From: Peptococcaceae bacterium | Lineage (GTDB): Bacteria; Bacillota; Desulfitobacteriia; Desulfitobacteriales; Syntrophobotulaceae | Length of the DNA: 64,000 nucleotides | Assembly (NCBI GenBank): GCA_009783315.1 | Contig: WRHI01000002.1 | Location: 1 to 64,000 of the forward strand | Direction of reading: 5' to 3' | Part shown: in pieces, positions 1 to 64,000 of the stretch | Layout of the letters: every line of letters begins with the position of its first letter | Position numbering within the stretch: position 1 is the stretch's first letter | Position numbers and translations under genes: made by a program | The notes under the pieces: model-generated | Database searches by the model: none | Seen by the model: only the letters and a program-made list of their open reading frames with translations | What the model was told of the DNA's origin: nothing

Positions 1-2
1 TC

Positions 3-515
3 TTTCTTAGAAACCTGGGCAGCCACCTAACCGTTGAGGATATCCTGAGCACTCTTCAGATCTATCAACAGCAGAAACTTCTTAACGAGAAGAACACCTA
101 TTTAAACAGGATCATTGAAGCGAACAAAGCGTCAATAGAGGAGGTCGTCACCATGAGTACAGCGCTGGAACTATTGTGGGAAGCAGCAGATAAGCAGGGT
201 TACCTTGAAGATCTCAAGCAGCACATTGCGGAGCAGGCCGCGAAAGAAGCCAAGTTGGAAGGCAAGTTAGAAGGCAAGTTGGAAGGCAAGATAGAAGGCA
301 AGTTAGAAGGCAAGTTAGAAGGCAAGTTAGAAGGCAAGTTAGAAGGCAAGTTAGAAGGCAAGTTAGAAGGCAAGTTAGAAGGCAAGTTGGAACTGGCCCA
401 AAAAATGCTTTTGGACGGAGAGTCCATCGAAAGAATCGCCAAATGGACGGAACTCCCTTTAGATAAAATTATGGAATTGAAAGCCGGGCTTTCCGTTATA
501 GATTCCCCCTGCTGA
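3..515 (+). CDS. C-terminal part of Rpn-family (PD-(D/E)XK recombination-promoting nuclease/putative transposase) protein, truncated at window start
   Basis: The frame of the 153..515 ORF stays open upstream to the window edge (FLRNLGSHLTVEDILSTLQIYQQQKLLNEKN...). The tail of (EGKL)n followed by AQKMLLDGESIERIAKWTELPLDKI is typical of Rpn/transposase-like proteins. Confidence 0.65.
   Translation, partial: FLRNLGSHLTVEDILSTLQIYQQQKLLNEKNTYLNRIIEANKASIEEVVTMSTALELLWEAADKQGYLEDLKQHIAEQAAKEAKLEGKLEGKLEGKIEGKLEGKLEGKLEGKLEGKLEGKLEGKLEGKLELAQKMLLDGESIERIAKWTELPLDKIMELKAGLSVIDSPC
251..392 (+). repeat. In-frame 12-bp tandem repeat (GGCAAGTTAGAA)n encoding (EGKL)n, 11 GGCAAG units at 12-bp spacing
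   Basis: ggcaag at 261, 273, ... 381, exactly every 12 bp. Confidence 0.95.
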
Positions 516-655
516 CATGAACAATTATATGGGTAGTCATGCCCACAAACTGACTGTACACAGACGACCATACCACTACCACTTGCCCCTTGGGATTTCT
601 CTTGGAAATCCGGCACGGTGATGTTCTTTTCGTGGGGCCCTTTGGACATATCGGT

Positions 656-1678
656 TCAATTATACACATTGGTCAATCGTGTATCCCAAGATCGTATTTT
701 CTCTACAACACCGTTTTCAAACCGATAGAGGCCTTTGTCTGATACCAGGTACCTTCTTCCAGCCAATATATAGGCTCTTCCCATAGTCTCAGACATTTCT
801 GTGGTGTATATTATCCTTTCTTCAAATGATTCTAGAGACAAAGAATACAGGCTTGTTTGATTCACACCCAGCAGGAGATACAAATCATTCCCTGAATGCC
901 AGGCAGAAAACAGACGTTTATCGAATTCTTTGATCTTTGCCAAAGAGCGGTCTTCCTCAACAGAATAGAGCGTCGCCAAATGCAAATAATCATTATTGTT
1001 GATGTCAATTGAATTAATAAACAGATAGAGCTTACCATCCGCCTCAATCGGGATTGTCTGAGCCACGCTGTCAAACACAACCTGTGAACTTATTCCTTGT
1101 ATCTTAACGGGATTATCCAGGTTCAACCTATGAACAGAAGAGGTTTGCGCCTTCATGTCATATGAGGTGAAGATAATTTCCGAACCGTTTCTCGTCACAC
1201 TGTCTATACAATAATATCCGGGAACCGCCTCATAATATAACCGCTCCGAGAAATCATTATTGTAAACCCAAATATTCATTTCCCCCATGGTGTCAATCCA
1301 TTGGGAAATAATAAAAATGACGTCGCCGACTCTTTTAATAGCAACGATCCCCATCAGAATATCTTCATATTTCGACATACCTGCTGAATCGAGGATGTAT
1401 ACTTCGTCTTTGTTCGATACGGCAATATTCCCTCCATCATAGACATCATAGAGAAACCAGAAAACATCTTTTTCATTTTTCCCGGCACGAAACCGGCTCT
1501 CTTGCTGCGTATCAATATCATAGCTGTAAAGATACGGTTTGTGAGAAACATTCAACAAATATGATATTGTGGCGTCTCCATAGGACGAGTCCCCATAAGA
1601 TGAAGGACTTTGACATCCCATTGAGATTCCAAAAAGCATTGTTACCACGATAAATAGTAGAATTTTCTTTTTAGTCAT
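656..1678 (-). CDS. Lipoprotein, beta-propeller-like, in bacteriocin/ABC transporter locus
   Basis: N-terminus MTKKKILLFIVVTMLFGISMGCQSPSS (lipobox); repeated beta-rich blocks; last gene of a co-directional cluster. Confidence 0.6.
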   Translation of the reverse strand: MTKKKILLFIVVTMLFGISMGCQSPSSYGDSSYGDATISYLLNVSHKPYLYSYDIDTQQESRFRAGKNEKDVFWFLYDVYDGGNIAVSNKDEVYILDSAGMSKYEDILMGIVAIKRVGDVIFIISQWIDTMGEMNIWVYNNDFSERLYYEAVPGYYCIDSVTRNGSEIIFTSYDMKAQTSSVHRLNLDNPVKIQGISSQVVFDSVAQTIPIEADGKLYLFINSIDINNNDYLHLATLYSVEEDRSLAKIKEFDKRLFSAWHSGNDLYLLLGVNQTSLYSLSLESFEERIIYTTEMSETMGRAYILAGRRYLVSDKGLYRFENGVVEKIRSWDTRLTNVYN

Positions 1679-1783
1679 CCTTAATCATTAATACCACCTC
1701 TTGCCCGCACAATATAACCTGCTGTCAATATAGCATAAGACGGCTTATAGACGCAAGATTTCAGGAGTTAAAAACCAGAATGT

Positions 1784-2434
1784 CTATCTCGCTATTTGTG
1801 AAAAATGAACAACCCTTTGGCATTTTTCTGCCACAACCTGATCATGGGTAACAATAAGGATCGTCTTCTCTTGCCCATGCATCTCTTTGATCATGTCCAG
1901 AATGACATCCCTGTTTTCCGGATCCAATGAACCCGTTGGCTCATCAGCCAAAACAATTTCACAAGGCTTGAGCCAAGCTCTGGCGATAGCCACACGTTGC
2001 TGTTCCCCGCCGCTTAATTCAAAAATCTTGTGCTTCTTAAAACCGCCGAGACCTACACGCTCCAAGACTTCATCAATCGCGCACTCTTTAGCTTTCTTCG
2101 CGCCGGATCTGCCGTCAAGGGCGAGACGCAAATTGTATTCCACAGTCTGTTCATCAACGAGGGCGAAACTCTGAAACAAGTAGTTGATACGCTCACGCAG
2201 AATTTTGTTAGACAGCGATGTCGCCGGCTTGGGATTCTCATAACCGCTGATAGAAATCTTTCCACCGTCTATATCTTCAAGCAAGCCTATGACATTGAGC
2301 AGCGTGCTTTTACCACAGCCGCTGGGCCCCGTGACAGCCACCATTTCTCCTTTATGAACCTGCAGGGAATAGTCTTGTAGAACTATTTTTCTGCCGTATT
2401 TTTTGGTTACTCTATCAAGCGCAATAACAACCAT
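1784..2434 (-). CDS. ABC transporter ATP-binding protein (bacteriocin-export type)
   Basis: Walker A GPSGCGKST, signature LSGGEQQR, Walker B IVLADEPTGSLD. Start moved to an ATG preceded by AAGGAGG. Confidence 0.92.
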   Translation of the reverse strand: MVVIALDRVTKKYGRKIVLQDYSLQVHKGEMVAVTGPSGCGKSTLLNVIGLLEDIDGGKISISGYENPKPATSLSNKILRERINYLFQSFALVDEQTVEYNLRLALDGRSGAKKAKECAIDEVLERVGLGGFKKHKIFELSGGEQQRVAIARAWLKPCEIVLADEPTGSLDPENRDVILDMIKEMHGQEKTILIVTHDQVVAEKCQRVVHFSQIAR

Positions 2435-2438
2435 CGTT

Positions 2439-4589
2439 TTAGTTCCCTCCTTTAAGGTTATCCAGAATTCTTTTCTTTTCAATGACGAGGATAGTTATGA
2501 GTGAAGCCAGGATTTCCATGGTCATCAGAGAGATGCCAAGCAATAGAGCTATACCCGGCGAAGCAATAATGAGCGAAACTAGGATGATAAATGCCCAAGC
2601 CACAGCAATATTCTTAAGAAAGTACGAGCCGTATTTCAATTGAAATGACTGTCCCATAAAGGAACGGATGCTGATAAGACGCTTATTTTTGTCAAAGTAG
2701 TTATGAATGCTTTGAACAACAATCATACTCAGTGTCAAAATCAAAACAGCAATAGCGGATAGAATGAAAGCGATCATTCTCAAAGATTCATCAACTTCTT
2801 GGGCAACACTATCGAATATGGAAACGACGGCTTTAAGATTGTCTTCAAACCCTTGTTTTCTCACCGCCTCATAGATTTCTGTCTGAGAATCAGCGCCAAC
2901 AGCTTTGATTTTTAATGGGTTGCCTTTATAACCCATAACAACATCATAGAATTGGACAAAACCGTTTTTCTCTGTAAGAACCTCTAGCACTATATTGCTG
3001 ATCATATTGCCTTCGTTGGGATTGACGGAGAGGTTATAGCTAAAGTAGGGTTGGTCGTTCTTGACCCAAACAATACTGATTTCCTGATCACGCAATTTAA
3101 GCCCGGAAGGCGTAGAATACGTTTCTCCCTGATAAATCAAAGAAGATTGATAATATTCCCGTATTTGTGTTTCCTCCGCTTTAAAGACTTCAGGAACAAG
3201 CAGAACCATATCTTCGGTTTCCTCGGAAATCTGCGCAATGTCACCATTAATATCATAAACGGGATATTTGCTTAAATAATTGGGGTTGACCCTCGCTCCT
3301 GCATATTTCAGATTAGACATATGGGCATTCAATGTTTGGAATTCTGGCGTGAAATCATCAAAGTCAGCCAAAATACTGCCGCTCTTGTTGAAATAATAGT
3401 AAAGCTCTATCCTCTTTGCGACATTTTCCTCGCTCAACCATTCCCCCATATTCATATTTTGAACTTCCAGAACATAAAGATCGCGAGCCTCTTGCCATTG
3501 CGCGTATTGCAAGGCATGGATTCCTTGGATCGATCTGTATTCAGCAAAGGCCATCTGCCCAAAATAGATAATCGAGATCATCAGAGCAATTTTGGCTATC
3601 ATGTTAACAGCACCAATTGAACGCACCGGGCGCAAATTTTTCAGCATACCAACAATGCTGACATGGGCAATGCTAACAAAAGTCACAAGAGATAGAATAA
3701 CAGTTGAAGTAATGGTTATCGCACCGACAAGAGCCAGTTTCAGAAGAAAAATAGCTGCGAAGATCTTTGAAGCTTTGAGAAAAATAAGACTCATGAGCAC
3801 GCCTACCGCTACAACAGAAATCGCTTGATTCCTAAGTAGACGGAATATGCGTATGCCCCAGATAGAGCGTTTACGATGGCCCAGCATCTTTTCCACGGCA
3901 ATGCTCTTAGCGTCCTTAGCAAAATCATAAACCACGACAAGAAGTACAATCAGATGGATACAGATAATAACTCCGAGCAACATGGGAAAAAACAAATCTT
4001 CAAACCCGCTTGAGACAGAAGGCATCCTGGTTTCCTGCATAACAAACCCTGTGCGTGAATAAAATTCAGAATAAAAAGCATTAAAATCTTCGTTCGCGAT
4101 TTGAATTGTATAAACACCATTAAAAGGCTCCGCGATATTCAGCATTTCCCGCAGGGAGCGGACTTCAAAAACGTCGTCGCGGGCAAAATTGGCAATTCGC
4201 CCAACCTGTTCAGGATCACCTGTTTTCTCAGTTGAAAGAAACTGAGTTGAATCATGATCCGGATGCGCTGAAACCCCCTCAAACGTAAAACTCTGATAGA
4301 AATCCGGACGGGTTATATAGACGTATTTGATGTTCCTGTTTTTTCCGTCTTCACTTTTCATGCGCGCCGCGATGACATTGGCCTGATATTGGTCGGATAA
4401 ACTGCACAGGGCTTCATAGATTACACCGGCGTTTTGTTCATTGACAGACAAAACAACCTTATGGCTGTCATCCGTACGTTCGGCATTGATAAATTCATTA
4501 TAGCGCAAAGAATTCTCTGCTTGAAACAGGATTCCAAAAACAATCAATGCTTCGGCAATAAACAGCAATACAATAACGATCTTTCTCAA
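2439..4589 (-). CDS. DUF1430-like bacteriocin-associated integral membrane protein / ABC permease
   Basis: 716 aa, N-terminal TM, clusters of TM helices, large extracytoplasmic regions; between ATPase gene and small secreted peptide gene. Confidence 0.75.
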   Translation of the reverse strand: MRKIVIVLLFIAEALIVFGILFQAENSLRYNEFINAERTDDSHKVVLSVNEQNAGVIYEALCSLSDQYQANVIAARMKSEDGKNRNIKYVYITRPDFYQSFTFEGVSAHPDHDSTQFLSTEKTGDPEQVGRIANFARDDVFEVRSLREMLNIAEPFNGVYTIQIANEDFNAFYSEFYSRTGFVMQETRMPSVSSGFEDLFFPMLLGVIICIHLIVLLVVVYDFAKDAKSIAVEKMLGHRKRSIWGIRIFRLLRNQAISVVAVGVLMSLIFLKASKIFAAIFLLKLALVGAITITSTVILSLVTFVSIAHVSIVGMLKNLRPVRSIGAVNMIAKIALMISIIYFGQMAFAEYRSIQGIHALQYAQWQEARDLYVLEVQNMNMGEWLSEENVAKRIELYYYFNKSGSILADFDDFTPEFQTLNAHMSNLKYAGARVNPNYLSKYPVYDINGDIAQISEETEDMVLLVPEVFKAEETQIREYYQSSLIYQGETYSTPSGLKLRDQEISIVWVKNDQPYFSYNLSVNPNEGNMISNIVLEVLTEKNGFVQFYDVVMGYKGNPLKIKAVGADSQTEIYEAVRKQGFEDNLKAVVSIFDSVAQEVDESLRMIAFILSAIAVLILTLSMIVVQSIHNYFDKNKRLISIRSFMGQSFQLKYGSYFLKNIAVAWAFIILVSLIIASPGIALLLGISLMTMEILASLITILVIEKKRILDNLKGGN

Positions 4590-4620
4590 AGTACTATTCC
4601 TCTCTTATAGGATAAAAGCC

Positions 4621-4640
4621 GGGGCGGGAAAACCCGCCCC
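4621..4640 (-). terminator. GC-rich hairpin (GGGGCGGG-AAAA-CCCGCCCC) between peptide gene and permease gene; attenuator candidate
   Basis: perfect 8-bp stem with 4-nt loop in the intergenic gap. Confidence 0.7.
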
Positions 4641-4671
4641 AATAAACCAATAAACTATATACGTCTGATTA

Positions 4672-4962
4672 TCAATAGTATACTTTGAAACCCCAATCAT
4701 AACTTTTGATTAAAACTTTCAACACAGACGGCGAATTAGCTTGCGCACTATATCCATACCGGGTTTCGGCACGTAATTCTCCGGCTCCATTAATCAACGC
4801 CCATGCTTGAACCCAAGAACCGGTATTAGTCTTGTAACAGTAATACATCCTGTATAGACCTGAGTCTTTATAGCCACCAGAGTCTACGCCTGCATACACC
4901 GGTATAGCCGCCGTCAATAACAATCCGCAGACCATAAGCAAAATCAACAGTTTCCTCTTCAT
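4672..4962 (-). CDS. Lactococcin-972-like bacteriocin precursor (96 aa, Sec signal peptide)
   Basis: MKRKLLILLMVCGLLLTAAIPVYA/GVDSGGY...SYDWGFKVYY. Aromatic-rich, C-terminal YY. RBS AGGAGG at 4970-4975 supports the start at 4962, not 5070. Next to DUF1430-type permease and ATPase. Confidence 0.65.
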   Translation of the reverse strand: MKRKLLILLMVCGLLLTAAIPVYAGVDSGGYKDSGLYRMYYCYKTNTGSWVQAWALINGAGELRAETRYGYSAQANSPSVLKVLIKSYDWGFKVYY

Positions 4963-5069
4963 TCCCATTCCTCCTAAATTTTTAATTTGCTCACAATTTT
5001 GCTTATTCAATGCCATCACCCGTGCAAGTGTGCACCCTATGACCGGATAATGTTTGAATACTTTTTTCA

Positions 5070-5075
5070 ATTATA
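5070..5075 (-). promoter_or_regulatory. Candidate -10 box TATAAT for bacteriocin operon
   Basis: perfect TATAAT on minus strand upstream of the 4962 start; the -35 region at 17-bp spacing is poor (GGACTT). Confidence 0.45.
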
Positions 5076-5106
5076 ACTCGCTTCCATGCTCAAAGTCCTG
5101 ACAAAA

Positions 5107-5139
5107 TTCTAAAATTTTTCTAAAAATTTTCTAAAAATC
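5107..5139 (-). promoter_or_regulatory. Three direct repeats of TTCTAAAA(A)(T) at exact 11-bp period; candidate OmpR/PhoB-type regulator binding site
   Basis: TTCTAAAA begins at 5107, 5118 and 5129, about 31 bp upstream of the candidate -10. Confidence 0.5.
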
Positions 5140-5182
5140 CATGATTTTGGATTTAAGAATAAATCATCCTGCGACCAAGGAC

Positions 5183-5848
5183 CTATTTCCCCTCCCAGCG
5201 ATACCCGTATCCGGCCACCGTCTTGATCAGATCTCTATCCCCCAGTATTTTGCGCAGCCGGTAAATATACACGTGGATATTTTCGGAACTGCCGCAGCAA
5301 TCCGCACCCCAAACTTCATGAAATATCTCATCATGGGACAGCGTTTGGTTCTTGTTCCTGATCAACACGGACAACAAACCGAATTCCAACGAGGTAAGGG
5401 AATTGGGCACACCCTTCACACTGACAATGCGGTTGTTCAAATCCAGAATAATATCTTCACCACATACAATCCTATTCAATTTGCCGCTTCGTTTCAACAC
5501 CTTCTCCGCTCGCGCAATCAGTCTCTGGTTATCAATGGGTTTCATTAAACAATCTTCCGCCCCGGCGTTTAACGCCTCAATTTCAGAATCGCCATCCTCT
5601 TGGTCTATCAAACAGATAACTGGTATGCCATGCTGATCCATACGCCCCATCAGCTCGAACCCATCCGCCCCAAGAGCGCTGATGTTTATCAACGCCAAAT
5701 CGTAAGAAGGTCCCTTCGCCAAGATGTCGGCGGCATCTTCTCCATCAGCAAATACAGTACAATCGAAATTCAACTTCCTCAGGCTGACCTCTGCGGCACA
5801 CGAAAACTCTTCATCGCTTTCCACCAACACAATCTTGTTTTTCCCCAT
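5183..5848 (-). CDS. OmpR/PhoB-family response regulator with Asn at the phosphoacceptor position (atypical)
   Basis: receiver MGKNKIVLVESDEEF...YDLALINISALGADG...CLMKP; winged-helix C-terminus ...IHVYIYRLRKILGDRDLIKTVAGYGYRWEGK. Confidence 0.9.
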   Translation of the reverse strand: MGKNKIVLVESDEEFSCAAEVSLRKLNFDCTVFADGEDAADILAKGPSYDLALINISALGADGFELMGRMDQHGIPVICLIDQEDGDSEIEALNAGAEDCLMKPIDNQRLIARAEKVLKRSGKLNRIVCGEDIILDLNNRIVSVKGVPNSLTSLEFGLLSVLIRNKNQTLSHDEIFHEVWGADCCGSSENIHVYIYRLRKILGDRDLIKTVAGYGYRWEGK

Positions 5849-6007
5849 AATTCACCTCGTCGATCATTCAATACTCTTGCAACCTTCGGCCTATGACTTC
5901 TTCTATTGTGTTTTGATAATTCCTGAAATGGAATATGTAAAAATATTGTTGCTTTGCCGAATGTGAAAAACTTCATTTACAAAATTGTACTTTATGTACA
6001 TGCTTCG

Positions 6008-6187
6008 TCAAAAAACTTCTTCGATCGGAACATCAAAAAAGCCTGCTATTCTCTTAGCAAGGCCAAGAGAAGGTTCCCTTTTTCCCGCTTCGATGAAGGC
6101 AATATACCTTGCGGATACTCGCAAATAGCCGGCTAATTCTGCTACGGAAACGTTTCTTTTTGTTCGGAGTTGACGCAATTTACTCAT
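6008..6187 (-). CDS. Small XRE-family HTH regulator (59 aa), absent from supplied ORF track
   Basis: Manual translation of minus strand: MSKLRQLRTKRNVSVAELAGYLRVSARYIAFIEAGKREPSLGLAKRIAGFFDVPIEEVF*; GGAG upstream of ATG. Confidence 0.85.
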   Translation of the reverse strand: MSKLRQLRTKRNVSVAELAGYLRVSARYIAFIEAGKREPSLGLAKRIAGFFDVPIEEVF

Positions 6188-6213
6188 AATTTCTCCGCCT
6201 TTTTCGACAAAGT

Positions 6214-6293
6214 GTTCGATGAACTAATTGTACAGTACCAAGGGTTCTTTGGCAAGGTTCCCTATGCTACAATTTAACTGAACTCGTTGTTCA
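6214..6293. promoter_or_regulatory. Divergent XRE/XRE intergenic region with candidate operators
   Basis: GTTC-GAT-GAAC (6214-6224), GTACaGTAC (6230-6238), TGAAC-N5-GTTCA (6279-6293). Confidence 0.4.
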
Positions 6294-6321
6294 TTTTATA
6301 GCAGAAAGTAAGTTGATAATA

Positions 6322-6630
6322 ATGTTAGGTAAAAGGATCAAGGATTTGCGGATAAAAAAAGGCGTCACACAAAGGGAACTGGCTGATTATTTGGGCCTGA
6401 CCCCTAAAATGATTTCCTTCTATGAGAACGAAGAGCGCTTCCCGCCTCATGATATTCTTCTCAAGCTCTCCATCTTTTTCGATGAATCCGTGGATTACAT
6501 TCTTGGCCAAGACGTTCCGCAGGGCATCTACATGCGGCTGGCCAAAGAGGCGCAGGACATGAACCTGCCGGAAGAAGACGTCAATTACATCATTGACCTG
6601 GCGAAAAGAATCAGCAGGGCGAATGAATAA
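6322..6630 (+). CDS. XRE-family transcriptional regulator
   Basis: HTH_3: GKRIKDLRIKKGVTQRELADYLGLTPKMISFYENEERFPPHDILLKLSIFFDESVDYILG. Confidence 0.92.
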   Translation: MLGKRIKDLRIKKGVTQRELADYLGLTPKMISFYENEERFPPHDILLKLSIFFDESVDYILGQDVPQGIYMRLAKEAQDMNLPEEDVNYIIDLAKRISRANE

Positions 6631-6700
6631 GACAATGGACAATGGACAATGGACAAGGCTGATATCCTTCAGCCTGTGGACCAATGGACAATTAGGAAAC
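6631..6700. repeat. Dispersed boundary element, copy A: heptamer repeats flanking hairpin core GGCTGATATCCTTCAGCC
   Basis: gacaatggacaatggacaatggacaaGGCTGATATCCTTCAGCCtgtggaccaatggacaatt; related copies at 9771 and 24748. Confidence 0.85.
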
Positions 6701-6708
6701 ATGAAAGC

Positions 6709-7434
6709 TCAACGAAGTTGAGCTGGTGTTCCTCGTTGCCTATTGTCCATTGCCTCAAGCCGCCAATCCACAGCGCCCACCCCTTTTTCCTTTAGAAATT
6801 GATTGGCCTGCACAAAATGATTGCACCCAAAGAACCCGTTGTGGGCCGACAACGGGCTCGGATGCGCCGCTTTTAGCACCAGCTTGTTAGGATCACTCCT
6901 ATCAGGATCTCTTATGATAAATTTCTCATACTTCTGCGCCGGTTTCCCCCATAACATAAACACGATAGGTTTTTCGGAACGTCCCACCGCCCGGACCGCT
7001 CCGGTCGTGAACGTCTCCCAACCCATATTCTTATGGGAATTCCCTTTCTCCGCCTCAACCGTCAGCACGGTGTTCAAAAGCAGCACACCCTGTTTCGCCC
7101 ATTTCGACAAATCAGCCGTCTTATTCTCAATTCCCGTTTCAGCGGCAAGCTCCTTAAATATGTTTCTCAGAGATGCCGGCACTTCCACCTCTGAATGGCT
7201 TGAGAACGCCATTCCCATAGCGTGCCACGCGCCGCGTTTGTCTTTCCCCGGATACGGATCCTGACCCAAGATCACAACCTTAACCTCCTCGAAAGGCGTC
7301 AATTGAAACGCTTTCAGCACACTGTTTTCCTCAGGTAAAATGCGGTACCCTGCCGTCCTTTTGCCTCCGAGCCAATCCAGCATCTTCTGAAGATGCTCAA
7401 GATCGAGATGCGCATCCCAACTGTTCCCAATCAT
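6709..7434 (-). CDS. ung: Uracil-DNA glycosylase (family 1)
   Basis: VVILGQDPYPG, LLLNTVLTVE, HPSPLSA motifs; start at MIGNSWDAHL with AAGGAGA upstream. Confidence 0.96.
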   Translation of the reverse strand: MIGNSWDAHLDLEHLQKMLDWLGGKRTAGYRILPEENSVLKAFQLTPFEEVKVVILGQDPYPGKDKRGAWHAMGMAFSSHSEVEVPASLRNIFKELAAETGIENKTADLSKWAKQGVLLLNTVLTVEAEKGNSHKNMGWETFTTGAVRAVGRSEKPIVFMLWGKPAQKYEKFIIRDPDRSDPNKLVLKAAHPSPLSAHNGFFGCNHFVQANQFLKEKGVGAVDWRLEAMDNRQRGTPAQLR

Positions 7435-7577
7435 CCCTATTCTCCTTCGCGCAGTTCTACTATTTGTTAATTGTTGGCTATCAACTGCCAGCTGCCAATT
7501 GCGACGGGATTCCCGTTTTGTCAGGCAAGACGAAACTGCCTTTATCGATCCCCTCTCTGGCAAAACTCCTTAACCCA

Positions 7578-8906
7578 TCAATGGCACGAACACTCCACAC
7601 TACCCTCCACACACGCCAGCGCACTCTCAAGCGTGTCCCGGGATTTTGCCGCTGCCGGTGAAGGGTACAGCGCCAACAACGGTTCTCCCTCCTCAACCAA
7701 GTCGCCGCATTTCTTAGAGAGCCGGATCCCCGCGTCCGGATCAATACCATTGTCGCAACCCTGCCCCGGCTCAAACCGGTCGGAACGTCCCGCTCCGAGC
7801 AGCATAGCCGCTTGCCCGATACCACGAGCATCCACGCGCAATACTTTGCCCCGGCTTCGGCTTCTGAAATAAATTGGCTCCCCGCGCTGCCCTTCTTGCA
7901 CCCGTTGCCAAAAGGCCTCCAAAGACCCCCCTTGAGCAGCCACAAATTCCTGGAATTTCACCCAGGCCGGACTTGGGGAACCACTCAAAGCCTGTTCCGC
8001 CAAAACTCTCGCTGCCGACTCATCAGCCGCCCGGCCACCCACAAGAAGCATCCTGACAGCCAGTTCCAAGCAAATATTGCGCAGATCCCGCGGCCCCCCG
8101 CCCCGCAGAACCTCAATCGCCTCCACGACTTCAAGGCTGTTGCCGATGGCATACCCAAGGGGCTCCTCCATAGGACTGATCAGCGCCTGAGTCAACCGGC
8201 CCAGACTTTCCCCAATAGCCACCATAATATCAGCCAACAGTTGGGCCTCATGCCGGGTTTTCATGAAAGCACCGGTGCCATATTTAACGTCAAGCACAAT
8301 CCCCTGAGCGCCGGCAGCGATTTTTTTGCTCATAACAGAAGAAGCAATCAGCGGCACGGCATCAATACAGGCAACAGTGCCACGCAAAGCGTAAAGTTTT
8401 TTATCGGCGGGCACCAAGGAGGCGCTCTGGGCAACAATCGCCACCCCGGTATCCTCCACTTGCCGGCGCATCTCCTCTTCAGACAAATCCACGCGAAAGC
8501 CCGGAATAGACAACAATTTATCAACAGTGCCCCCGGTATGCCCAAGACCCCGCCCCGACATTTTGGCCACCGGCACGCCGCAGGCAGCCACCAGCGGCGC
8601 CACCACCAGCGTCGTCTTATCCCCAACGCCGCCGGTGCTATGCTTATCAACGACAACTCTATCCCCCAAACACCACTCCAACATATGACCGCTTCGCGCC
8701 ATCGCCATAGTCAGCGCAACCGTTTCCTCCGCGTCCATACCCCGGAAAAAAACCGCCATAGCCCAGGCCGCCATCTGACAATCAGGTATTCTTCCTGCCG
8801 TATAACCCTCAATGATATAGGCGATCTCCGCCGCGCACAGTTTTCCGCCGTCCCGTTTCCTTTCGATAAGATCAAACATACGCACAAGCAACACCCCCAT
8901 AGACAC
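7578..8906 (-). CDS. pdp: Pyrimidine-nucleoside (thymidine) phosphorylase
   Basis: DKHSTGGVGDKTTL, KMSGRGLGHTGGTVDKL, SVMSKKIAAG motifs; exact start uncertain. Confidence 0.94.
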   Translation of the reverse strand: MSMGVLLVRMFDLIERKRDGGKLCAAEIAYIIEGYTAGRIPDCQMAAWAMAVFFRGMDAEETVALTMAMARSGHMLEWCLGDRVVVDKHSTGGVGDKTTLVVAPLVAACGVPVAKMSGRGLGHTGGTVDKLLSIPGFRVDLSEEEMRRQVEDTGVAIVAQSASLVPADKKLYALRGTVACIDAVPLIASSVMSKKIAAGAQGIVLDVKYGTGAFMKTRHEAQLLADIMVAIGESLGRLTQALISPMEEPLGYAIGNSLEVVEAIEVLRGGGPRDLRNICLELAVRMLLVGGRAADESAARVLAEQALSGSPSPAWVKFQEFVAAQGGSLEAFWQRVQEGQRGEPIYFRSRSRGKVLRVDARGIGQAAMLLGAGRSDRFEPGQGCDNGIDPDAGIRLSKKCGDLVEEGEPLLALYPSPAAAKSRDTLESALACVEGSVECSCH

Positions 8907-9060
8907 AAAATAAATTCATTCTCAAAATAATAACAACCTGGAGGCTACCCTGCCAAGCGCTCTCATTAAGACCCAGCCCTCTCTCCCCGCACCTCAAAGG
9001 GGGCGCACATTGATCTCTCCGGTGATATCATGTAGAATAGAATAAGGTGCTAACTAATAC

Positions 9061-9095
9061 ATTGTCCATTGTCCATTGTCCATTGTCCATTGTCA
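9061..9095. repeat. Heptamer tandem repeat (ATTGTCC)x4 plus one imperfect copy, in leader of M50 protease gene
   Basis: read directly. Confidence 0.97.
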
Positions 9096-9113
9096 AAAGG
9101 GGGGTTTTTGATT

Positions 9114-9770
9114 ATGCTTTCTATCCTGCTGAGCGGCGACTTTGCCAACGCGGGACTGTTTCTTATGGCCAGCGCGTTCATTGTCCTTGTCGCCCTTCCT
9201 ATCCACGAGCTGTCCCACGCGCTGATCGCTTACAAACTGGGGGATCCGACCGCCAAAAGCCAGCGGCGCTTAACGCTTAACCCCCTTTCCCATCTGGATC
9301 CTGTCGGCTCCCTTCTCATTTTGTTGTTTGGTTTTGGTTGGGCCAAGCCCGTGCCTATCAACATGAACAATTTTCGCAATCCCAAACGTGATATGGCCAT
9401 TTCCGCCCTGGCCGGACCTGCCTCAAACGTGATCGTCTCGTTCATTGTGTTGTCGATCTTTGTCCTAACCGCCAAACTGGGTCTTGTCAACATCAACGCA
9501 GTGAGCACTTTTTTCTTCTTCGCGATCATGATCAATCTTTGGCTAGCCGCCTTCAACCTGATTCCTTTGCCGCCGCTAGACGGCTCCCATGTCCTCAAAG
9601 CCTTCCTGTCAACACGAACCTATTACAAGATTTCAAAATATGAACAATACTCCTTCCTCATCGTCATTCTTCTTCTGGTTACTGGGATTCTGAGCAAGCC
9701 AATAGGGTTTATCAGCGACGGTCTCTACAATCTCATCGCTTTACCATATCAATTGCTTGGCATCCTTTAA
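9114..9770 (+). CDS. Site-2 protease family (M50) membrane metallopeptidase
   Basis: HELSHALIAYKLGD, DPVGSLL, AGPASN, NLIPLPPLDGSHVL; G-rich RBS just upstream of 9114. Confidence 0.92.
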   Translation: MLSILLSGDFANAGLFLMASAFIVLVALPIHELSHALIAYKLGDPTAKSQRRLTLNPLSHLDPVGSLLILLFGFGWAKPVPINMNNFRNPKRDMAISALAGPASNVIVSFIVLSIFVLTAKLGLVNINAVSTFFFFAIMINLWLAAFNLIPLPPLDGSHVLKAFLSTRTYYKISKYEQYSFLIVILLLVTGILSKPIGFISDGLYNLIALPYQLLGIL

Positions 9771-9833
9771 GACAATGGACAATGGTCAGGGCTGATATCC
9801 TTAGGCCCGTGGGCAAATTGACAATTAAAGAAA
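9771..9833. repeat. Dispersed boundary element, copy B: gacaatggacaatggtcaGGGCTGATATCCTTAGGCCCgtgggcaaattgacaatt
   Basis: same architecture as 6631 and 24748 copies. Confidence 0.85.
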
Positions 9834-9836
9834 TGG

Positions 9837-10712
9837 TTAGTCTCCGGCGATATGGTCGAGCTCCAACCCATATTTGTACAACCCGTAGAAATGGTGGGTC
9901 GGCCCGTGCCCCTTGCCGATAGGCAGCGCATACCGAATCGCTGTCGTAACGTACGCCTTTGCCCTGCTTACAGCTTCGCCCAGATTGAACCCCAACGCCA
10001 GGTTGGCGGCAATCGCCGATGAAAAAGTGCATCCCGTACCATGAGTGTTTTTGGTGTCAATCCGCTCGGCGCTGTATCTGGTAAACTCTTTGCCGTCAAA
10101 AAGAATATCCAGCGCTTCACCGCTGTGACCACTGTCGTCAGCCTGATCGTCGTTTCCACTCCGGCCTCCCTTGACAGCATGACCGCCTTTAATGAGAACA
10201 TTCTGGCAGCCCATTTGGTGAATAATCACTGCGGCTTTCTCCATAGCTACGGCGTTGGCAATCGTCATGCCCGCGATTTTCTCCGCTTCAGGTATGTTCG
10301 GGGTAATCAGATCGCCCAAGGGGATCACCGTCTTGATCAGCGTATCTATGGAAGCGGGATCCATGAGGGGGCATCCGTTTTTGGCATACATAACCGGATC
10401 AATGACAACATTGGCCGGGGCGTACTGCCGGAGCTTACCGGCGACCGCCTCCATAGCCGCCCCTTGGGACAGCATGCCGATCTTCACAGCATCCACTTCA
10501 ATATCCTCGAAAACAGCGTCAATTTGCTTCTCAATCATGGTCGGCGCGACATCCTGGATGTCGATAACACGGCTGGTGTTCTCCGCCACCACGGACACAA
10601 TCGCGCTCATACCAAAAACCCCGTGGGCCGAAAAAGTTTTCAAATCCGCCTGAATCCCGGCGCCGCCGCTGCAATCGGAACCTGCTATGCTGAGTACTTT
10701 TTTCATGTTCAA
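9837..10712 (-). CDS. thiD: Hydroxymethylpyrimidine/phosphomethylpyrimidine kinase
   Basis: SIAGSDCSGGAGIQADLKTF, DPVMYAKNG, NTHGTGCTFSSAIAANLA. Confidence 0.95.
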   Translation of the reverse strand: MNMKKVLSIAGSDCSGGAGIQADLKTFSAHGVFGMSAIVSVVAENTSRVIDIQDVAPTMIEKQIDAVFEDIEVDAVKIGMLSQGAAMEAVAGKLRQYAPANVVIDPVMYAKNGCPLMDPASIDTLIKTVIPLGDLITPNIPEAEKIAGMTIANAVAMEKAAVIIHQMGCQNVLIKGGHAVKGGRSGNDDQADDSGHSGEALDILFDGKEFTRYSAERIDTKNTHGTGCTFSSAIAANLALGFNLGEAVSRAKAYVTTAIRYALPIGKGHGPTHHFYGLYKYGLELDHIAGD

Positions 10713-10807
10713 ATAGTCCCTTTCAAACTTTTACTACATAATACATGTGTGAATCTTACCAGAATAGCCTTCTCATTGCAACGAATCCAGACAAGGTGAC
10801 AAGAGAA

Positions 10808-10846
10808 AATACCGCTCAGCGAAGAATAATTATCGTGAGCGGTATT
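10808..10846. terminator. Hairpin AATACCGCTCA-17 nt-TGAGCGGTATT
   Basis: perfect 11-bp stem. Confidence 0.6.
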
Positions 10847-11010
10847 GACAGCCATTCCTGGATCCATTGGCCGCTTTCGGGGTCGGTCAGGCTGATGAGC
10901 TTATGATCTTCATTATAAGCGGCCTTAACGGCGCTAACGTCGGGCAGCACGGTGCTTGCTGAGCAGGTTGCCGTAGGCGTCGTAAGTGAGGGCTGTAAGT
11001 CCGAAAGGAA
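10847..11010 (-). pseudogene. Decayed RHS/YD-repeat fragment (frameshifted)
   Basis: minus strand reads FGLTALTYDAYGNLLSKHRAARR*, and in a second frame VLPDVSAVKAAYNEDHKLISLTDPESGQWIQEW; LTYDAYGNLLS is YD-repeat-like. Confidence 0.6.
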
Positions 11011-11016
11011 CGCGTC

Positions 11017-12093
11017 TCATTCCGTGCCAATTGTCAGGATTTCATCACAGGTCAGCCCTGTATCCTCCACGATTTCACTAATGGGTCTATTGCGTTTCAG
11101 CATATTTTTGGCGATGGCCCGTGCTCCTTCCATTCTGCCTTCCATTCTGCCTTCCATTCTGCCTTCCATTCTGCCTTCCATTCTGCCTTCTTCCCGTTCT
11201 TCAAGCAGCACCTGCTCACTCAGTTTTAACATAAACCTCTCACTCCCTTCGATTTTCAGAAGAATCTCATCATCCAGTATCGCCCCCATATATTCCTTGA
11301 CCAGTCGTTGTGAAAAGGCTGTATCATAATTGTTGACAAACGCGCAGAGATCTTTGTGTGTTGTGATTGACAAAAAGGCCTTTACTATGACAAGATTCTC
11401 CGGCAGCCCCTCTTTGTCCGATATCCTGTTCAAATTGACTTCGTAAAGGGTCATGAGATCCGAATAGACTTCCTTTGTGTTTACATCTGTAAACTGTATT
11501 TTGCTTACAGGTGGTACTTGGGGAGTGGTGTTGTTTTCGAATATAAATGTGATTGAAACTTGTTTGAGCTTCTCATACCGGCAATCTTGTACTTCCTGAC
11601 CGGCAAGTTCTTTGGATCCGTAATAGATATTCCTGTTTCGGTTGCGTGTTTTCAAGTAATGTCTTTGCATATCCAGAGTGTAAACCCGCGCTGTTTCATC
11701 TTTTAAATAGACATCAACCCGTATGCTGCTTTCGATGGCTTTCAGGATATCGTTCCTGTGCTCTGCCAGTGGGTCTGTTATTGTGATATCTTCACCGACA
11801 ACAGCACGAATGAGTGTTTCCGACAACTCTTTGTGATAAAACATGATGGAGAAGATGCGGTCGTTGGCGGGAAGGTAGGCTGTGTTAACAGTAATTTCAC
11901 CGGCTATGACCGCTGATTTCAATCTGGTGTACAGAAGCTGTTCTTTGTCAGCAACAGATTGAAATATTCCCTTTAATCTGGGGCTGTATTCGTGATAGTT
12001 GCCCAAATCGGGGGGCTCTCTGTCTCTGTCTCTGTCTCTGTCTCTGTCTCTGTCTCTGTCTCTGTCTCTGTCTCTGTCTCTGTTGTTGTTCAA
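11017..12093 (-). CDS. Rpn-family PD-(D/E)XK nuclease / putative transposase with N-terminal (RD)n and C-terminal (EGRM)n
   Basis: RVDVYLKDETARVYTLDMQRHY, SRYYYGSKEL-like YYGSKELAGQE, VSITFIFEN; C-terminal EGRM repeats then AKNMLKRNRPISEIVEDTGL. Confidence 0.85.
   Translation of the reverse strand: MNNNRDRDRDRDRDRDRDRDRDRDREPPDLGNYHEYSPRLKGIFQSVADKEQLLYTRLKSAVIAGEITVNTAYLPANDRIFSIMFYHKELSETLIRAVVGEDITITDPLAEHRNDILKAIESSIRVDVYLKDETARVYTLDMQRHYLKTRNRNRNIYYGSKELAGQEVQDCRYEKLKQVSITFIFENNTTPQVPPVSKIQFTDVNTKEVYSDLMTLYEVNLNRISDKEGLPENLVIVKAFLSITTHKDLCAFVNNYDTAFSQRLVKEYMGAILDDEILLKIEGSERFMLKLSEQVLLEEREEGRMEGRMEGRMEGRMEGRMEGARAIAKNMLKRNRPISEIVEDTGLTCDEILTIGTE
11126..11185 (-). repeat. 12-bp tandem repeat (CCTTCCATTCTG)x5, encodes (EGRM)n
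   Basis: five perfect units. Confidence 0.97.
12017..12082 (-). repeat. Hexanucleotide microsatellite (TCTCTG)x11, encodes (RD)n
   Basis: 11 perfect units, 66 bp. Confidence 0.97.
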
Positions 12094-12391
12094 TCTGTTC
12101 TCCTCTGCATGGCACCTTGTCCGAAATCTCTTCTAATCGATAGCTTAACAGTATGATATCATATCTTTCGCCTTGCATCAATGAAAAAGGTCACTGAGCA
12201 GCGAGCCCTCAATGTCCCTCAATGTCCTCAATATTCTCAGACAATATTTATTTACACTACCGCGAGATTGACTGCGAAAAAAAGAGGTTTTGCAGGGAAC
12301 TTTTGATCTTGTCTGGTCCTATATTCTATATTCTGGATTACGAAAACTCAATTAATCCATATCCTGAACGCAGAAACTATTTTACAGTGTC

Positions 12392-12422
12392 AGAGCTGAA
12401 GCACGATTCATGCTTCAGCTCT
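12392..12422. terminator. Hairpin AGAGCTGAAGCA-cgattca-TGCTTCAGCTCT flanked by 10-bp direct repeats TTACAGTGTC
   Basis: 12-bp perfect stem 3' of the 12461..17494 gene; direct repeats at 12382-12391 and 12425-12434. Confidence 0.65.
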
Positions 12423-12460
12423 CTTACAGTGTCTTGCTGCTTGACAGACTTTACATCAAA

Positions 12461-15400
12461 TTATTCGTAATGAACAGGTATAAGAATCCGGAAATGAGGA
12501 ACAACAGCTTCCATATCGCCCAGGCTTACCGTTGGTTGGGGGGCTGTGGTCACATTGAAGCCGCGGTATTCATAATCCCCCCACCATTCTTCCCAGCGTT
12601 CTTCATCCAAAACAATGCGTTGCTCTGAGATAAGATTGGGGAACCGTCCCGGAGCTGCCATTCCCTGATAGACCCATCCATCGGGACGATATTGGTAACC
12701 GGGATCAACCTCAATAATTGTCCCAACAGGAAGATCTTCTCGGGAATAGCGCTTGGACGCAATAAACTTCGGAGAACTTGTTTGATCCATGACGGGATGA
12801 GGAGGATCGGCCTGATATCCGCCGTTAACGGAATCCCAGTATCCTCCGTTTGTCTCCCTCCAATCAAGAGAAACATATTTCGGTACATAAATACGGAAAT
12901 GCGCTGCTGCCTCCGCTTCTCTGCCGGTCAGATCCTCCTCATTCTGGGGGCACTGGTACATATTAAATCCACGATATTGGAAATCACCCCACCAGTCTTC
13001 ATCAACCAGAACACGCTTTATTGTGGTTACCGAGGGGCGACCGGGCGCCGCCGCGCCGTTCCGGACCCATCCATCAGGACGATAGCCGTAACCCGCATCG
13101 ACCTCTATAATGCTGCCTGGAGGGAGCTCTTCTTTGCTAAAGCGTATCGTCGCAAGATAGTACTTTGAAATGTCGTTGGAATCGTCTATCGAGGGATTGT
13201 TTATATATCTGCCGTCATTGGAATTCCAGAATCCCGGGTTATCTGCATAATGCAGGTCCAGTTCATAATACATGGTGTAATCAGGTTCACCCGGAATACT
13301 GTAAACCTTCGCCACACTGGGGGTTGTCTGACCAACATTGAAATCGCCGGTAAAACTCAGATTCGCGGCATTGCCGGCGGGGGCGCCCACAGTCGTCACC
13401 GTATAAATCAGTTTCACCTGGCTCTGGGGAGCGACCGTAAACGGTTCCGTCGGTCCGCTAACGCTATAACCGGCGATATCAAAAGAGCCTGTCACTGTGC
13501 CTGTTATGGAGGTATTATTAAAGTTGTAGACCATGACTTCGACCTGGGTCAGCCTATCACGCTCAATAATATATCCCTGGATCGACTTAACATCATGGGA
13601 ACGGGATTCGACCGGGAAAGTCTGACTCAGCACGATTTTCTCAGCTTCTGAAAACGTTTTCGCTGCGGGCATTATCTTCCGCGTATGGTTTGACGCCGTA
13701 TACGCTTCCGCCGGAATACTTCCCTGAATCGTCAGATAGATGGGGCTCTTACTGAGAGCAAGGGAGAAAACGTTATCGGCGGAAGGAACGACCTCCCTGC
13801 CCCCCATGATATTCGTTTGAACCCCGCTCGCCTTCTGCAGATTCAAGTGCGCGGTATCTTGTTCCTTGGTGGTCCAGAGAACCAGTACCGTGTCGCCATC
13901 GTTTTGGAAGGCGTAGCCATAGGCGCCTTCAGGCAAATCGGCAACCTCGCCAAGATATATGGCCTTTCCCAAGACTTCTGTCATGACGGACTGCGCGACA
14001 TAAGCGGCGTAAGGGGTTATCTGACCTGTCGCCGGATTCCCCGGACTGAAGGAACTCCAATAGACATCACTGTAAGGAGAATTCTGTTCTATATATCCCG
14101 GCACGCCACCAAACCAGAAATGTTTGTCCACTCCGGTTGACAGACTCATCGCTGTAGAAGTCACCAGATATTGCGCCTGTGCTTTTTGTTTTGCATACGT
14201 GTCCAATCCAGTGGGAGAATCCGCCATGCCTCCGCCGGCCTCGGTGACCCACGCCGGCATCCCGGCATTCAGCTCGTCTCTCTTATCCATATGCGGCGTG
14301 TTTTTGTCCAGGCGGAACATATACTCTTCATTAAAATATTTGTACGCTGCTTTGCTTGCCGGAGTCTCTGCGGCAGGATTAATATTGCCCAGATGATTAT
14401 GGAAGTTATAGACATCAATATACTCCATAATACCGTTTTCAAACATGTTGTCCTGATACGGACGGATAGCAGCGCTGCTCAGTTCCCCACGGGTCACCAA
14501 ACCTCCCATGGTGACAAGAGGATCAGGCATACCGGAATCGTGAAACCCGATAGCCATGGCTTTCAGGAAGGCAGCGTACTTGTCCGCGCCTTCTCCGGGA
14601 CCGGTGAAACCAGAACCGGTGGTCTCTTGTTCATTCCAGACTTCCCACATGGATACCTGATCCCTATAGGTATACCCATATTCTTTGGCCAATTCATAAG
14701 CTTTCCGAAGGTTGATCGGTAACGTGTCTCCCGGCGCCGCCTTATTCTCTCCTTCTCCCGGCAAATATTTAAGGGTGTCTGCCGGCATATATTGGACATC
14801 CTGTAACACTTTTAGCCCTTCTCTTTCAAAGGCGCTGAGGCAACGATCGGCCCTGGCTACGTTGCCGGGAGTATCCCATATCATTCTTTGATGAACCCAG
14901 GTAACGCCGCTGAGCTGGACAGCCCGGGCAAAATCCTCAATCAGAAACGCCTTGTTCCGGCACCATGTGTTGTTTAGCAGTATTGATGTGTCTGTCGCGA
15001 AAGGCGAATCATACTCAGGGTTCGTGTATTGGGGACGTTGTTTATAAGGTGTCACCACGGCAAAATTGTCAGAGATTTTTTCATCGGGGTTATCCGATTC
15101 CCAGACTGTTACAACATAGTGGCCCGTCTCCAGAGGGTTTACATGTATCGTAATTTCCGACCGTCCCGCCCAAATGACCGCGGTTCCGGAGTCATTCTGT
15201 CTTTCAAAATAATCTGTGATTACCCAGTTGACACCGGCGTTGCGAGCCGCTGTCTCCGGAAATTTGATCACAAAATTAAAATCATCGTCAGAAGTGTAAA
15301 TATTCAGCGGTTTTGTTCCTTTGACACAGGCCGCACCGGGCGCCGGGGTGGGCACAAGAATCCGAAAATGAGGAACCACCGCTTCCATATCGTCCAGGCT

Positions 15401-17494
15401 TACTGTTGGATGGGGGTCTGTGGTCACATTGAAGCCGCGATATTCATAATCTCCCCACCAGTCGTCCCAGCGTTCTTCATCCAGAATAATGCGTTGCTCT
15501 GAGATAAGATTGGGGAACCGTCCCGGAGCTGCCTTTCCCTGATAAACCCAACCGTCAGGACGATATTGGTAACCGGGATCAACCTCAATAATGGTCCCAA
15601 CAGGAAGATCCTCCCGGGTATAGCGCTTGGACGCAATGAACTTCGAAGAACTTGCTTGATCCATGACGGGATGAGGAGGATCGGCCTGATATCCGCCGTT
15701 AACGGAATCCCAGTACCCCCCGTTCGTCTCCCTCCAGTCAAGAGATTTGTAAGCCGGCACATAAATACGAAAATGAGAAGCCGTCTCCGTTTCCAGACCA
15801 ATCAGATCCACTGTATTTATAGGGAGTTTATAAACATTAAACGCCCTGTACTCGAAATCTTCCCACCAGTCTTCAGTCACTTCTACCCGCGATTCTGAGG
15901 TTCCGGGGGGACGCCCTGGCGCCGCTGCTCCATTCTTAACCCATCCATCAGGACGATAACCGTAACCCGCATCGACTTCAATAACGCTGCCCACAGGAAG
16001 GTCTTCTCTGGTGAAGCGTTTTGACGCAAGGTAGCGTTTGGAAAGATTCTCATCCGTATAGGTAATAAGTGGATTATTCGCGTATCCGCCATTACCGGAA
16101 TTCCAGTATCCCAGGGTATCACAAAGCCAGTCTGCTTCGTAGAATTTGGAAAACCATGCCGCGGCAAACGTCATATTCCCGGAAGGGCAAATCGTTTCAC
16201 CGGCTCCATATTTAACACCGGTATGAATATCCACCCAACCTGTAAACACATAGCCGGCAGAACCCGCTTTGGAGATCACCACAGGCAAGACAATCTCCGA
16301 ATCCCGGCTTGCTGTAACGTCATAGCTGTTGATCCTCTGTTTCCCGCTGTCGGGAACCGGCGTCTGGTCGCCACCGTCGGCATCGTAGGTTACTGTGATG
16401 GCGCGCTCATACAAACCGTAATATGGCCGGGGCTCCATATCAACGGGCAAGGTAACAACGGATCCGGCGTCAATAGGCGTGGCGTCAGACAGCGGAGATG
16501 TGCTCCAGCCCAAGGAAGTCCAGCCGGTATAAGTGTTTACCTGGGGAAGGGTTATGGTTCCGGTGGGATCGTTGTTATAAAACTCTGCTATCTCTTTCTG
16601 GGGCGGCGACGTTAGCTCGATCCCACTGTAATCAATAAAAGTCACTTCTACATCTTTTCTATAGATAGCAAACAGCACTTCATCTTTCGTCACTTCAAAG
16701 GGTTCCATCCCTTGATGCGCATCCGGATCCGTATTCCAGCCAACGAATTCCCAACCCGCCCCCTCCTTTTTACCTCTTGGACTCATTTCCACAAGGTCGC
16801 CGCTGTTGGCCGGCATATCTTCGATGGCTATGTTGTCGTCCTCTTTAGCACCGCCATTAACCTCATAGTTGTACGTGATGGTGTATTGAATCGGGTTCCA
16901 TTTCTCGTACATAATGGCGCTGCCGGATCCCTGCAGATCAATGATGGCCCAGCCTGGATGGTATATCGTACCGTTTGTACTGTTGAGCGCCCAGCCACTA
17001 AAATTCGTGCCCTCTTTGCTGATTCGTGACGGAAGCCGGAAGGTTTGTCCGCCAACAATCCTGGTAATATCAGCACTGTTGACGAATTGCCGACAGAAAA
17101 CATTGTCCGGCGCTGCGTCGCCGTCAACCTCAAAGGTCAGGGAAACCTGGCGTTCATAGATTCCCCAGAAAGTGATATCCCCGGAGACCCAAATGGTTTC
17201 TACCTGCTTCGGGTTGAAATCGCCAGATGTGGCATCCGGCAAACCGACCCATTCTCCGACCTCCCAACCGGGATAGTCGCTCAGCGGCGGTACCTGAACC
17301 TGCACACTCTCCCCGTCGGTTATCGTCAGGGTTTCTGTGCTGACATCCTGTTGGGTTCCGTTATAGCTGATAAACTTAACTGTTACTGTTTTCCCATCCG
17401 CCGCGTAAACATCAGCTACAAAGCATTGTGCGCTCAGAAGCAGCACAAAGGTAAAAGGGAATAGGAAAACGAACCAACACAATTTTGGTTTCAT
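12461..17494 (-). CDS. Large secreted multidomain protein: N-terminal InlB/Listeria-Bacteroides-type beta repeats, GH39/GH-A-clan-like glycoside hydrolase core, two copies of a two-module cassette
   Basis: signal peptide; VTFIDYSG/GWEFVGWN-type repeats; GH-like YRDQVSMWEVWNEQE and PAWVTEAGGG; four 'Y.YRPDGWV..G.AAPGR' modules. Start set to M4 (17494) by AGGAG spacing. Confidence 0.8.
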   Translation of the reverse strand: MKPKLCWFVFLFPFTFVLLLSAQCFVADVYAADGKTVTVKFISYNGTQQDVSTETLTITDGESVQVQVPPLSDYPGWEVGEWVGLPDATSGDFNPKQVETIWVSGDITFWGIYERQVSLTFEVDGDAAPDNVFCRQFVNSADITRIVGGQTFRLPSRISKEGTNFSGWALNSTNGTIYHPGWAIIDLQGSGSAIMYEKWNPIQYTITYNYEVNGGAKEDDNIAIEDMPANSGDLVEMSPRGKKEGAGWEFVGWNTDPDAHQGMEPFEVTKDEVLFAIYRKDVEVTFIDYSGIELTSPPQKEIAEFYNNDPTGTITLPQVNTYTGWTSLGWSTSPLSDATPIDAGSVVTLPVDMEPRPYYGLYERAITVTYDADGGDQTPVPDSGKQRINSYDVTASRDSEIVLPVVISKAGSAGYVFTGWVDIHTGVKYGAGETICPSGNMTFAAAWFSKFYEADWLCDTLGYWNSGNGGYANNPLITYTDENLSKRYLASKRFTREDLPVGSVIEVDAGYGYRPDGWVKNGAAAPGRPPGTSESRVEVTEDWWEDFEYRAFNVYKLPINTVDLIGLETETASHFRIYVPAYKSLDWRETNGGYWDSVNGGYQADPPHPVMDQASSSKFIASKRYTREDLPVGTIIEVDPGYQYRPDGWVYQGKAAPGRFPNLISEQRIILDEERWDDWWGDYEYRGFNVTTDPHPTVSLDDMEAVVPHFRILVPTPAPGAACVKGTKPLNIYTSDDDFNFVIKFPETAARNAGVNWVITDYFERQNDSGTAVIWAGRSEITIHVNPLETGHYVVTVWESDNPDEKISDNFAVVTPYKQRPQYTNPEYDSPFATDTSILLNNTWCRNKAFLIEDFARAVQLSGVTWVHQRMIWDTPGNVARADRCLSAFEREGLKVLQDVQYMPADTLKYLPGEGENKAAPGDTLPINLRKAYELAKEYGYTYRDQVSMWEVWNEQETTGSGFTGPGEGADKYAAFLKAMAIGFHDSGMPDPLVTMGGLVTRGELSSAAIRPYQDNMFENGIMEYIDVYNFHNHLGNINPAAETPASKAAYKYFNEEYMFRLDKNTPHMDKRDELNAGMPAWVTEAGGGMADSPTGLDTYAKQKAQAQYLVTSTAMSLSTGVDKHFWFGGVPGYIEQNSPYSDVYWSSFSPGNPATGQITPYAAYVAQSVMTEVLGKAIYLGEVADLPEGAYGYAFQNDGDTVLVLWTTKEQDTAHLNLQKASGVQTNIMGGREVVPSADNVFSLALSKSPIYLTIQGSIPAEAYTASNHTRKIMPAAKTFSEAEKIVLSQTFPVESRSHDVKSIQGYIIERDRLTQVEVMVYNFNNTSITGTVTGSFDIAGYSVSGPTEPFTVAPQSQVKLIYTVTTVGAPAGNAANLSFTGDFNVGQTTPSVAKVYSIPGEPDYTMYYELDLHYADNPGFWNSNDGRYINNPSIDDSNDISKYYLATIRFSKEELPPGSIIEVDAGYGYRPDGWVRNGAAAPGRPSVTTIKRVLVDEDWWGDFQYRGFNMYQCPQNEEDLTGREAEAAAHFRIYVPKYVSLDWRETNGGYWDSVNGGYQADPPHPVMDQTSSPKFIASKRYSREDLPVGTIIEVDPGYQYRPDGWVYQGMAAPGRFPNLISEQRIVLDEERWEEWWGDYEYRGFNVTTAPQPTVSLGDMEAVVPHFRILIPVHYE

Positions 17495-17613
17495 GCTGAA
17501 CATCTCCTGTATTTTATTCGGTATATTTCAGCGGCGAAACGACAGCTTGTCCGGCCGCACGATACCCTTAGCCCTAAAACATACTATCTCTTTGAACAAC
17601 GCCTCCGACAGAA

Positions 17614-19407
17614 TCACTGCGATAAATATTTATTATAAATTCTGAAGTCATAAAAGGAGACCTTGGCATCCATCAGCAGAAGTCCCACACAACCTGAGGC
17701 AAACGTGTCGTCATTGAATCCGACTACCCAAACACTATTCCCATAGATATCGACTCTGTCTCCCTTCATGACAACTGAGATCGTCACCTCGTCTCCAAGG
17801 CCAACTCCAGGTATGATGTGACCTTTCAGATCCGGTCGATTGGCAAATCCATCACCGCCGGCGGGTATTCCCTTATTAACATTTAACATCATCCCCTTCT
17901 TTGTCCAACCCACAAAAACAACATATCCGCTCTGCCACTGATTCCCTGTGGTCTTTTGTCGAAGGATCAAAGCGGAGCAGAGATCGTCGGTATCAGGATT
18001 ACCGTTCAGTGTCAATTTTGTGAAAATGATTCCATCAGATACCACAGTGTCCTTAAGATGGGCGTATTTTGATTTTGCCGTGCCCGAGTCATGCACCAGT
18101 TTTCCTTCCTCACTTCTCCAGTTGTGATAATCAGCCGGGAACAAATCCCAGTTTTCAAGATCAGCGCAGGGATCCGAATAATTGGATAGACCAAAGAACT
18201 CATACAATGGCAGAAGGTTTTGAGCATTAGCCACACTATCGCCGGGATTCATAGTGCCGGTCTGATCAATATCAATCCGAACCGCCCCGCCCAGCAGCAC
18301 AACCAACACCAGGATCCCTATGGGAAAAACCCGGCCGCCGTGTTTGACTGTCGTCGCCATAATATTCTCAAAACGTTTTTGCAGTTCCTTTAGATTCCCT
18401 CTGCGCAGATTGGCGTCATGGCTGAAAGCCGTAGTCAGCACAGGCAGACGCGAGGTCGTGCCCGGCTTCACCGTAGACAGAATCGACTCGCCGTATTCTT
18501 TCCGGCGGGCAAGATCCTGCCCATGAATGACCAGCTCGTCACAAACCAGCTCCAGATCATGGCTGCTCGCGCGATTCATGATCCACACCAGAGGATTGAA
18601 CCAATGAACCGCGTTGGCCAGATCCGTCGCCAGCTTGTACCACAGATCACGACGCCGGCAGTGAGTCAGTTCATGACGGATGATATGCCCCAGCAGGCGG
18701 GGGTTGTACTCCTGCTCAGGCAGAACCAACACCGGATTGATCATTCCTGTAACAAAAGGACTTTGTACCGCCCGGCAGACCCTGATGGGCATATTCTTTT
18801 CGAAACCTGTCTCTTCCATAGCCTGACGGACGAAACGGGTTATGTCAACACTGTCGCAGGGCCGCCAGGCCTGGTGGAGCCAGGAACGGAACCGCAGAAT
18901 CGCGATCCCGCGCATACAGAGAAAGAAAACAGTTCCCAACAGCCACAACATAATGAGAACATCCAACAGCGACATACCGGATGGAATCCCGATACCAGAC
19001 AAAATCCCGTTAATTCCCGCGGTTTCGTCTGTCTCCGCCGAAAGAGGAACCCCTGTTCCAACAACCGTCAGACCTTCCGTCTGAATTGTTTCCGGAACCG
19101 GCGTAACGTCATCCGTCCCCTGATTCCGAAACGCCGGTTCAGACGCGGTCCTGCCGCCGGAAGCGCCATCAGCAGACCTACTGACGGCGGAATCCGGCAC
19201 AGAGAAGGTAAACAACGCCCAGCTCCCGGGCAGGGTCACCGGCAAAATAAGCCACAGGGCCAGAATCAGCCAGACATGATAACGCCACCGGGGGGAATAT
19301 CTTCTGCTCAACCACGGCGTCGCCGCCATAACCACGCCGATTAGCAGCCCGGCAATCAAAGAAACGGTAATGAATTTCAGAAAAAACATTTGTACAAGCT
19401 CCGGCAC
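17614..19407 (-). CDS. BlaR1/MecR1-like M56 metallopeptidase sensor with C-terminal ConA/LamG-like domain
   Basis: HIIRHELTHCRRRDLWYKLATDLANAVHWFNPLVWIMNRASSHDLELVCDELV (M56). C-terminal ~220 aa beta-rich (ENWDLFPADYHNWRSEEGKLVHD...VSFYDFRIYN), no beta-lactam sensor (SxxK/KTG) motifs seen. Confidence 0.88.
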   Translation of the reverse strand: MPELVQMFFLKFITVSLIAGLLIGVVMAATPWLSRRYSPRWRYHVWLILALWLILPVTLPGSWALFTFSVPDSAVSRSADGASGGRTASEPAFRNQGTDDVTPVPETIQTEGLTVVGTGVPLSAETDETAGINGILSGIGIPSGMSLLDVLIMLWLLGTVFFLCMRGIAILRFRSWLHQAWRPCDSVDITRFVRQAMEETGFEKNMPIRVCRAVQSPFVTGMINPVLVLPEQEYNPRLLGHIIRHELTHCRRRDLWYKLATDLANAVHWFNPLVWIMNRASSHDLELVCDELVIHGQDLARRKEYGESILSTVKPGTTSRLPVLTTAFSHDANLRRGNLKELQKRFENIMATTVKHGGRVFPIGILVLVVLLGGAVRIDIDQTGTMNPGDSVANAQNLLPLYEFFGLSNYSDPCADLENWDLFPADYHNWRSEEGKLVHDSGTAKSKYAHLKDTVVSDGIIFTKLTLNGNPDTDDLCSALILRQKTTGNQWQSGYVVFVGWTKKGMMLNVNKGIPAGGDGFANRPDLKGHIIPGVGLGDEVTISVVMKGDRVDIYGNSVWVVGFNDDTFASGCVGLLLMDAKVSFYDFRIYNKYLSQ

Positions 19408-19421
19408 AGGTTATCCCCCCC

Positions 19422-19820
19422 CTATTGATCCTCCTGATCCAGAACCTTACGCAGTTCGATGATATCCTGCTCATTCAGAGCGCCGCTTTTTGTCAGAGCC
19501 GTAACCATATTGGCGATGGAGTTGCCGAAAGCCTTCTTCAGGAACCTGCGGCCTTCCCATTCCCGGTATTCCTCACCCGAAATGGTAGCGGTATAGTAAT
19601 TGGTGGTGGTGGAACGATCACAATGGACGAACCCTTTTCTGCACAACCGGGCCAGCATGGTCATGACATTGGAAAGGGGCCAAGCGCGACCGGTCAGATG
19701 ATCCATGATAAAGGTGGAAGTCAAGGGACACCCTTCCGCCCAGAGCACTGTCATAAGATCCCATTCCGCTTCGCTCAGCGTCGGCTTTTTCCTGTCATCA
19801 TTCCCGGATCCGTTTAACAT
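19422..19820 (-). CDS. BlaI/MecI/CopY-family repressor
   Basis: LSEAEWDLMTVLWAEGCPLTSTFIMDHL...WPLSNVMTMLARLCRKGFV; start at MLNGSG. Confidence 0.93.
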   Translation of the reverse strand: MLNGSGNDDRKKPTLSEAEWDLMTVLWAEGCPLTSTFIMDHLTGRAWPLSNVMTMLARLCRKGFVHCDRSTTTNYYTATISGEEYREWEGRRFLKKAFGNSIANMVTALTKSGALNEQDIIELRKVLDQEDQ

Positions 19821-19848
19821 AAAGACTGCGCCCCCTTCGAATACTAAT

Positions 19849-19864
19849 TTACACACTTGTGCAA
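19849..19864. promoter_or_regulatory. Candidate BlaI-type operator TTACACA-CT-TGTGCAA
   Basis: inverted repeat ~29 bp upstream of the repressor start. Confidence 0.55.
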
Positions 19865-19979
19865 TAAGCATACCCTCACAAAGGAGTCTTGTCAACACTA
19901 TTAAGACCGATCTATACCATGAAATTAATTCCACAAATCCCAATTATGTAACTCTAATCCTCCACTTGAAATGCCTGAT

Positions 19980-20140
19980 ACCGTTCCCCAATTGCCCCTT
20001 GTCCCCATTGTCCATTGTCCATTGTCCCTTGTCCCAATTGCCCCTTGCCCATTGTCCCCCTTGTCCCTTGTCCCAATTGCCCCTTGTCCCCATTGTCCAT
20101 TGTCCATTGTCCATTGTCCATTGTCCCAATTGTCCCTTGT
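19980..20140. repeat. ~160-bp heptamer-derived repeat array (ATTGTCC / CCCCATTGTCC / CCCTTGTCCCAATTGC)
   Basis: read directly; between blaI-like and ABC transporter transcription units. Confidence 0.95.
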
Positions 20141-20953
20141 TCAAACTTTCCACTCCAGCAACTTCGACAAGAACTCAGCCAACGCCGCCGTTGCAGGCTT
20201 CGCAAAAACCTCCTTGCTCGCCCCATACTCCATTATCCTGCCCTCACACAAAAACGCGACCTTCTCACAGGCATGCAACGCAAATCCCATTTCATGGGTA
20301 GCGATGATAAAAGACAAGTTCTCCTTTTTCAGTTCACGGATCATATTCAAAACTTCGGTGGTATACTCAGGATCAAGGGCGGAAGTAGGCTCATCCAGCA
20401 GCAACATCCCCGGTTTGGGCGCCACAGCCCTGGCAATAGCTATGCGCTGTTTTTGCCCGCCGGAAAGCTGAGACGGCTTCTTATCCGCCTCCTGAATCAA
20501 ACCGAAACGCTCAAGCAGTTCATGAGCCCTCGCCCTCGCTCGCTCTCCGGCAAAACCATGGACTTTGATCAACGGCAAAGTGATGTTCTCCCACGCGCTC
20601 AAATGGGAAAAAAGACCTCCCTGCTGAAAAACAAACCCGATCTTTTTCCGGTAATTCTCATGGTCAACCGCCCTGTGACCGTCAACAACCGCTGTTCCGC
20701 CCGACGCGGGAATAAGACCGCCCAGAATCCGCAGCAGCGTCGACTTCCCGCAGCCGGAACGGCCAATAAGCGCCAAGGTTTTGATATCATCATCAAAGTT
20801 AATATCCCGCAAAACATAAGTCTTCTGATCATGACCGCGGCTATAATCATAATCGGGATCGGCGCCGCTATGACCGGAACGTCCGGCGCGCCCGGCGCGC
20901 CCCGATAAATCAAAGGTTTTCCACAGGCCCCGCATTTCAAGACGCAAAAGCAA
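20141..20953 (-). CDS. Polar amino-acid ABC transporter ATP-binding protein
   Basis: GRSGCGKSTLLR, LSGGQKQRIAIARA, LLLDEPTSALDPE. Confidence 0.93.
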   Translation of the reverse strand: MLLRLEMRGLWKTFDLSGRAGRAGRSGHSGADPDYDYSRGHDQKTYVLRDINFDDDIKTLALIGRSGCGKSTLLRILGGLIPASGGTAVVDGHRAVDHENYRKKIGFVFQQGGLFSHLSAWENITLPLIKVHGFAGERARARAHELLERFGLIQEADKKPSQLSGGQKQRIAIARAVAPKPGMLLLDEPTSALDPEYTTEVLNMIRELKKENLSFIIATHEMGFALHACEKVAFLCEGRIMEYGASKEVFAKPATAALAEFLSKLLEWKV

Positions 20954-21710
20954 ACCTCCGTTCCAACTGTTTGCTCATCAGCGAAACCGGAAGGGTCAGC
21001 AATAAATACAACACCCCCAGAAACAGGTAACATTCAAACAGCTTGAAATTCACGGCACTGATTTCCCGCATCGTTTGCGTCAGTTCAATCACCGCAATAA
21101 CAGACAACAGCGATGAATCCTTGATAATAGACGCAAACTGTCCTGTCAGCGCCGGCAGCGTCCTGGCCACAAGCTGCGGCAGAATCACCAAACTAACGGT
21201 CTGCCTCCGGGTAAACCCCACCGCTTTAGCCGCTTCCAGCTGTGTCTCGTCCATAGACAGCAGACTGCCCCGGATGATTTCCGAGATATAGGCGCCCTCA
21301 AAGATCGAAAGAATCAGCACGCCGCAGACAAACCGGTTTTCGATCCCCAAGGCTGTGCCCACGATATAGAAGAAAAGATAAATCTGCATAATCAAAGGCG
21401 TCCCACGGATAAAAGTCACATACAACTTAGCCAGATAACGCAGAATCAAGACTCTGGCTGACTGGGCGGCAGCGCTGACAATTCCCAGAAACAAGCTGAC
21501 CACCATGCTGGCCAGGCTGAGGCCAACCGTCATCAAGAACCCGGCCCACAACCTGCCCCGCAAAGCCGGTAAAAACGAGAAATCAAAGGCAACCCCGATT
21601 CTGGAAAGGGCAAGCCAAAACAACACCACTAAAGCAACACACAAAAGCAGCAAATTAAACGCGGCTTTCAAGGGATGGTTTTTCTCTGTATCCGAAACGA
21701 ATATGCCCAT
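20937..21710 (-). CDS. Polar amino-acid ABC transporter permease (HisM/GlnP type)
   Basis: FIRGTPLIMQIYLFFYIV, EGAYISEIIRGSLLSMDETQLEAAKAVGFT. Confidence 0.95.
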   Translation of the reverse strand: MGIFVSDTEKNHPLKAAFNLLLLCVALVVLFWLALSRIGVAFDFSFLPALRGRLWAGFLMTVGLSLASMVVSLFLGIVSAAAQSARVLILRYLAKLYVTFIRGTPLIMQIYLFFYIVGTALGIENRFVCGVLILSIFEGAYISEIIRGSLLSMDETQLEAAKAVGFTRRQTVSLVILPQLVARTLPALTGQFASIIKDSSLLSVIAVIELTQTMREISAVNFKLFECYLFLGVLYLLLTLPVSLMSKQLERRFAFAS

Positions 21711-21717
21711 AGCTCTC

Positions 21718-22533
21718 CTAATGGTTCAAATCAAAAAACCACTGAAACCCCAATTCCGTAAAAGCTTTCTTTTCTTCTTTCAGATGCTTGTCCGTCAGCG
21801 CGTCAAAACCGCCTTCCGCGGTATACTTCTTGATGAAGAGATTAATGTCATCCAAGAGCCCCGTGTCACCCTTCTTCACAGCAACCCCCCAGGGCTCAAC
21901 ATCCTGAAAGGGAATATAGACCGCCACAGTCGTATCCGGATGGTTCTGATTGTTCCGATAAATAGTCAGCTGATCATACAAAAACCCATCGGCTTTCCCT
22001 TGCGCCACTTCAACCACGCAAGCGCTCTCATCAGCCAAAACGATAACCTCCGCGTTTTTCAGGTTATCCAGCGCGTACAAATGTCCTGTTGAACCGGTCT
22101 TGACCGCAACCTTTTTGCCCGGCTGATTCAAATCATCGATGCCCGCAATGCCGGAATCCTTGTTAGCCAGAATAGCCAGCAAAGAATTGGCGTACGGATC
22201 AGAAAAATCAACCTCCTGCCGGCGCGCCTCCGTAATGGTCATTGACGAAACCACAATATGGGCCTTCCCGGTTTGCAACGACGGAATTAAGCCGTCCCAG
22301 GCGGTGTTAACGATCTCTACCTCCCTGCCCAAATATGCGCCCAACGCTTTCACGAAATCGACGCTGACCCCGGCAGGGTTTCCCGCGTCATCTTTGGTTT
22401 CAAAAGGGGGATAAGCCAATTCCATAGCCACAATCAGCTTATCGCTTGTCTGCTGGCAACCTGTCAAAGAGCCAACACCCAGCACAACTAAGCAACTGAT
22501 AACCAATACAGCAAACAGTCTTTTCATCCTCAA
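21718..22533 (-). CDS. Amino-acid ABC transporter substrate-binding lipoprotein
   Basis: lipobox LTGCQQ; YPPFETKDDAGNPAGVSVDF; TWDGLIPSLQTGK-like motifs. Confidence 0.94.
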   Translation of the reverse strand: MRMKRLFAVLVISCLVVLGVGSLTGCQQTSDKLIVAMELAYPPFETKDDAGNPAGVSVDFVKALGAYLGREVEIVNTAWDGLIPSLQTGKAHIVVSSMTITEARRQEVDFSDPYANSLLAILANKDSGIAGIDDLNQPGKKVAVKTGSTGHLYALDNLKNAEVIVLADESACVVEVAQGKADGFLYDQLTIYRNNQNHPDTTVAVYIPFQDVEPWGVAVKKGDTGLLDDINLFIKKYTAEGGFDALTDKHLKEEKKAFTELGFQWFFDLNH

Positions 22534-23258
22534 ATCTCCTTTTTCATTGATATTAGGCTAACCATCTTCACAACAAAAATCAGCGCGGAACTTAATACCA
22601 CAACCAAAATGGCTTGGACAAGAATATACCAGAAATAATGATAATCCATCAACCCCGCCAGAGGGTTGCCGACGCCATACCGCAGCAACATAAAATCCTG
22701 ATCGGTAATGGTGTTCACAACAACAGCGATAACCGCGAAGAACAGAACAAAACCCAACGTGTTCCCTGTATCCCGGTAACGGGGAACATAATACCGGCTG
22801 TAAGCGAGATAAGCGCTGTACCAGACCATAATGCCGTGATAGATGAAACTAATAATGGGAAGAACACTCGCCTCGCTAAGCCAAGGAGCATCGGCAGGCC
22901 CCAAAATGTTAGTGGGCAGGATAAGAGCGATCAACCCGGCCAAAATACCGCCGGCAAAAGCAAAAGGCAAAAGCATCCGGGATAATTGTTTGTCGGGCCA
23001 AAAAGCGATAATCGGATAGATGTATAGCATCAGACTGCAAAAATTCAACGGGAAATAATAGAAGGTCAACGCGCCATGAAGAAACAAGTACAGATATTTT
23101 GCCAGCTCCATAACAACCAGCAAAATAGCCCCGGCCTTAAGCACAAGGCCAATCCCCTTCGCTCTCTCAACCCTCTTGCTGATCAGGCAGAAACAGACAA
23201 TCATAACTGCCACCCAGATCAACCCAACAATATGCTTTGCAGAAAAAAGTCCTTCCAC
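22530..23258 (-). CDS. YwaF/TIGR02206-like integral membrane protein
   Basis: 6-7 TM helices; FYYFPLNFCSLMLYIYPI, overall YwaF-like pattern. Confidence 0.65.
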   Translation of the reverse strand: MEGLFSAKHIVGLIWVAVMIVCFCLISKRVERAKGIGLVLKAGAILLVVMELAKYLYLFLHGALTFYYFPLNFCSLMLYIYPIIAFWPDKQLSRMLLPFAFAGGILAGLIALILPTNILGPADAPWLSEASVLPIISFIYHGIMVWYSAYLAYSRYYVPRYRDTGNTLGFVLFFAVIAVVVNTITDQDFMLLRYGVGNPLAGLMDYHYFWYILVQAILVVVLSSALIFVVKMVSLISMKKEI

Positions 23259-23318
23259 TGAAAAAGCTCCCCGCTCATTTGTTCAAGAATCGATGATCAG
23301 AAGCACCTCCAAAGGGCG

Positions 23319-23359
23319 CTAGTACTCCGTCAAGTCCAAATCACTTGGCGGAGTACTAG
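23319..23359. repeat. Short CTAG-ended inverted repeat CTAGTACTCCGTCAAGT-ccaaatc-ACTTGGCGGAGTACTAG (MITE-like remnant and/or terminator)
   Basis: 17-bp arms with one T-G pair, followed by TTTTT; same CTAGTACTC termini as 33910..34075. Confidence 0.85.
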
Positions 23360-24723
23360 TTTTTAAAACTATGCACAGGCGCCGGAATGCGCCCTCCCCG
23401 CTTGACAAAAGCCGCGCACCCAAAAGGGTTGACCGCCATAACGGGAGCATACCCCAGCAAACCACCGAACTCCACAGTATCGTTAACACCCTTACCCGCA
23501 ACCGGAATCAAACGCACAGCCGTCGTTTTGTTATTAATCATGCCAATGGCCATCTCATCGGCAATAATGCCGGCAATCGCCTCCGCCGTCGTATCGCCCG
23601 GAACAGCAATCATATCAAGTCCCACCGAACAAACGCAGGTCATCGCCTCCAATTTCTCCAAAGTCAGAGCTCCCGCCCGGACAGCTTCAATCATACCTCG
23701 ATCTTCGCTGACCGGAATGAAGGCCCCGCTCAACCCGCCGACATAAGAAGACGCCATAATACCGCCTTTCTTGATGTTGTCATTAAGCAAAGCCACCGCC
23801 GCCGTCGTACCGGGCGCTCCCGGATGTTCAAGACCCATCTCACAAAGAATCTCCGCCACAGAATCCCCCCGCTCCGGCGTCGGCGCCAGAGACAAATCAA
23901 TGATCCCAAAGGGAACTTGCAACCGGGCAGAAGCTTCCTGAGCCACAAGCTGACCCACACGCGTAATTTTGAAGGCCGTACGCTTAATGGTTTCGCAGAG
24001 GTTCTCAAAATCGCCTCCCCGAACCTCCTCCAGCGCCTTTTTAACAACACCGGGACCGCTCACGCCCACATTGATGACACAATCCCTCTCCCCCACCCCA
24101 TGAAAAGCCCCAGCCATAAAAGGATTATCCTCCACCGCGTTACAAAACACCACAAACTTAGCGCAAGCGATAGAAGACCGCTCCCGGGTCAACTCGGCCA
24201 TCTCCTTAATAACAACGCCCATTTTGACAACAGCGTCCATATTGATGCCATTACGACTGGCAGCCACATTAACGCTGGCACAAACGCGCTCCGTTTGGCT
24301 CAAGGCAGGCGCGATCGAATCGATCAACACCGCGTCGCTTTCCGTATACCCTTTATGAACAAGGGCGGAAAACCCGCCGATAAAATTAACGCCAACTTCC
24401 TTCGCCGCCCTATCCAAAGTCTCAGCCACCGCCACATAAGAAGAAGCCCGGCAGCCTGCCGCCGCCAAAGCAACAGGCGTCACAGCAATACGCTTGTTCA
24501 CAATAGGAATACCAAACTGGCGGCTGATCTCATCACCGGTTCGCACCAGATGTTCAGCCTTCCGGGTAATCTTATCATAAATCTTCGCCATGAAACGCCC
24601 CAAATCAGCGTCAGCGCAACTCAATAAATCAATGCCCATGGTAATAGTACGAACATCAAGATTATATTCATCAATCATTCTATTGGTCTCAAGCACTTCG
24701 CCATGAGAAACATGTGAAATCAT
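23356..24723 (-). CDS. PFL family protein (DUF711/UPF0210)
   Basis: [24 protein letters not shown]..., [13 protein letters not shown]-like, [43 protein letters not shown]. Confidence 0.93.
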
Positions 24724-24747
24724 AATAACGGCTCCTATTATCCCTTC

Positions 24748-24856
24748 CCCATTATCAATTGTCAGATATCAGCAAGTTGCTCCTGCTCATGTTGTTGTCC
24801 CCATTGTCAATTTGTCCACAGGCCGAAGGATATCAGCCCTGTCAATTGTCAATTGC
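24748..24856. repeat. Dispersed boundary element, copy C: ...ccattgtcaatttgtccaCAGGCCGAAGGATATCAGCCCTGtcaattgtcaattgc
   Basis: inverse orientation of copies A and B; conserved GGATATCAGCC core. Confidence 0.8.
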
Positions 24857-25125
24857 TAAACCCTATGCATACTGTTAAAAATATCCTCATGTTGGATTCG
24901 AATGACATAGCAAATCTCTTGCCCCAACCGTTCCAGCCCCGTGGCAATATCGTCAAAGGCGGCTCCGGCCGCCGCCAGATCAACGATCATAACCATATTG
25001 AGATATTCCCCAATAACCGTTTGAGAAATATCCAGAATATTAATGCTCTGCTCAGCCAGGTAAGTACACACCTTGCCGATCACACCAAGGCGATCCTTTC
25101 CCGTCATAGTGATAACAGCCTTCAC
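24856..25125 (-). CDS. ACT domain-containing protein (UPF0237)
   Basis: MKAVITMTGKDRLGVIGKVCTYLAEQSINILDISQT; adjacent to DUF711 partner as commonly observed. Confidence 0.93.
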   Translation of the reverse strand: MKAVITMTGKDRLGVIGKVCTYLAEQSINILDISQTVIGEYLNMVMIVDLAAAGAAFDDIATGLERLGQEICYVIRIQHEDIFNSMHRV

Positions 25126-25156
25126 GGGCGTCCCTCCCCTTCAGACAAATTGGCGG

Positions 25157-26641
25157 CTACATCATTATCTTCTTAGGATTCAATCGCGTCGTATACACAA
25201 TCGGCGCCAGCGTCGAAAGACAAACCGTCCCAAGACCAACCGCAAAGAACAAAAACACGGTCACCCAATTCAGCGACACCGCATAATTCTGCAACAGATC
25301 ATCACTGGAAATATCGCTTCGATACCCCATCCTGTCCAGCTCGGTGAACATCACAGAGCGACCATATATATCATCTATTGACGCCTGCTCCGCCGCGATT
25401 TGATCAATCAATATCCATTCCGAAATGACACCGGCCAGAATATTGCCGGTAAACAACGAAAGGGTAATCGCCAGCACCGCCACAACGATCACCTCCAAAA
25501 CAATCTGACCAGCCACCTTACTCTTTCTTTCACCCAAAGACAGATAAATACCGATTTCACGCTTACGATCTCTCAGAAACAAGGTAATCACAAGGCTCAG
25601 GATAATAAGCGCGGCCACCACAGCCGTATAAAGAATGATCACCGCAATACTCTGGAAGGATCTCATGGGCGCGGCCACCTGATCAAAAGACCCGGCGGTA
25701 TCAATCACTGTAAAATAATCCGGCGTTAGAGCTTGAACTTCAGCTTTAAATTTTTCGAGATCCAGCGGATCATGCAACACATACAAAGGTTCATAATACG
25801 AATAAGAATACTTAGCTCTTTCCGGATCCAATTTGACCTCTTCATTGAACTGAAAAGCGGCGATCTCATTGGCGACCCGGTTAGAAACGTAGATCCTGTT
25901 CTCCACCTCAGTATCAATCCACTGAAAATCCATCATCCCGTTATCTTCCCGAACTTGCTTCACCGGCTCAAAAAGACCGATGATTTCGAACTCGTACATT
26001 TGGGACGCCGCCACAGGTCTTTCGCCCATCATCCCATCCGGTCCCCATACAATTGGCTCGTCACTCAGCTCATAAATCTTACTCTCCAGAGACATCTTAG
26101 AACCCACAGACAAATTATTTTCGTTCGCAAAATTCTGCGAAACCATCGCCGTGAATGTCAGGTTTCTCATCTCATCTTCACCGAAGACGCGGCCCGCAAC
26201 AAGCTCGATTCTCCCTTCCTGCAAATCAATCAGATCCGGATTGTTGACGCCTTTCAAGCCGAAATAGGCGAACCCCATCATTTGACCGCCGCTCGCATCA
26301 TAGCTTTGCAGCGAATCACTTTCCAAAGACACCATAGTTGAATAATCAAAGCTCTTCACATAAGACAAAGCGCCAATCTTCTCAATCACTTCAACGGAAA
26401 GAGGCTCCGGAACAAACTCAGGAGTTCGCTTTAAAGCAGCCATTAGAACACTCTGATCATAAGAAACCATTGTCACCGGACTCATCTTGGCGCGCAGATT
26501 GCTCTCCGTGTTCTCAACAGCCTGCCGGATAGAGATCGCCCCGGCAATAATAATTCCCAAGACAAAAACAAGCGCCAGAAGAATCAAAGCCTTCCCCGGC
26601 TTCCTGATTACGCTGGTAACACCTCTTTTTATAAAATTCAT
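25157..26641 (-). CDS. FtsX/MacB-like ABC transporter permease
   Basis: N-terminal TM, large extracytoplasmic domain, C-terminal FtsX core FLRDRKREIGIYLSLGERKSKVAGQIVLEV. Confidence 0.88.
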   Translation of the reverse strand: MNFIKRGVTSVIRKPGKALILLALVFVLGIIIAGAISIRQAVENTESNLRAKMSPVTMVSYDQSVLMAALKRTPEFVPEPLSVEVIEKIGALSYVKSFDYSTMVSLESDSLQSYDASGGQMMGFAYFGLKGVNNPDLIDLQEGRIELVAGRVFGEDEMRNLTFTAMVSQNFANENNLSVGSKMSLESKIYELSDEPIVWGPDGMMGERPVAASQMYEFEIIGLFEPVKQVREDNGMMDFQWIDTEVENRIYVSNRVANEIAAFQFNEEVKLDPERAKYSYSYYEPLYVLHDPLDLEKFKAEVQALTPDYFTVIDTAGSFDQVAAPMRSFQSIAVIILYTAVVAALIILSLVITLFLRDRKREIGIYLSLGERKSKVAGQIVLEVIVVAVLAITLSLFTGNILAGVISEWILIDQIAAEQASIDDIYGRSVMFTELDRMGYRSDISSDDLLQNYAVSLNWVTVFLFFAVGLGTVCLSTLAPIVYTTRLNPKKIMM

Positions 26642-26658
26642 ACAAAAACCCCCACAGA

Positions 26659-26988
26659 TCAAAGGCAGCCATCAATGAATTGTTTCAGAACCGCTTTATT
26701 CTTAGGCCCAATCAACTGCTCCACAACCGCGCCGTTACGAAAAACCGCAAAAGTCGGAATCGTCATAACATCATACTGCTGAGCAATCGAACTATGAGCA
26801 TCCGTATCCAACTTCCCAAAAGTCAGCTTCCCCGCGTACTCCTCCGCCAACGCCTCATAAGCGGGCGCAATCATACGACAAGGCGGACACCAAGTCGCCC
26901 AAAAATCAACGATAACCGAACCAGAAGCCTGCAACACTTCCGCATCCCAATTTTCTGCTGTCAAGACCTTAAGATTTTCGCCGGCCAT
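26659..26988 (-). CDS. Thioredoxin-fold protein, WCPPC active site
   Basis: VIVDFWATWCPPCRMIAPAYEALAEEY...IPTFAVFRNG. Confidence 0.94.
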   Translation of the reverse strand: MAGENLKVLTAENWDAEVLQASGSVIVDFWATWCPPCRMIAPAYEALAEEYAGKLTFGKLDTDAHSSIAQQYDVMTIPTFAVFRNGAVVEQLIGPKNKAVLKQFIDGCL

Positions 26989-27084
26989 AAAAATACTCCT
27001 TTCATCTCATCCAACTTGATTTTCCCACACGCCTCATCCACTCTGTTTCATCCCATCATTTCCAACCCATCAGTATCAATCGCC

Positions 27085-28842
27085 CTACACATCCACCTTA
27101 ATATGCAACTCGCGCAGCTGCAGCGGCACTACAGGCGCAGGCGCCTTTGTCATCAGACACGTGGCGCTCTGGGTCTTCGGAAAAGCGATCACATCCCGGA
27201 TGTTATCCCGTTCGGTCAAAATCATCATCAACCGATCCAAGCCGAAAGCGATACCCCCGTGAGGCGGTGTCCCATAGCTGAACGCATCCAGCAAAAACCC
27301 AAACTTCTCCGCCGCCTGCTCCTCATCAATACCCAGCAAGGCAAACACCTTCTCCTGAACCTCCCGCTCATGAATACGAATGCTGCCACCGCCCAGCTCC
27401 GTGCCATTGACCACCAAATCATAAGCCAACGCCCGAACCTCCAGCGGCGCCTCCGTCAGCTTGCCCGCATCCTCCGCCCGGGGCGCCGTAAACGGATGAT
27501 GGATCGCCACATAACGCTTCTCCTTATCATCGTACTCCAACAACGGAAAATCCGTAATCCACAGGCACGACATCATGTCCCGGTCGATCAGCTCGAAGCG
27601 GCGACCCAGCTCCAGACGCAGATTCCCCAACGAATTCCAAACCACCTCTTCCGGCCCGGCCACAAAAAACAGAATATCCCCATCCTGGGCCCCCATAACC
27701 CGAAGCAGCGCCGCCATCTCTTCCTCCGCGAAAAACTTCAGAATAGGCGACTTCAACTCCCCCTCACAAAGGGTAATATAAGCCAACCCCTTCGCGCCAA
27801 ACAGACCGACAAACTCCGTCAGCTTATCAATCTCACGGCGGGGCAAACTCGCGCCCCCCGGCACCCGCAACCCCATGGCGCGGCCGCCGCTCATGACCAC
27901 TTGGGCAAAAGCCTGAAAATTCGTATCCCTCACAACATACCCCACATCAACCAGTTCCATACCAAACCTCAGATCCGGCCGATCCGACCCAAAACGGTTC
28001 ATCGCTTCCCGATAAGACATCCGCTGGAACGGCACAGGCATATCTTTCCCCGCAAACTCCAGAAAAACCTCCCTAATCAGCCTCTCCATCAGAATCAGAA
28101 CATCATCAATCTCCACAAAAGACATCTCCAAATCAATCTGCGTAAACTCCGGCTGCCGGTCAGCCCGCAGATCCTCATCGCGGAAACACCGGGTAATCTG
28201 GAAATACTTCTCCATGCCCGCCACCATCAGCAGCTGCTTAAAAAGCTGAGGCGACTGGGGCAACGCATAAAACGCGCCCGGATTCACCCGGCTCGGCACC
28301 AAATAATCCCGAGCCCCCTCCGGCGTCGAATTGGTCAAAAAAGGCGTCTCAATCTCCAGAAACCCCGCCTCATCCAGAAACCGGCGCACTTTCTGCATCA
28401 CCTGGTGCCGGATCTGAAAAATCCGCTGCATCTCCGGTCGGCGCAGATCCAAATACCGATACTTCAAGCGAAGGCTCTCATCCACCTCCAACTGATCCCG
28501 GATCATAAAAGGCGGTGTCTGGGCAGCGTTCAACACCGTCACCTGCCGCGCCACAACTTCAAGATCCCCCAACAGCTTCCCCGGATTCTCCGTCCCTTCC
28601 GGCCGGCGGCGCACCAAACCTCGCACCGCCAGAACAAACTCCGGACGAATTCGAACAGCCTCAGCGTAAACCTCCTCATCCTCAGGATCAAAAACAACCT
28701 GAACCAACCCTGACCGATCCCGAAGATCCACAAAAATCACATCCGCGTGGGCGCGGCGCGTATTCACCCAGCCATACAACTCAACAACCCGGCCCACATC
28801 AGACAAACTCAACGTGCCAATATCCGTTCTCGCAGATAACAT
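27085..28842 (-). CDS. aspS: Aspartyl-tRNA synthetase
   Basis: GWVNTRRAHADVIFVDLRDRSGLVQVV, RYLDLRRPEMQ, FTQIDLEMSF, GIAFGLDRLMMIL. Confidence 0.97.
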   Translation of the reverse strand: MLSARTDIGTLSLSDVGRVVELYGWVNTRRAHADVIFVDLRDRSGLVQVVFDPEDEEVYAEAVRIRPEFVLAVRGLVRRRPEGTENPGKLLGDLEVVARQVTVLNAAQTPPFMIRDQLEVDESLRLKYRYLDLRRPEMQRIFQIRHQVMQKVRRFLDEAGFLEIETPFLTNSTPEGARDYLVPSRVNPGAFYALPQSPQLFKQLLMVAGMEKYFQITRCFRDEDLRADRQPEFTQIDLEMSFVEIDDVLILMERLIREVFLEFAGKDMPVPFQRMSYREAMNRFGSDRPDLRFGMELVDVGYVVRDTNFQAFAQVVMSGGRAMGLRVPGGASLPRREIDKLTEFVGLFGAKGLAYITLCEGELKSPILKFFAEEEMAALLRVMGAQDGDILFFVAGPEEVVWNSLGNLRLELGRRFELIDRDMMSCLWITDFPLLEYDDKEKRYVAIHHPFTAPRAEDAGKLTEAPLEVRALAYDLVVNGTELGGGSIRIHEREVQEKVFALLGIDEEQAAEKFGFLLDAFSYGTPPHGGIAFGLDRLMMILTERDNIRDVIAFPKTQSATCLMTKAPAPVVPLQLRELHIKVDV

Positions 28843-28883
28843 GATCTTCCCCCTACTCGCTGTTCGGTATTCGGTACTCGATG

Positions 28884-30155
28884 TCAACTGTCAATAAACT
28901 GTTTCTCGATCCAAAGAATACTGTCGTCCAACCCGATCTCAAACTGCGTTCCCTCGCTCATATCACGAATCACCACAAGATTCCTGATAAGCTCATCCTC
29001 GCCGATAATAATGGCATAACGCGTCCCGTCGCGGTTGGCGGACCGCAGCTGGCTCTTCAACCCGCGTCCCATCAGATCCATCTGAGCCGGAATCCCCTTG
29101 CGGCGCAAACGGCTAACGATCCGGAACCCCTCATCCTGGGCCCGCCGCCCCAAAGCCGCCACAGTTACAAACTGGGCTGGGCGCGTATCCTCCAGCTCAA
29201 TCTGCTGATCTTGGAGGATTTTGAGCAGCCGCTCCATACCCAGAGCGAACCCCATACCCGGCGCGGGCGGACCGCCAATCTCCTCCACCAAGGCATCATA
29301 ACGGCCGCCGCCGCAGATAGCGTTTTGGGATCCCAGGGACCCCTCCACAATCTCAAAAGCTGTCTTCCGATAATAATCCAGCCCGCGCACAAGGCGGGAA
29401 TTCACCTTATAATTCACCCGGGCCAACTGCAGCAAATCCTGCACCCGGTCGAAATGATCACGGCAATCCTGACACAGCGCGCTGAAAGTCGTTGGCGCCC
29501 CTTGGGTCAACCGCTGGCACTCAGGGTTCTTGCAATCCAAAACCCGCATCGGGTTCCGTTCCAACCTCGACTGACACAGCTCACAAAGCCCCTCCCGCTT
29601 TGGCTCCAGGAAAGCCGCCAGCTGCTCCCGGTGCACCGCCCGGCACTCCGGACATCCCAAGGAATTGATCTGGGTCTCCAGACCGCTGACCCCCAGGTTC
29701 TGGCAAAGCTGCACCGCCAGCTGGATAACCTCCGCGTCCACCAGCGGCTCATCAGCTCCCAGCACCTCAACGCCGAATTGATGAAACTGCCTGAACCGCA
29801 TAGACTGCGGGTTCTCACTGCGAAACATCGGCCCCATATAATAAAGCTTCTGAGGCTGGGGCAGCCCATAAAGCTTATTTTCCACATAAGCACGACAAAC
29901 CGACGCCGTCCCCTCAGGCCGCAACGTCAAAGACCGTTTGCCCTCATCCTCAAAGGTATACATCTCTTTCTGCACAATATCGGAAGTCGCCCCGACCCCC
30001 CGCACGAACAAAGCCGTCGACTCAAACACAGGGGTCCGGATCTCCTGATACCCATACTCCCGGCAAAGCCGCCGGATCTCCTCTTCCAAAGCCTGCCAGG
30101 GCCAAACGGCGTCCGGCAGGATATCCTGGGTGCCCTTTATTCGCTGGATACTCAC
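28884..30155 (-). CDS. hisS: Histidyl-tRNA synthetase (probable GTG start)
   Basis: IQRIKGTQDILPD, LRPEGTASVCRAYVENKLY, GPMFRSENPQSMRFRQFHQFGVE, GGGRYDALV. Confidence 0.96.
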   Translation of the reverse strand: MSIQRIKGTQDILPDAVWPWQALEEEIRRLCREYGYQEIRTPVFESTALFVRGVGATSDIVQKEMYTFEDEGKRSLTLRPEGTASVCRAYVENKLYGLPQPQKLYYMGPMFRSENPQSMRFRQFHQFGVEVLGADEPLVDAEVIQLAVQLCQNLGVSGLETQINSLGCPECRAVHREQLAAFLEPKREGLCELCQSRLERNPMRVLDCKNPECQRLTQGAPTTFSALCQDCRDHFDRVQDLLQLARVNYKVNSRLVRGLDYYRKTAFEIVEGSLGSQNAICGGGRYDALVEEIGGPPAPGMGFALGMERLLKILQDQQIELEDTRPAQFVTVAALGRRAQDEGFRIVSRLRRKGIPAQMDLMGRGLKSQLRSANRDGTRYAIIIGEDELIRNLVVIRDMSEGTQFEIGLDDSILWIEKQFIDS

Positions 30156-30285
30156 GTGTAGACTCCTCTCTTTTTTGGTTGACCCCCGGTCAAGCAGACA
30201 GATAAACATAGAAAACAAACGCTCACAGCACTATGTACCTGCTCTTAGTATTATATCATAATAGTCGGAAAAAGCTATAAACTTT

Positions 30286-30738
30286 TCAACGTAACCGCAA
30301 GTGCATTTGCTTTTCCCGCTCCACAAACCCCAACTTCCTATAAAGCGGCAGCCCCAAATCCGTATAGTCAAGCAAAACCCTGTCAACATCGGCCTCTCTC
30401 AACCTCTCAATTAACATACGAACGATTGTCTCCGCGTGCCCTTGCCGCCTATACGCCTCCAAGGTATAAACATTCAGCAGCGTCGCGCTCTTTCCTGTGG
30501 GACAACTGGGAAGCGGCGCGGTTAGAAACAGACACGCCATACAAGACGAAACAATTCTCCCATCATCAACGGCAAGAAAAACCATCAAATCATCCCGATC
30601 AATATGTTCCTCAAGATACCGCTTGGTACGATTCCTGAACGCGTCCATTTCCGCGTCAGCTACAAAAAGAGCTGAGAACTCAAGCCGGTTTTCAACAAAC
30701 GCCGCCACATCATTTCGGTTCGCTTGCCTATACTCCAT
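30286..30738 (-). CDS. GNAT family N-acetyltransferase
   Basis: LLNVYTLEAYRRQGHAETIVRMLIERLREADVDRVLLDYTDLGLPLYRKLGFVE. Confidence 0.9.
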   Translation of the reverse strand: MEYRQANRNDVAAFVENRLEFSALFVADAEMDAFRNRTKRYLEEHIDRDDLMVFLAVDDGRIVSSCMACLFLTAPLPSCPTGKSATLLNVYTLEAYRRQGHAETIVRMLIERLREADVDRVLLDYTDLGLPLYRKLGFVEREKQMHLRLR

Positions 30739-30770
30739 ACACCCTCCTTATGCTGTAAGACCTTCCTAAC

Positions 30771-32111
30771 CTAATCCGCCTCTCCCAGAACAAATCTTCG
30801 AAAAGCCTCATCAAAAGCTTCCGGATTATAGCCAGGCAATTCTCTCCCCCGCAGCAACCCTGCGCTAACCAACAAAGGATCATAATAATGATTCCAGGAA
30901 AAGACCATATGGGCCTCAGCATACTTATCCGTCAAATTGTAATTCTCAACAAATCGCTCCACAAAAGTGGCCGTCAAACGGATCACGTCCCCCTCATCCT
31001 TTCCGACCTCCCCACCCCTCCCATCCTCTCCATCTACCTCATCCTCTCCGTCCACCCCATTCCCTCCGTTCACCCCATTCCCTCCGTCCAACCCATTCTC
31101 TCCATTCACCCCATCAAGATCATACTCAAACAACTCATTATTGATCCAAAGCCTTATTCCCCTATGCTGGGCCGCCCTTTGATGAGCCCCAAACCAAAGA
31201 GCCATGGTCTCCGGTGTCAAAAGCATTCTATCCTCAACGGATCCCGTATTGCCGCCAAAACCATCTTGGGGCATCATGATATCCTCCGGCCGGAAATTCA
31301 CCCGCCCAAACATCCCATGCAAAAACCCTTCATACTCACTGACATCGCAGGTGAAATCTCTCTCACCAACAACAAAAAAAGGGCTGAAAACAAGAGGCCG
31401 GTTCAATGATATTTTTCTGCCCTTTTGATTCACATAAGACGCCTCGCCAATGGCCTCAATATAGAGATTCAAATGATTCGCCAGGATATATGTATATGAA
31501 AAACCGGTAACATCCGGATCCCCCGCAAACTCTGGGCCCGCAGACTCTGGACCCGTAGACTCTGGGCCCGAAGACTCCAGGAGGAAAGACTCATAAAACT
31601 TCCGGGAATTATGAAACTCCTGGTTAAAATACCAGCCGTAAATCGTTTTGCCATAGTCAAAACCATCGGCAAGAGAGAGCGCCCCCACTTGTTCAGCCAT
31701 ACTCGTTAACGTTTTCTTGGCTTGGACAATATCCTCGTCAATCCTGGCCAAATCAACATCATCAGAACCGCCTGACGCGTACTCCCCAGTATCGGAAGAC
31801 AGCCCAACGATCAGCTTAATCCCGGTTTTTCGGGCAGCTTTCAGGCAATCAACAAAAACCGGAGGTTCCGGAGGATCTTGGAGCAACAAGCAATTCATAC
31901 CCATAGCCCTCATCGCTCTCAGCTCGGTTTCCCATAGGTTCATTTCCGAATAACGGGCACCCATCCATCCCTGCAAAATACTTCCGGCAACCCGCCCGCC
32001 ACGAGCATCCTCATGGGTTGACCCCAACTGAGGACAAGAACACACAAGGAAAACCAACAAACACACACAAACCAGCTTCGGCAGCCTCTCCCCATTGAAC
32101 TTCACGCCCAC
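30771..32111 (-). CDS. DUF4434-like secreted protein (TIM-barrel glycosidase-like)
   Basis: VAGSILQGWMGARYSEMNLWETELRAMRAMGMNCLLLQ...; N-terminal hydrophobic signal. Confidence 0.6.
   Translation of the reverse strand: MGVKFNGERLPKLVCVCLLVFLVCSCPQLGSTHEDARGGRVAGSILQGWMGARYSEMNLWETELRAMRAMGMNCLLLQDPPEPPVFVDCLKAARKTGIKLIVGLSSDTGEYASGGSDDVDLARIDEDIVQAKKTLTSMAEQVGALSLADGFDYGKTIYGWYFNQEFHNSRKFYESFLLESSGPESTGPESAGPEFAGDPDVTGFSYTYILANHLNLYIEAIGEASYVNQKGRKISLNRPLVFSPFFVVGERDFTCDVSEYEGFLHGMFGRVNFRPEDIMMPQDGFGGNTGSVEDRMLLTPETMALWFGAHQRAAQHRGIRLWINNELFEYDLDGVNGENGLDGGNGVNGGNGVDGEDEVDGEDGRGGEVGKDEGDVIRLTATFVERFVENYNLTDKYAEAHMVFSWNHYYDPLLVSAGLLRGRELPGYNPEAFDEAFRRFVLGEAD
31026..31115 (-). repeat. 18-bp minisatellite (CTCTCCGTCCACCCCATT-type), ~5 units, encodes Gly/Asn/Asp-rich linker
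   Basis: units at 31026, 31044, 31062, 31080, 31098. Confidence 0.9.
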
Positions 32112-32175
32112 ACGCCTCCTCTCACCTCACAACAATGCCAGCCCAAGAACCCAAGAACCGTCAGAAGTCTTGCCA

Positions 32176-33822
32176 TCATTGCCAAAACCACCGTCTCTTC
32201 TCAACAATTTCAGGCATCCTCTTCCCATAACTGGCAACATCTTTAGCATGAAAAAGATTCTTATGGGTATCCCCCAAGCGGATCTTGCTGGCGGCCCCGG
32301 CCCCCAACCCCACAACATGCTGACTTTCAGCAATCATCACAATATTATAGAGACTCTGAGCCCCGGGAAGAGCATACCCGACATTCTCCAGATTCCCCAC
32401 CATACCTTTTTGGCGATATAGGTAGTAGGGTTGATAGCCGCTACCGACCAGTTCACGCCGCACATTTTCCCCAATACGCGCCAACACACTGTCATCAAGC
32501 CACCCATCGACCCGAGCCACCCCGGTATCCCCACCCGCGGCAGCGCCCCCAGCGCCATTCACATTCTCATCCAGCCCCGCGCCGGCCCTTACCCCATGAT
32601 CTCTCCCATCTCCAACTTCCCGCCTCTCACTTCCCAAAGCCGCCCCCCGTTTTAGCGTCAGATAATGCACCGTGACGCTGTCTATGGCAAGCTCCACAAG
32701 TCCCTTAATCGTTTTCTCAGCATGCCCCTCTCCTTCACCCGGCAACCCCAGAATCATATCGGCGTTAATATGCCAAGAAGCCGTACGACGCGCCAACTCC
32801 AAAGCCCTGTAAAAATCCCCTGCCGAATGGCTGCGCCCAATCCGCCGCAAAGTGCCGTCGTCAAGAGTCTGCGGGTTGATACAGAGGCGGGTAACACCCG
32901 CCGCGGCCAGAACCGCCAGCTTGTCCGCCGTCAACGTCTCCGGCCGGCCGGCTTCACAACAGAACTCCGCCGCCCCCGCCATGGGCAGCAACCCGGTCAG
33001 GCTCTCTAGCAAACGTTCCAGCAGCCCCGTTTCCAAAGCCGTCGGCGTTCCGCCCCCGATATAGACCGCATTAATCCTCAAGCCATAGGTCTCCAGATCC
33101 TGCGCCAGAAGACCAATCTCGTCCCCCAGCACCCCAAGATACGCCGCCATCTCCGCCCTTCGCGCCGGAAAACCGGGGAAAGCACAATAACTGCAGCGCG
33201 ACGGACAGAAAGGTATCGATACATAGACCGCCACATGACAATCATCCTGCCAGGCCCTTAAAACCGCTTCCTGAGCCGCACCCACATCCTGGAGCAGATC
33301 AATCTTTGCCTCCGCGACACCATAAAGGCGCGCCAGAATCCCGCGCCGCGCCTCCGGGGCCAATCCCGCTACCGTCAGCTCATGCCACAAGCGCCCCGGC
33401 CGCACGCCCGTCAGAATCCCCCAAGGCATAACCCGACCCGTCACTTTTTCCATAAGCCCCAACACAACACGCTGGGCGGCTATCCGCAGCAATGATTCCT
33501 CTCCAGGCTCCCTGTCCCAGCTTAATCCCAACCGCCATAACGCAGCAATCTCATCGCCAGTCAAGTTATGGGAAACATGAAATGAAAGACGAGAAACGGA
33601 CAGGGTATGAAGAGTGGCGTACATGGCGCGGGGACAAGAATGAGGATTTCCGCAAGAGACAGACTCAGACTCAAACTCTTCAGAAAAACAGGCTTCCAAA
33701 CAGATGCACACATCCCCGTCCCCAACAAAGCGAACACCAGGAAAAAACGCCCTGACCACCTGCCCACAGGCATTGAGAACAGATTCTGGCAGAGAGGCGC
33801 TGTCGAAACGAACTGTTTTCAT
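32176..33822 (-). CDS. hemZ: Coproporphyrinogen III oxidase-like radical SAM protein (HemZ)
   Basis: IPFCPSRCSYCAFPGF cluster motif, VYIGGGTPTALE, INPQTLDDGTLRRIGRSHSAGDF. Confidence 0.88.
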   Translation of the reverse strand: MKTVRFDSASLPESVLNACGQVVRAFFPGVRFVGDGDVCICLEACFSEEFESESVSCGNPHSCPRAMYATLHTLSVSRLSFHVSHNLTGDEIAALWRLGLSWDREPGEESLLRIAAQRVVLGLMEKVTGRVMPWGILTGVRPGRLWHELTVAGLAPEARRGILARLYGVAEAKIDLLQDVGAAQEAVLRAWQDDCHVAVYVSIPFCPSRCSYCAFPGFPARRAEMAAYLGVLGDEIGLLAQDLETYGLRINAVYIGGGTPTALETGLLERLLESLTGLLPMAGAAEFCCEAGRPETLTADKLAVLAAAGVTRLCINPQTLDDGTLRRIGRSHSAGDFYRALELARRTASWHINADMILGLPGEGEGHAEKTIKGLVELAIDSVTVHYLTLKRGAALGSERREVGDGRDHGVRAGAGLDENVNGAGGAAAGGDTGVARVDGWLDDSVLARIGENVRRELVGSGYQPYYLYRQKGMVGNLENVGYALPGAQSLYNIVMIAESQHVVGLGAGAASKIRLGDTHKNLFHAKDVASYGKRMPEIVEKRRWFWQ

Positions 33823-33909
33823 AACGCCATGATATCCCCTTTCATAACGCCATGATATCCCCCATCGACCCCATTGACCCCATTGACCCCGCAACCTCTC
33901 GTCCTTCGT

Positions 33910-34075
33910 CTAGTACTCTACCACACCCAAATCGCCTAATAGATTGCAAGTATTTCGGCACGAGGCAAGGAAGAACCGACGACGCATACCGGGCGTCTGC
34001 TAGGAGGGACTGACGAAGTATCGTACCGAAAGATGAAGCAAGATATTAGGTGATTTGGGTGTGGTAGAGTACTAG
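33910..34075. mobile_element. 166-bp MITE-like element with 32-bp terminal inverted repeats, CTAG at both ends
   Basis: CTAGTACTCTACCACACCCAAATCGCCTAATA (33910-33941) vs reverse complement of 34044-34075, 31/32 identical. Confidence 0.88.
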
Positions 34076-34743
34076 CCCTCTGTAACAATTCCGTTCCCAT
34101 GAATCGGAATCAGCTCACCCAGGAACTTTGGCTCCCGCTTCACCGTCACATCCACAACCGCCTTAATCCGAGCCAGAAACTCCCTGTTATTCAACCATTC
34201 CATATTGTAATTGTTCTTATTCTCGCTGGGATAACCATAAGCCTCTAAGCCCAGCTTGCGGGCAATATAGACCGAACGGTCGATATGAAACTCCTGGGTA
34301 CAAATCAGCAAGCTTTTGACACAAAAAACAGCCTTCGCGCGATACATACTATCATAAGTATTAAATCCGGCGTGATCCATAAAAATATCCTCCCGGGGCA
34401 CGCCCTTGGCCAACAGATACTCCTTCATCGCCTTAACCTCATCATAGTTCCTTTGACCGTGATCGCCGCTGACAAGGATTTTTTTCGCTTTGCCCAGCCG
34501 GTACAGCTCATAAGCATAATCCAGCCTGTCCGCCAAAATAGGACTGGGTTTGCCACTGTTATAAACCATCGCGCCCAGAACCATAATCGCGTCACATACC
34601 GGCGCCTCCGTCCCCTCCGCAAGGATATAAGCTTTCGCCGTTTGCTTAACATAAATCTGAGCCCCAAAAACGATCGCCATTCCCATAAAAACAAGCAACC
34701 CCACAAACAGAACCGCCCGCTTCAAAAATCTCACAATCCCCAC
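34072..34743 (-). CDS. YdcF/SanA/ElyC-like DUF218 membrane protein
   Basis: CDAIMVLGAMVYNSGKPSPILADRLDYAYELYRLGKAKKILVSGDHG. Confidence 0.9.
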   Translation of the reverse strand: MGIVRFLKRAVLFVGLLVFMGMAIVFGAQIYVKQTAKAYILAEGTEAPVCDAIMVLGAMVYNSGKPSPILADRLDYAYELYRLGKAKKILVSGDHGQRNYDEVKAMKEYLLAKGVPREDIFMDHAGFNTYDSMYRAKAVFCVKSLLICTQEFHIDRSVYIARKLGLEAYGYPSENKNNYNMEWLNNREFLARIKAVVDVTVKREPKFLGELIPIHGNGIVTEG

Positions 34744-34975
34744 ACCACCCGTCTTGCCTTGGAAAATGGTTCCGGTGCGCGTTATTTTGGCGCGACCCTC
34801 TGCGCCAAGACGATCTCCGAACTGCCCTAATAATAGCTCCCGGTATTCATACCCTTCAATCCCTCCCGAAGTATCACGTCTCCATATTCACAAAAGGAAG
34901 GACACCGGAATTCGCCCTCAAGCGAATTCTGGCAATCCATCCCCACCCCAAGCGAGCAGACGAACCATTGGCGGT

Positions 34976-36937
34976 CTACTTTTCCTTCAACTGGGCGATC
35001 AAGGTCTCACCCAACTTAGGGGGCACTTCCTCATACCCGACAAACTCACTGGTAAAGGACCCTCGGCCCTGGGTCATAGCCTTAAGATCAATGGTATAAC
35101 GCATCATTTCCGCCTGGGGCACCCGCCCATGGATGACCTGCATCTTACCGTCCGGTTCCATACCCAGCACATGGCCTCTCTTGCTGTTCAAATCACCGAT
35201 AACATCTCCCACAAAATTGTCGGGCACACGAATCTCCACTTCCACCATCGGCTCTTTCAGAACAGGACTAGCTTGTTCGCAGCCTTTGCGAAAGGCCAGC
35301 TTTGCCGCCAATTTAAAAGAAATCTCATTGGAGTCAACGGAATGAGAAGACCCATCAAAAAGCGTACACTTAATATTCGTCATAGGATACCCGGCCAGGA
35401 ACCCCTCCGACATCGCTTCCCGCAACCCTTTTTCTACAGCGGGATAAAAATTCCGCGGCACGGCGCCGCCAAACACTTTTTCCGTGAACTCGAAATCCTT
35501 GTCCGGACATGGCTCCATAGTAATCCAAACATGGCCATATTGGCCGCTGCCACCGCTTTGCTTTTTATGTTTGCCTTCGACTTCCACTGTTTTACGGATG
35601 GTCTCGCGATAAGGCACCCGGGGCGTTTCGCTTTCCACGGCAACACCGAATTTGCGCAGAAGTTTCTCCCGGGTAATATCAATATGCATATCCCCGATAC
35701 CTGTCAGTAAGGTTTGCATGGTTTCGGCCGGTTTGGCGATCTCCAGAGTCGGATCCTCATCAACGAGGCGAACCAGGGCCGAGCCCAACTTGTCCTCGTC
35801 CGCTTTGCTCTTAGCCCGCACAGCCAGCGCATAAGTCGGTTTGGGGAACTTAATGCCGGCCAATTCAATCTTCTGCTCCTTGCCGCACAGGGTATCCCCG
35901 GTACGGGTCTCCTGCAGCTTGGACACAACAACAAGATCGCCGGCGTTAGCGGTTTGAGTGTTTTCTTGGTGCTTGCCCCGCAGGAAGAAAAGCTGACCGA
36001 CTTTTTCATCCACATCCCGGTTGGCGTTCAACAACAGGCTGTCGCTGTGCAGTTCGCCGCCATACACCCGCAGGAACGACATCTTGCCCAGATAGGCGTC
36101 CGCCAGCGTCTTGAAGACCAAAGCGGCTTTACCCTCTTGAGACGCCGGCGCCGGCGCGAAATCGGCCAGAAACTGAACCAGCTCCTTGATACCGATGTTC
36201 TTTTCCGCCGACCCCAACAGCACCGGCACAACCAGATTCTGGGCCAACGCCAGCCGGAGGGCTGTTTTATAATCATCAGGCGTTAGGGTCTCACCGTCCA
36301 GATATTTCATCATGACTTCGTCGTCCGCTTCCGCGGCGGCCTCGGCCAGAAAGTCGAGCAGTCCGGCGGCTTCATCAGCCTGGGCGGCAGGCACATCCCC
36401 CAGCACATCAAGAACTTGGCTGAAAGCCCCCTCCCGTCCCACAGGAATCTGCATCTGGACGAAACGCGCGTGGGGGTAAGCGCTCCTCAGTTGGTCAAGC
36501 ACCTTTTCCGCGCCGGCGTTTTCCCGGTCCAGCTTGTTGATGTAGACGACCCGGGGTAACTTTATCTCATCCATCATGTCCCAGATAATTTCAGCTTGAA
36601 CCTCAAGACCATCCGCGCCGCTCAACACCAGCAAGCCGGTTTCAGCGACACGCAGAGCTGAAACCACTTCGCCGATAAAGTCAGAATAACCGGGGGTATC
36701 CAACACATTAATCTTGACATCACCCTGTTCCACCGGAATCAGGGACGTGCTGATGGAAATATGCCGGTGAGTCTCTTCCGGCAAATTATCTGAAACCGTG
36801 TTGCCGTCTGTGACTCTGCCGACCCTCGTTGTCACCCCGCTGTTGAAAAGCATGGCCTCCACAAGGGATGTTTTGCCCGTTCCGCCGTGTCCCGCGAGAC
36901 AGATATTCCGGATGCAGCTGGTTTCATAAGCTTTCAA
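34976..36937 (-). CDS. Elongation factor G-like GTPase
   Basis: GHGGTGKTSLVEAM, NVLDTPGYSDFIGEV, NKLDRENAGAEKV; EF-G domains II-V. Divergent from housekeeping EF-G, so probably a paralogue. Confidence 0.92.
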   Translation of the reverse strand: MKAYETSCIRNICLAGHGGTGKTSLVEAMLFNSGVTTRVGRVTDGNTVSDNLPEETHRHISISTSLIPVEQGDVKINVLDTPGYSDFIGEVVSALRVAETGLLVLSGADGLEVQAEIIWDMMDEIKLPRVVYINKLDRENAGAEKVLDQLRSAYPHARFVQMQIPVGREGAFSQVLDVLGDVPAAQADEAAGLLDFLAEAAAEADDEVMMKYLDGETLTPDDYKTALRLALAQNLVVPVLLGSAEKNIGIKELVQFLADFAPAPASQEGKAALVFKTLADAYLGKMSFLRVYGGELHSDSLLLNANRDVDEKVGQLFFLRGKHQENTQTANAGDLVVVSKLQETRTGDTLCGKEQKIELAGIKFPKPTYALAVRAKSKADEDKLGSALVRLVDEDPTLEIAKPAETMQTLLTGIGDMHIDITREKLLRKFGVAVESETPRVPYRETIRKTVEVEGKHKKQSGGSGQYGHVWITMEPCPDKDFEFTEKVFGGAVPRNFYPAVEKGLREAMSEGFLAGYPMTNIKCTLFDGSSHSVDSNEISFKLAAKLAFRKGCEQASPVLKEPMVEVEIRVPDNFVGDVIGDLNSKRGHVLGMEPDGKMQVIHGRVPQAEMMRYTIDLKAMTQGRGSFTSEFVGYEEVPPKLGETLIAQLKEK

Positions 36938-37008
36938 TACAATCTCTCCTTTTATTCTGAATAGTTTTTCCTCCGCATATTGTTAGTGAAACGGGAAGGA
37001 GGAGCGCC

Positions 37009-38556
37009 ATGACCAACCGGCTGATTGTCGGAGCCGCAATACTGTTCGGCGCCAACCTCATCAACAAGATTCTGGGCTTCGTCTATCAATATCTGATCAT
37101 GCGCACCATTGGCAGCGAAGCTTACGGCCTCTACCAGATGGCCTTTCCCATCTACATGACGACCCTGGTGTTCACCACCGCCGGTATCCCCCTGGCCGTG
37201 GCCAAGATGGTGGCGGAAAAAACCTCCTTGGGCGCTCCCCAAGACGCCGCCAAAATCTTCCGTACCGCCATGTCTATTCTCTTCGTCTCCGGCATCCTGG
37301 TCACCCTGGTTGTCTACCTTTGTATACCCATTATATCAACAGAATTTTTTCCTGACAAACGCGTCGGCCTTATTTTCAAAATTTGTGTGCCCTCGGTGTT
37401 TATTGTCTCGGTTTCATCAGGGTTCCGGGGCTATTTTCAGGGTCTGCAAAACATGCTGCCCTCGGCCATCAGCCAGGTGTTCGGCCAAATCACCAGGGTC
37501 TTCCTGGGCTTCTACGCCGCCTGGCTCTTCCTGCCCCGGGGCGCGGAATGGGCAGCCTGCGGTCTGGCTATAGGCATGGTCGCCGCCGAAGTCCTGGCTC
37601 TGATCATCATCATGATCTGCTACGCCTGGCAGCGCGGCCACGACAAGAAGCGCGTCTATCAACCGAGCCGCATCCGTTACCGTCATATCTGCAAGGATCT
37701 TTTTACTCTGTCTATGCCCGTCACAGGCAGCCGCCTGGCCGCCAGCTCCTTATCCACCCTCGACACCTTCATCATTCCACGTCAGCTGGGCCGGGCCGGT
37801 TTCGCCACACCGGAAGCCACGGCCCTCTTCGGCCAACTCAACGGCACAGCCATGACTTTGCTCACCTTTCCCAACGTTTTCACCTTTGCCCTCTCCGCGT
37901 CTCTGGTCCCCGCCATCGCCGGCGCCATGGCCCGGAAGAATCACAAAGTCGCCGGCAGCCGCTGTAACGACGCCATTCGCGCCACCGCTTTGCTGGGCTT
38001 GCCTTGTTCCGTTTTTCTCTTTGTCTTCGCCGACATTCTGGCCGGGGTGTTCAAAAGCCCCCAGATTGCCCCTTCCCTGCAAATCATGGCGGTGACAGGC
38101 CTCTTCACCTATTTGATGCAAACCACTACCGGCATCCTGCAAGGCATCGGTAAAATGCATCTGCCTCTGGTCAACTCCCTGATCGGTGGGTTCATACGGA
38201 TACCGCTGCTGTATTATCTCACGGCTCTGCCCCAATTCGGCATTATGGGGTGCGCGATCACCTACGCCATCAACAGCGTGGTTGTGACCTGCATCAACTT
38301 TGCCGCTATTTTGCGCAACATCAAAGTGAAGTTCAATTATACGAAGATCTTTCTGAAGCCCCTGCTGGCCGCCGTCGCTATGTACATCACCATGAATTTT
38401 CTGAAACAGCTGGCCCTGGAGCGGGCGCTGCTGTCCTTCCAGACGGCTGTGCTGATCTCAGGCCTTGGGTTCGTGGTGTATGTTGTGATCTTGCTGCTGG
38501 TGAAGGGGATTTCCCGGAAGGATCTTAGTATTTTGCCGTGGTTCGGGAAGGCGTGA
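37009..38556 (+). CDS. Stage V sporulation protein B-like MOP/MATE flippase
   Basis: GANLINKILGFVYQYLIMRTIGSEAYGLYQMAFPIYMTTLVFTTAGIPLAVAKMVAE. Confidence 0.92.
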   Translation: MTNRLIVGAAILFGANLINKILGFVYQYLIMRTIGSEAYGLYQMAFPIYMTTLVFTTAGIPLAVAKMVAEKTSLGAPQDAAKIFRTAMSILFVSGILVTLVVYLCIPIISTEFFPDKRVGLIFKICVPSVFIVSVSSGFRGYFQGLQNMLPSAISQVFGQITRVFLGFYAAWLFLPRGAEWAACGLAIGMVAAEVLALIIIMICYAWQRGHDKKRVYQPSRIRYRHICKDLFTLSMPVTGSRLAASSLSTLDTFIIPRQLGRAGFATPEATALFGQLNGTAMTLLTFPNVFTFALSASLVPAIAGAMARKNHKVAGSRCNDAIRATALLGLPCSVFLFVFADILAGVFKSPQIAPSLQIMAVTGLFTYLMQTTTGILQGIGKMHLPLVNSLIGGFIRIPLLYYLTALPQFGIMGCAITYAINSVVVTCINFAAILRNIKVKFNYTKIFLKPLLAAVAMYITMNFLKQLALERALLSFQTAVLISGLGFVVYVVILLLVKGISRKDLSILPWFGKA

Positions 38557-38594
38557 GGCGTTTCTGACTCTCCAGGGGTTTGGGCCCAGTTCAT

Positions 38595-39422
38595 TTATTG
38601 TCCTTCTGAGGCTGTATGCTCGCTTTCTGATTCCTGGGATCCAGGAGTCTTCATTAATAGTAACCCCCTTAAAATATAGAAGGCGCAAAGAGAACCCCAA
38701 CATAAGAAAGCCGTAAGCAGACCGGGGGGCCTGTTCATTGAGAAAGCTCCATAAGGATTATAGCTGACAAATGGGTTATATTCCCAAAAAAGCGTGTGCA
38801 TCCCAACAAAAAAATATATATTTAACACAATTCCTGAGGCAGATACCAACTGCATAAAGCGAATATCCATTTTCCGCAGACGAACCATGATATTGAGAAC
38901 AAGTAAAAAAGCAATAATCAACAAAAGCCCGATAATGATTTTTTCAAAAGCAAGATGGGTGCGTATGTTAGGATCGAAACGTCCCCACTCACGCTCCCTC
39001 TGCAATATGATCATGTCAAATGAGCTTTCAATTATTTGACATATTAATAATATGCCGCCTACCGCGATATTCAAGGCTGCGTTCAAGGTGTTACCTGGGG
39101 ACGGCATTTCCGCCTGCTTTAAACGATTTGTTTGCTTTAATGACACGGTACCAGCTGCAATAAGAGCCATAGATCCCAAAAAGGTTATCACATAATAAAG
39201 GAGCCTGAAAGAATTTATAGAATTGAGGTTTCGAAGATTACTGTAGTCTTCAACTTCCCAAAAACCAAGAAAATACGTGAAATTATAAATAACCCCGAAA
39301 ATCGCAACGCTGATTAGCAATATCCCTGCAACCATACATGGTTTGTGATAGTTTGTTGAACCTGAAGCCTTATTCACAAAAACATCCCTTCCATCGATGA
39401 GAGTGGCTATTTTATAAACCAT
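38595..39422 (-). CDS. Multi-pass membrane protein of unknown function
   Basis: TM helices from MVYKIATLIDGRDVF onward; the upstream 155 aa of the tracked ORF lie across another gene and a terminator and look spurious. Confidence 0.6.
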   Translation of the reverse strand: MVYKIATLIDGRDVFVNKASGSTNYHKPCMVAGILLISVAIFGVIYNFTYFLGFWEVEDYSNLRNLNSINSFRLLYYVITFLGSMALIAAGTVSLKQTNRLKQAEMPSPGNTLNAALNIAVGGILLICQIIESSFDMIILQREREWGRFDPNIRTHLAFEKIIIGLLLIIAFLLVLNIMVRLRKMDIRFMQLVSASGIVLNIYFFVGMHTLFWEYNPFVSYNPYGAFSMNRPPGLLTAFLCWGSLCAFYILRGLLLMKTPGSQESESEHTASEGQ

Positions 39423-39450
39423 GAATGTCGAATGAGAATATAAACACCCC

Positions 39451-39492
39451 ATCAAGGCCGGGAAAGCCAGTACTGACTTTCCCGGCCTTGAT
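39451..39492. terminator. Strong hairpin ATCAAGGCCGGGAAAG-ccagtactga-CTTTCCCGGCCTTGAT
   Basis: perfect 16-bp stem, 10-nt loop, 3' of 39544..39921. Confidence 0.85.
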
Positions 39493-39543
39493 ATCATGCT
39501 AGTGGAACCAGACAGAGATGTCAAGTTTGACCTCGCAATGTTG

Positions 39544-39921
39544 TTATTCGGCCAGAGCATCTTCAACGGCTGCTTTGTCAAGCCACGTTTCCCAGTCAGG
39601 ATTATCCTTTTGCCACTGAGTCCAGAAAGCATCCCACTTATCTTGGCCGAAAGTCGATATAACGTCCTTTGCCGAAAAAGAATACTCTGTATTTTGTGAA
39701 TGCTTTTCAGCATCCGGCCCGGCGATCTCAGGCGTGCCGGTTCCTCCTGTTTGCAGCGACAGCGCCTTGGCAGCAAACTGCCGATTCTGAGCGTATTTCT
39801 CCGCAGACACCGCCGCCAGCCTGGCTCCAGTTCTGGCGAAGGCACCAGCGACTTGCCACTGTCCAGCGTAAACATGGACCCGCTCAACAGGCTGGCTCCG
39901 GATTATCGAGATCATTATCAA
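39544..39921 (-). CDS. Small hypothetical protein, ends in acidic/Trp-rich tail
   Basis: ORF followed by strong terminator; tail ...DKWDAFWTQWQKDNPDWETWLDKAAVEDALAE; true start uncertain. Confidence 0.5.
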   Translation of the reverse strand: MIMISIIRSQPVERVHVYAGQWQVAGAFARTGARLAAVSAEKYAQNRQFAAKALSLQTGGTGTPEIAGPDAEKHSQNTEYSFSAKDVISTFGQDKWDAFWTQWQKDNPDWETWLDKAAVEDALAE

Positions 39922-41139
39922 TTAATCCCCCAAAGCGGACAAAACAACCAAGGCAAACAAAATAGCAGTATTGACCGCAAGAGAGATAAGCATACTCCAG
40001 GATGTCCAGAAACAGAACCAGCGCCTCGGCCAATAGAAGCGGACATCTACTGGCAGCCAGGGAAACTGAGGAACATAAGGCTGTTGGGGGACTTGAGGAT
40101 ACTGAGAAACCTGCGGATATTGCGGCGCCTGAGAATACTGCGGTGCCTGAGAATACTGCGATACCTGAGGATACTGCGGCGCCTGAGGCCGAACACCCAT
40201 AACATTCACGAACGCCTTCACCTCCGGCCATTTGATCACCGCCACAACAACAGCCGCGACAATAAGACCCAGGCTGACAACCCCGTCAGCAAGATCGGCA
40301 TCAAAAGCATTCCCCTTCGCCGCCAGGAACAAGTAAGACAGGACAAAAGAAGTCGTGTTATTAATGGCGTGCAAATATATTGCCGGCCGCAGCGACCCGG
40401 TCTGCAGCGTTACAATGCCAAAAATAAGACCCAAGAAAAACGCTCCCAACCCTTGGACAAAATTCCCATGAATCAGGGCAAAAAACAGTGCGCTGACAAT
40501 AACCGCGAACCCATTGCCGTAAATTCTCAACGCGTTCAGCATAACGCCCCTCATCAGCAACTCTTCAGCTATGGGAGCACCAACGCAAATAGCAAGACCA
40601 TAAAAACACACGGCCAAAGGCTCTGTCGGCATATCAGCCAATAATTCAGGCAAATACAAAGATATATTGATATGAGAAAGAACATAGTCAGCAAACACAA
40701 TGACGTATTGGCACACACAGCCAATGCCAAGCATAATCAAGGTCAAAACCACAAGCATAGAAGGCCTCAGGCGGCTCGGCTTGAGCAGCGGCTTCATCTT
40801 GACGTTGGTCAGCAACCCTCCAAAAAGCGCGGTAAGATAAGCAGCTAAAGGCGAAAGCAGCAACAGAAAAGCCATGAACACAGAGTCGCTCATCATATCG
40901 GACGTCAAGCTCTCCGCTAACGCGTATGGATCAAGAACATCCCCTCGAATCGCGCTTTGTGCCACCCCTTGGAACGCCTGAATGATCATAAAAATAATGA
41001 CCCCAAGAGTAGAAACAGCCATACTGACAGCCCAATAGATCAGGATCACAGCGCCGGCCCGATTCATCTTAGAACGGATATGCGGGTATTGAGGCGGGGG
41101 CATAAATTGTGGATACATAGTCGGCGGGTACATAGACAT
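39922..41139 (-). CDS. CPBP (Abi) family intramembrane metalloprotease with Pro/Gln/Tyr repeat region
   Basis: PIAEELLMRGVMLNAL, FALIHGNFVQGLGAFFLGLIFG; (QYPQVS/QYSQAP)n tract. Confidence 0.9.
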   Translation of the reverse strand: MSMYPPTMYPQFMPPPQYPHIRSKMNRAGAVILIYWAVSMAVSTLGVIIFMIIQAFQGVAQSAIRGDVLDPYALAESLTSDMMSDSVFMAFLLLLSPLAAYLTALFGGLLTNVKMKPLLKPSRLRPSMLVVLTLIMLGIGCVCQYVIVFADYVLSHINISLYLPELLADMPTEPLAVCFYGLAICVGAPIAEELLMRGVMLNALRIYGNGFAVIVSALFFALIHGNFVQGLGAFFLGLIFGIVTLQTGSLRPAIYLHAINNTTSFVLSYLFLAAKGNAFDADLADGVVSLGLIVAAVVVAVIKWPEVKAFVNVMGVRPQAPQYPQVSQYSQAPQYSQAPQYPQVSQYPQVPQQPYVPQFPWLPVDVRFYWPRRWFCFWTSWSMLISLAVNTAILFALVVLSALGD

Positions 41140-41152
41140 CCTCCTCTTATCG

Positions 41153-41220
41153 GTGTTCGGTGTTCGGTGTTCGGTATTCGATACTCGATATTCTCTATTC
41201 GGTATCCGCTATTCGGCAAC
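41153..41220. repeat. Heptamer repeat tract of second family (GTGTTCG/GTATTCG/CTATTCG)
   Basis: gtgttcg x3, gtattcg, atactcg, atattct, ctattcg, gtatccg, ctattcg. Confidence 0.9.
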
Positions 41221-41222
41221 TG

Positions 41223-42164
41223 TTATTGGCTCCAAAAATCCCTCGCCGGTTTCCTGGTAAAGAAACGGACGCAAACCAAACTCAACAGAATCACCAATGT
41301 ACACAAGATTCCTCCTTCTGCTCCAAACGCTCCTCCGGTCAGCCAATCCGGTCCGGTCAAAACCGTCTGCATAAACGCCGACCTCTCCAAACCGCTAACG
41401 GCAACACCAAAAACATGACCCTGAAAGAAGTTCCAGGCTATGTGAAACCCAATCGGAAGCCACAGCCCACCCGTCCTAACAACCATATAGGCAAACAGAA
41501 TTCCCACAAACATAATATTGCCCAGACCAAGCAGCGTCACAGCAGGATTCGTGGCATGCATAAGGGCAAAAAGCAAAGCCGGCAACACAACGATAAGCCA
41601 TTTAACCCGGGTCGTCCTCATAACGGACATCATATAACCCCGCGTCAGAATTTCTTCAGAAAAACCAACCAGAACAAAAAGGATAACACCCAAAAAAACC
41701 TCAGCGATGAACCCCGGGACAACCACCCGCCCCCAATCAACACCCGTCACCGCCGCCGATTGGGTCAACAGCAGCAAACCAAACACAGCGCAAAAGGCGG
41801 CGATGCCAAACAGGCATCCCACCAGCAACTGGGACAGCCACCTTTCCCCCGACAACCCCATCCGGGCTGGGGGCTTTTTGTAGAGGAGCCAAAAGAACAG
41901 TAACGACGCTCCAATCGTAAGCAATGTTACCTCATAATACATAAAAAATTCTACCCATGTATTGGTAAGCAAGTCAGAGACCAGCTGGCTGTATTCCTCA
42001 GAACCGGATACGCCGGCCCCAGAGGCAGCGGCAGTCATGCCGGCAATGGCGCCAATCCCAATCACGGCGACGATCTGAATAAAATAATAAACAGCAACAA
42101 TAATCGCCAAGGCCCAGCCCGAGCGAATCTCACCATATTTATTCCAGAAAATCACCTTACCCAA
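41223..42164 (-). CDS. CPBP family intramembrane metalloprotease
   Basis: GFSEEILTRGYMMSVM, FALMHATNP, GFHIAWNFFQGHVFG. Confidence 0.92.
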   Translation of the reverse strand: MGKVIFWNKYGEIRSGWALAIIVAVYYFIQIVAVIGIGAIAGMTAAASGAGVSGSEEYSQLVSDLLTNTWVEFFMYYEVTLLTIGASLLFFWLLYKKPPARMGLSGERWLSQLLVGCLFGIAAFCAVFGLLLLTQSAAVTGVDWGRVVVPGFIAEVFLGVILFVLVGFSEEILTRGYMMSVMRTTRVKWLIVVLPALLFALMHATNPAVTLLGLGNIMFVGILFAYMVVRTGGLWLPIGFHIAWNFFQGHVFGVAVSGLERSAFMQTVLTGPDWLTGGAFGAEGGILCTLVILLSLVCVRFFTRKPARDFWSQ

Positions 42165-42232
42165 AGCCTCCCATGCTCGGTATAACCGGCTATATCAAAC
42201 ATCAAACTTTTGGTCGTCCTCCCGCAACATCA

Positions 42233-42481
42233 TCAGCGGCTCCGATCCATAAAATGCCAATAAGTCAACCCACCCACAACAATTGTCACAAGCAGAATAA
42301 TAATCTTATAGATGATAAAAATTTTCAGAACAGACAAAAAAACCACAACCACCAGCGCGGCCAACGGCAGCAGAAACCCGGACATTCCCCGGGTTCTCTT
42401 CTTCCCCCGAAAACCATTCCACCAAAACACCACCAGGAAAACCAGCATAAAAATCGCAAAAACCTTTAGCGCCACTCCCAT
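42233..42481 (-). CDS. Small two-TM membrane protein
   Basis: 82 aa hydrophobic ORF. Confidence 0.45.
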   Translation of the reverse strand: MGVALKVFAIFMLVFLVVFWWNGFRGKKRTRGMSGFLLPLAALVVVVFLSVLKIFIIYKIIILLVTIVVGGLTYWHFMDRSR

Positions 42482-42587
42482 TTTTAACCCTCACCCGCAA
42501 AGCCGTTCCATAAAACAGTTCCATACATGTTTCACTCGTGAAATTCTCTCTTCAGGAGGCTCCGGCGCAGGTACAACCCGGCCCCAC

Positions 42588-42672
42588 TGTCAACTGTCAA
42601 TTGTCAACTATGACTATCACCTGTCAACTGCGACTATCAACTGTCAACTGCGACTATCAACTGTCAACTGCC
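42588..42672. repeat. Heptamer repeat tract (CTGTCAA/CGACTATCAA types) at 3' end of surE
   Basis: actgtcaactgtcaattgtcaactatgactatcacctgtcaactgcgactatcaactgtcaactgcgactatcaactgtcaactgc. Confidence 0.93.
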
Positions 42673-43411
42673 GAAGCGCCTTATGGTCCGTCAAATCATC
42701 CACAAGCGGCGTAATCGAAACACACCGATCCGCAATCGCCTTATGATCCGTTCCCTCGGACTTATCCTCAGGCTGATTGCCATAAATCCAATAATATTCC
42801 CTACCCAGGGGATTCCGACGCACCTCGAAATTGTTGAAGAAAGCCTCCCGTCCCAAACGCGTCCAGCGGGCGCCCTGCCAATCTTCTTGAGGCTGATAAG
42901 GAAAGTTAACATTGAGCAGACCCTCACAGGCCGTCAACACCGGATCTTCCAACAGCACATCTCGCACATACGCCGCCGCGTGCTCAAAATCCAAAGGTTC
43001 GGTATAGGATTCAACCGCCAGCGACAAAGCAAAAGCCTTGACACCGATCAGCATACTTTCCATCGCCGCGGCTACCGTACCTGAATAAAAGACATCGCTG
43101 CCCAGATTCGGCCCGGCGTTAATTCCTGACAACACCAATTCCGGTTCAAAAGGCAGAATACCGCCTTGCAAAGCCAGTTTGACGCAATCCGTCGGCGTGC
43201 CGGCCACAGCGAACCCTTTCCCGCCGCAACGCAACGTGTGCCGCGTCAGAAACAAGGGTTTGTGCAGCGTAATCGAGCGGCCCTTCGCCGATTGCTGGTT
43301 TTCCGGAGCCACAATACAAATCTGGTGTCGGCTTGTCTCGGCCAACACCCGGTAAAGCGCCTGGAGCCCTTGCGCCTGAAAACCGTCGTCATTCGTCAAC
43401 AAAATGCGCAT
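42644..43411 (-). CDS. surE: 5'/3'-nucleotidase SurE
   Basis: MRILLTNDDGFQAQGLQAL, GTPTDCVKLAL, SGINAGPNLGSDVFYSGTVAAAMES. Confidence 0.96.
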   Translation of the reverse strand: MRILLTNDDGFQAQGLQALYRVLAETSRHQICIVAPENQQSAKGRSITLHKPLFLTRHTLRCGGKGFAVAGTPTDCVKLALQGGILPFEPELVLSGINAGPNLGSDVFYSGTVAAAMESMLIGVKAFALSLAVESYTEPLDFEHAAAYVRDVLLEDPVLTACEGLLNVNFPYQPQEDWQGARWTRLGREAFFNNFEVRRNPLGREYYWIYGNQPEDKSEGTDHKAIADRCVSITPLVDDLTDHKALRQLTVDSRS

Positions 43412-43412
43412 G

Positions 43413-43640
43413 CTACTCAACCTCATAGATATTAATGGTCATGATATCCTCGTCTTTCGTCAACCCAAACATCAAATGATGTTTGCGTAGATTGCGGTTA
43501 AGAAAATCCACAACCTTATACAAATTGCTATAACTGTCAAACTGCTGCACAGCGATAAGTTCCAGCTTACCTTGATGATGAGGGGATGTGGGCGCTGTGG
43601 GGGATGTGGGCGCTGTGGGCGCTGTGTCATGTGTTTCCAT
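43413..43640 (-). CDS. YpmA/DUF4264-like small protein with (TAPTSP) N-terminal repeats
   Basis: KLELIAVQQFDSYSNLYKVVDFLNRNLRKHHLMFGLTKDEDIMTINIYEVE; RBS CAGGAG upstream. Confidence 0.75.
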   Translation of the reverse strand: METHDTAPTAPTSPTAPTSPHHQGKLELIAVQQFDSYSNLYKVVDFLNRNLRKHHLMFGLTKDEDIMTINIYEVE

Positions 43641-43696
43641 GGTCAACTCCTGCTCAAGACTTTCAGAATCCCAGGGCTGGAAATCCAGATTCCATA

Positions 43697-44263
43697 TTAT
43701 TGGCCGCGGATTAACGAAAAAGCTTCTGCTCTCGTCGCCGCGTTGGTTTCCAAAATTCCGCGCACCGCGGAGGTCAGCGTCTTCGCGCCCGGTTTCTTGA
43801 CGCCGCGCACCGTCATACACATATGTTCCGCTTCAATGACCACGAGCACACCAAGAGCGTTTAGGGCCCGTTCAATGGTGTCGGCGATTTGGGTGGTCAG
43901 CCGCTCCTGCAGCTGCGGCCGGCGGCTGAAGGATTCAATGACGCGCACAAGCTTAGACAACCCGGAGATTTTACCCTTCCTTGGAATATAGGCGACATGG
44001 GCTTGCCCCACAAAAGGCAGCAGATGATGTTCGCACATCGAATAGAAAGGAATATCCTTCACGATAATCATCTCTTCGTGTCCTTCCGTAAACTGTGTCT
44101 GCAGCGCCTCATCCCCATTTTCCGCCAACCCGCTGAACGCCTCGGCATAGAAACGCGCTACCCGCGCCGGCGTCTCCAACAAACCTTCCCGCTGTGGGTC
44201 TTCCCCAATGGCTTCCAGGATCATCGCGACGGCAGCCTCGATTTTTGCTATATCAACAGCCAT
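43697..44263 (-). CDS. folE: GTP cyclohydrolase I
   Basis: [61 protein letters not shown]. Confidence 0.97.
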
Positions 44264-44282
44264 AATTCTCGCTTTCCTCCAT

Positions 44283-44314
44283 CTTGATCGCTTGATTACT
44301 TGATTGCTTGATCA
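44283..44314. repeat. Octamer tandem repeat CTTGAT(C/T)(G/A), 4 units
   Basis: cttgatcg cttgatta cttgattg cttgatca. Confidence 0.85.
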
Positions 44315-44445
44315 TACTTCTTTTCGCGCCTCTTCTCCAAGCACTTATATCTTAACATACAGTCCTTCCCCGCTCAAGTCATCTTAACCCGCCCGCACCT
44401 GCCCGCACCTGCCCGCTCTCTCTGGTCTCTCTCCATGAAAATAAA

Positions 44446-44482
44446 CGAATTCGGTTAATCAGGCTCTAATTAACCAAATTCG
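44446..44482. terminator. Hairpin CGAATTCGGTTAAT-9 nt-ATTAACCAAATTCG
   Basis: 14-bp arms with one mismatch, 3' of the TPR gene. Confidence 0.75.
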
Positions 44483-44560
44483 CTACTAAAATATGTCTAC
44501 TCTATATCATGCCGTTTCCTGTTTTTTATCCGCCAGTATTCTGAGCCCCCGTCCGGGGAA

Positions 44561-45709
44561 CTAAGCATACTTAAGCAATTCATTATAGCAATCAACCGAA
44601 TACCCGTACTCTTCCTTTTGTTCGTAGATATTTCCCAACAGAATCCAGGCTTTATCCACATCCGGATCAATCGCCAGAATCTGTCTAAGCACGGCGATTC
44701 CTTCCGTCCACAGTCCCCGCTGGCTATAACAAACGGCCAAATTATACATGATGGTCAGATCTTCATTGTTGCCTTCCGACAAAGCCAGCTTATAATATTC
44801 AATAGCTTTCCGGCTACGTCCCAGAGCCATGGAAATATAACCGAGATTGTTGAGGATAATCGGGTCGTCCGAACATAACTCAAAAGCTTTTTTTAGCAAG
44901 GGATACGCCTTTTCGGGCTGCCCCAGCTTCTGATAGACGCCAGCCAGATTGGACAGAACATCAAGGTTATCCGAATCCGAACGCAGAGCTCTTTCGTATT
45001 TGCGTTTGGATTTATCCAGATCTCCATGCAGAGCCTGACAATAAGCCCAGCGAATCAACGTCTCATTGGATCCGGCATACCAATAAGCCCTCTTGAAACT
45101 GTTGTTCGCCCCATTGAGGAATTTGAGTTTCAACTGAGCTTCGGCTTTCATCTCCCAGTAAATGCTGCTGCGTGGCCTGAGAGTACAGCAGCCGGCAAAA
45201 CAGTTGAGGGCGTCCTGGTAATTCTCGCAATAGAAGTGGATGTTCCCTAATCGAAAAAGGATAGACGCGTTTTCAGGATACGTGCATTTTGCACGGTTGA
45301 GCACATCAATAGCCGCTTCCCAATCCCCCATCTCCAGAAGGCAGTCCGCGTGCAGACTGAAGGCCCGCAAGGAATAGTTCTCGTATCTTTGAGCTTCCTC
45401 CACGTATGTGAGAGCTTCCTGCAGCAATCCCTGTCCGTAGCTGCATTGAGCCAGCAACAGATTGACTTCGCTCATCTCGCTGCGCAGAGCCTTCGGCAAA
45501 ACCGAACGCAAATAATCTTTCGCCTCCTGATAGACCTGCCGGGCGATCAGTTTGCGAGCTTCTTTAAAACGGATCGTTCCCGCCGGTTCTTGTTTGAGCG
45601 TGTCAATCCATTTATCAATATCCTCAGCCTTTTCAGCCGCATCATTTTGCTTAACGAAACGCTTCCCGGCAAAAGCTTTGAGATTAGACGCCAAATCCTT
45701 CCATCGCAT
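44561..45709 (-). CDS. TPR-repeat protein
   Basis: multiple TPRs (AEAQLKLKFLNGANNSFKRAYWYA; SNLAGVYQKLGQPEKAYPLLKKAFEL; YNLAVCYSQRGLWTEGIAVLRQIL). Confidence 0.92.
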   Translation of the reverse strand: MRWKDLASNLKAFAGKRFVKQNDAAEKAEDIDKWIDTLKQEPAGTIRFKEARKLIARQVYQEAKDYLRSVLPKALRSEMSEVNLLLAQCSYGQGLLQEALTYVEEAQRYENYSLRAFSLHADCLLEMGDWEAAIDVLNRAKCTYPENASILFRLGNIHFYCENYQDALNCFAGCCTLRPRSSIYWEMKAEAQLKLKFLNGANNSFKRAYWYAGSNETLIRWAYCQALHGDLDKSKRKYERALRSDSDNLDVLSNLAGVYQKLGQPEKAYPLLKKAFELCSDDPIILNNLGYISMALGRSRKAIEYYKLALSEGNNEDLTIMYNLAVCYSQRGLWTEGIAVLRQILAIDPDVDKAWILLGNIYEQKEEYGYSVDCYNELLKYA

Positions 45710-45938
45710 AGTTATATCCCCTCTCCGTATTTGCCTAGAATGTTCTCTTTCCGAACTGGCATTCCCTCCGTTCAAACTTAGAATCGTTCTACAAAAACAC
45801 CAAGTCAATCTACAAAAAACCCGCTCATTCCCGGACGTTCCAACATAAACTGCTCTCATCAGAGACATTCAATATTTATTTTTAGATCTTCACCAAACTG
45901 TCACATCAGTGCGCAGTATTACGTTGGCGCGCATCCCG

Positions 45939-46460
45939 TCATTGGTCCGCGCCGGCTTCCCCACAGGGGATATAAATCGTTTGCCCCGCTGTTAGACAGG
46001 TTCCCTGAAGGCCGTTGTATTTGAGCGTTCTCCCAATAAGAATTTCGGTGCTGACATCGAGCCCGGCCTGGCTGCACAGCCGCCATAAACTTTCGCCCTC
46101 CTGAACCACAACCGGTTTAAATATAAGATTTATTTCGTTGGACTCTGTCCCCACTGCTGTACCCGCCGGCAAAGAAGCTGTGGCTATAAACAGAATCAGA
46201 CCCATTCCCAGCAGCAGACTTAACCCCAAGGCGATCTGGCGGATCCAGGCGCTGTTTTTACTAACCCCAGTCCGGCAGACGGACTTGCCTCGTCCCGCCG
46301 GGCCAATAATCATGTTCCCCGAGGAGTGACCACAAACAGCTTGACCATGTACGGGTTCCTTGTTTGAACCCTTAACAAAGGCAGGATTAACATAGACAAG
46401 CTTAATATGGGATGCCCTTTTGCCGCCCCTATCCTTAACAATCTCCCTCTGTTGAATCAT
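45939..46460 (-). CDS. Membrane-anchored LysM protein, YneA-like
   Basis: TM IALGLSLLLGMGLILFIATASL, LysM VVQEGESLWRLCSQAGLDVSTEILIGRTLKYNGLQGTCLTAGQTIYIPCG; start at 46460 has RBS AAGGAG. Confidence 0.78.
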   Translation of the reverse strand: MIQQREIVKDRGGKRASHIKLVYVNPAFVKGSNKEPVHGQAVCGHSSGNMIIGPAGRGKSVCRTGVSKNSAWIRQIALGLSLLLGMGLILFIATASLPAGTAVGTESNEINLIFKPVVVQEGESLWRLCSQAGLDVSTEILIGRTLKYNGLQGTCLTAGQTIYIPCGEAGADQ

Positions 46461-46505
46461 AATCCTATCTCCTTCCGGACTCAGAGTCCTGACCATAACC
46501 AAAAG

Positions 46506-46544
46506 GAACACATGTTCTATTTCAGAATAACCGAACATACGTTC
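46506..46544. promoter_or_regulatory. Two LexA/DinR-type boxes: GAAC-ACAT-GTTC (46506-46517) and CGAAC-ATAC-GTTC (46532-46544)
   Basis: match the Gram-positive SOS core GAACN4GTTC; 26-27 bp apart, 5' of the LysM gene. Confidence 0.8.
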
Positions 46545-46616
46545 TTTGTCAAGGGAATCTTAGCGGATTTTCTCGGATTTTTCAGATTTTTCAGATTGAG
46601 TTTGGCAAAGAACCCC

Positions 46617-49600
46617 TTATAATTCAGTGTCCACCGGCACGGAATCAACACGGATATCGTCCATATACACGCCGGCAGATCCAAACACAACAATCTTGGT
46701 AAACGACGTATAATCCACATCTTGTCCGGCGCCAACCTGCGCACCGTTCACATACATCTCAAAAGTTTTATCCCCGGTGTTCCACAGCACTGAAACAGAT
46801 TCCCAAGCGCCGGGGCCGCATGTCTCCGCAGAACAGTCTCTGATGATTTCCTCAGCCGCACCATACTCCTCTGTCTTTGTTAAAGTCAGCTGCCCCGCGT
46901 TTCCCGGACCGGCGGTCAGACGGAAGCCATAACCCGCGCCTTGATCATCAACGAGACAGACGCCCCCCTCTTTGCCGTCGCCAAGGTTGCTAAGCCTGAA
47001 ATGGATTGCCATCTCACCCTTTGTCGCTGTAGGCTTTAAAGCGTCCGCCGTCAACCGGCTGTCCTCTGTGAATCGCAATGCGTAATTCGCCTCCGGCGGC
47101 GGTTCCCGATAGAGTTTGACATTGTCAAGATAAGCTCCCACCCCTTGAGAAGAAAAGCATGAGAAAAAGAATCTATCTCTGAGGATCTCAGCTTTCACCG
47201 TGCCGCGCTCCTCGAATTCTTCCTCAGAGAATTTGGTATACACCGTTAACGCGCCGCCAAAGATTTCGACACGCACAGAAAGCGGCGGATCTCCAGCCTT
47301 GAGTCCCAAACCCGAGAGCAGGACAGAACGCGTCGGCGGATCCGGATCATAGAAAGAGATCCCATCGGCATGAAATGTCAACGCGGGTCTGTCATTTCCT
47401 GTATCCCGATTATCGGCGCCCCGGAACTGCACCTTGATCCAGGAATCGGCATCCGCATCCTCGGTCAGCGCCAAATCAAATTCCAAAACAAAACCAGCCA
47501 AAGCTTTTTTCAGACAAAGAAAATCAGATCCCACCCGCATTCTACCACCTTCAACCACCCCAAACTCCCCATTGTACCACTTGGTGTTATCAGGATTCGC
47601 CCCGTCCTTTCTGTTGAAACTATCCTCCATAACCAACAGAGGCAGTGGCTGATACAGCTTAACGTTATTGATATATCCTGTCACATTATAACGGAAAAAC
47701 CCGACATGCATGGGGTTCTTGAGAACCTCGGCAAAGAAGCGCTCTCCCTCCTGAACGTAGTGTCCGTCTGAAGACTTCGTATAAACGGTAACATAACCGC
47801 CAACAATCTCCACCCGCACAGAAAGAGGCGGATCTCCCACCTCTGTTCTGGTGGACGCCCCTATGGCTATCTCAATCTGTTCTCCCGCCGGCCCCCGGTC
47901 GACACGTTTAACGCCGCTGCCGTTGCGCCGAAACAGCAAGGCTTGCGCATAGTCCCAGTTCCCTTCGTTCAACGCTTCAGGAGCGATAAACTGGAGCATA
48001 AACCATGAGTCCTGAATCTCCGGATGTTGATCACTCTTTTCCAAATCAAACTCAATCGCGTAAACGGTCACAGGAGGTCGATTAATGTAAAGGCGGCCTT
48101 CAGCTATTTTCATTCTGCCGTTATCGATAGATCCGTCAGCCGCATTGCCCCATTTCGAAGCATCAACAGCCCCTCCGCTGAAGGCGTCTTCAAAAACCGG
48201 CTCCGAATCCCAAACGAGGCCCGCCGGTTTCTTCAACGCGTCCTCCGGCCCCTTGCGAACCTCCGCCTCACCGTTCATCACCGCCCAATCCCGGGTGAAT
48301 TCCCCCCCCTTGAAGGTTTCGCTAAAAAAAACGGTGTACTCATCATAAGAGATCTCTGGTATGATAGGTTCTGATATTTCCCCGATTATTGGCGCTCTTT
48401 CCGTTCTGTTTGCCGCCAACATAACTGTAATCACAATCGCCGCAGCCGCCAGAACGCCGAGTCCAATGGAAATAATAGCGGTTCTGTTCTTTTTCAGCGC
48501 AGCCAGAAAAACGGTTATGAGCATACGCTGCTGCTGATCGATTGCTTGCTGCTGCGGCACGCGGGTGGTGGGGTTTGCCACACGCCGATCAATTCTGTCC
48601 TTCTTCGCCGGAGTCGCTGTCCTAACCGGCGTCTCCGTTTTAGCCGGGGCCCCCATCCTGGCCGAGGCCTCGGCCTTAACCTTAGTAGCAGCCTCAGCAT
48701 CACCCCAAGATTCGGTGTCAAAGGGTTCGTCAGAACTATCCTGAGAATCGGCGCGGACGTTACTTTCCCCTTCTCCGGTATCCCGCCGGCTAACTTGGTC
48801 ACCTGACGGAACCGGTTGGTAAATACCCGGTTGAAATGGGATCGGCCGCATCTTGGGCTCCCACCAAGGGGATTGACAATCGTCAACCGGAGAGTCGGCT
48901 GCTGCCTCCTCTTCCTCCAATGTCTGCTTCTCTTCTGAATGATCAGGCCATGAGACGCCCCCTGTCTGCGCGAAGGGAACCATCCTCTGGGCGGCGCCTG
49001 ACCGGCATCCTCCATTGTCAATTGTCAAATGCTCCAACGCTTCTCTCATTTCCGCGGGACCGGCGTAGCGTTCTTTGGGGTTGTAGGCGCAAGCTTTCAG
49101 TATCAGCTTGTTCAGGTCTGGGCTCAGCGTCTGAAGAGCAGGTGCTGTTTCTCCGCTCATACGTTTATGCAAAGCGCGGTCCCGGTCTGCAGGCAAGATG
49201 GGCTGGGGATAGTCCGGCAAGAAAGGGGTCCGGTTCCTGTTCAACAGGCTGTACAGGACAATACCCAGGGAATAGATGTCCACACTTGCCCCATATGGCT
49301 CTTCTTTGAAAACTTCCGGCGCCATGTAGGTGATTGTGCCTTTCTTAGATAATTCCGATCCGGTACGCTCCACCTGACGGGCTATGCCAAAATCCCCCAG
49401 TTTGTAGTCGCCGTACTGGGAAATAAAAATGTTGCCGGGCTTGATATCCCGGTGAATGATGTTTTTAAGGGCGCACAGTTCCAAAGCCTGGCACATATGG
49501 ATGCCAAGCTTGATTGTCTCCTCCTCCGACAGGGGGATTTCTTCTATATGATCGGCCAGACTTGTGAGCAGTTCCATGCGGATCAGGATATCCCAGCCGA

Positions 49601-49943
49601 TGGTGTCGGTTTGTTCTTCAATGATTTGGTAATCCTCAATGCTGACAACATGGCTGTTGCCGCGAAATTGGCTGATCAAGTCTATTTCGGAAATGATGTC
49701 TTTAGCGAAGGCATGAAAAAAACCGCGCACAGACGCCTCATCAAGTCCTTCCCGCCTCATCAGCTGGAGATCGCTTTCATCCTGGGGAACGGGAATGATT
49801 TTGACAGCCGCATAATGGGTTTTGCCAAAAGCCTCCCGGCGGACTTTGTAGACTTTGCTGAAAGCGCCCCGGCCAATCAAAGATTCTACATACCAAGCGC
49901 CCCACAAGGGTTCGTATTTCTTGATGTCAGGCATCGCCGTCAC
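46617..49943 (-). CDS. Receptor-like Ser/Thr protein kinase with TM and multi-module ConA/LamG-like ectodomain
   Basis: IGRGAFSKVYKV, HRDIKPGNIFISQYGDYKLGDFGIA, YMAPEVF; TM AIISIGLGVLAAAAIVITVMLA; repeated 'GDPPLSVRVEI.GG..TVYTK...NVKLY' modules. Confidence 0.93.
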   Translation of the reverse strand: MTAMPDIKKYEPLWGAWYVESLIGRGAFSKVYKVRREAFGKTHYAAVKIIPVPQDESDLQLMRREGLDEASVRGFFHAFAKDIISEIDLISQFRGNSHVVSIEDYQIIEEQTDTIGWDILIRMELLTSLADHIEEIPLSEEETIKLGIHMCQALELCALKNIIHRDIKPGNIFISQYGDYKLGDFGIARQVERTGSELSKKGTITYMAPEVFKEEPYGASVDIYSLGIVLYSLLNRNRTPFLPDYPQPILPADRDRALHKRMSGETAPALQTLSPDLNKLILKACAYNPKERYAGPAEMREALEHLTIDNGGCRSGAAQRMVPFAQTGGVSWPDHSEEKQTLEEEEAAADSPVDDCQSPWWEPKMRPIPFQPGIYQPVPSGDQVSRRDTGEGESNVRADSQDSSDEPFDTESWGDAEAATKVKAEASARMGAPAKTETPVRTATPAKKDRIDRRVANPTTRVPQQQAIDQQQRMLITVFLAALKKNRTAIISIGLGVLAAAAIVITVMLAANRTERAPIIGEISEPIIPEISYDEYTVFFSETFKGGEFTRDWAVMNGEAEVRKGPEDALKKPAGLVWDSEPVFEDAFSGGAVDASKWGNAADGSIDNGRMKIAEGRLYINRPPVTVYAIEFDLEKSDQHPEIQDSWFMLQFIAPEALNEGNWDYAQALLFRRNGSGVKRVDRGPAGEQIEIAIGASTRTEVGDPPLSVRVEIVGGYVTVYTKSSDGHYVQEGERFFAEVLKNPMHVGFFRYNVTGYINNVKLYQPLPLLVMEDSFNRKDGANPDNTKWYNGEFGVVEGGRMRVGSDFLCLKKALAGFVLEFDLALTEDADADSWIKVQFRGADNRDTGNDRPALTFHADGISFYDPDPPTRSVLLSGLGLKAGDPPLSVRVEIFGGALTVYTKFSEEEFEERGTVKAEILRDRFFFSCFSSQGVGAYLDNVKLYREPPPEANYALRFTEDSRLTADALKPTATKGEMAIHFRLSNLGDGKEGGVCLVDDQGAGYGFRLTAGPGNAGQLTLTKTEEYGAAEEIIRDCSAETCGPGAWESVSVLWNTGDKTFEMYVNGAQVGAGQDVDYTSFTKIVVFGSAGVYMDDIRVDSVPVDTEL

Positions 49944-49998
49944 CTCTGGCTTTCCTTACAAGATGCCACATGATCGCGTCCAACTATCACCACAGGAC

Positions 49999-50646
49999 TT
50001 ATGGCGCGACAGGATAGGGCGGACTGCCCAGAATGATCTTGCCTCCGGCGTCCCTTTCCCAAATAAAGACATGCTGTTCCCTTGGTGATTCGCAGCTTTG
50101 GATCACAACCCAATTTTCATCAAGATATTCCGCGTGAAGGGCTTGGCAAGAATAAATATTCTGGGGCTGTGCCGGGACAATGAGAATTTTGTATCTTCCG
50201 TTCTCGTAATTCCCTTTGTTGAACATCGTAAATCTTGAATCCTGATCAATGCGCAGCATCTCCAAACGATCATAGTCATATCCCTCGAAGAAGCTTTCGA
50301 GCGTCCGCAATTCTTCATCTGTAAACTGGACAGGCTTTGAATTCATCCTGACAAAATCTTTTTCCTGGGCGAAGTAAGCGTGTATCCCTTGATAGTCTAT
50401 TGAGAAATGTCCATAGGCCGATTTTCTCTCAAGCATGTCATAAATGGCGTCAAACAGATCGTGATGGTCATAAAAATAGTTTTTTGTCTCAGCATAATGG
50501 TCTTGCATAGCGGCAAAGTTTTTCTTGACTTCTTTCTTCTCTCCCATGTCTCCTCCGGCAACAATAACAAGTATTAAGGCTGCGCTGACCAATCCAAACA
50601 AGACACCAAAGGTTATTGAGCAAACGCTCTTTCCTCTATTCAACAT
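49999..50646 (-). CDS. Membrane-anchored hypothetical protein, candidate immunity protein for the RHS toxin
   Basis: N-terminal TM; immediately 3' of and co-directional with RHS gene. Confidence 0.5.
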   Translation of the reverse strand: MLNRGKSVCSITFGVLFGLVSAALILVIVAGGDMGEKKEVKKNFAAMQDHYAETKNYFYDHHDLFDAIYDMLERKSAYGHFSIDYQGIHAYFAQEKDFVRMNSKPVQFTDEELRTLESFFEGYDYDRLEMLRIDQDSRFTMFNKGNYENGRYKILIVPAQPQNIYSCQALHAEYLDENWVVIQSCESPREQHVFIWERDAGGKIILGSPPYPVAP

Positions 50647-50678
50647 TTATTCAACATGACCTCCCCTCATCCTTCATA

Positions 50679-53600
50679 TTACCCTTCACAAAACGGTCCG
50701 CCGCTCTGTACTTGCATAAAGAGCCGATATAAGGTCCATATATTGGTAGGAGCGCCCTCATAACATCCGTTAGGGAAAAATACCATCCATCGCGCCCCTT
50801 CAGCTAATCCCGGATAGCGATCCGAACCTTTATCATTATAACCCTGTCTGCCTCTTTCTTTGTATCTGCTATTTTTCCTTATGGCGTTCCACCAGCCGCC
50901 GTCCGTTATCCCTGAGTAAACCGTTTTGCCATCAACAGCCAACGTCGTAGAGTTCGTTTGTCTTGCCCAAGCTGACGCAAAACTCATATCGCCACCGGCC
51001 GCCGTATTACAGGAATAAAACCATGATATAGAGCCTGCGGCAAAGGCGTGTCTCAGATCAGGCACCGTATCCCGATTTAAAGTCCCGCTCCCCCTATAGT
51101 TGTTGCTGTAATCAAAATGATAGGGCACTTCGCCCTGCCATCCATGGGAAAACGATGTAAAATCTGTAATTAAGTCGCTCTCACGTCCGGGCTTATCGAT
51201 ATATCTATAGACATCTGTGTCGCTGTTGAAAAATCTGAGATCATAACCGTATTTATCCGCTGTTTTTTGAAGGTTAGCCCGATCTTGAAACGTCCATCCG
51301 TCAGAGGCAACAAGCCAAGTAATGGTTTCTCCGTCATTCAATTTGCTTAATTCATCCAAACGTTTGAGTGCCGGATCAATAAATTCGTAATAGTAATTGC
51401 CGTTTTGCCTGTCGGTTTCTGAGTAAGGCCCCCCCGAGACGACGACATGCTCCAGCCCCAGCGGATCTACATAGCTGAGCGGATTGTTTCCGCAATACAT
51501 ATACCAATTCATCCCTGATCGTATGGGATCCTCTGAAATCATACGTGAAATCGCAGGATCATAGTATCTCCGCTGCGCATAGTACAGACCGGTAATATCC
51601 TCAGTCTGATATCCCGTGAACCCGAAGGGATTGTTCCATGCAATCGCTGAAGTCCCTACGGGAACGCCAAACTCGTCATAGTCCAATGGAACTTGGGCAA
51701 ACTCCTCTTCCGCAGCACCAACCAACCTTATTGGCGAGCCTAAATGATCTGTAAGATAGCTGACATTTTGGCTGCCCTCAGCCTCATACAGACCGTTGGC
51801 CCAAATATGACTGGTCGTTGATGGCTGACCATGTTGTTCACCCAAGAAGCCGACTGTTGTTTGCAGGAGGTTATTATAGGGAAGCATCCTATCCAAAACA
51901 TATTGCGTTTCGCGGCCTGAGTGTCCTTGAAGGATCTCAGGGAGACCCTGCCCATTGCTATAGGCTTGTTGAGCAGACCCCGTGAAGTATTCCAAACGTT
52001 TAACACGGTTTTTTAGGCCGTCATAGATATAGCTGACCCGGCCTCTTTCTGATTGGGCATGAGTCATCATATCTGCCGCGTCAAAAGTATAGCCGGCTTT
52101 GAGCACGCCATTAACCGTGGTTTCTGTTAAGTTGCCACGCTCATCGTAACGATACTCTTCAAACATTTCTCCGTCTTGTGTCCTAATGAGCTGGTTTGAC
52201 GCGTTGTACTCATGGAAAATCATTTTGCCGGATTCTCTTGAAGCGATACGGTTCCCCAAGTTGTTATAAATATAGTCTTTGTGATTGCCGCCATGGGCGG
52301 CAGAAACTAACCGGCCCAACGGATCGTAAGCATACCGGAAGGCGCCTTTGCTCGGCTCCATACCCCCATTATCCCCTGACGAATCCTGACGGTACTTATC
52401 AATCTGGGTTATCCGGCCGGCAGGGTCGTACGTATATTGGAATTGATCCAGGATTTCCGCGGCTTCAGGATCCTGGCCGGCTCGCATATGGGTCAAACGT
52501 TCAAGTCCCCCTAACAGGTTGTAATCATATTGCGTCATGATGTTGTTTGAGCGGTTTATACGGCAAAGCCGCCCCATAGCGTTATAGTGAAAATGTGCTT
52601 CTCCTTGTGTTGTCTGAACTGTCCGAAGATTGCCGGATTGGTTGTAGGCGTAAGAAACAACCGGGCCATGTTTCACACCGCCATCAGTGCTTTCACTGCT
52701 ATTCGGATAACGTGTCTGGGTTCGGCGTGAAAGCTCGTCCCATTTGTACTCTGTTGTCTTGCCATCATAGGCGGTAATTTTCTCCGCCCGTCCCAACGGG
52801 TCAGGAACCAGGGTGGTGATACCAAGCCAGTCTTTCATTTCTATGAGTTGTTTCAGGGCGTTGTATGTGTATTCAACAGCTTTGCCGTCGGCATAGAGGG
52901 TTTTGGCCAGCTTGTTGGACACAGTGTACTCATAGAAGGTTTCTTGGCCGTCCGGGGCAATTAAGGTCGTGATGTTTCCTGATGAATCGTAGAGATATTG
53001 CGTTTTTCTACCCATAGGATCATGAACTGCTGTAACGGCGCCGTTGGAATTCCGTTCGTAGTTTGTTGTGAGGGTTTCCGCCAGCGCGTCGTCTATAAGG
53101 CGGTATTGTTCGACTTGGCTAAGGCGCCGGTTTTGGTCATATGCGTATTTCGTGCTGTGCCCCGCTGCGTCAATGACTTCGACGATATCGCCCAGAAGGT
53201 TGTACTTATACTGGGTCGTGTGATTGTTTTCGTCTGTGACCTCGGTAATATTCCCGATGGCGTTATAGGCAAGCCGCTTGCTGTGACCCAAGGGGTTTCC
53301 TATGACAGTTATTCTGTTGAGACTGTCATAGTGAAAGGTTGTGGCGTTGCCCATGGCGTCGGTGATTTTGCTGACGTTGCCGTTGGCGTCATAGGTGTAC
53401 GTTTTGCATTCACCTTCAGGAAGCGTGGTGCGCATCAGGTTGCCGCCAGGATAGTATTCATGGCGAAGAATGCCGCCTTTAGCGTCCGTAATGCTTTCCA
53501 GCTGACCGAGAGAGGTGTAAGTGAACCGGGTCACAGAACCAAGGGCATTGATTTCTTCTATCTTTTGACCCGCGGCGTCATAGCGATATTGGGTTTTGTT

Positions 53601-56135
53601 GCCCAGGGCGTCGGTTATTTGGGTAATCCGACCTTCTGCGTTGTAATCGTATGCCGTTACCGCCCCGTCAGGTTCGGTCATTTCTACAGGACGATTTAAG
53701 GCGTCGTACGCAATTTTATGCTTGTGCCCTTGTGCATTTGTGATTGCTATTATGTTTCCGATGTTATCATATTCGTATTGGATGTTGGAACCCAAAGGAT
53801 CTGTAACGCTTTTCAGTTGATTCCACTGATTATAGTCCCAGCACATCTCAGCGCCGTAGGGATCGGTCAGTTTAACCATATTCCACATTGTGTCATATTC
53901 AAGTTGTGTGACATTCCCCAGGGCGTCAATGAATTTGCCGGGCTTGTTGAGCTTATTGTATTCAATACTGTTGGTGCCGCCGTTGAAATCTGTTATACTT
54001 GTGACTTTATTGCTTTTGTTGTAAGTGTAACGCCGCACTCTGCCTTCAGCATTAACCACTTTAATGATGTTATGATGGCTGTCATAGAAATAGCTTGTGC
54101 TATTTCCACCGGGATCGGTAGTTTTGGCGACGCGATTAAGGGTATCATACTCGTACCGGGTTGTCTGTCCCATGGCGTCTGTTAAGGCAATTGGATTGCC
54201 TTGGGCGTCATAATCAAATCGGAGTGTGCTGTTGTCGGGTTGAATGACCTCAATAATCAGGCCTTGTTCGTTGTGCCGAAAGCGCATGTTTCTTTGGAGC
54301 GCGTCACGGGATTGAATGTGGTTTCCTTTGGCGTCATATTGGTTTTCAAGTTTAAGTTCATTGTTTATATTGAGACTGAGCAGTTTCCCGTGTGGGCCGT
54401 ATGTCATCTCAAGAGTATTATTCAGGGGATCAACGATTTTGTCAACATGACCCTGACGATCGTATTCATAGTGTGTGGTTCGGCCCAGCCGGTCAATGCT
54501 GAGGATCCTCTGGTTCTTGTCGTTATAGGCAAAGCGCTCTTCGCCTTGTGAATCTTCAATCTTGATAGTACGATATCTCTCGTCATAAGCATAGGTTATT
54601 TGACGATTGTTTTGTTCTGTCAGAATGACTTTGCGCTCTGGGTCAAGATATTGGTAGTTCATTACGCCGCCATCGGGGAATGTTTGCCGCAGGGTGCGGC
54701 CGTTTTCATCAAAAATGTTTCTTATGGTATCAACGCCCTGAGGGTTTCTGATTGAGATCAGATACCCGCCGGAGTCATATTCATAAACAATTGTTTGTTC
54801 GCCTGGCTGGATAACTTCAACAAGATTGTCGTTTTTGTAATGATATGTGGTTTGCCGGCCTGTGTGGTCGGCAACACTTGACAGATTCCCTTCTTCTGTG
54901 TAGGTGAACGTGAGAAACCCGCCGGTGCTTTGGACTTGTTGAAGTTGATCTGTGGCTATTGGGGCGGTACGATCAATCACCTCTGACTCACAATTGTTCG
55001 TCGGGGCAGCAGCTTCAGATACAGGTTTGACAGCATCAGATCTTTTGCCATAGATGAGGGTGATTTGGTTGTTGTTGTTGTCTCCAAATGCCAGCAGTCG
55101 TCCGATTTCGTCGAAGATATACCAATTGGCGTTTTTTTCTTGATGGTGATAGCGGGGACCGGTTCCGTCATCCTCTAAGGTCATTGTGTTCATGCCTGTA
55201 TGGCCGTCAATATAGAGGCCGGCGGCGACTTTGACATAGGTTTCTTCTTTGCCGTCGGCACGATGGAAGATGAGCCCATCTTCCCGGATTTCCAGGCGCT
55301 GTTCATAGGTGTGGGTCCAGCCTTTGCCCAGGACCCCCCTTGTGCCGGACAGCCCATTGTAGAATCGGGTCATGCTGAGGGGTATTATGCCGAACAGACG
55401 CAAGTCTTCTTTCTGGTAGATGAAGTTGCCTGTGCTTAAATTCACCGGATCCACACTGTAGGACGTGTACTCATTTAATCCGTTGGCGTAAGCCCGGCCG
55501 CCTTCAAAGGTCAGGATTTTCATGCCATCAGCCATTTTTTCGTCCCATTTGGCGTTGAGGGTTTCCCGCCAACTCATATCGGGACTGACTCCGGGCGGGA
55601 AGCTGAATGTGTGGTTTACCGGGTTGTAGACGGAGGCTTCGATGGCCGCGATGCCCGCTCTGATGTCGGGAAGGATGCTTTGGGGCGTCCCGTAGAGACC
55701 CCGGGTCGAGCTCTCAAATGTGTAGAGGCTGTCCAGTTTTTCCTGGATGTTATTGACCAATTTCCTGGTAACGCTGTTCAACATGGGGACGCCCCCTTGG
55801 GCGATGTTGTCCAAGGTCTTGGCTGTGGACAGCTGGGTCAGCAGCGCGGCTTCGTTCAAATGACAGCCTTTGAGGGTGGTCATTTGGCTTCTGTAGGCGT
55901 CTTGATCGGCCAGCATTTCGTCGATGTACCAAAGCATGCCTTGCAGCACCGGCATATGCAGGTTTGTATACTGGGCGCGGATGCTGTCATAGGTCCGGCT
56001 GACGAGATCCGGGCTGTTGATGAAGGCGTTGACGGCGGTTCGTGTGGCTTCAATATCGGCGGCGGCTTGCAGCAGCACTCCAGCGATTTCGGTGAGCTGG
56101 GCGGCGGCGTTAGCGTTTTTGATTTCTAAGGTCAT
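50679..56135 (-). CDS. RHS/YD-repeat polymorphic toxin with helical N-terminal (LXG-like) region, encoded in a T7SS locus
   Basis: many Y.YD..G.....D..G repeats; RHS core end GLYYAQRRYYDPAISRMISEDPIRSGMNWYMYCGNNPLSYVDPLGLE followed by a ~180-aa variable C-terminal domain. Confidence 0.92.
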   Translation of the reverse strand: MTLEIKNANAAAQLTEIAGVLLQAAADIEATRTAVNAFINSPDLVSRTYDSIRAQYTNLHMPVLQGMLWYIDEMLADQDAYRSQMTTLKGCHLNEAALLTQLSTAKTLDNIAQGGVPMLNSVTRKLVNNIQEKLDSLYTFESSTRGLYGTPQSILPDIRAGIAAIEASVYNPVNHTFSFPPGVSPDMSWRETLNAKWDEKMADGMKILTFEGGRAYANGLNEYTSYSVDPVNLSTGNFIYQKEDLRLFGIIPLSMTRFYNGLSGTRGVLGKGWTHTYEQRLEIREDGLIFHRADGKEETYVKVAAGLYIDGHTGMNTMTLEDDGTGPRYHHQEKNANWYIFDEIGRLLAFGDNNNNQITLIYGKRSDAVKPVSEAAAPTNNCESEVIDRTAPIATDQLQQVQSTGGFLTFTYTEEGNLSSVADHTGRQTTYHYKNDNLVEVIQPGEQTIVYEYDSGGYLISIRNPQGVDTIRNIFDENGRTLRQTFPDGGVMNYQYLDPERKVILTEQNNRQITYAYDERYRTIKIEDSQGEERFAYNDKNQRILSIDRLGRTTHYEYDRQGHVDKIVDPLNNTLEMTYGPHGKLLSLNINNELKLENQYDAKGNHIQSRDALQRNMRFRHNEQGLIIEVIQPDNSTLRFDYDAQGNPIALTDAMGQTTRYEYDTLNRVAKTTDPGGNSTSYFYDSHHNIIKVVNAEGRVRRYTYNKSNKVTSITDFNGGTNSIEYNKLNKPGKFIDALGNVTQLEYDTMWNMVKLTDPYGAEMCWDYNQWNQLKSVTDPLGSNIQYEYDNIGNIIAITNAQGHKHKIAYDALNRPVEMTEPDGAVTAYDYNAEGRITQITDALGNKTQYRYDAAGQKIEEINALGSVTRFTYTSLGQLESITDAKGGILRHEYYPGGNLMRTTLPEGECKTYTYDANGNVSKITDAMGNATTFHYDSLNRITVIGNPLGHSKRLAYNAIGNITEVTDENNHTTQYKYNLLGDIVEVIDAAGHSTKYAYDQNRRLSQVEQYRLIDDALAETLTTNYERNSNGAVTAVHDPMGRKTQYLYDSSGNITTLIAPDGQETFYEYTVSNKLAKTLYADGKAVEYTYNALKQLIEMKDWLGITTLVPDPLGRAEKITAYDGKTTEYKWDELSRRTQTRYPNSSESTDGGVKHGPVVSYAYNQSGNLRTVQTTQGEAHFHYNAMGRLCRINRSNNIMTQYDYNLLGGLERLTHMRAGQDPEAAEILDQFQYTYDPAGRITQIDKYRQDSSGDNGGMEPSKGAFRYAYDPLGRLVSAAHGGNHKDYIYNNLGNRIASRESGKMIFHEYNASNQLIRTQDGEMFEEYRYDERGNLTETTVNGVLKAGYTFDAADMMTHAQSERGRVSYIYDGLKNRVKRLEYFTGSAQQAYSNGQGLPEILQGHSGRETQYVLDRMLPYNNLLQTTVGFLGEQHGQPSTTSHIWANGLYEAEGSQNVSYLTDHLGSPIRLVGAAEEEFAQVPLDYDEFGVPVGTSAIAWNNPFGFTGYQTEDITGLYYAQRRYYDPAISRMISEDPIRSGMNWYMYCGNNPLSYVDPLGLEHVVVSGGPYSETDRQNGNYYYEFIDPALKRLDELSKLNDGETITWLVASDGWTFQDRANLQKTADKYGYDLRFFNSDTDVYRYIDKPGRESDLITDFTSFSHGWQGEVPYHFDYSNNYRGSGTLNRDTVPDLRHAFAAGSISWFYSCNTAAGGDMSFASAWARQTNSTTLAVDGKTVYSGITDGGWWNAIRKNSRYKERGRQGYNDKGSDRYPGLAEGARWMVFFPNGCYEGAPTNIWTLYRLFMQVQSGGPFCEG

Positions 56136-56503
56136 GATGGGTCTCCTTCCCTGCTCAGCTCTTTTTTGTACTCATGGGTGAGCGTTTCTTCTTGTTGCTC
56201 CAGTTCGCTTAAGACGTTGGTCAGTTTTTCCCTTTCATCTGCCATGGCGGCGTTCGCCCACTGAAAGGTTTCTGTGAATTCCACCTCCAGTTCGCAGAGA
56301 TTCCGGCGGGCACAAATGTCTTCCTCTCCGTCGCTAAGGGCATCGGCGTTTAAATCCTGGAGAAGCGCGTAAATTTTCTGGTGCAAATACACCGTGTTCT
56401 TTTCCTGTTCCTCCAGGTTTTTCAGGCTCATCTCCGCTTCTGCCCGGACATCTTGTATTTGTGCCATAGCGCCTTGATAGGTTTGCTCTGCTTGACCGAT
56501 CAT
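56132..56503 (-). CDS. Small coiled-coil T7SS-locus protein
   Basis: MIGQAEQTYQGAMAQIQDVRAEAEMSLKNLEEQEKN...; GGAGGG RBS; overlaps RHS start by 4 bp. Confidence 0.65.
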   Translation of the reverse strand: MIGQAEQTYQGAMAQIQDVRAEAEMSLKNLEEQEKNTVYLHQKIYALLQDLNADALSDGEEDICARRNLCELEVEFTETFQWANAAMADEREKLTNVLSELEQQEETLTHEYKKELSREGDPS

Positions 56504-56549
56504 TGTAATCCCTCCGTTCGCACGCTCAGACGTCAATCCGAGTATTGGT

Positions 56550-56822
56550 TTATCCGGTGATCTTCCGCATACTGCCGGCAGCCGCCTCATCTACATCTTC
56601 CAGCGTCACCGCAAAGGATTCAATAGCGTCCGCGTCTCTGTCAGCCAACCCCTGATAGCGGGCGAAGAGGTCGACGCCTTCATTGTAGGCGCCGAGACAG
56701 TTTCCATGGACGGTAACGGTAACATTGGCCGTCCCTGCTAACATCGCAGAACCCGTGCCCACCGCTGGTGCCTTAATATGAGCTGATATCTGTTTGGCTG
56801 CTGTTAGGCTGCTCTTAAGCAT
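56550..56822 (-). CDS. Small T7SS-associated effector-like protein (TIGR04197-like)
   Basis: 90 aa, position between WXG genes and RHS gene; pattern resembles SACOL2603-type small proteins. Confidence 0.5.
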   Translation of the reverse strand: MLKSSLTAAKQISAHIKAPAVGTGSAMLAGTANVTVTVHGNCLGAYNEGVDLFARYQGLADRDADAIESFAVTLEDVDEAAAGSMRKITG

Positions 56823-56859
56823 TTATCCAACCTCCTTTCGCTTATCCTATCCTTAGTTT

Positions 56860-57462
56860 TCAAAACGCGAGCCGCGCCGTCAGCCCCCGCAAAGTCTCGG
56901 CTTTGTCTTCCCGGCAAAGGATTTGGTTGTCGTAGTCATAACGGTAAAGGATCCCTTGGCTGAGAAAATAGACCTCGCTGGAATGCCCGGCCTCATGACG
57001 AATTTGCAGCCGAAGATGATTGTTGGTGTTAAGCTCAAAAGTATTTTCAAACTGATCCTTGGGAATCATCACCGGTTCTGCCGCCGCCGCGTTTTCAGCT
57101 TCTTGTAGAAAAGTATAATCCTTAAGAATCTCCCGTGTGCTGTCAGAGCCTTTGACAAGCTGAATTGTGTATTCTTCATAAAACGGATTGTGCAGTATCA
57201 TAATACTTTCATTGTTATTAAGCACTCCAAAGACCATGTTATCAACCAAAATATGTTTTGGCGCCTCTTTGTATCGCTGAATGAGTCTCACAAGGCGAAG
57301 TCCTTTCTCCGACAATTCCGTAGCGCTTTTCAACCAGCCTTGTTCTGTCAAGCCTTGTTTTACGGATTGAGCCAGAACTCTCGACATCTGTGGACGCGGT
57401 ATGAATTCAAGATCTTTGCCGTCCAAAACACCGTTGAAATAATACAACTCTTTCAGAGTCAC
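56860..57462 (-). CDS. T7SS-associated protein (DUF5081/EspG-like chaperone candidate)
   Basis: LKELYYFNGVLDGKDLEFIPRPQMSRVLAQSVKQGLTEQGWLK; locus context. Confidence 0.45.
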   Translation of the reverse strand: MTLKELYYFNGVLDGKDLEFIPRPQMSRVLAQSVKQGLTEQGWLKSATELSEKGLRLVRLIQRYKEAPKHILVDNMVFGVLNNNESIMILHNPFYEEYTIQLVKGSDSTREILKDYTFLQEAENAAAAEPVMIPKDQFENTFELNTNNHLRLQIRHEAGHSSEVYFLSQGILYRYDYDNQILCREDKAETLRGLTARLAF

Positions 57463-57566
57463 AAGTCCTCCCCCTTTTTTCGGCCACATGCATCGGCACG
57501 GGGCATCCTCAAATCAACACCCTTCTCGCTGTCCGCCCAGCGAAGGCAAACCGATTGCCTTGCCTT

Positions 57567-58532
57567 CTAATACGTCACGAATCCATCCGCAACCCGCCGG
57601 GCGAACACCCTTGCCTCATATTTGCGCTGACCAGGATTTGAATACGGATTATAGAGACCCTCCGAACCCTCTGACTGGTAATAATAGTAGGTCTCAAGAT
57701 TGACCGTATAAACCAAATTATCCAAAGAGAATTCCCCTGTCGCGTCAGTCAAAAAGCGGGTGTCAATGCCGATGACCCCATGCTCGTTGTAATTCCCGTA
57801 GACATCCCCTTCCGGAAACACAATACCGTAATCAAAAGCCTGAATCCGGGGAAGTGACGCCACCCAAAACATCTCCATAAAGGAGGGCGCCAGCCGTCCT
57901 TGCAGACGCTGGGTGTAATCATTAATAAGTCCTTGCCGTTGTTCCGGCGTCAGCAACGGCCATTGCAGCCGCAAATCGTCCGTTAAGAAGTCATTTGCAG
58001 CCCATTGGCACTGCCTGGTGGTAAAGAACAGGTCACGCCAATATCTCGCCTCCGCTACAGTTCTTTCCAGGCTTGCCGGAATCTCATCCTTATCCAGCCA
58101 CTCGAAATGTTGCAGGAAATCAATTCTTATCCCATCATCCACAATAAACGGCGCCATAAGATCCGGCAGCGATACAAACATGGGAAGTCCAAACATCGCT
58201 TCAGTCTTAACCATGACTTCTGACGGGTTCAATGCGTAGACGCTTTCCAAGGCCTTGGACATTGTCACGCTGAAGGGATTATCAACTTCCTCCGCTATTT
58301 CGTAATGAATCCCCCAGCAAAAAGAGACAAACTTCTTGCGTTTCTTTTCCAGATCATCAATCTCTGCTTTTGCCAGAGGCAGATTAAATCTGCCAAATTC
58401 ATGCTGAAAGGTAACGCATCTGGTATGGGCCTCCACAGAAACATTTCGCGCGGCATACAAATTATTAATAGCTTCCTCAGCCGAGGCCCATTTTTCTCTA
58501 ATCATATCCCAAGAGTATTCGCTGCTTCTCAC
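57567..58532 (-). CDS. Uncharacterised 321-aa T7SS-locus protein
   Basis: ORF in tight co-directional cluster; no family recognised. Confidence 0.6.
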   Translation of the reverse strand: MRSSEYSWDMIREKWASAEEAINNLYAARNVSVEAHTRCVTFQHEFGRFNLPLAKAEIDDLEKKRKKFVSFCWGIHYEIAEEVDNPFSVTMSKALESVYALNPSEVMVKTEAMFGLPMFVSLPDLMAPFIVDDGIRIDFLQHFEWLDKDEIPASLERTVAEARYWRDLFFTTRQCQWAANDFLTDDLRLQWPLLTPEQRQGLINDYTQRLQGRLAPSFMEMFWVASLPRIQAFDYGIVFPEGDVYGNYNEHGVIGIDTRFLTDATGEFSLDNLVYTVNLETYYYYQSEGSEGLYNPYSNPGQRKYEARVFARRVADGFVTY

Positions 58533-58545
58533 TCTGCCACCCTCC

Positions 58546-58833
58546 TTATAGCCTGTTCAACTGTGTGTGGGCAATATTATCAGCTCTTTCCATATTCTCC
58601 ATCGCAAATTCCACGAAATCCGCCGCGGAGGTGAAACACTCATTGAGCAGCAAGAAATGTTCTTTGATCTTCCAATAGACTTCTTCCGTAATCGGTTTCG
58701 CCTGGCCGGAATAATTAACACTCACTTCTCCGGCGACCTTATCCAGCGCCAGAACCATATTGTCAACATATCCCGCGCATGTCATAAAATCCGCTTTAAT
58801 TTCATCCAGAAACGGCCTGTCATAGGAAACCAT
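58546..58833 (-). CDS. WXG100-like protein (YSG variant)
   Basis: 95 aa helical; VSVNYSGQAKP turn. Confidence 0.65.
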   Translation of the reverse strand: MVSYDRPFLDEIKADFMTCAGYVDNMVLALDKVAGEVSVNYSGQAKPITEEVYWKIKEHFLLLNECFTSAADFVEFAMENMERADNIAHTQLNRL

Positions 58834-58852
58834 GGCATATTCCCCCTCTCTG

Positions 58853-59161
58853 TTATACCGAGTCTAGGGCTCTGATTTGTTGAGAACGCTGCACAAAGTC
58901 TCGCGAACGGACATCCAACCCTCTTACAGCCTGCTCCGCCCACCAACAACAACCCTCGCTCTGATACAACTCGTTAGCATACTGACGAATCCCATCGAGA
59001 ATATAGCCGCATATATCATGGGCATCTCCCTGCCAGCGGGAATCGTCCCTCAGTTTCCCGTGGATAGTCCATATCAGGTCAAAGAGATCGACCCAAGAGC
59101 CCACAAGCTCTTCTTGAACACTAAGTGCCACGGACAAATCTTTCACCTCTATATCGACCAT
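58853..59161 (-). CDS. WXG100-like protein (WQG)
   Basis: 102 aa; DDSRWQGDAHD turn. Confidence 0.7.
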   Translation of the reverse strand: MVDIEVKDLSVALSVQEELVGSWVDLFDLIWTIHGKLRDDSRWQGDAHDICGYILDGIRQYANELYQSEGCCWWAEQAVRGLDVRSRDFVQRSQQIRALDSV

Positions 59162-59175
59162 GCGTTAAGCCCCCC

Positions 59176-59490
59176 TCATATTTTAGCCGCCCACTCCGCG
59201 GCCTTTGCCCGGGCGGCAACGATCCAGCTGTCAAGCTGTCCGCAGAACTCCACATACAACTTGGAAGCTGCCGCTTCAAAGGAGCTGTTAAACTCTCCGG
59301 CTTTTTCTTGGTAGTGACTGAAGTAATCGCCATTGAGATCCTCTGAATCGGCCGGTTCCGTAAATCTGCCGCCGTATTGGCCTTCAACAAAGAAATCGCT
59401 TAAATACCATTTTATGTTATTGCGATATCCTTCCATATCCGTGGCCAGCAGGGTGTATTTATCACACATTGTTTGCGGGTCATTAGCCAT
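59176..59490 (-). CDS. Small helical T7SS-locus protein
   Basis: MANDPQTMCDKYTLLATDMEGYRNNIKWYLSDF...; G-rich RBS. Confidence 0.6.
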   Translation of the reverse strand: MANDPQTMCDKYTLLATDMEGYRNNIKWYLSDFFVEGQYGGRFTEPADSEDLNGDYFSHYQEKAGEFNSSFEAAASKLYVEFCGQLDSWIVAARAKAAEWAAKI

Positions 59491-59579
59491 TGTAGCATCC
59501 CCCTTCTCCCAACCGGCAAGGAGGAACCCCGGCGGCAAAACCGGGACTCCCCCGCCGTTTGACACGAACTCTTTCTGAC

Positions 59580-59855
59580 CTACCTGCCCGCGCTCTGAGC
59601 GTCCGCGGACTCAAGGTTATCCGCAGAAATTCTGATATTGCTGGCAATTTCATTAACCAACTCCACGAACTGGTCCATGTACGGTCTCAACTCTTCGAAC
59701 CGAGCGATGAAACTGTCTTTCGACTGACCCACCCATTGGGTCAATTCGCCTTCGTTTGCCGTTCTCAGCTCACCGATCTTCTCCGCGACAAGTGTTCCGG
59801 CGCCCTCATATTTGGCGGCTACCCCATAAGCCTCTTGGACATCGATACTAATCAT
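59580..59855 (-). CDS. WXG100 family protein (EsxA-like)
   Basis: 91 aa; helix-WVG-helix (ELTQWVGQSKDSFIARFEELRPYMDQFVELVNEIA). Confidence 0.85.
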   Translation of the reverse strand: MISIDVQEAYGVAAKYEGAGTLVAEKIGELRTANEGELTQWVGQSKDSFIARFEELRPYMDQFVELVNEIASNIRISADNLESADAQSAGR

Positions 59856-60020
59856 GTTCGTTTCCTCCTAGAAGTTTTTTATTTGAGTGCTTCATCACCC
59901 ATATTTAGTATATTAGCACCTTCTAAATCAAAACGCAAGGGATTTTCTCAGAATTTCTGTAATTTTCTTTGAAATCTTATTGATGCTATTTATGCTCCTT
60001 TTATCGAGCGTTATCACAAG

Positions 60021-60527
60021 CTATTTAATGAAATCATATCGGGCGTTCTTCGCCGCAATCATTCGTGTTATGATCATGGCCATCACAAACATCAAAACAC
60101 CCAACAAAGCGCTGCTCCCCAGAGGTATCCAACCGGCCGGGGAAAACACCGGTATCCCATCGAATGTTTCCGTTACGGTCAAGAGTGGGGGTTGTGCTTC
60201 GGATTCGGTTGCGGCGCCTTCAAGCTCACGTTTAACATCAGCTAAAGTGAGTGTAATCACCGGCGCTACCGTATCCGCCGCGCCGCTCACATAAGTGTTC
60301 AGTCCTTCCTGCTGGGCTGCCAATTCCTTTTCCAATTCTGCGACACTCTTCTCGTTGTCGGCCAATGGTTCGCTGTCTTCCGCAAACACAGGCGTCCCCA
60401 ACGCCGGCAAAACCAGACACACCAACGCCACCACAGTCAAAACAAACCGGAATCCGGCAACAACATGACAATGCAGACGCACATAACGCAGACCCACAAA
60501 CATCTCTTCAGCCAAATCTCTCATCAT
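60021..60527 (-). CDS. T7SS-associated membrane/secreted protein with C-terminal TM
   Basis: signal-like N-terminus ending VFAEDSE, C-terminal TM ALLGVLMFVMAMIITRMIA; AGGAGG upstream of 60527. Confidence 0.65.
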   Translation of the reverse strand: MMRDLAEEMFVGLRYVRLHCHVVAGFRFVLTVVALVCLVLPALGTPVFAEDSEPLADNEKSVAELEKELAAQQEGLNTYVSGAADTVAPVITLTLADVKRELEGAATESEAQPPLLTVTETFDGIPVFSPAGWIPLGSSALLGVLMFVMAMIITRMIAAKNARYDFIK

Positions 60528-60595
60528 GAGTTCACCTCCTTTTTCCGCGCGCCCGCCGGCGCGCAAATCCTGCTTCCCGAATTTTGCACACCGAA

Positions 60596-63500
60596 TCAAG
60601 CGATATAAGGAAATTTTACCCGGAGGGCGCTGCCGGCATAGATAAAATAAGCTTCACCGGGCGCAAGTTCTTTGGGCCGGGCGGTCACCACAGGGACCGG
60701 CAGCATCTGAGATTCTTTCAACGGAATGAAAGTGAATCCCGCGTTGATGCTTCTTATGGCCCCCGGCAGACGATCCAGCGTCCCGCGAGGGAAGTCCTGA
60801 AGGTTGGAAACAAAGCAGAAGTGGACGCCGGTAAGTTGGGATTCATCAATCAGCTGCGCCAGGACATCTTTCTCTTTGGCCGTTAATTTGCCGATGAAAT
60901 TGGCCACATTGTTGACGATAACCAAATGGTGTTTTAGGGTGGCGTAAAACTCGGCGGGCGTTTGGCGGGTCTCTTGGGCTTTGATTCTGCCAATGTAAGC
61001 TTCTTTGCGGTCTTTCACCTCCTGAACCAGAACCTGAAGCAACACTGAAAATTCCTCTTGTTTGGTCAGATATGAAACACAGCGATCTTTGTAACCACTG
61101 AGTTTAAGCATATCGTCGTCAACGGCGGTGACAACAAGAGAACGACGCTTGCGGGCCAAGGACTCGAAGAGGATTTTCATAAAGTTGGTTTTGCCGATGT
61201 TGTGAACGCCGGTCATGTTGATATGAGATATTTTCCCAAAATCCAGAGCGAAGGCCTCTACATTCTCGTCGTCCAGAGCGACAGGCAGCCTATTATCATT
61301 TGAATCCCAGATATCAAGCACACCGGGAACCTGGCAGAAATCCCGCCACGTCAGCAGGGCCGGCATCATTGGCACGCCTCGGGGCCGGGGACCTTGCCAA
61401 GCCTTCTGGAGAACCTCAATAGCGGCCAAAAAGTTTTGAATCTGATCCATTTCCGTCGCCCCGTAAGCGGGCAAAGCGGCTTGGAAAATGCAGATAGTCT
61501 CTTTTCGCATCAGACCGCGGCCGGGGATCTGCTCGCTCTTGAGGTCGGTTCGTCCCACTGCCGCTGCGATCTCGGCTTTCTCATTAACATAGAAGATAAA
61601 CTTCTGATTGATGTTAGCCATGATCTGCTGGCGAACCACGCCGGGACGGGAGGCAGAAAAAATAAGATAGATCCCCAGAGCTTGGCCGTCGCGGGAGATA
61701 TCTCTGATCAGAGCCTCCGTTTCCAGCCTGGCTTGATCTTTCAAGGCATCAAGATTGTCCACAAAAATAAAGAGGATTGGGAATAGTCTTTTGCCCCTGT
61801 TCATTGTGTTGAGAAGAGGAATCGATCCGACCCCCGCTTCACCCAGCAAATCTTTGCGTCGCTTCATTTCCTGGTTCAGCAATCGCTCCAATTTTCCCAA
61901 GGCTTCTGTCTGATCCAGAACCAAAGCATCGGCTGTATGCGGGAGGTTTCGCAATGGTAAAAGAGCGTTGTTACCAAAATCCAGGATGAAGAAGTTGATT
62001 TGTTCCGGCGAGCAATCGAGAGCAAGATTCATGGCGATACTCCGCAACAATGTGGATTTTCCCGACCCCGGGCTGCCGAACACTCCCACATGACCGTCCG
62101 CAGAGAAGTTAATCGTCAGCGGGCTTTGGCGCTGCCGCTCAATCTCGTCCACCATACCGGCGATGACCTCGATACTTTCCGCTCGGTTCCCTTGCTCATC
62201 TTGCCCCCGACCCCACCTGGGCACAAAATCACTGTTCTCCAGCAAATCCGGCAAATAAATCCTTTCCCTCAGGGGCGGCAGCCAAGGACTGGGCACTTTC
62301 CGAAGTCCCGCTGCACCGAACACTCGCTCTATGGTGTTGACCACAGCATCCAGTTGGGTCACAGGATTGGCTTCAGTCGTTTCGCCGGCAGCCGCGGCGA
62401 TTGTGCTGAAGTCTTTGGTCAGAAGCTGAGCTTGCCCAAGCTCATTCCAAAGATAGATGTTGGCGTCGGGTTTTTCTTCGTCTTTGCTCCGTCCGGCCTT
62501 GTATTCGGCCCCTGAGTACGCGGATTGGAATTGTTCATAGATAACGTTGTTGCCCACTTGTAAATACCCGCGGCCGGGTAGGGTGATATGAGCCGCGTCC
62601 GGCGTTTTCAGCATTTCGTTGCTGTCAGAGACGTTTTGCACTTTGAGGCAGACACGGAAGTTGGAGTTGGACCATATTTGGTCGTCCACCACGCCGGAAG
62701 GTTTTTGGGTTGCCAAAATGAGATGAACCCCTAAGCTTCGGCCAATGCGGGCCGCGCTGACCAGTTCTTTGATGAAGTCGGGCTGTTCTCGTTTAAGTTC
62801 GGCGAACTCGTCGGAGATGATGAAGAGGTGGGGCATGGGCGCCAGCGATGACTCCTGAGCGCGCAGTTTTTGATAAGCGTCCACATGGTTCAGCCCATGG
62901 TGACCCAACATTCCTTGGCGGCGGCGCATTTCGCTTTTGATGGCGACCAGGGCACGCATGGACTGGGCGCCGTCCAGGTTGGTGATGACGCCTAATAAGT
63001 GCGGCAGCTTGTCAAAGAGATTGGCCATGCCCCCGCCTTTATAGTCGATCAGCAAAAAGGCCACCTCATAAGGATGGAAATGGATAGCCAGAGACAAAAT
63101 GTAGGATTGCAGGGTCTCTGATTTGCCGGATCCGGTGGTTCCGGCCAAGAGGCCGTGGGGCCCGTGGGCCTTTTCATGTAGGTTTAGTTCTATAGTTTTG
63201 TCGGCAGCGCGCAAGCCTATGGGAACAGCCAGGGTCTGATAGGGTCTGTTGCTTCGCCATTTGCCCCAGACATCCAACTGGTCAGGAGCTTCAATCTGGA
63301 AGAGCTCGAAGAGGGTAACCGATTCCGGCAGAGCTTTGGAGGCTGACTTCTCAACGTGCTGCACAGGCGCAAGAGCGCGGGCGGCCAGCAAAGCGGCGTC
63401 TCTGTCCAGAGTATCCGGCGCGTAAGGACGGGGCCGGGGATCGGTTTCCTGATAAAGGGTGGCTTCCCCGGGGCCGATGAGGGTCAGGAGGGTTTTAACG

Positions 63501-64000
63501 GATTCAGGTAAAGCGTATTCCGATTCATCCACAAAAATGGCGTATACTCCTAAGTGGCGGTGGTCTTTTGACAGATAGTCCATGATGAGATGATCGTAGA
63601 CCAAACCCATGTCGGCCACGACAAACAGAAGGGGCTGATAGACCGTTTTGCCGCTATGCTGATCTTTTTGGTTAAAAGTGGTCTCTCGGTCTTTGACAAG
63701 ATGATACAGGCTGTCCAAAACATTGTCCCGTGTGGCCTCATCTTTGACCATGCCTTTGAACTGCCTGTCGCCAACCCAGGTATGAGGAAGCCATTTGAGA
63801 GGGAGGAAGTTTTTTTCATTTCTTTTCGTATAAACGGCCACCAGAGAGATATCGTTATAACTGTGAAAGATAGCAAAATTCATGATGAGAGAGAGCATAT
63901 GAGGCATCGTTAACTCTTGGGGACCCACGATGCCCACATAGGCGTCTTGCAAGGAAATGCTTTGAGGAAGGGCGGGTATGCCCTTATATTTTGCCGCCAA
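60596..64000 (-). CDS. essC: Type VII secretion FtsK/SpoIIIE ATPase EssC (N-terminus outside window)
   Basis: Walker A GTTGSGKSE, second GSPGSGKSTLL, degenerate third GVHNIGKTNF; FLLIDYKGGGMANLFDKLPHLLGVITNLDG. Confidence 0.95.
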   Translation of the reverse strand: MAAKYKGIPALPQSISLQDAYVGIVGPQELTMPHMLSLIMNFAIFHSYNDISLVAVYTKRNEKNFLPLKWLPHTWVGDRQFKGMVKDEATRDNVLDSLYHLVKDRETTFNQKDQHSGKTVYQPLLFVVADMGLVYDHLIMDYLSKDHRHLGVYAIFVDESEYALPESVKTLLTLIGPGEATLYQETDPRPRPYAPDTLDRDAALLAARALAPVQHVEKSASKALPESVTLFELFQIEAPDQLDVWGKWRSNRPYQTLAVPIGLRAADKTIELNLHEKAHGPHGLLAGTTGSGKSETLQSYILSLAIHFHPYEVAFLLIDYKGGGMANLFDKLPHLLGVITNLDGAQSMRALVAIKSEMRRRQGMLGHHGLNHVDAYQKLRAQESSLAPMPHLFIISDEFAELKREQPDFIKELVSAARIGRSLGVHLILATQKPSGVVDDQIWSNSNFRVCLKVQNVSDSNEMLKTPDAAHITLPGRGYLQVGNNVIYEQFQSAYSGAEYKAGRSKDEEKPDANIYLWNELGQAQLLTKDFSTIAAAAGETTEANPVTQLDAVVNTIERVFGAAGLRKVPSPWLPPLRERIYLPDLLENSDFVPRWGRGQDEQGNRAESIEVIAGMVDEIERQRQSPLTINFSADGHVGVFGSPGSGKSTLLRSIAMNLALDCSPEQINFFILDFGNNALLPLRNLPHTADALVLDQTEALGKLERLLNQEMKRRKDLLGEAGVGSIPLLNTMNRGKRLFPILFIFVDNLDALKDQARLETEALIRDISRDGQALGIYLIFSASRPGVVRQQIMANINQKFIFYVNEKAEIAAAVGRTDLKSEQIPGRGLMRKETICIFQAALPAYGATEMDQIQNFLAAIEVLQKAWQGPRPRGVPMMPALLTWRDFCQVPGVLDIWDSNDNRLPVALDDENVEAFALDFGKISHINMTGVHNIGKTNFMKILFESLARKRRSLVVTAVDDDMLKLSGYKDRCVSYLTKQEEFSVLLQVLVQEVKDRKEAYIGRIKAQETRQTPAEFYATLKHHLVIVNNVANFIGKLTAKEKDVLAQLIDESQLTGVHFCFVSNLQDFPRGTLDRLPGAIRSINAGFTFIPLKESQMLPVPVVTARPKELAPGEAYFIYAGSALRVKFPYIA

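Follow-up and report, generated by a model that had tools for sequence, protein, structure and literature searches.

Within the window, a 64,000-nucleotide stretch of a Peptococcaceae genome (contig WRHI01000002.1, positions 1 to 64,000), a minus-strand cluster runs from a promoter and an adjoining dyad through a blaI-type repressor gene and an M56 membrane protease gene to, after a gap of 110 nt, a gene for a giant secreted protein. The sigma-70-like promoter, TTGACA-N17-TATGCT (19867-19895, minus strand), is assigned by consensus match only (10 of 12 positions) and is the top-scoring site of its kind within positions 17300-20300. Just downstream, near the likely transcription start, lies the perfect dyad TTACACA-CT-TGTGCAA (19849-19864, 0 mismatches), a sequence pattern that we regard as the putative BlaI operator; shuffled sequences gave 0.24 matches per window with up to 3 mismatches allowed. 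The repressor gene (19422-19820, minus strand; 132 aa, PF03965 E = 3e-24) belongs to clade A of this genome's BlaI tree, and the M56 protease/sensor gene (17614-19407, minus strand; 597 aa) matches PF05569 with E = 8e-45, so the original description of a HELTH-bearing M56 core behind a BlaI gene and an inverted-repeat operator was borne out. It had also placed a co-directional giant gene after 118 bp; the direction is correct, but the gap measures 110 nt to the first ATG and about 119 nt to the ATG of the MKPK start. A scan of this gap (17504-17613, minus strand) for the promoter-like and terminator-like sites that could separate the two genes called none, and a single blaI-M56-giant transcript is therefore plausible from the sequence. 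As the two genes share a direction and no terminator was called between them, we infer that the giant gene may be read from the blaI promoter by operon-like read-through. Several intergenic gaps of the window are filled by heptamer-like tandem repeats (GACAATG/CATTGTC; 19987-20140, 6631-6656 and 9060-9094), one of them directly upstream of the blaI promoter, and these repeats yield spurious long ORFs. Two genes from the M56 unit, positions 11017-12093 encode a PDDEXK_2-like protein with RD and GRME repeats that scores slightly below the Pfam cut-off.

The window M56 protein scored 153.7 bits against PF05569 (cut-off 31) and carries its HELTH zinc-binding motif at residues 245-249 (18661-18675, minus strand), with LELVCD as the third ligand region. 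The NCBIfam BlaR1 model covers only residues 147-354, at 104 bits versus a cut-off of 400. In a full-length structure model built with 39 relatives, pLDDT exceeded 90 across much of residues 1-380 and the ectodomain was not confident. Foldseek hits 1-6 for this model were all Staphylococcus aureus BlaR1 cryo-EM structures (E = 8e-7 to 9e-5), with low global TM-scores of 0.26-0.33 by query length. The core thus has a BlaR1-type membrane-protease fold as modeled. The structure prediction and Foldseek search originally proposed for the C-terminal part were less productive: a single-sequence AlphaFold model of the ectodomain was discarded at pLDDT 32 as giving no confident fold, and galectin hits of the full-length model (E = 1-4) were discarded as proof, being weak and falling on the part that was not confidently modeled.

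Profile comparisons were more informative for this ectodomain (residues ~406-593; 17629-18192, minus strand), which we classify as ConA/DUF1080/CBM66-like. Searched alone against Pfam, it had no significant match (13.2 bits for PF06439 versus a cut-off of 26.8). Ten homologous copies, found elsewhere in its own genome in both M56 and secreted proteins and 29-51% identical in the final set, group it with the ConA/DUF1080/galectin/CBM66 domains. The best match of the resulting 11-copy profile was the fructan-binding CBM66 domain of Bacillus subtilis levanase (E = 0.002), followed by galectins (E = 0.16); the database names the levanase PDB entries only as 'levanase', and we take them to be CBM66. 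Among the 11 profile members, eight match the DUF1080/3-keto-disaccharide hydrolase family (PF06439, best E = 1.2e-6) and four a galactoside-binding lectin family (best E = 1.5e-4). The beta-lactam sensor motifs SxxK and KTG are both absent from the last ~190 aa. These profiles, rather than any confident structure model, give good support to a concanavalin-type lectin fold, in agreement with the beta-rich, ConA/DUF1080-like C-terminus lacking SxxK and KTG that had been described, and they point away from the penicillin-binding C-terminus raised as its alternative.

The giant gene (12461-17503, minus strand) encodes 1680 aa beginning with a signal peptide (MKPKxRW...LFLS...) common to its paralogues. 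The protein contains InlB B-type (List_Bact/Flg_new) repeat blocks (16154-17413, minus strand; PF09479 E = 3e-15 and a custom profile) and, four times over, an unnamed 'GYWNSGNGGY' domain, the first two copies at 15350-16111 and the last two at 12476-13234 (both minus strand). A putative GH-A type catalytic region at 13853-14659 (minus strand) resembles the GH39 enzyme PslG (PDB 4zn2/5bx9, E = 8.6e-4) and offers a putative acid/base in E958 (WNE) and a putative nucleophile in E1088 (TEAGG); no Pfam GH family matched the protein. Signal peptide, PslG-like region and both motifs agree with the 1.68-kaa secreted, GH-like neighbor originally described.

The window unit is one of many in its genome, a 151-contig assembly (93.7% complete) that we covered at the loci around M56, BlaI and selected giant genes. 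PF05569 has 24 matches in about 20 genes and PF03965 has 23, nearly all paired; two congeners have 1 and 5 M56 matches. The HExxH motif is intact in all 20 of the 20 M56 proteins, and blaI is kept in nearly all units. Giant secreted proteins (0.7-2.8 kaa, with CAZyme-type domains) adjoin 18 of 21 units, versus 1.8 expected by random placement (P = 8e-17); two of the three remaining units are cut by contig ends, and the third belongs to a distinct M56 subfamily. Most giants beside units carry a related signal peptide, and their domains include GH26, GH53-like, GH99/WbsX, SASA esterase, DUF4886, CBM4_9, B_lectin and DUF1080. The M56 ectodomains are of at least seven types: InlB-type repeats, CBM4_9-like, CBM6-like, DUF4886 (SGNH), ConA, the unnamed GYWN and Big/cadherin. 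We also noted decayed copies, among them L257:6121-8133, in which the protease core is deleted and the first membrane segment is fused to InlB-type repeats, L260:5887-6804, a truncated M56 gene under a convergent giant gene, and L258:5422-6740, an M56 gene in pieces.

Ectodomains tend to resemble domains of the giant next door. Summed over units, ectodomains and adjacent giants scored 3200 bits, versus 1149 ± 275 for shuffled pairs, and none of 50,000 shuffles scored as high. By clade, the result was 0 of 20,000 shuffles for clade B alone and a non-significant 1681 of 20,000 for clade A, which includes the window unit. InlB-type repeats are uninformative for matching because they occur in 25 of 28 giants; without the units that have only these repeats, 1 of 20,000 shuffles did as well. 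Rare ectodomain types were common to sensor and neighbor in 9 of 12 units (2.2 expected, P = 1.8e-5); of these nine, L022 is counted on an overlap of 43 aa where its contig ends, and L031 on a giant whose sequence was read as two pieces. Domain trees place the closest giant-borne copy in the neighbor in 11 of 22 cases (5.7 expected, P = 0.001). An M56 fragment that came to light later, where contig C3 ends, has ConA in both its ectodomain and its adjacent giant, which ranked 1 of 28. Matching recurs across two M56 clades that have diverged from each other. Mismatched pairs are the window unit, L035:12082 and L023. The window's ConA type is absent from its own giant and present in giants of other loci, and the GYWN type of the window giant recurs as the M56 ectodomain at L035:12082-14133. 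Over 265 aa, that ectodomain shares 80% identity with domains of a giant located on a different contig (L254:11276-13795), suggesting that a sensor domain was transferred recently. Since the window pair is mismatched and clade A alone falls short of significance, the claim rests on the whole set, most firmly on clade B; the evidence is stronger at genome scale and weaker for the window pair specifically.

Dyads of the form YTAC-N4/5-GTAR precede blaI and giant genes 13 times, versus 0.8-1.4 expected, a count whose pattern was first read from the counted promoters and which includes few independent hits beyond three source units. Each of those units (L036, L037 and L031/L030) has separate promoters for the two genes, and of 18 giants it is the unit's own whose dyad comes closest to that of blaI. 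Most newly added units have no such dyad, none was found before the window giant, and the window blaI dyad is different but related in sequence. Because the pattern is post hoc, missing in most added units and different in the window, the sharing of BlaI-type dyads by blaI and giant genes is only suggestive of common regulation. A single operator common to all units was rejected, as dyads vary between units and the ranks of cognate promoters are mixed. Apart from the dyads, a dispersed, MITE-like repeat of ~100 bp (GACTGTTACGAGCCCACATAATATCC...TGCACTTTTAAAATATGCACCC) occurs in complete or partial copies, often near contig ends, upstream of blaI at L024, L025, L029 and L032 and of the giant at L028. 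By eye, a TACCACTTGACA-like sequence occupies the -35 position upstream of giants L021, L022, L023, L027 and L035, some with a TAGCAT -10, and is a possible common promoter element of these genes.

Outside this genome, we found no counterpart of the window unit. A set of 147 M56 proteins (122 distinct N-termini) drawn from other genomes lacks all six profiled ectodomain types, so the search in this set for M56 proteins with ConA C-termini came back empty; the Big/cadherin type has an orthologue within the genus. A window-type unit was sought without success in 31 relatives, in order, class and phylum samples (75, 84 and 398 genomes) and at 68 GTDB loci. Since the phylum scan scored three candidates per genome, absence elsewhere is not proven. 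The expected linkage to a glycosidase in relatives was not seen, as no orthologue of the unit turned up in other genomes, and the evidence consists of paralogous units of one genome. The ConA domain was not found in IMG/VR, and a plasmid search gave only matches below 60% identity, mostly staphylococcal. A search of the open literature on M56/BlaI with carbohydrate sensing turned up no such variant, consistent with its having been called undescribed. In other genomes, M56 proteins at L103, L146, L063 and L064 have, by eye, LytM/M23-like or phosphodiester-glycosidase-like C-termini. Judged by sequence, M56 sensors may be more diverse than annotation implies.

Among known systems, BlaR1-BlaI and MecR1-MecI of S. 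aureus share the M56 gluzincin core, the adjacent BlaI-type repressor and the promoter dyad, and provide the top structural match. The BlaR1 sensor domain is class D beta-lactamase-like and resembles the enzyme that it induces (PMC7593790), a parallel to the matching described here. Unlike BlaR1 and MecR1, the present units have a lectin/CBM- or CAZyme-like sensor domain instead of a penicillin-binding one, a presumed giant secreted target, and about 20 copies per genome. Other non-penicillin extracellular domains on an M56 core are known, namely M23 peptidase (PMC9662197) and DUF4352 (PMC3924330); the accessible parts of these reports mention no lectin, CBM, InlB or SGNH types and no matching to a neighboring enzyme. 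For Clostridium thermocellum, DAP-seq of BlaI regulons identified self-regulated BlaI in an operon with BlaR1 genes, similar to the organization here and read as a beta-lactam response, with no CBM ectodomain or CAZyme target in the accessible part of the report (PMC8457756). The closest functional analogue of the M56 units would be the RsgI proteins of C. thermocellum, paralogous membrane sensors of the SigI-RsgI system with proteolytic signaling and varied C-terminal domains (PMC12203970, PMC4711584). These domains are divergent CBM, GH-like and other sensor types (PMC12203970), and the sensors are thought to tune secreted polysaccharide-degrading enzymes (PMC12203970, PMC4711584). RsgI is an anti-sigma factor cut by other proteases, whereas here sensor and protease are one M56 protein and a BlaI repressor serves as the regulator; a search of this genome for the RsgI N-terminal domain (PF12791) gave no match.

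In place of a penicillin sensor, the units bear sugar-binding or sugar-enzyme-like modules, usually of a type also present in the neighbor, so they probably sense polysaccharides rather than antibiotics. We conclude that they appear to be lineage-restricted, one-component glycan or polymer sensors built on BlaR1/BlaI hardware, comparable to SigI/RsgI in cellulosomal clostridia. The reading we prefer, with moderate confidence, is that ~20 paralogous BlaI-M56 antirepressor switches sense extracellular polymers and control adjacent secreted proteins, the window unit being one channel. For the bolder version we see roughly even chances: that in one lineage a penicillin-resistance switch became a modular polysaccharide-sensor array of ~20 members, each borrowing its domain from the enzyme it controls, as the BlaI/M56 counterpart of SigI/RsgI. 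Without ligand, BlaI would repress the blaI-M56 promoter from which it is itself expressed and also, whether directly or via read-through, the adjacent giant. Binding of an extracellular polymer to the lectin/CBM- or CAZyme-like ectodomain, usually of the neighbor's type, would activate the cytoplasmic M56 protease and inactivate BlaI, by analogy to BlaR1 (PMC7593790), freeing its own operon and allowing the secreted carbohydrate-active protein to be made. The ligand's identity, BlaI cleavage and induction of the giant are all inferred. For the glycan-sensing variant paired with a glycosidase that was originally proposed, the lectin-like, non-penicillin ectodomain and the repeated adjacency to giants held up; the pairing in the window did not, as the ectodomain type is missing from the neighbor.

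Matching could instead be a by-product of recombination or gene conversion between adjacent repeat-rich genes, with ectodomains as drifting add-ons and giants regulated otherwise. The tandem, repeat-rich units, the decayed copies at L257, L260 and L258, the M56 ectodomain that shares 80% identity with a giant from a different contig and the three mismatched units all fit this account; universal retention of HExxH, near-universal retention of blaI and matching in two diverged M56 clades argue against it, and we consider it unlikely. Slightly less probable still is feedback on export or the envelope, in which the ectodomain recognizes the giant itself, like with like, or the cell's own surface polymer instead of a food glycan. 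Such self-sensing would explain a sensor and a secreted protein with the same domain type, InlB-type repeats are typical of surface and adhesion proteins, and the window glycosidase region resembles PslG, which acts on self-made exopolysaccharide; the CBM4_9, CBM66/galectin, SGNH and GH types, on the other hand, indicate carbohydrate targets. That the unit is a standard BlaR1 which detects beta-lactams through a diverged sensor domain is highly improbable and already contradicted by sequence: the M56 core and neighboring blaI are as in BlaR1, but SxxK and KTG are missing, the NCBIfam BlaR1 match is partial and far under its cut-off, and the ectodomain profile matches CBM66 and galectin.

M56/BlaI systems are commonly taken as beta-lactam resistance, and many 'BlaR1-like' annotations would need rechecking if glycan sensing by these units is true. 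The genome would then hold ~20 natural sensor-enzyme pairs, with the ligand predictable from the identity of the ectodomain, and would supply one-component polysaccharide sensors suited to swapping. Another possible family of sensors was noted in the genus and in this genome, where loci L248, L249, L254, L255 and L261 encode proteins that by eye are Ser/Thr kinase-like (LWGxWxVxxLIGEGSFGKVYKI); those at L248, L249, L255 and L261 end in C-terminal InlB-type repeats, an ectodomain type that is also present in giants.
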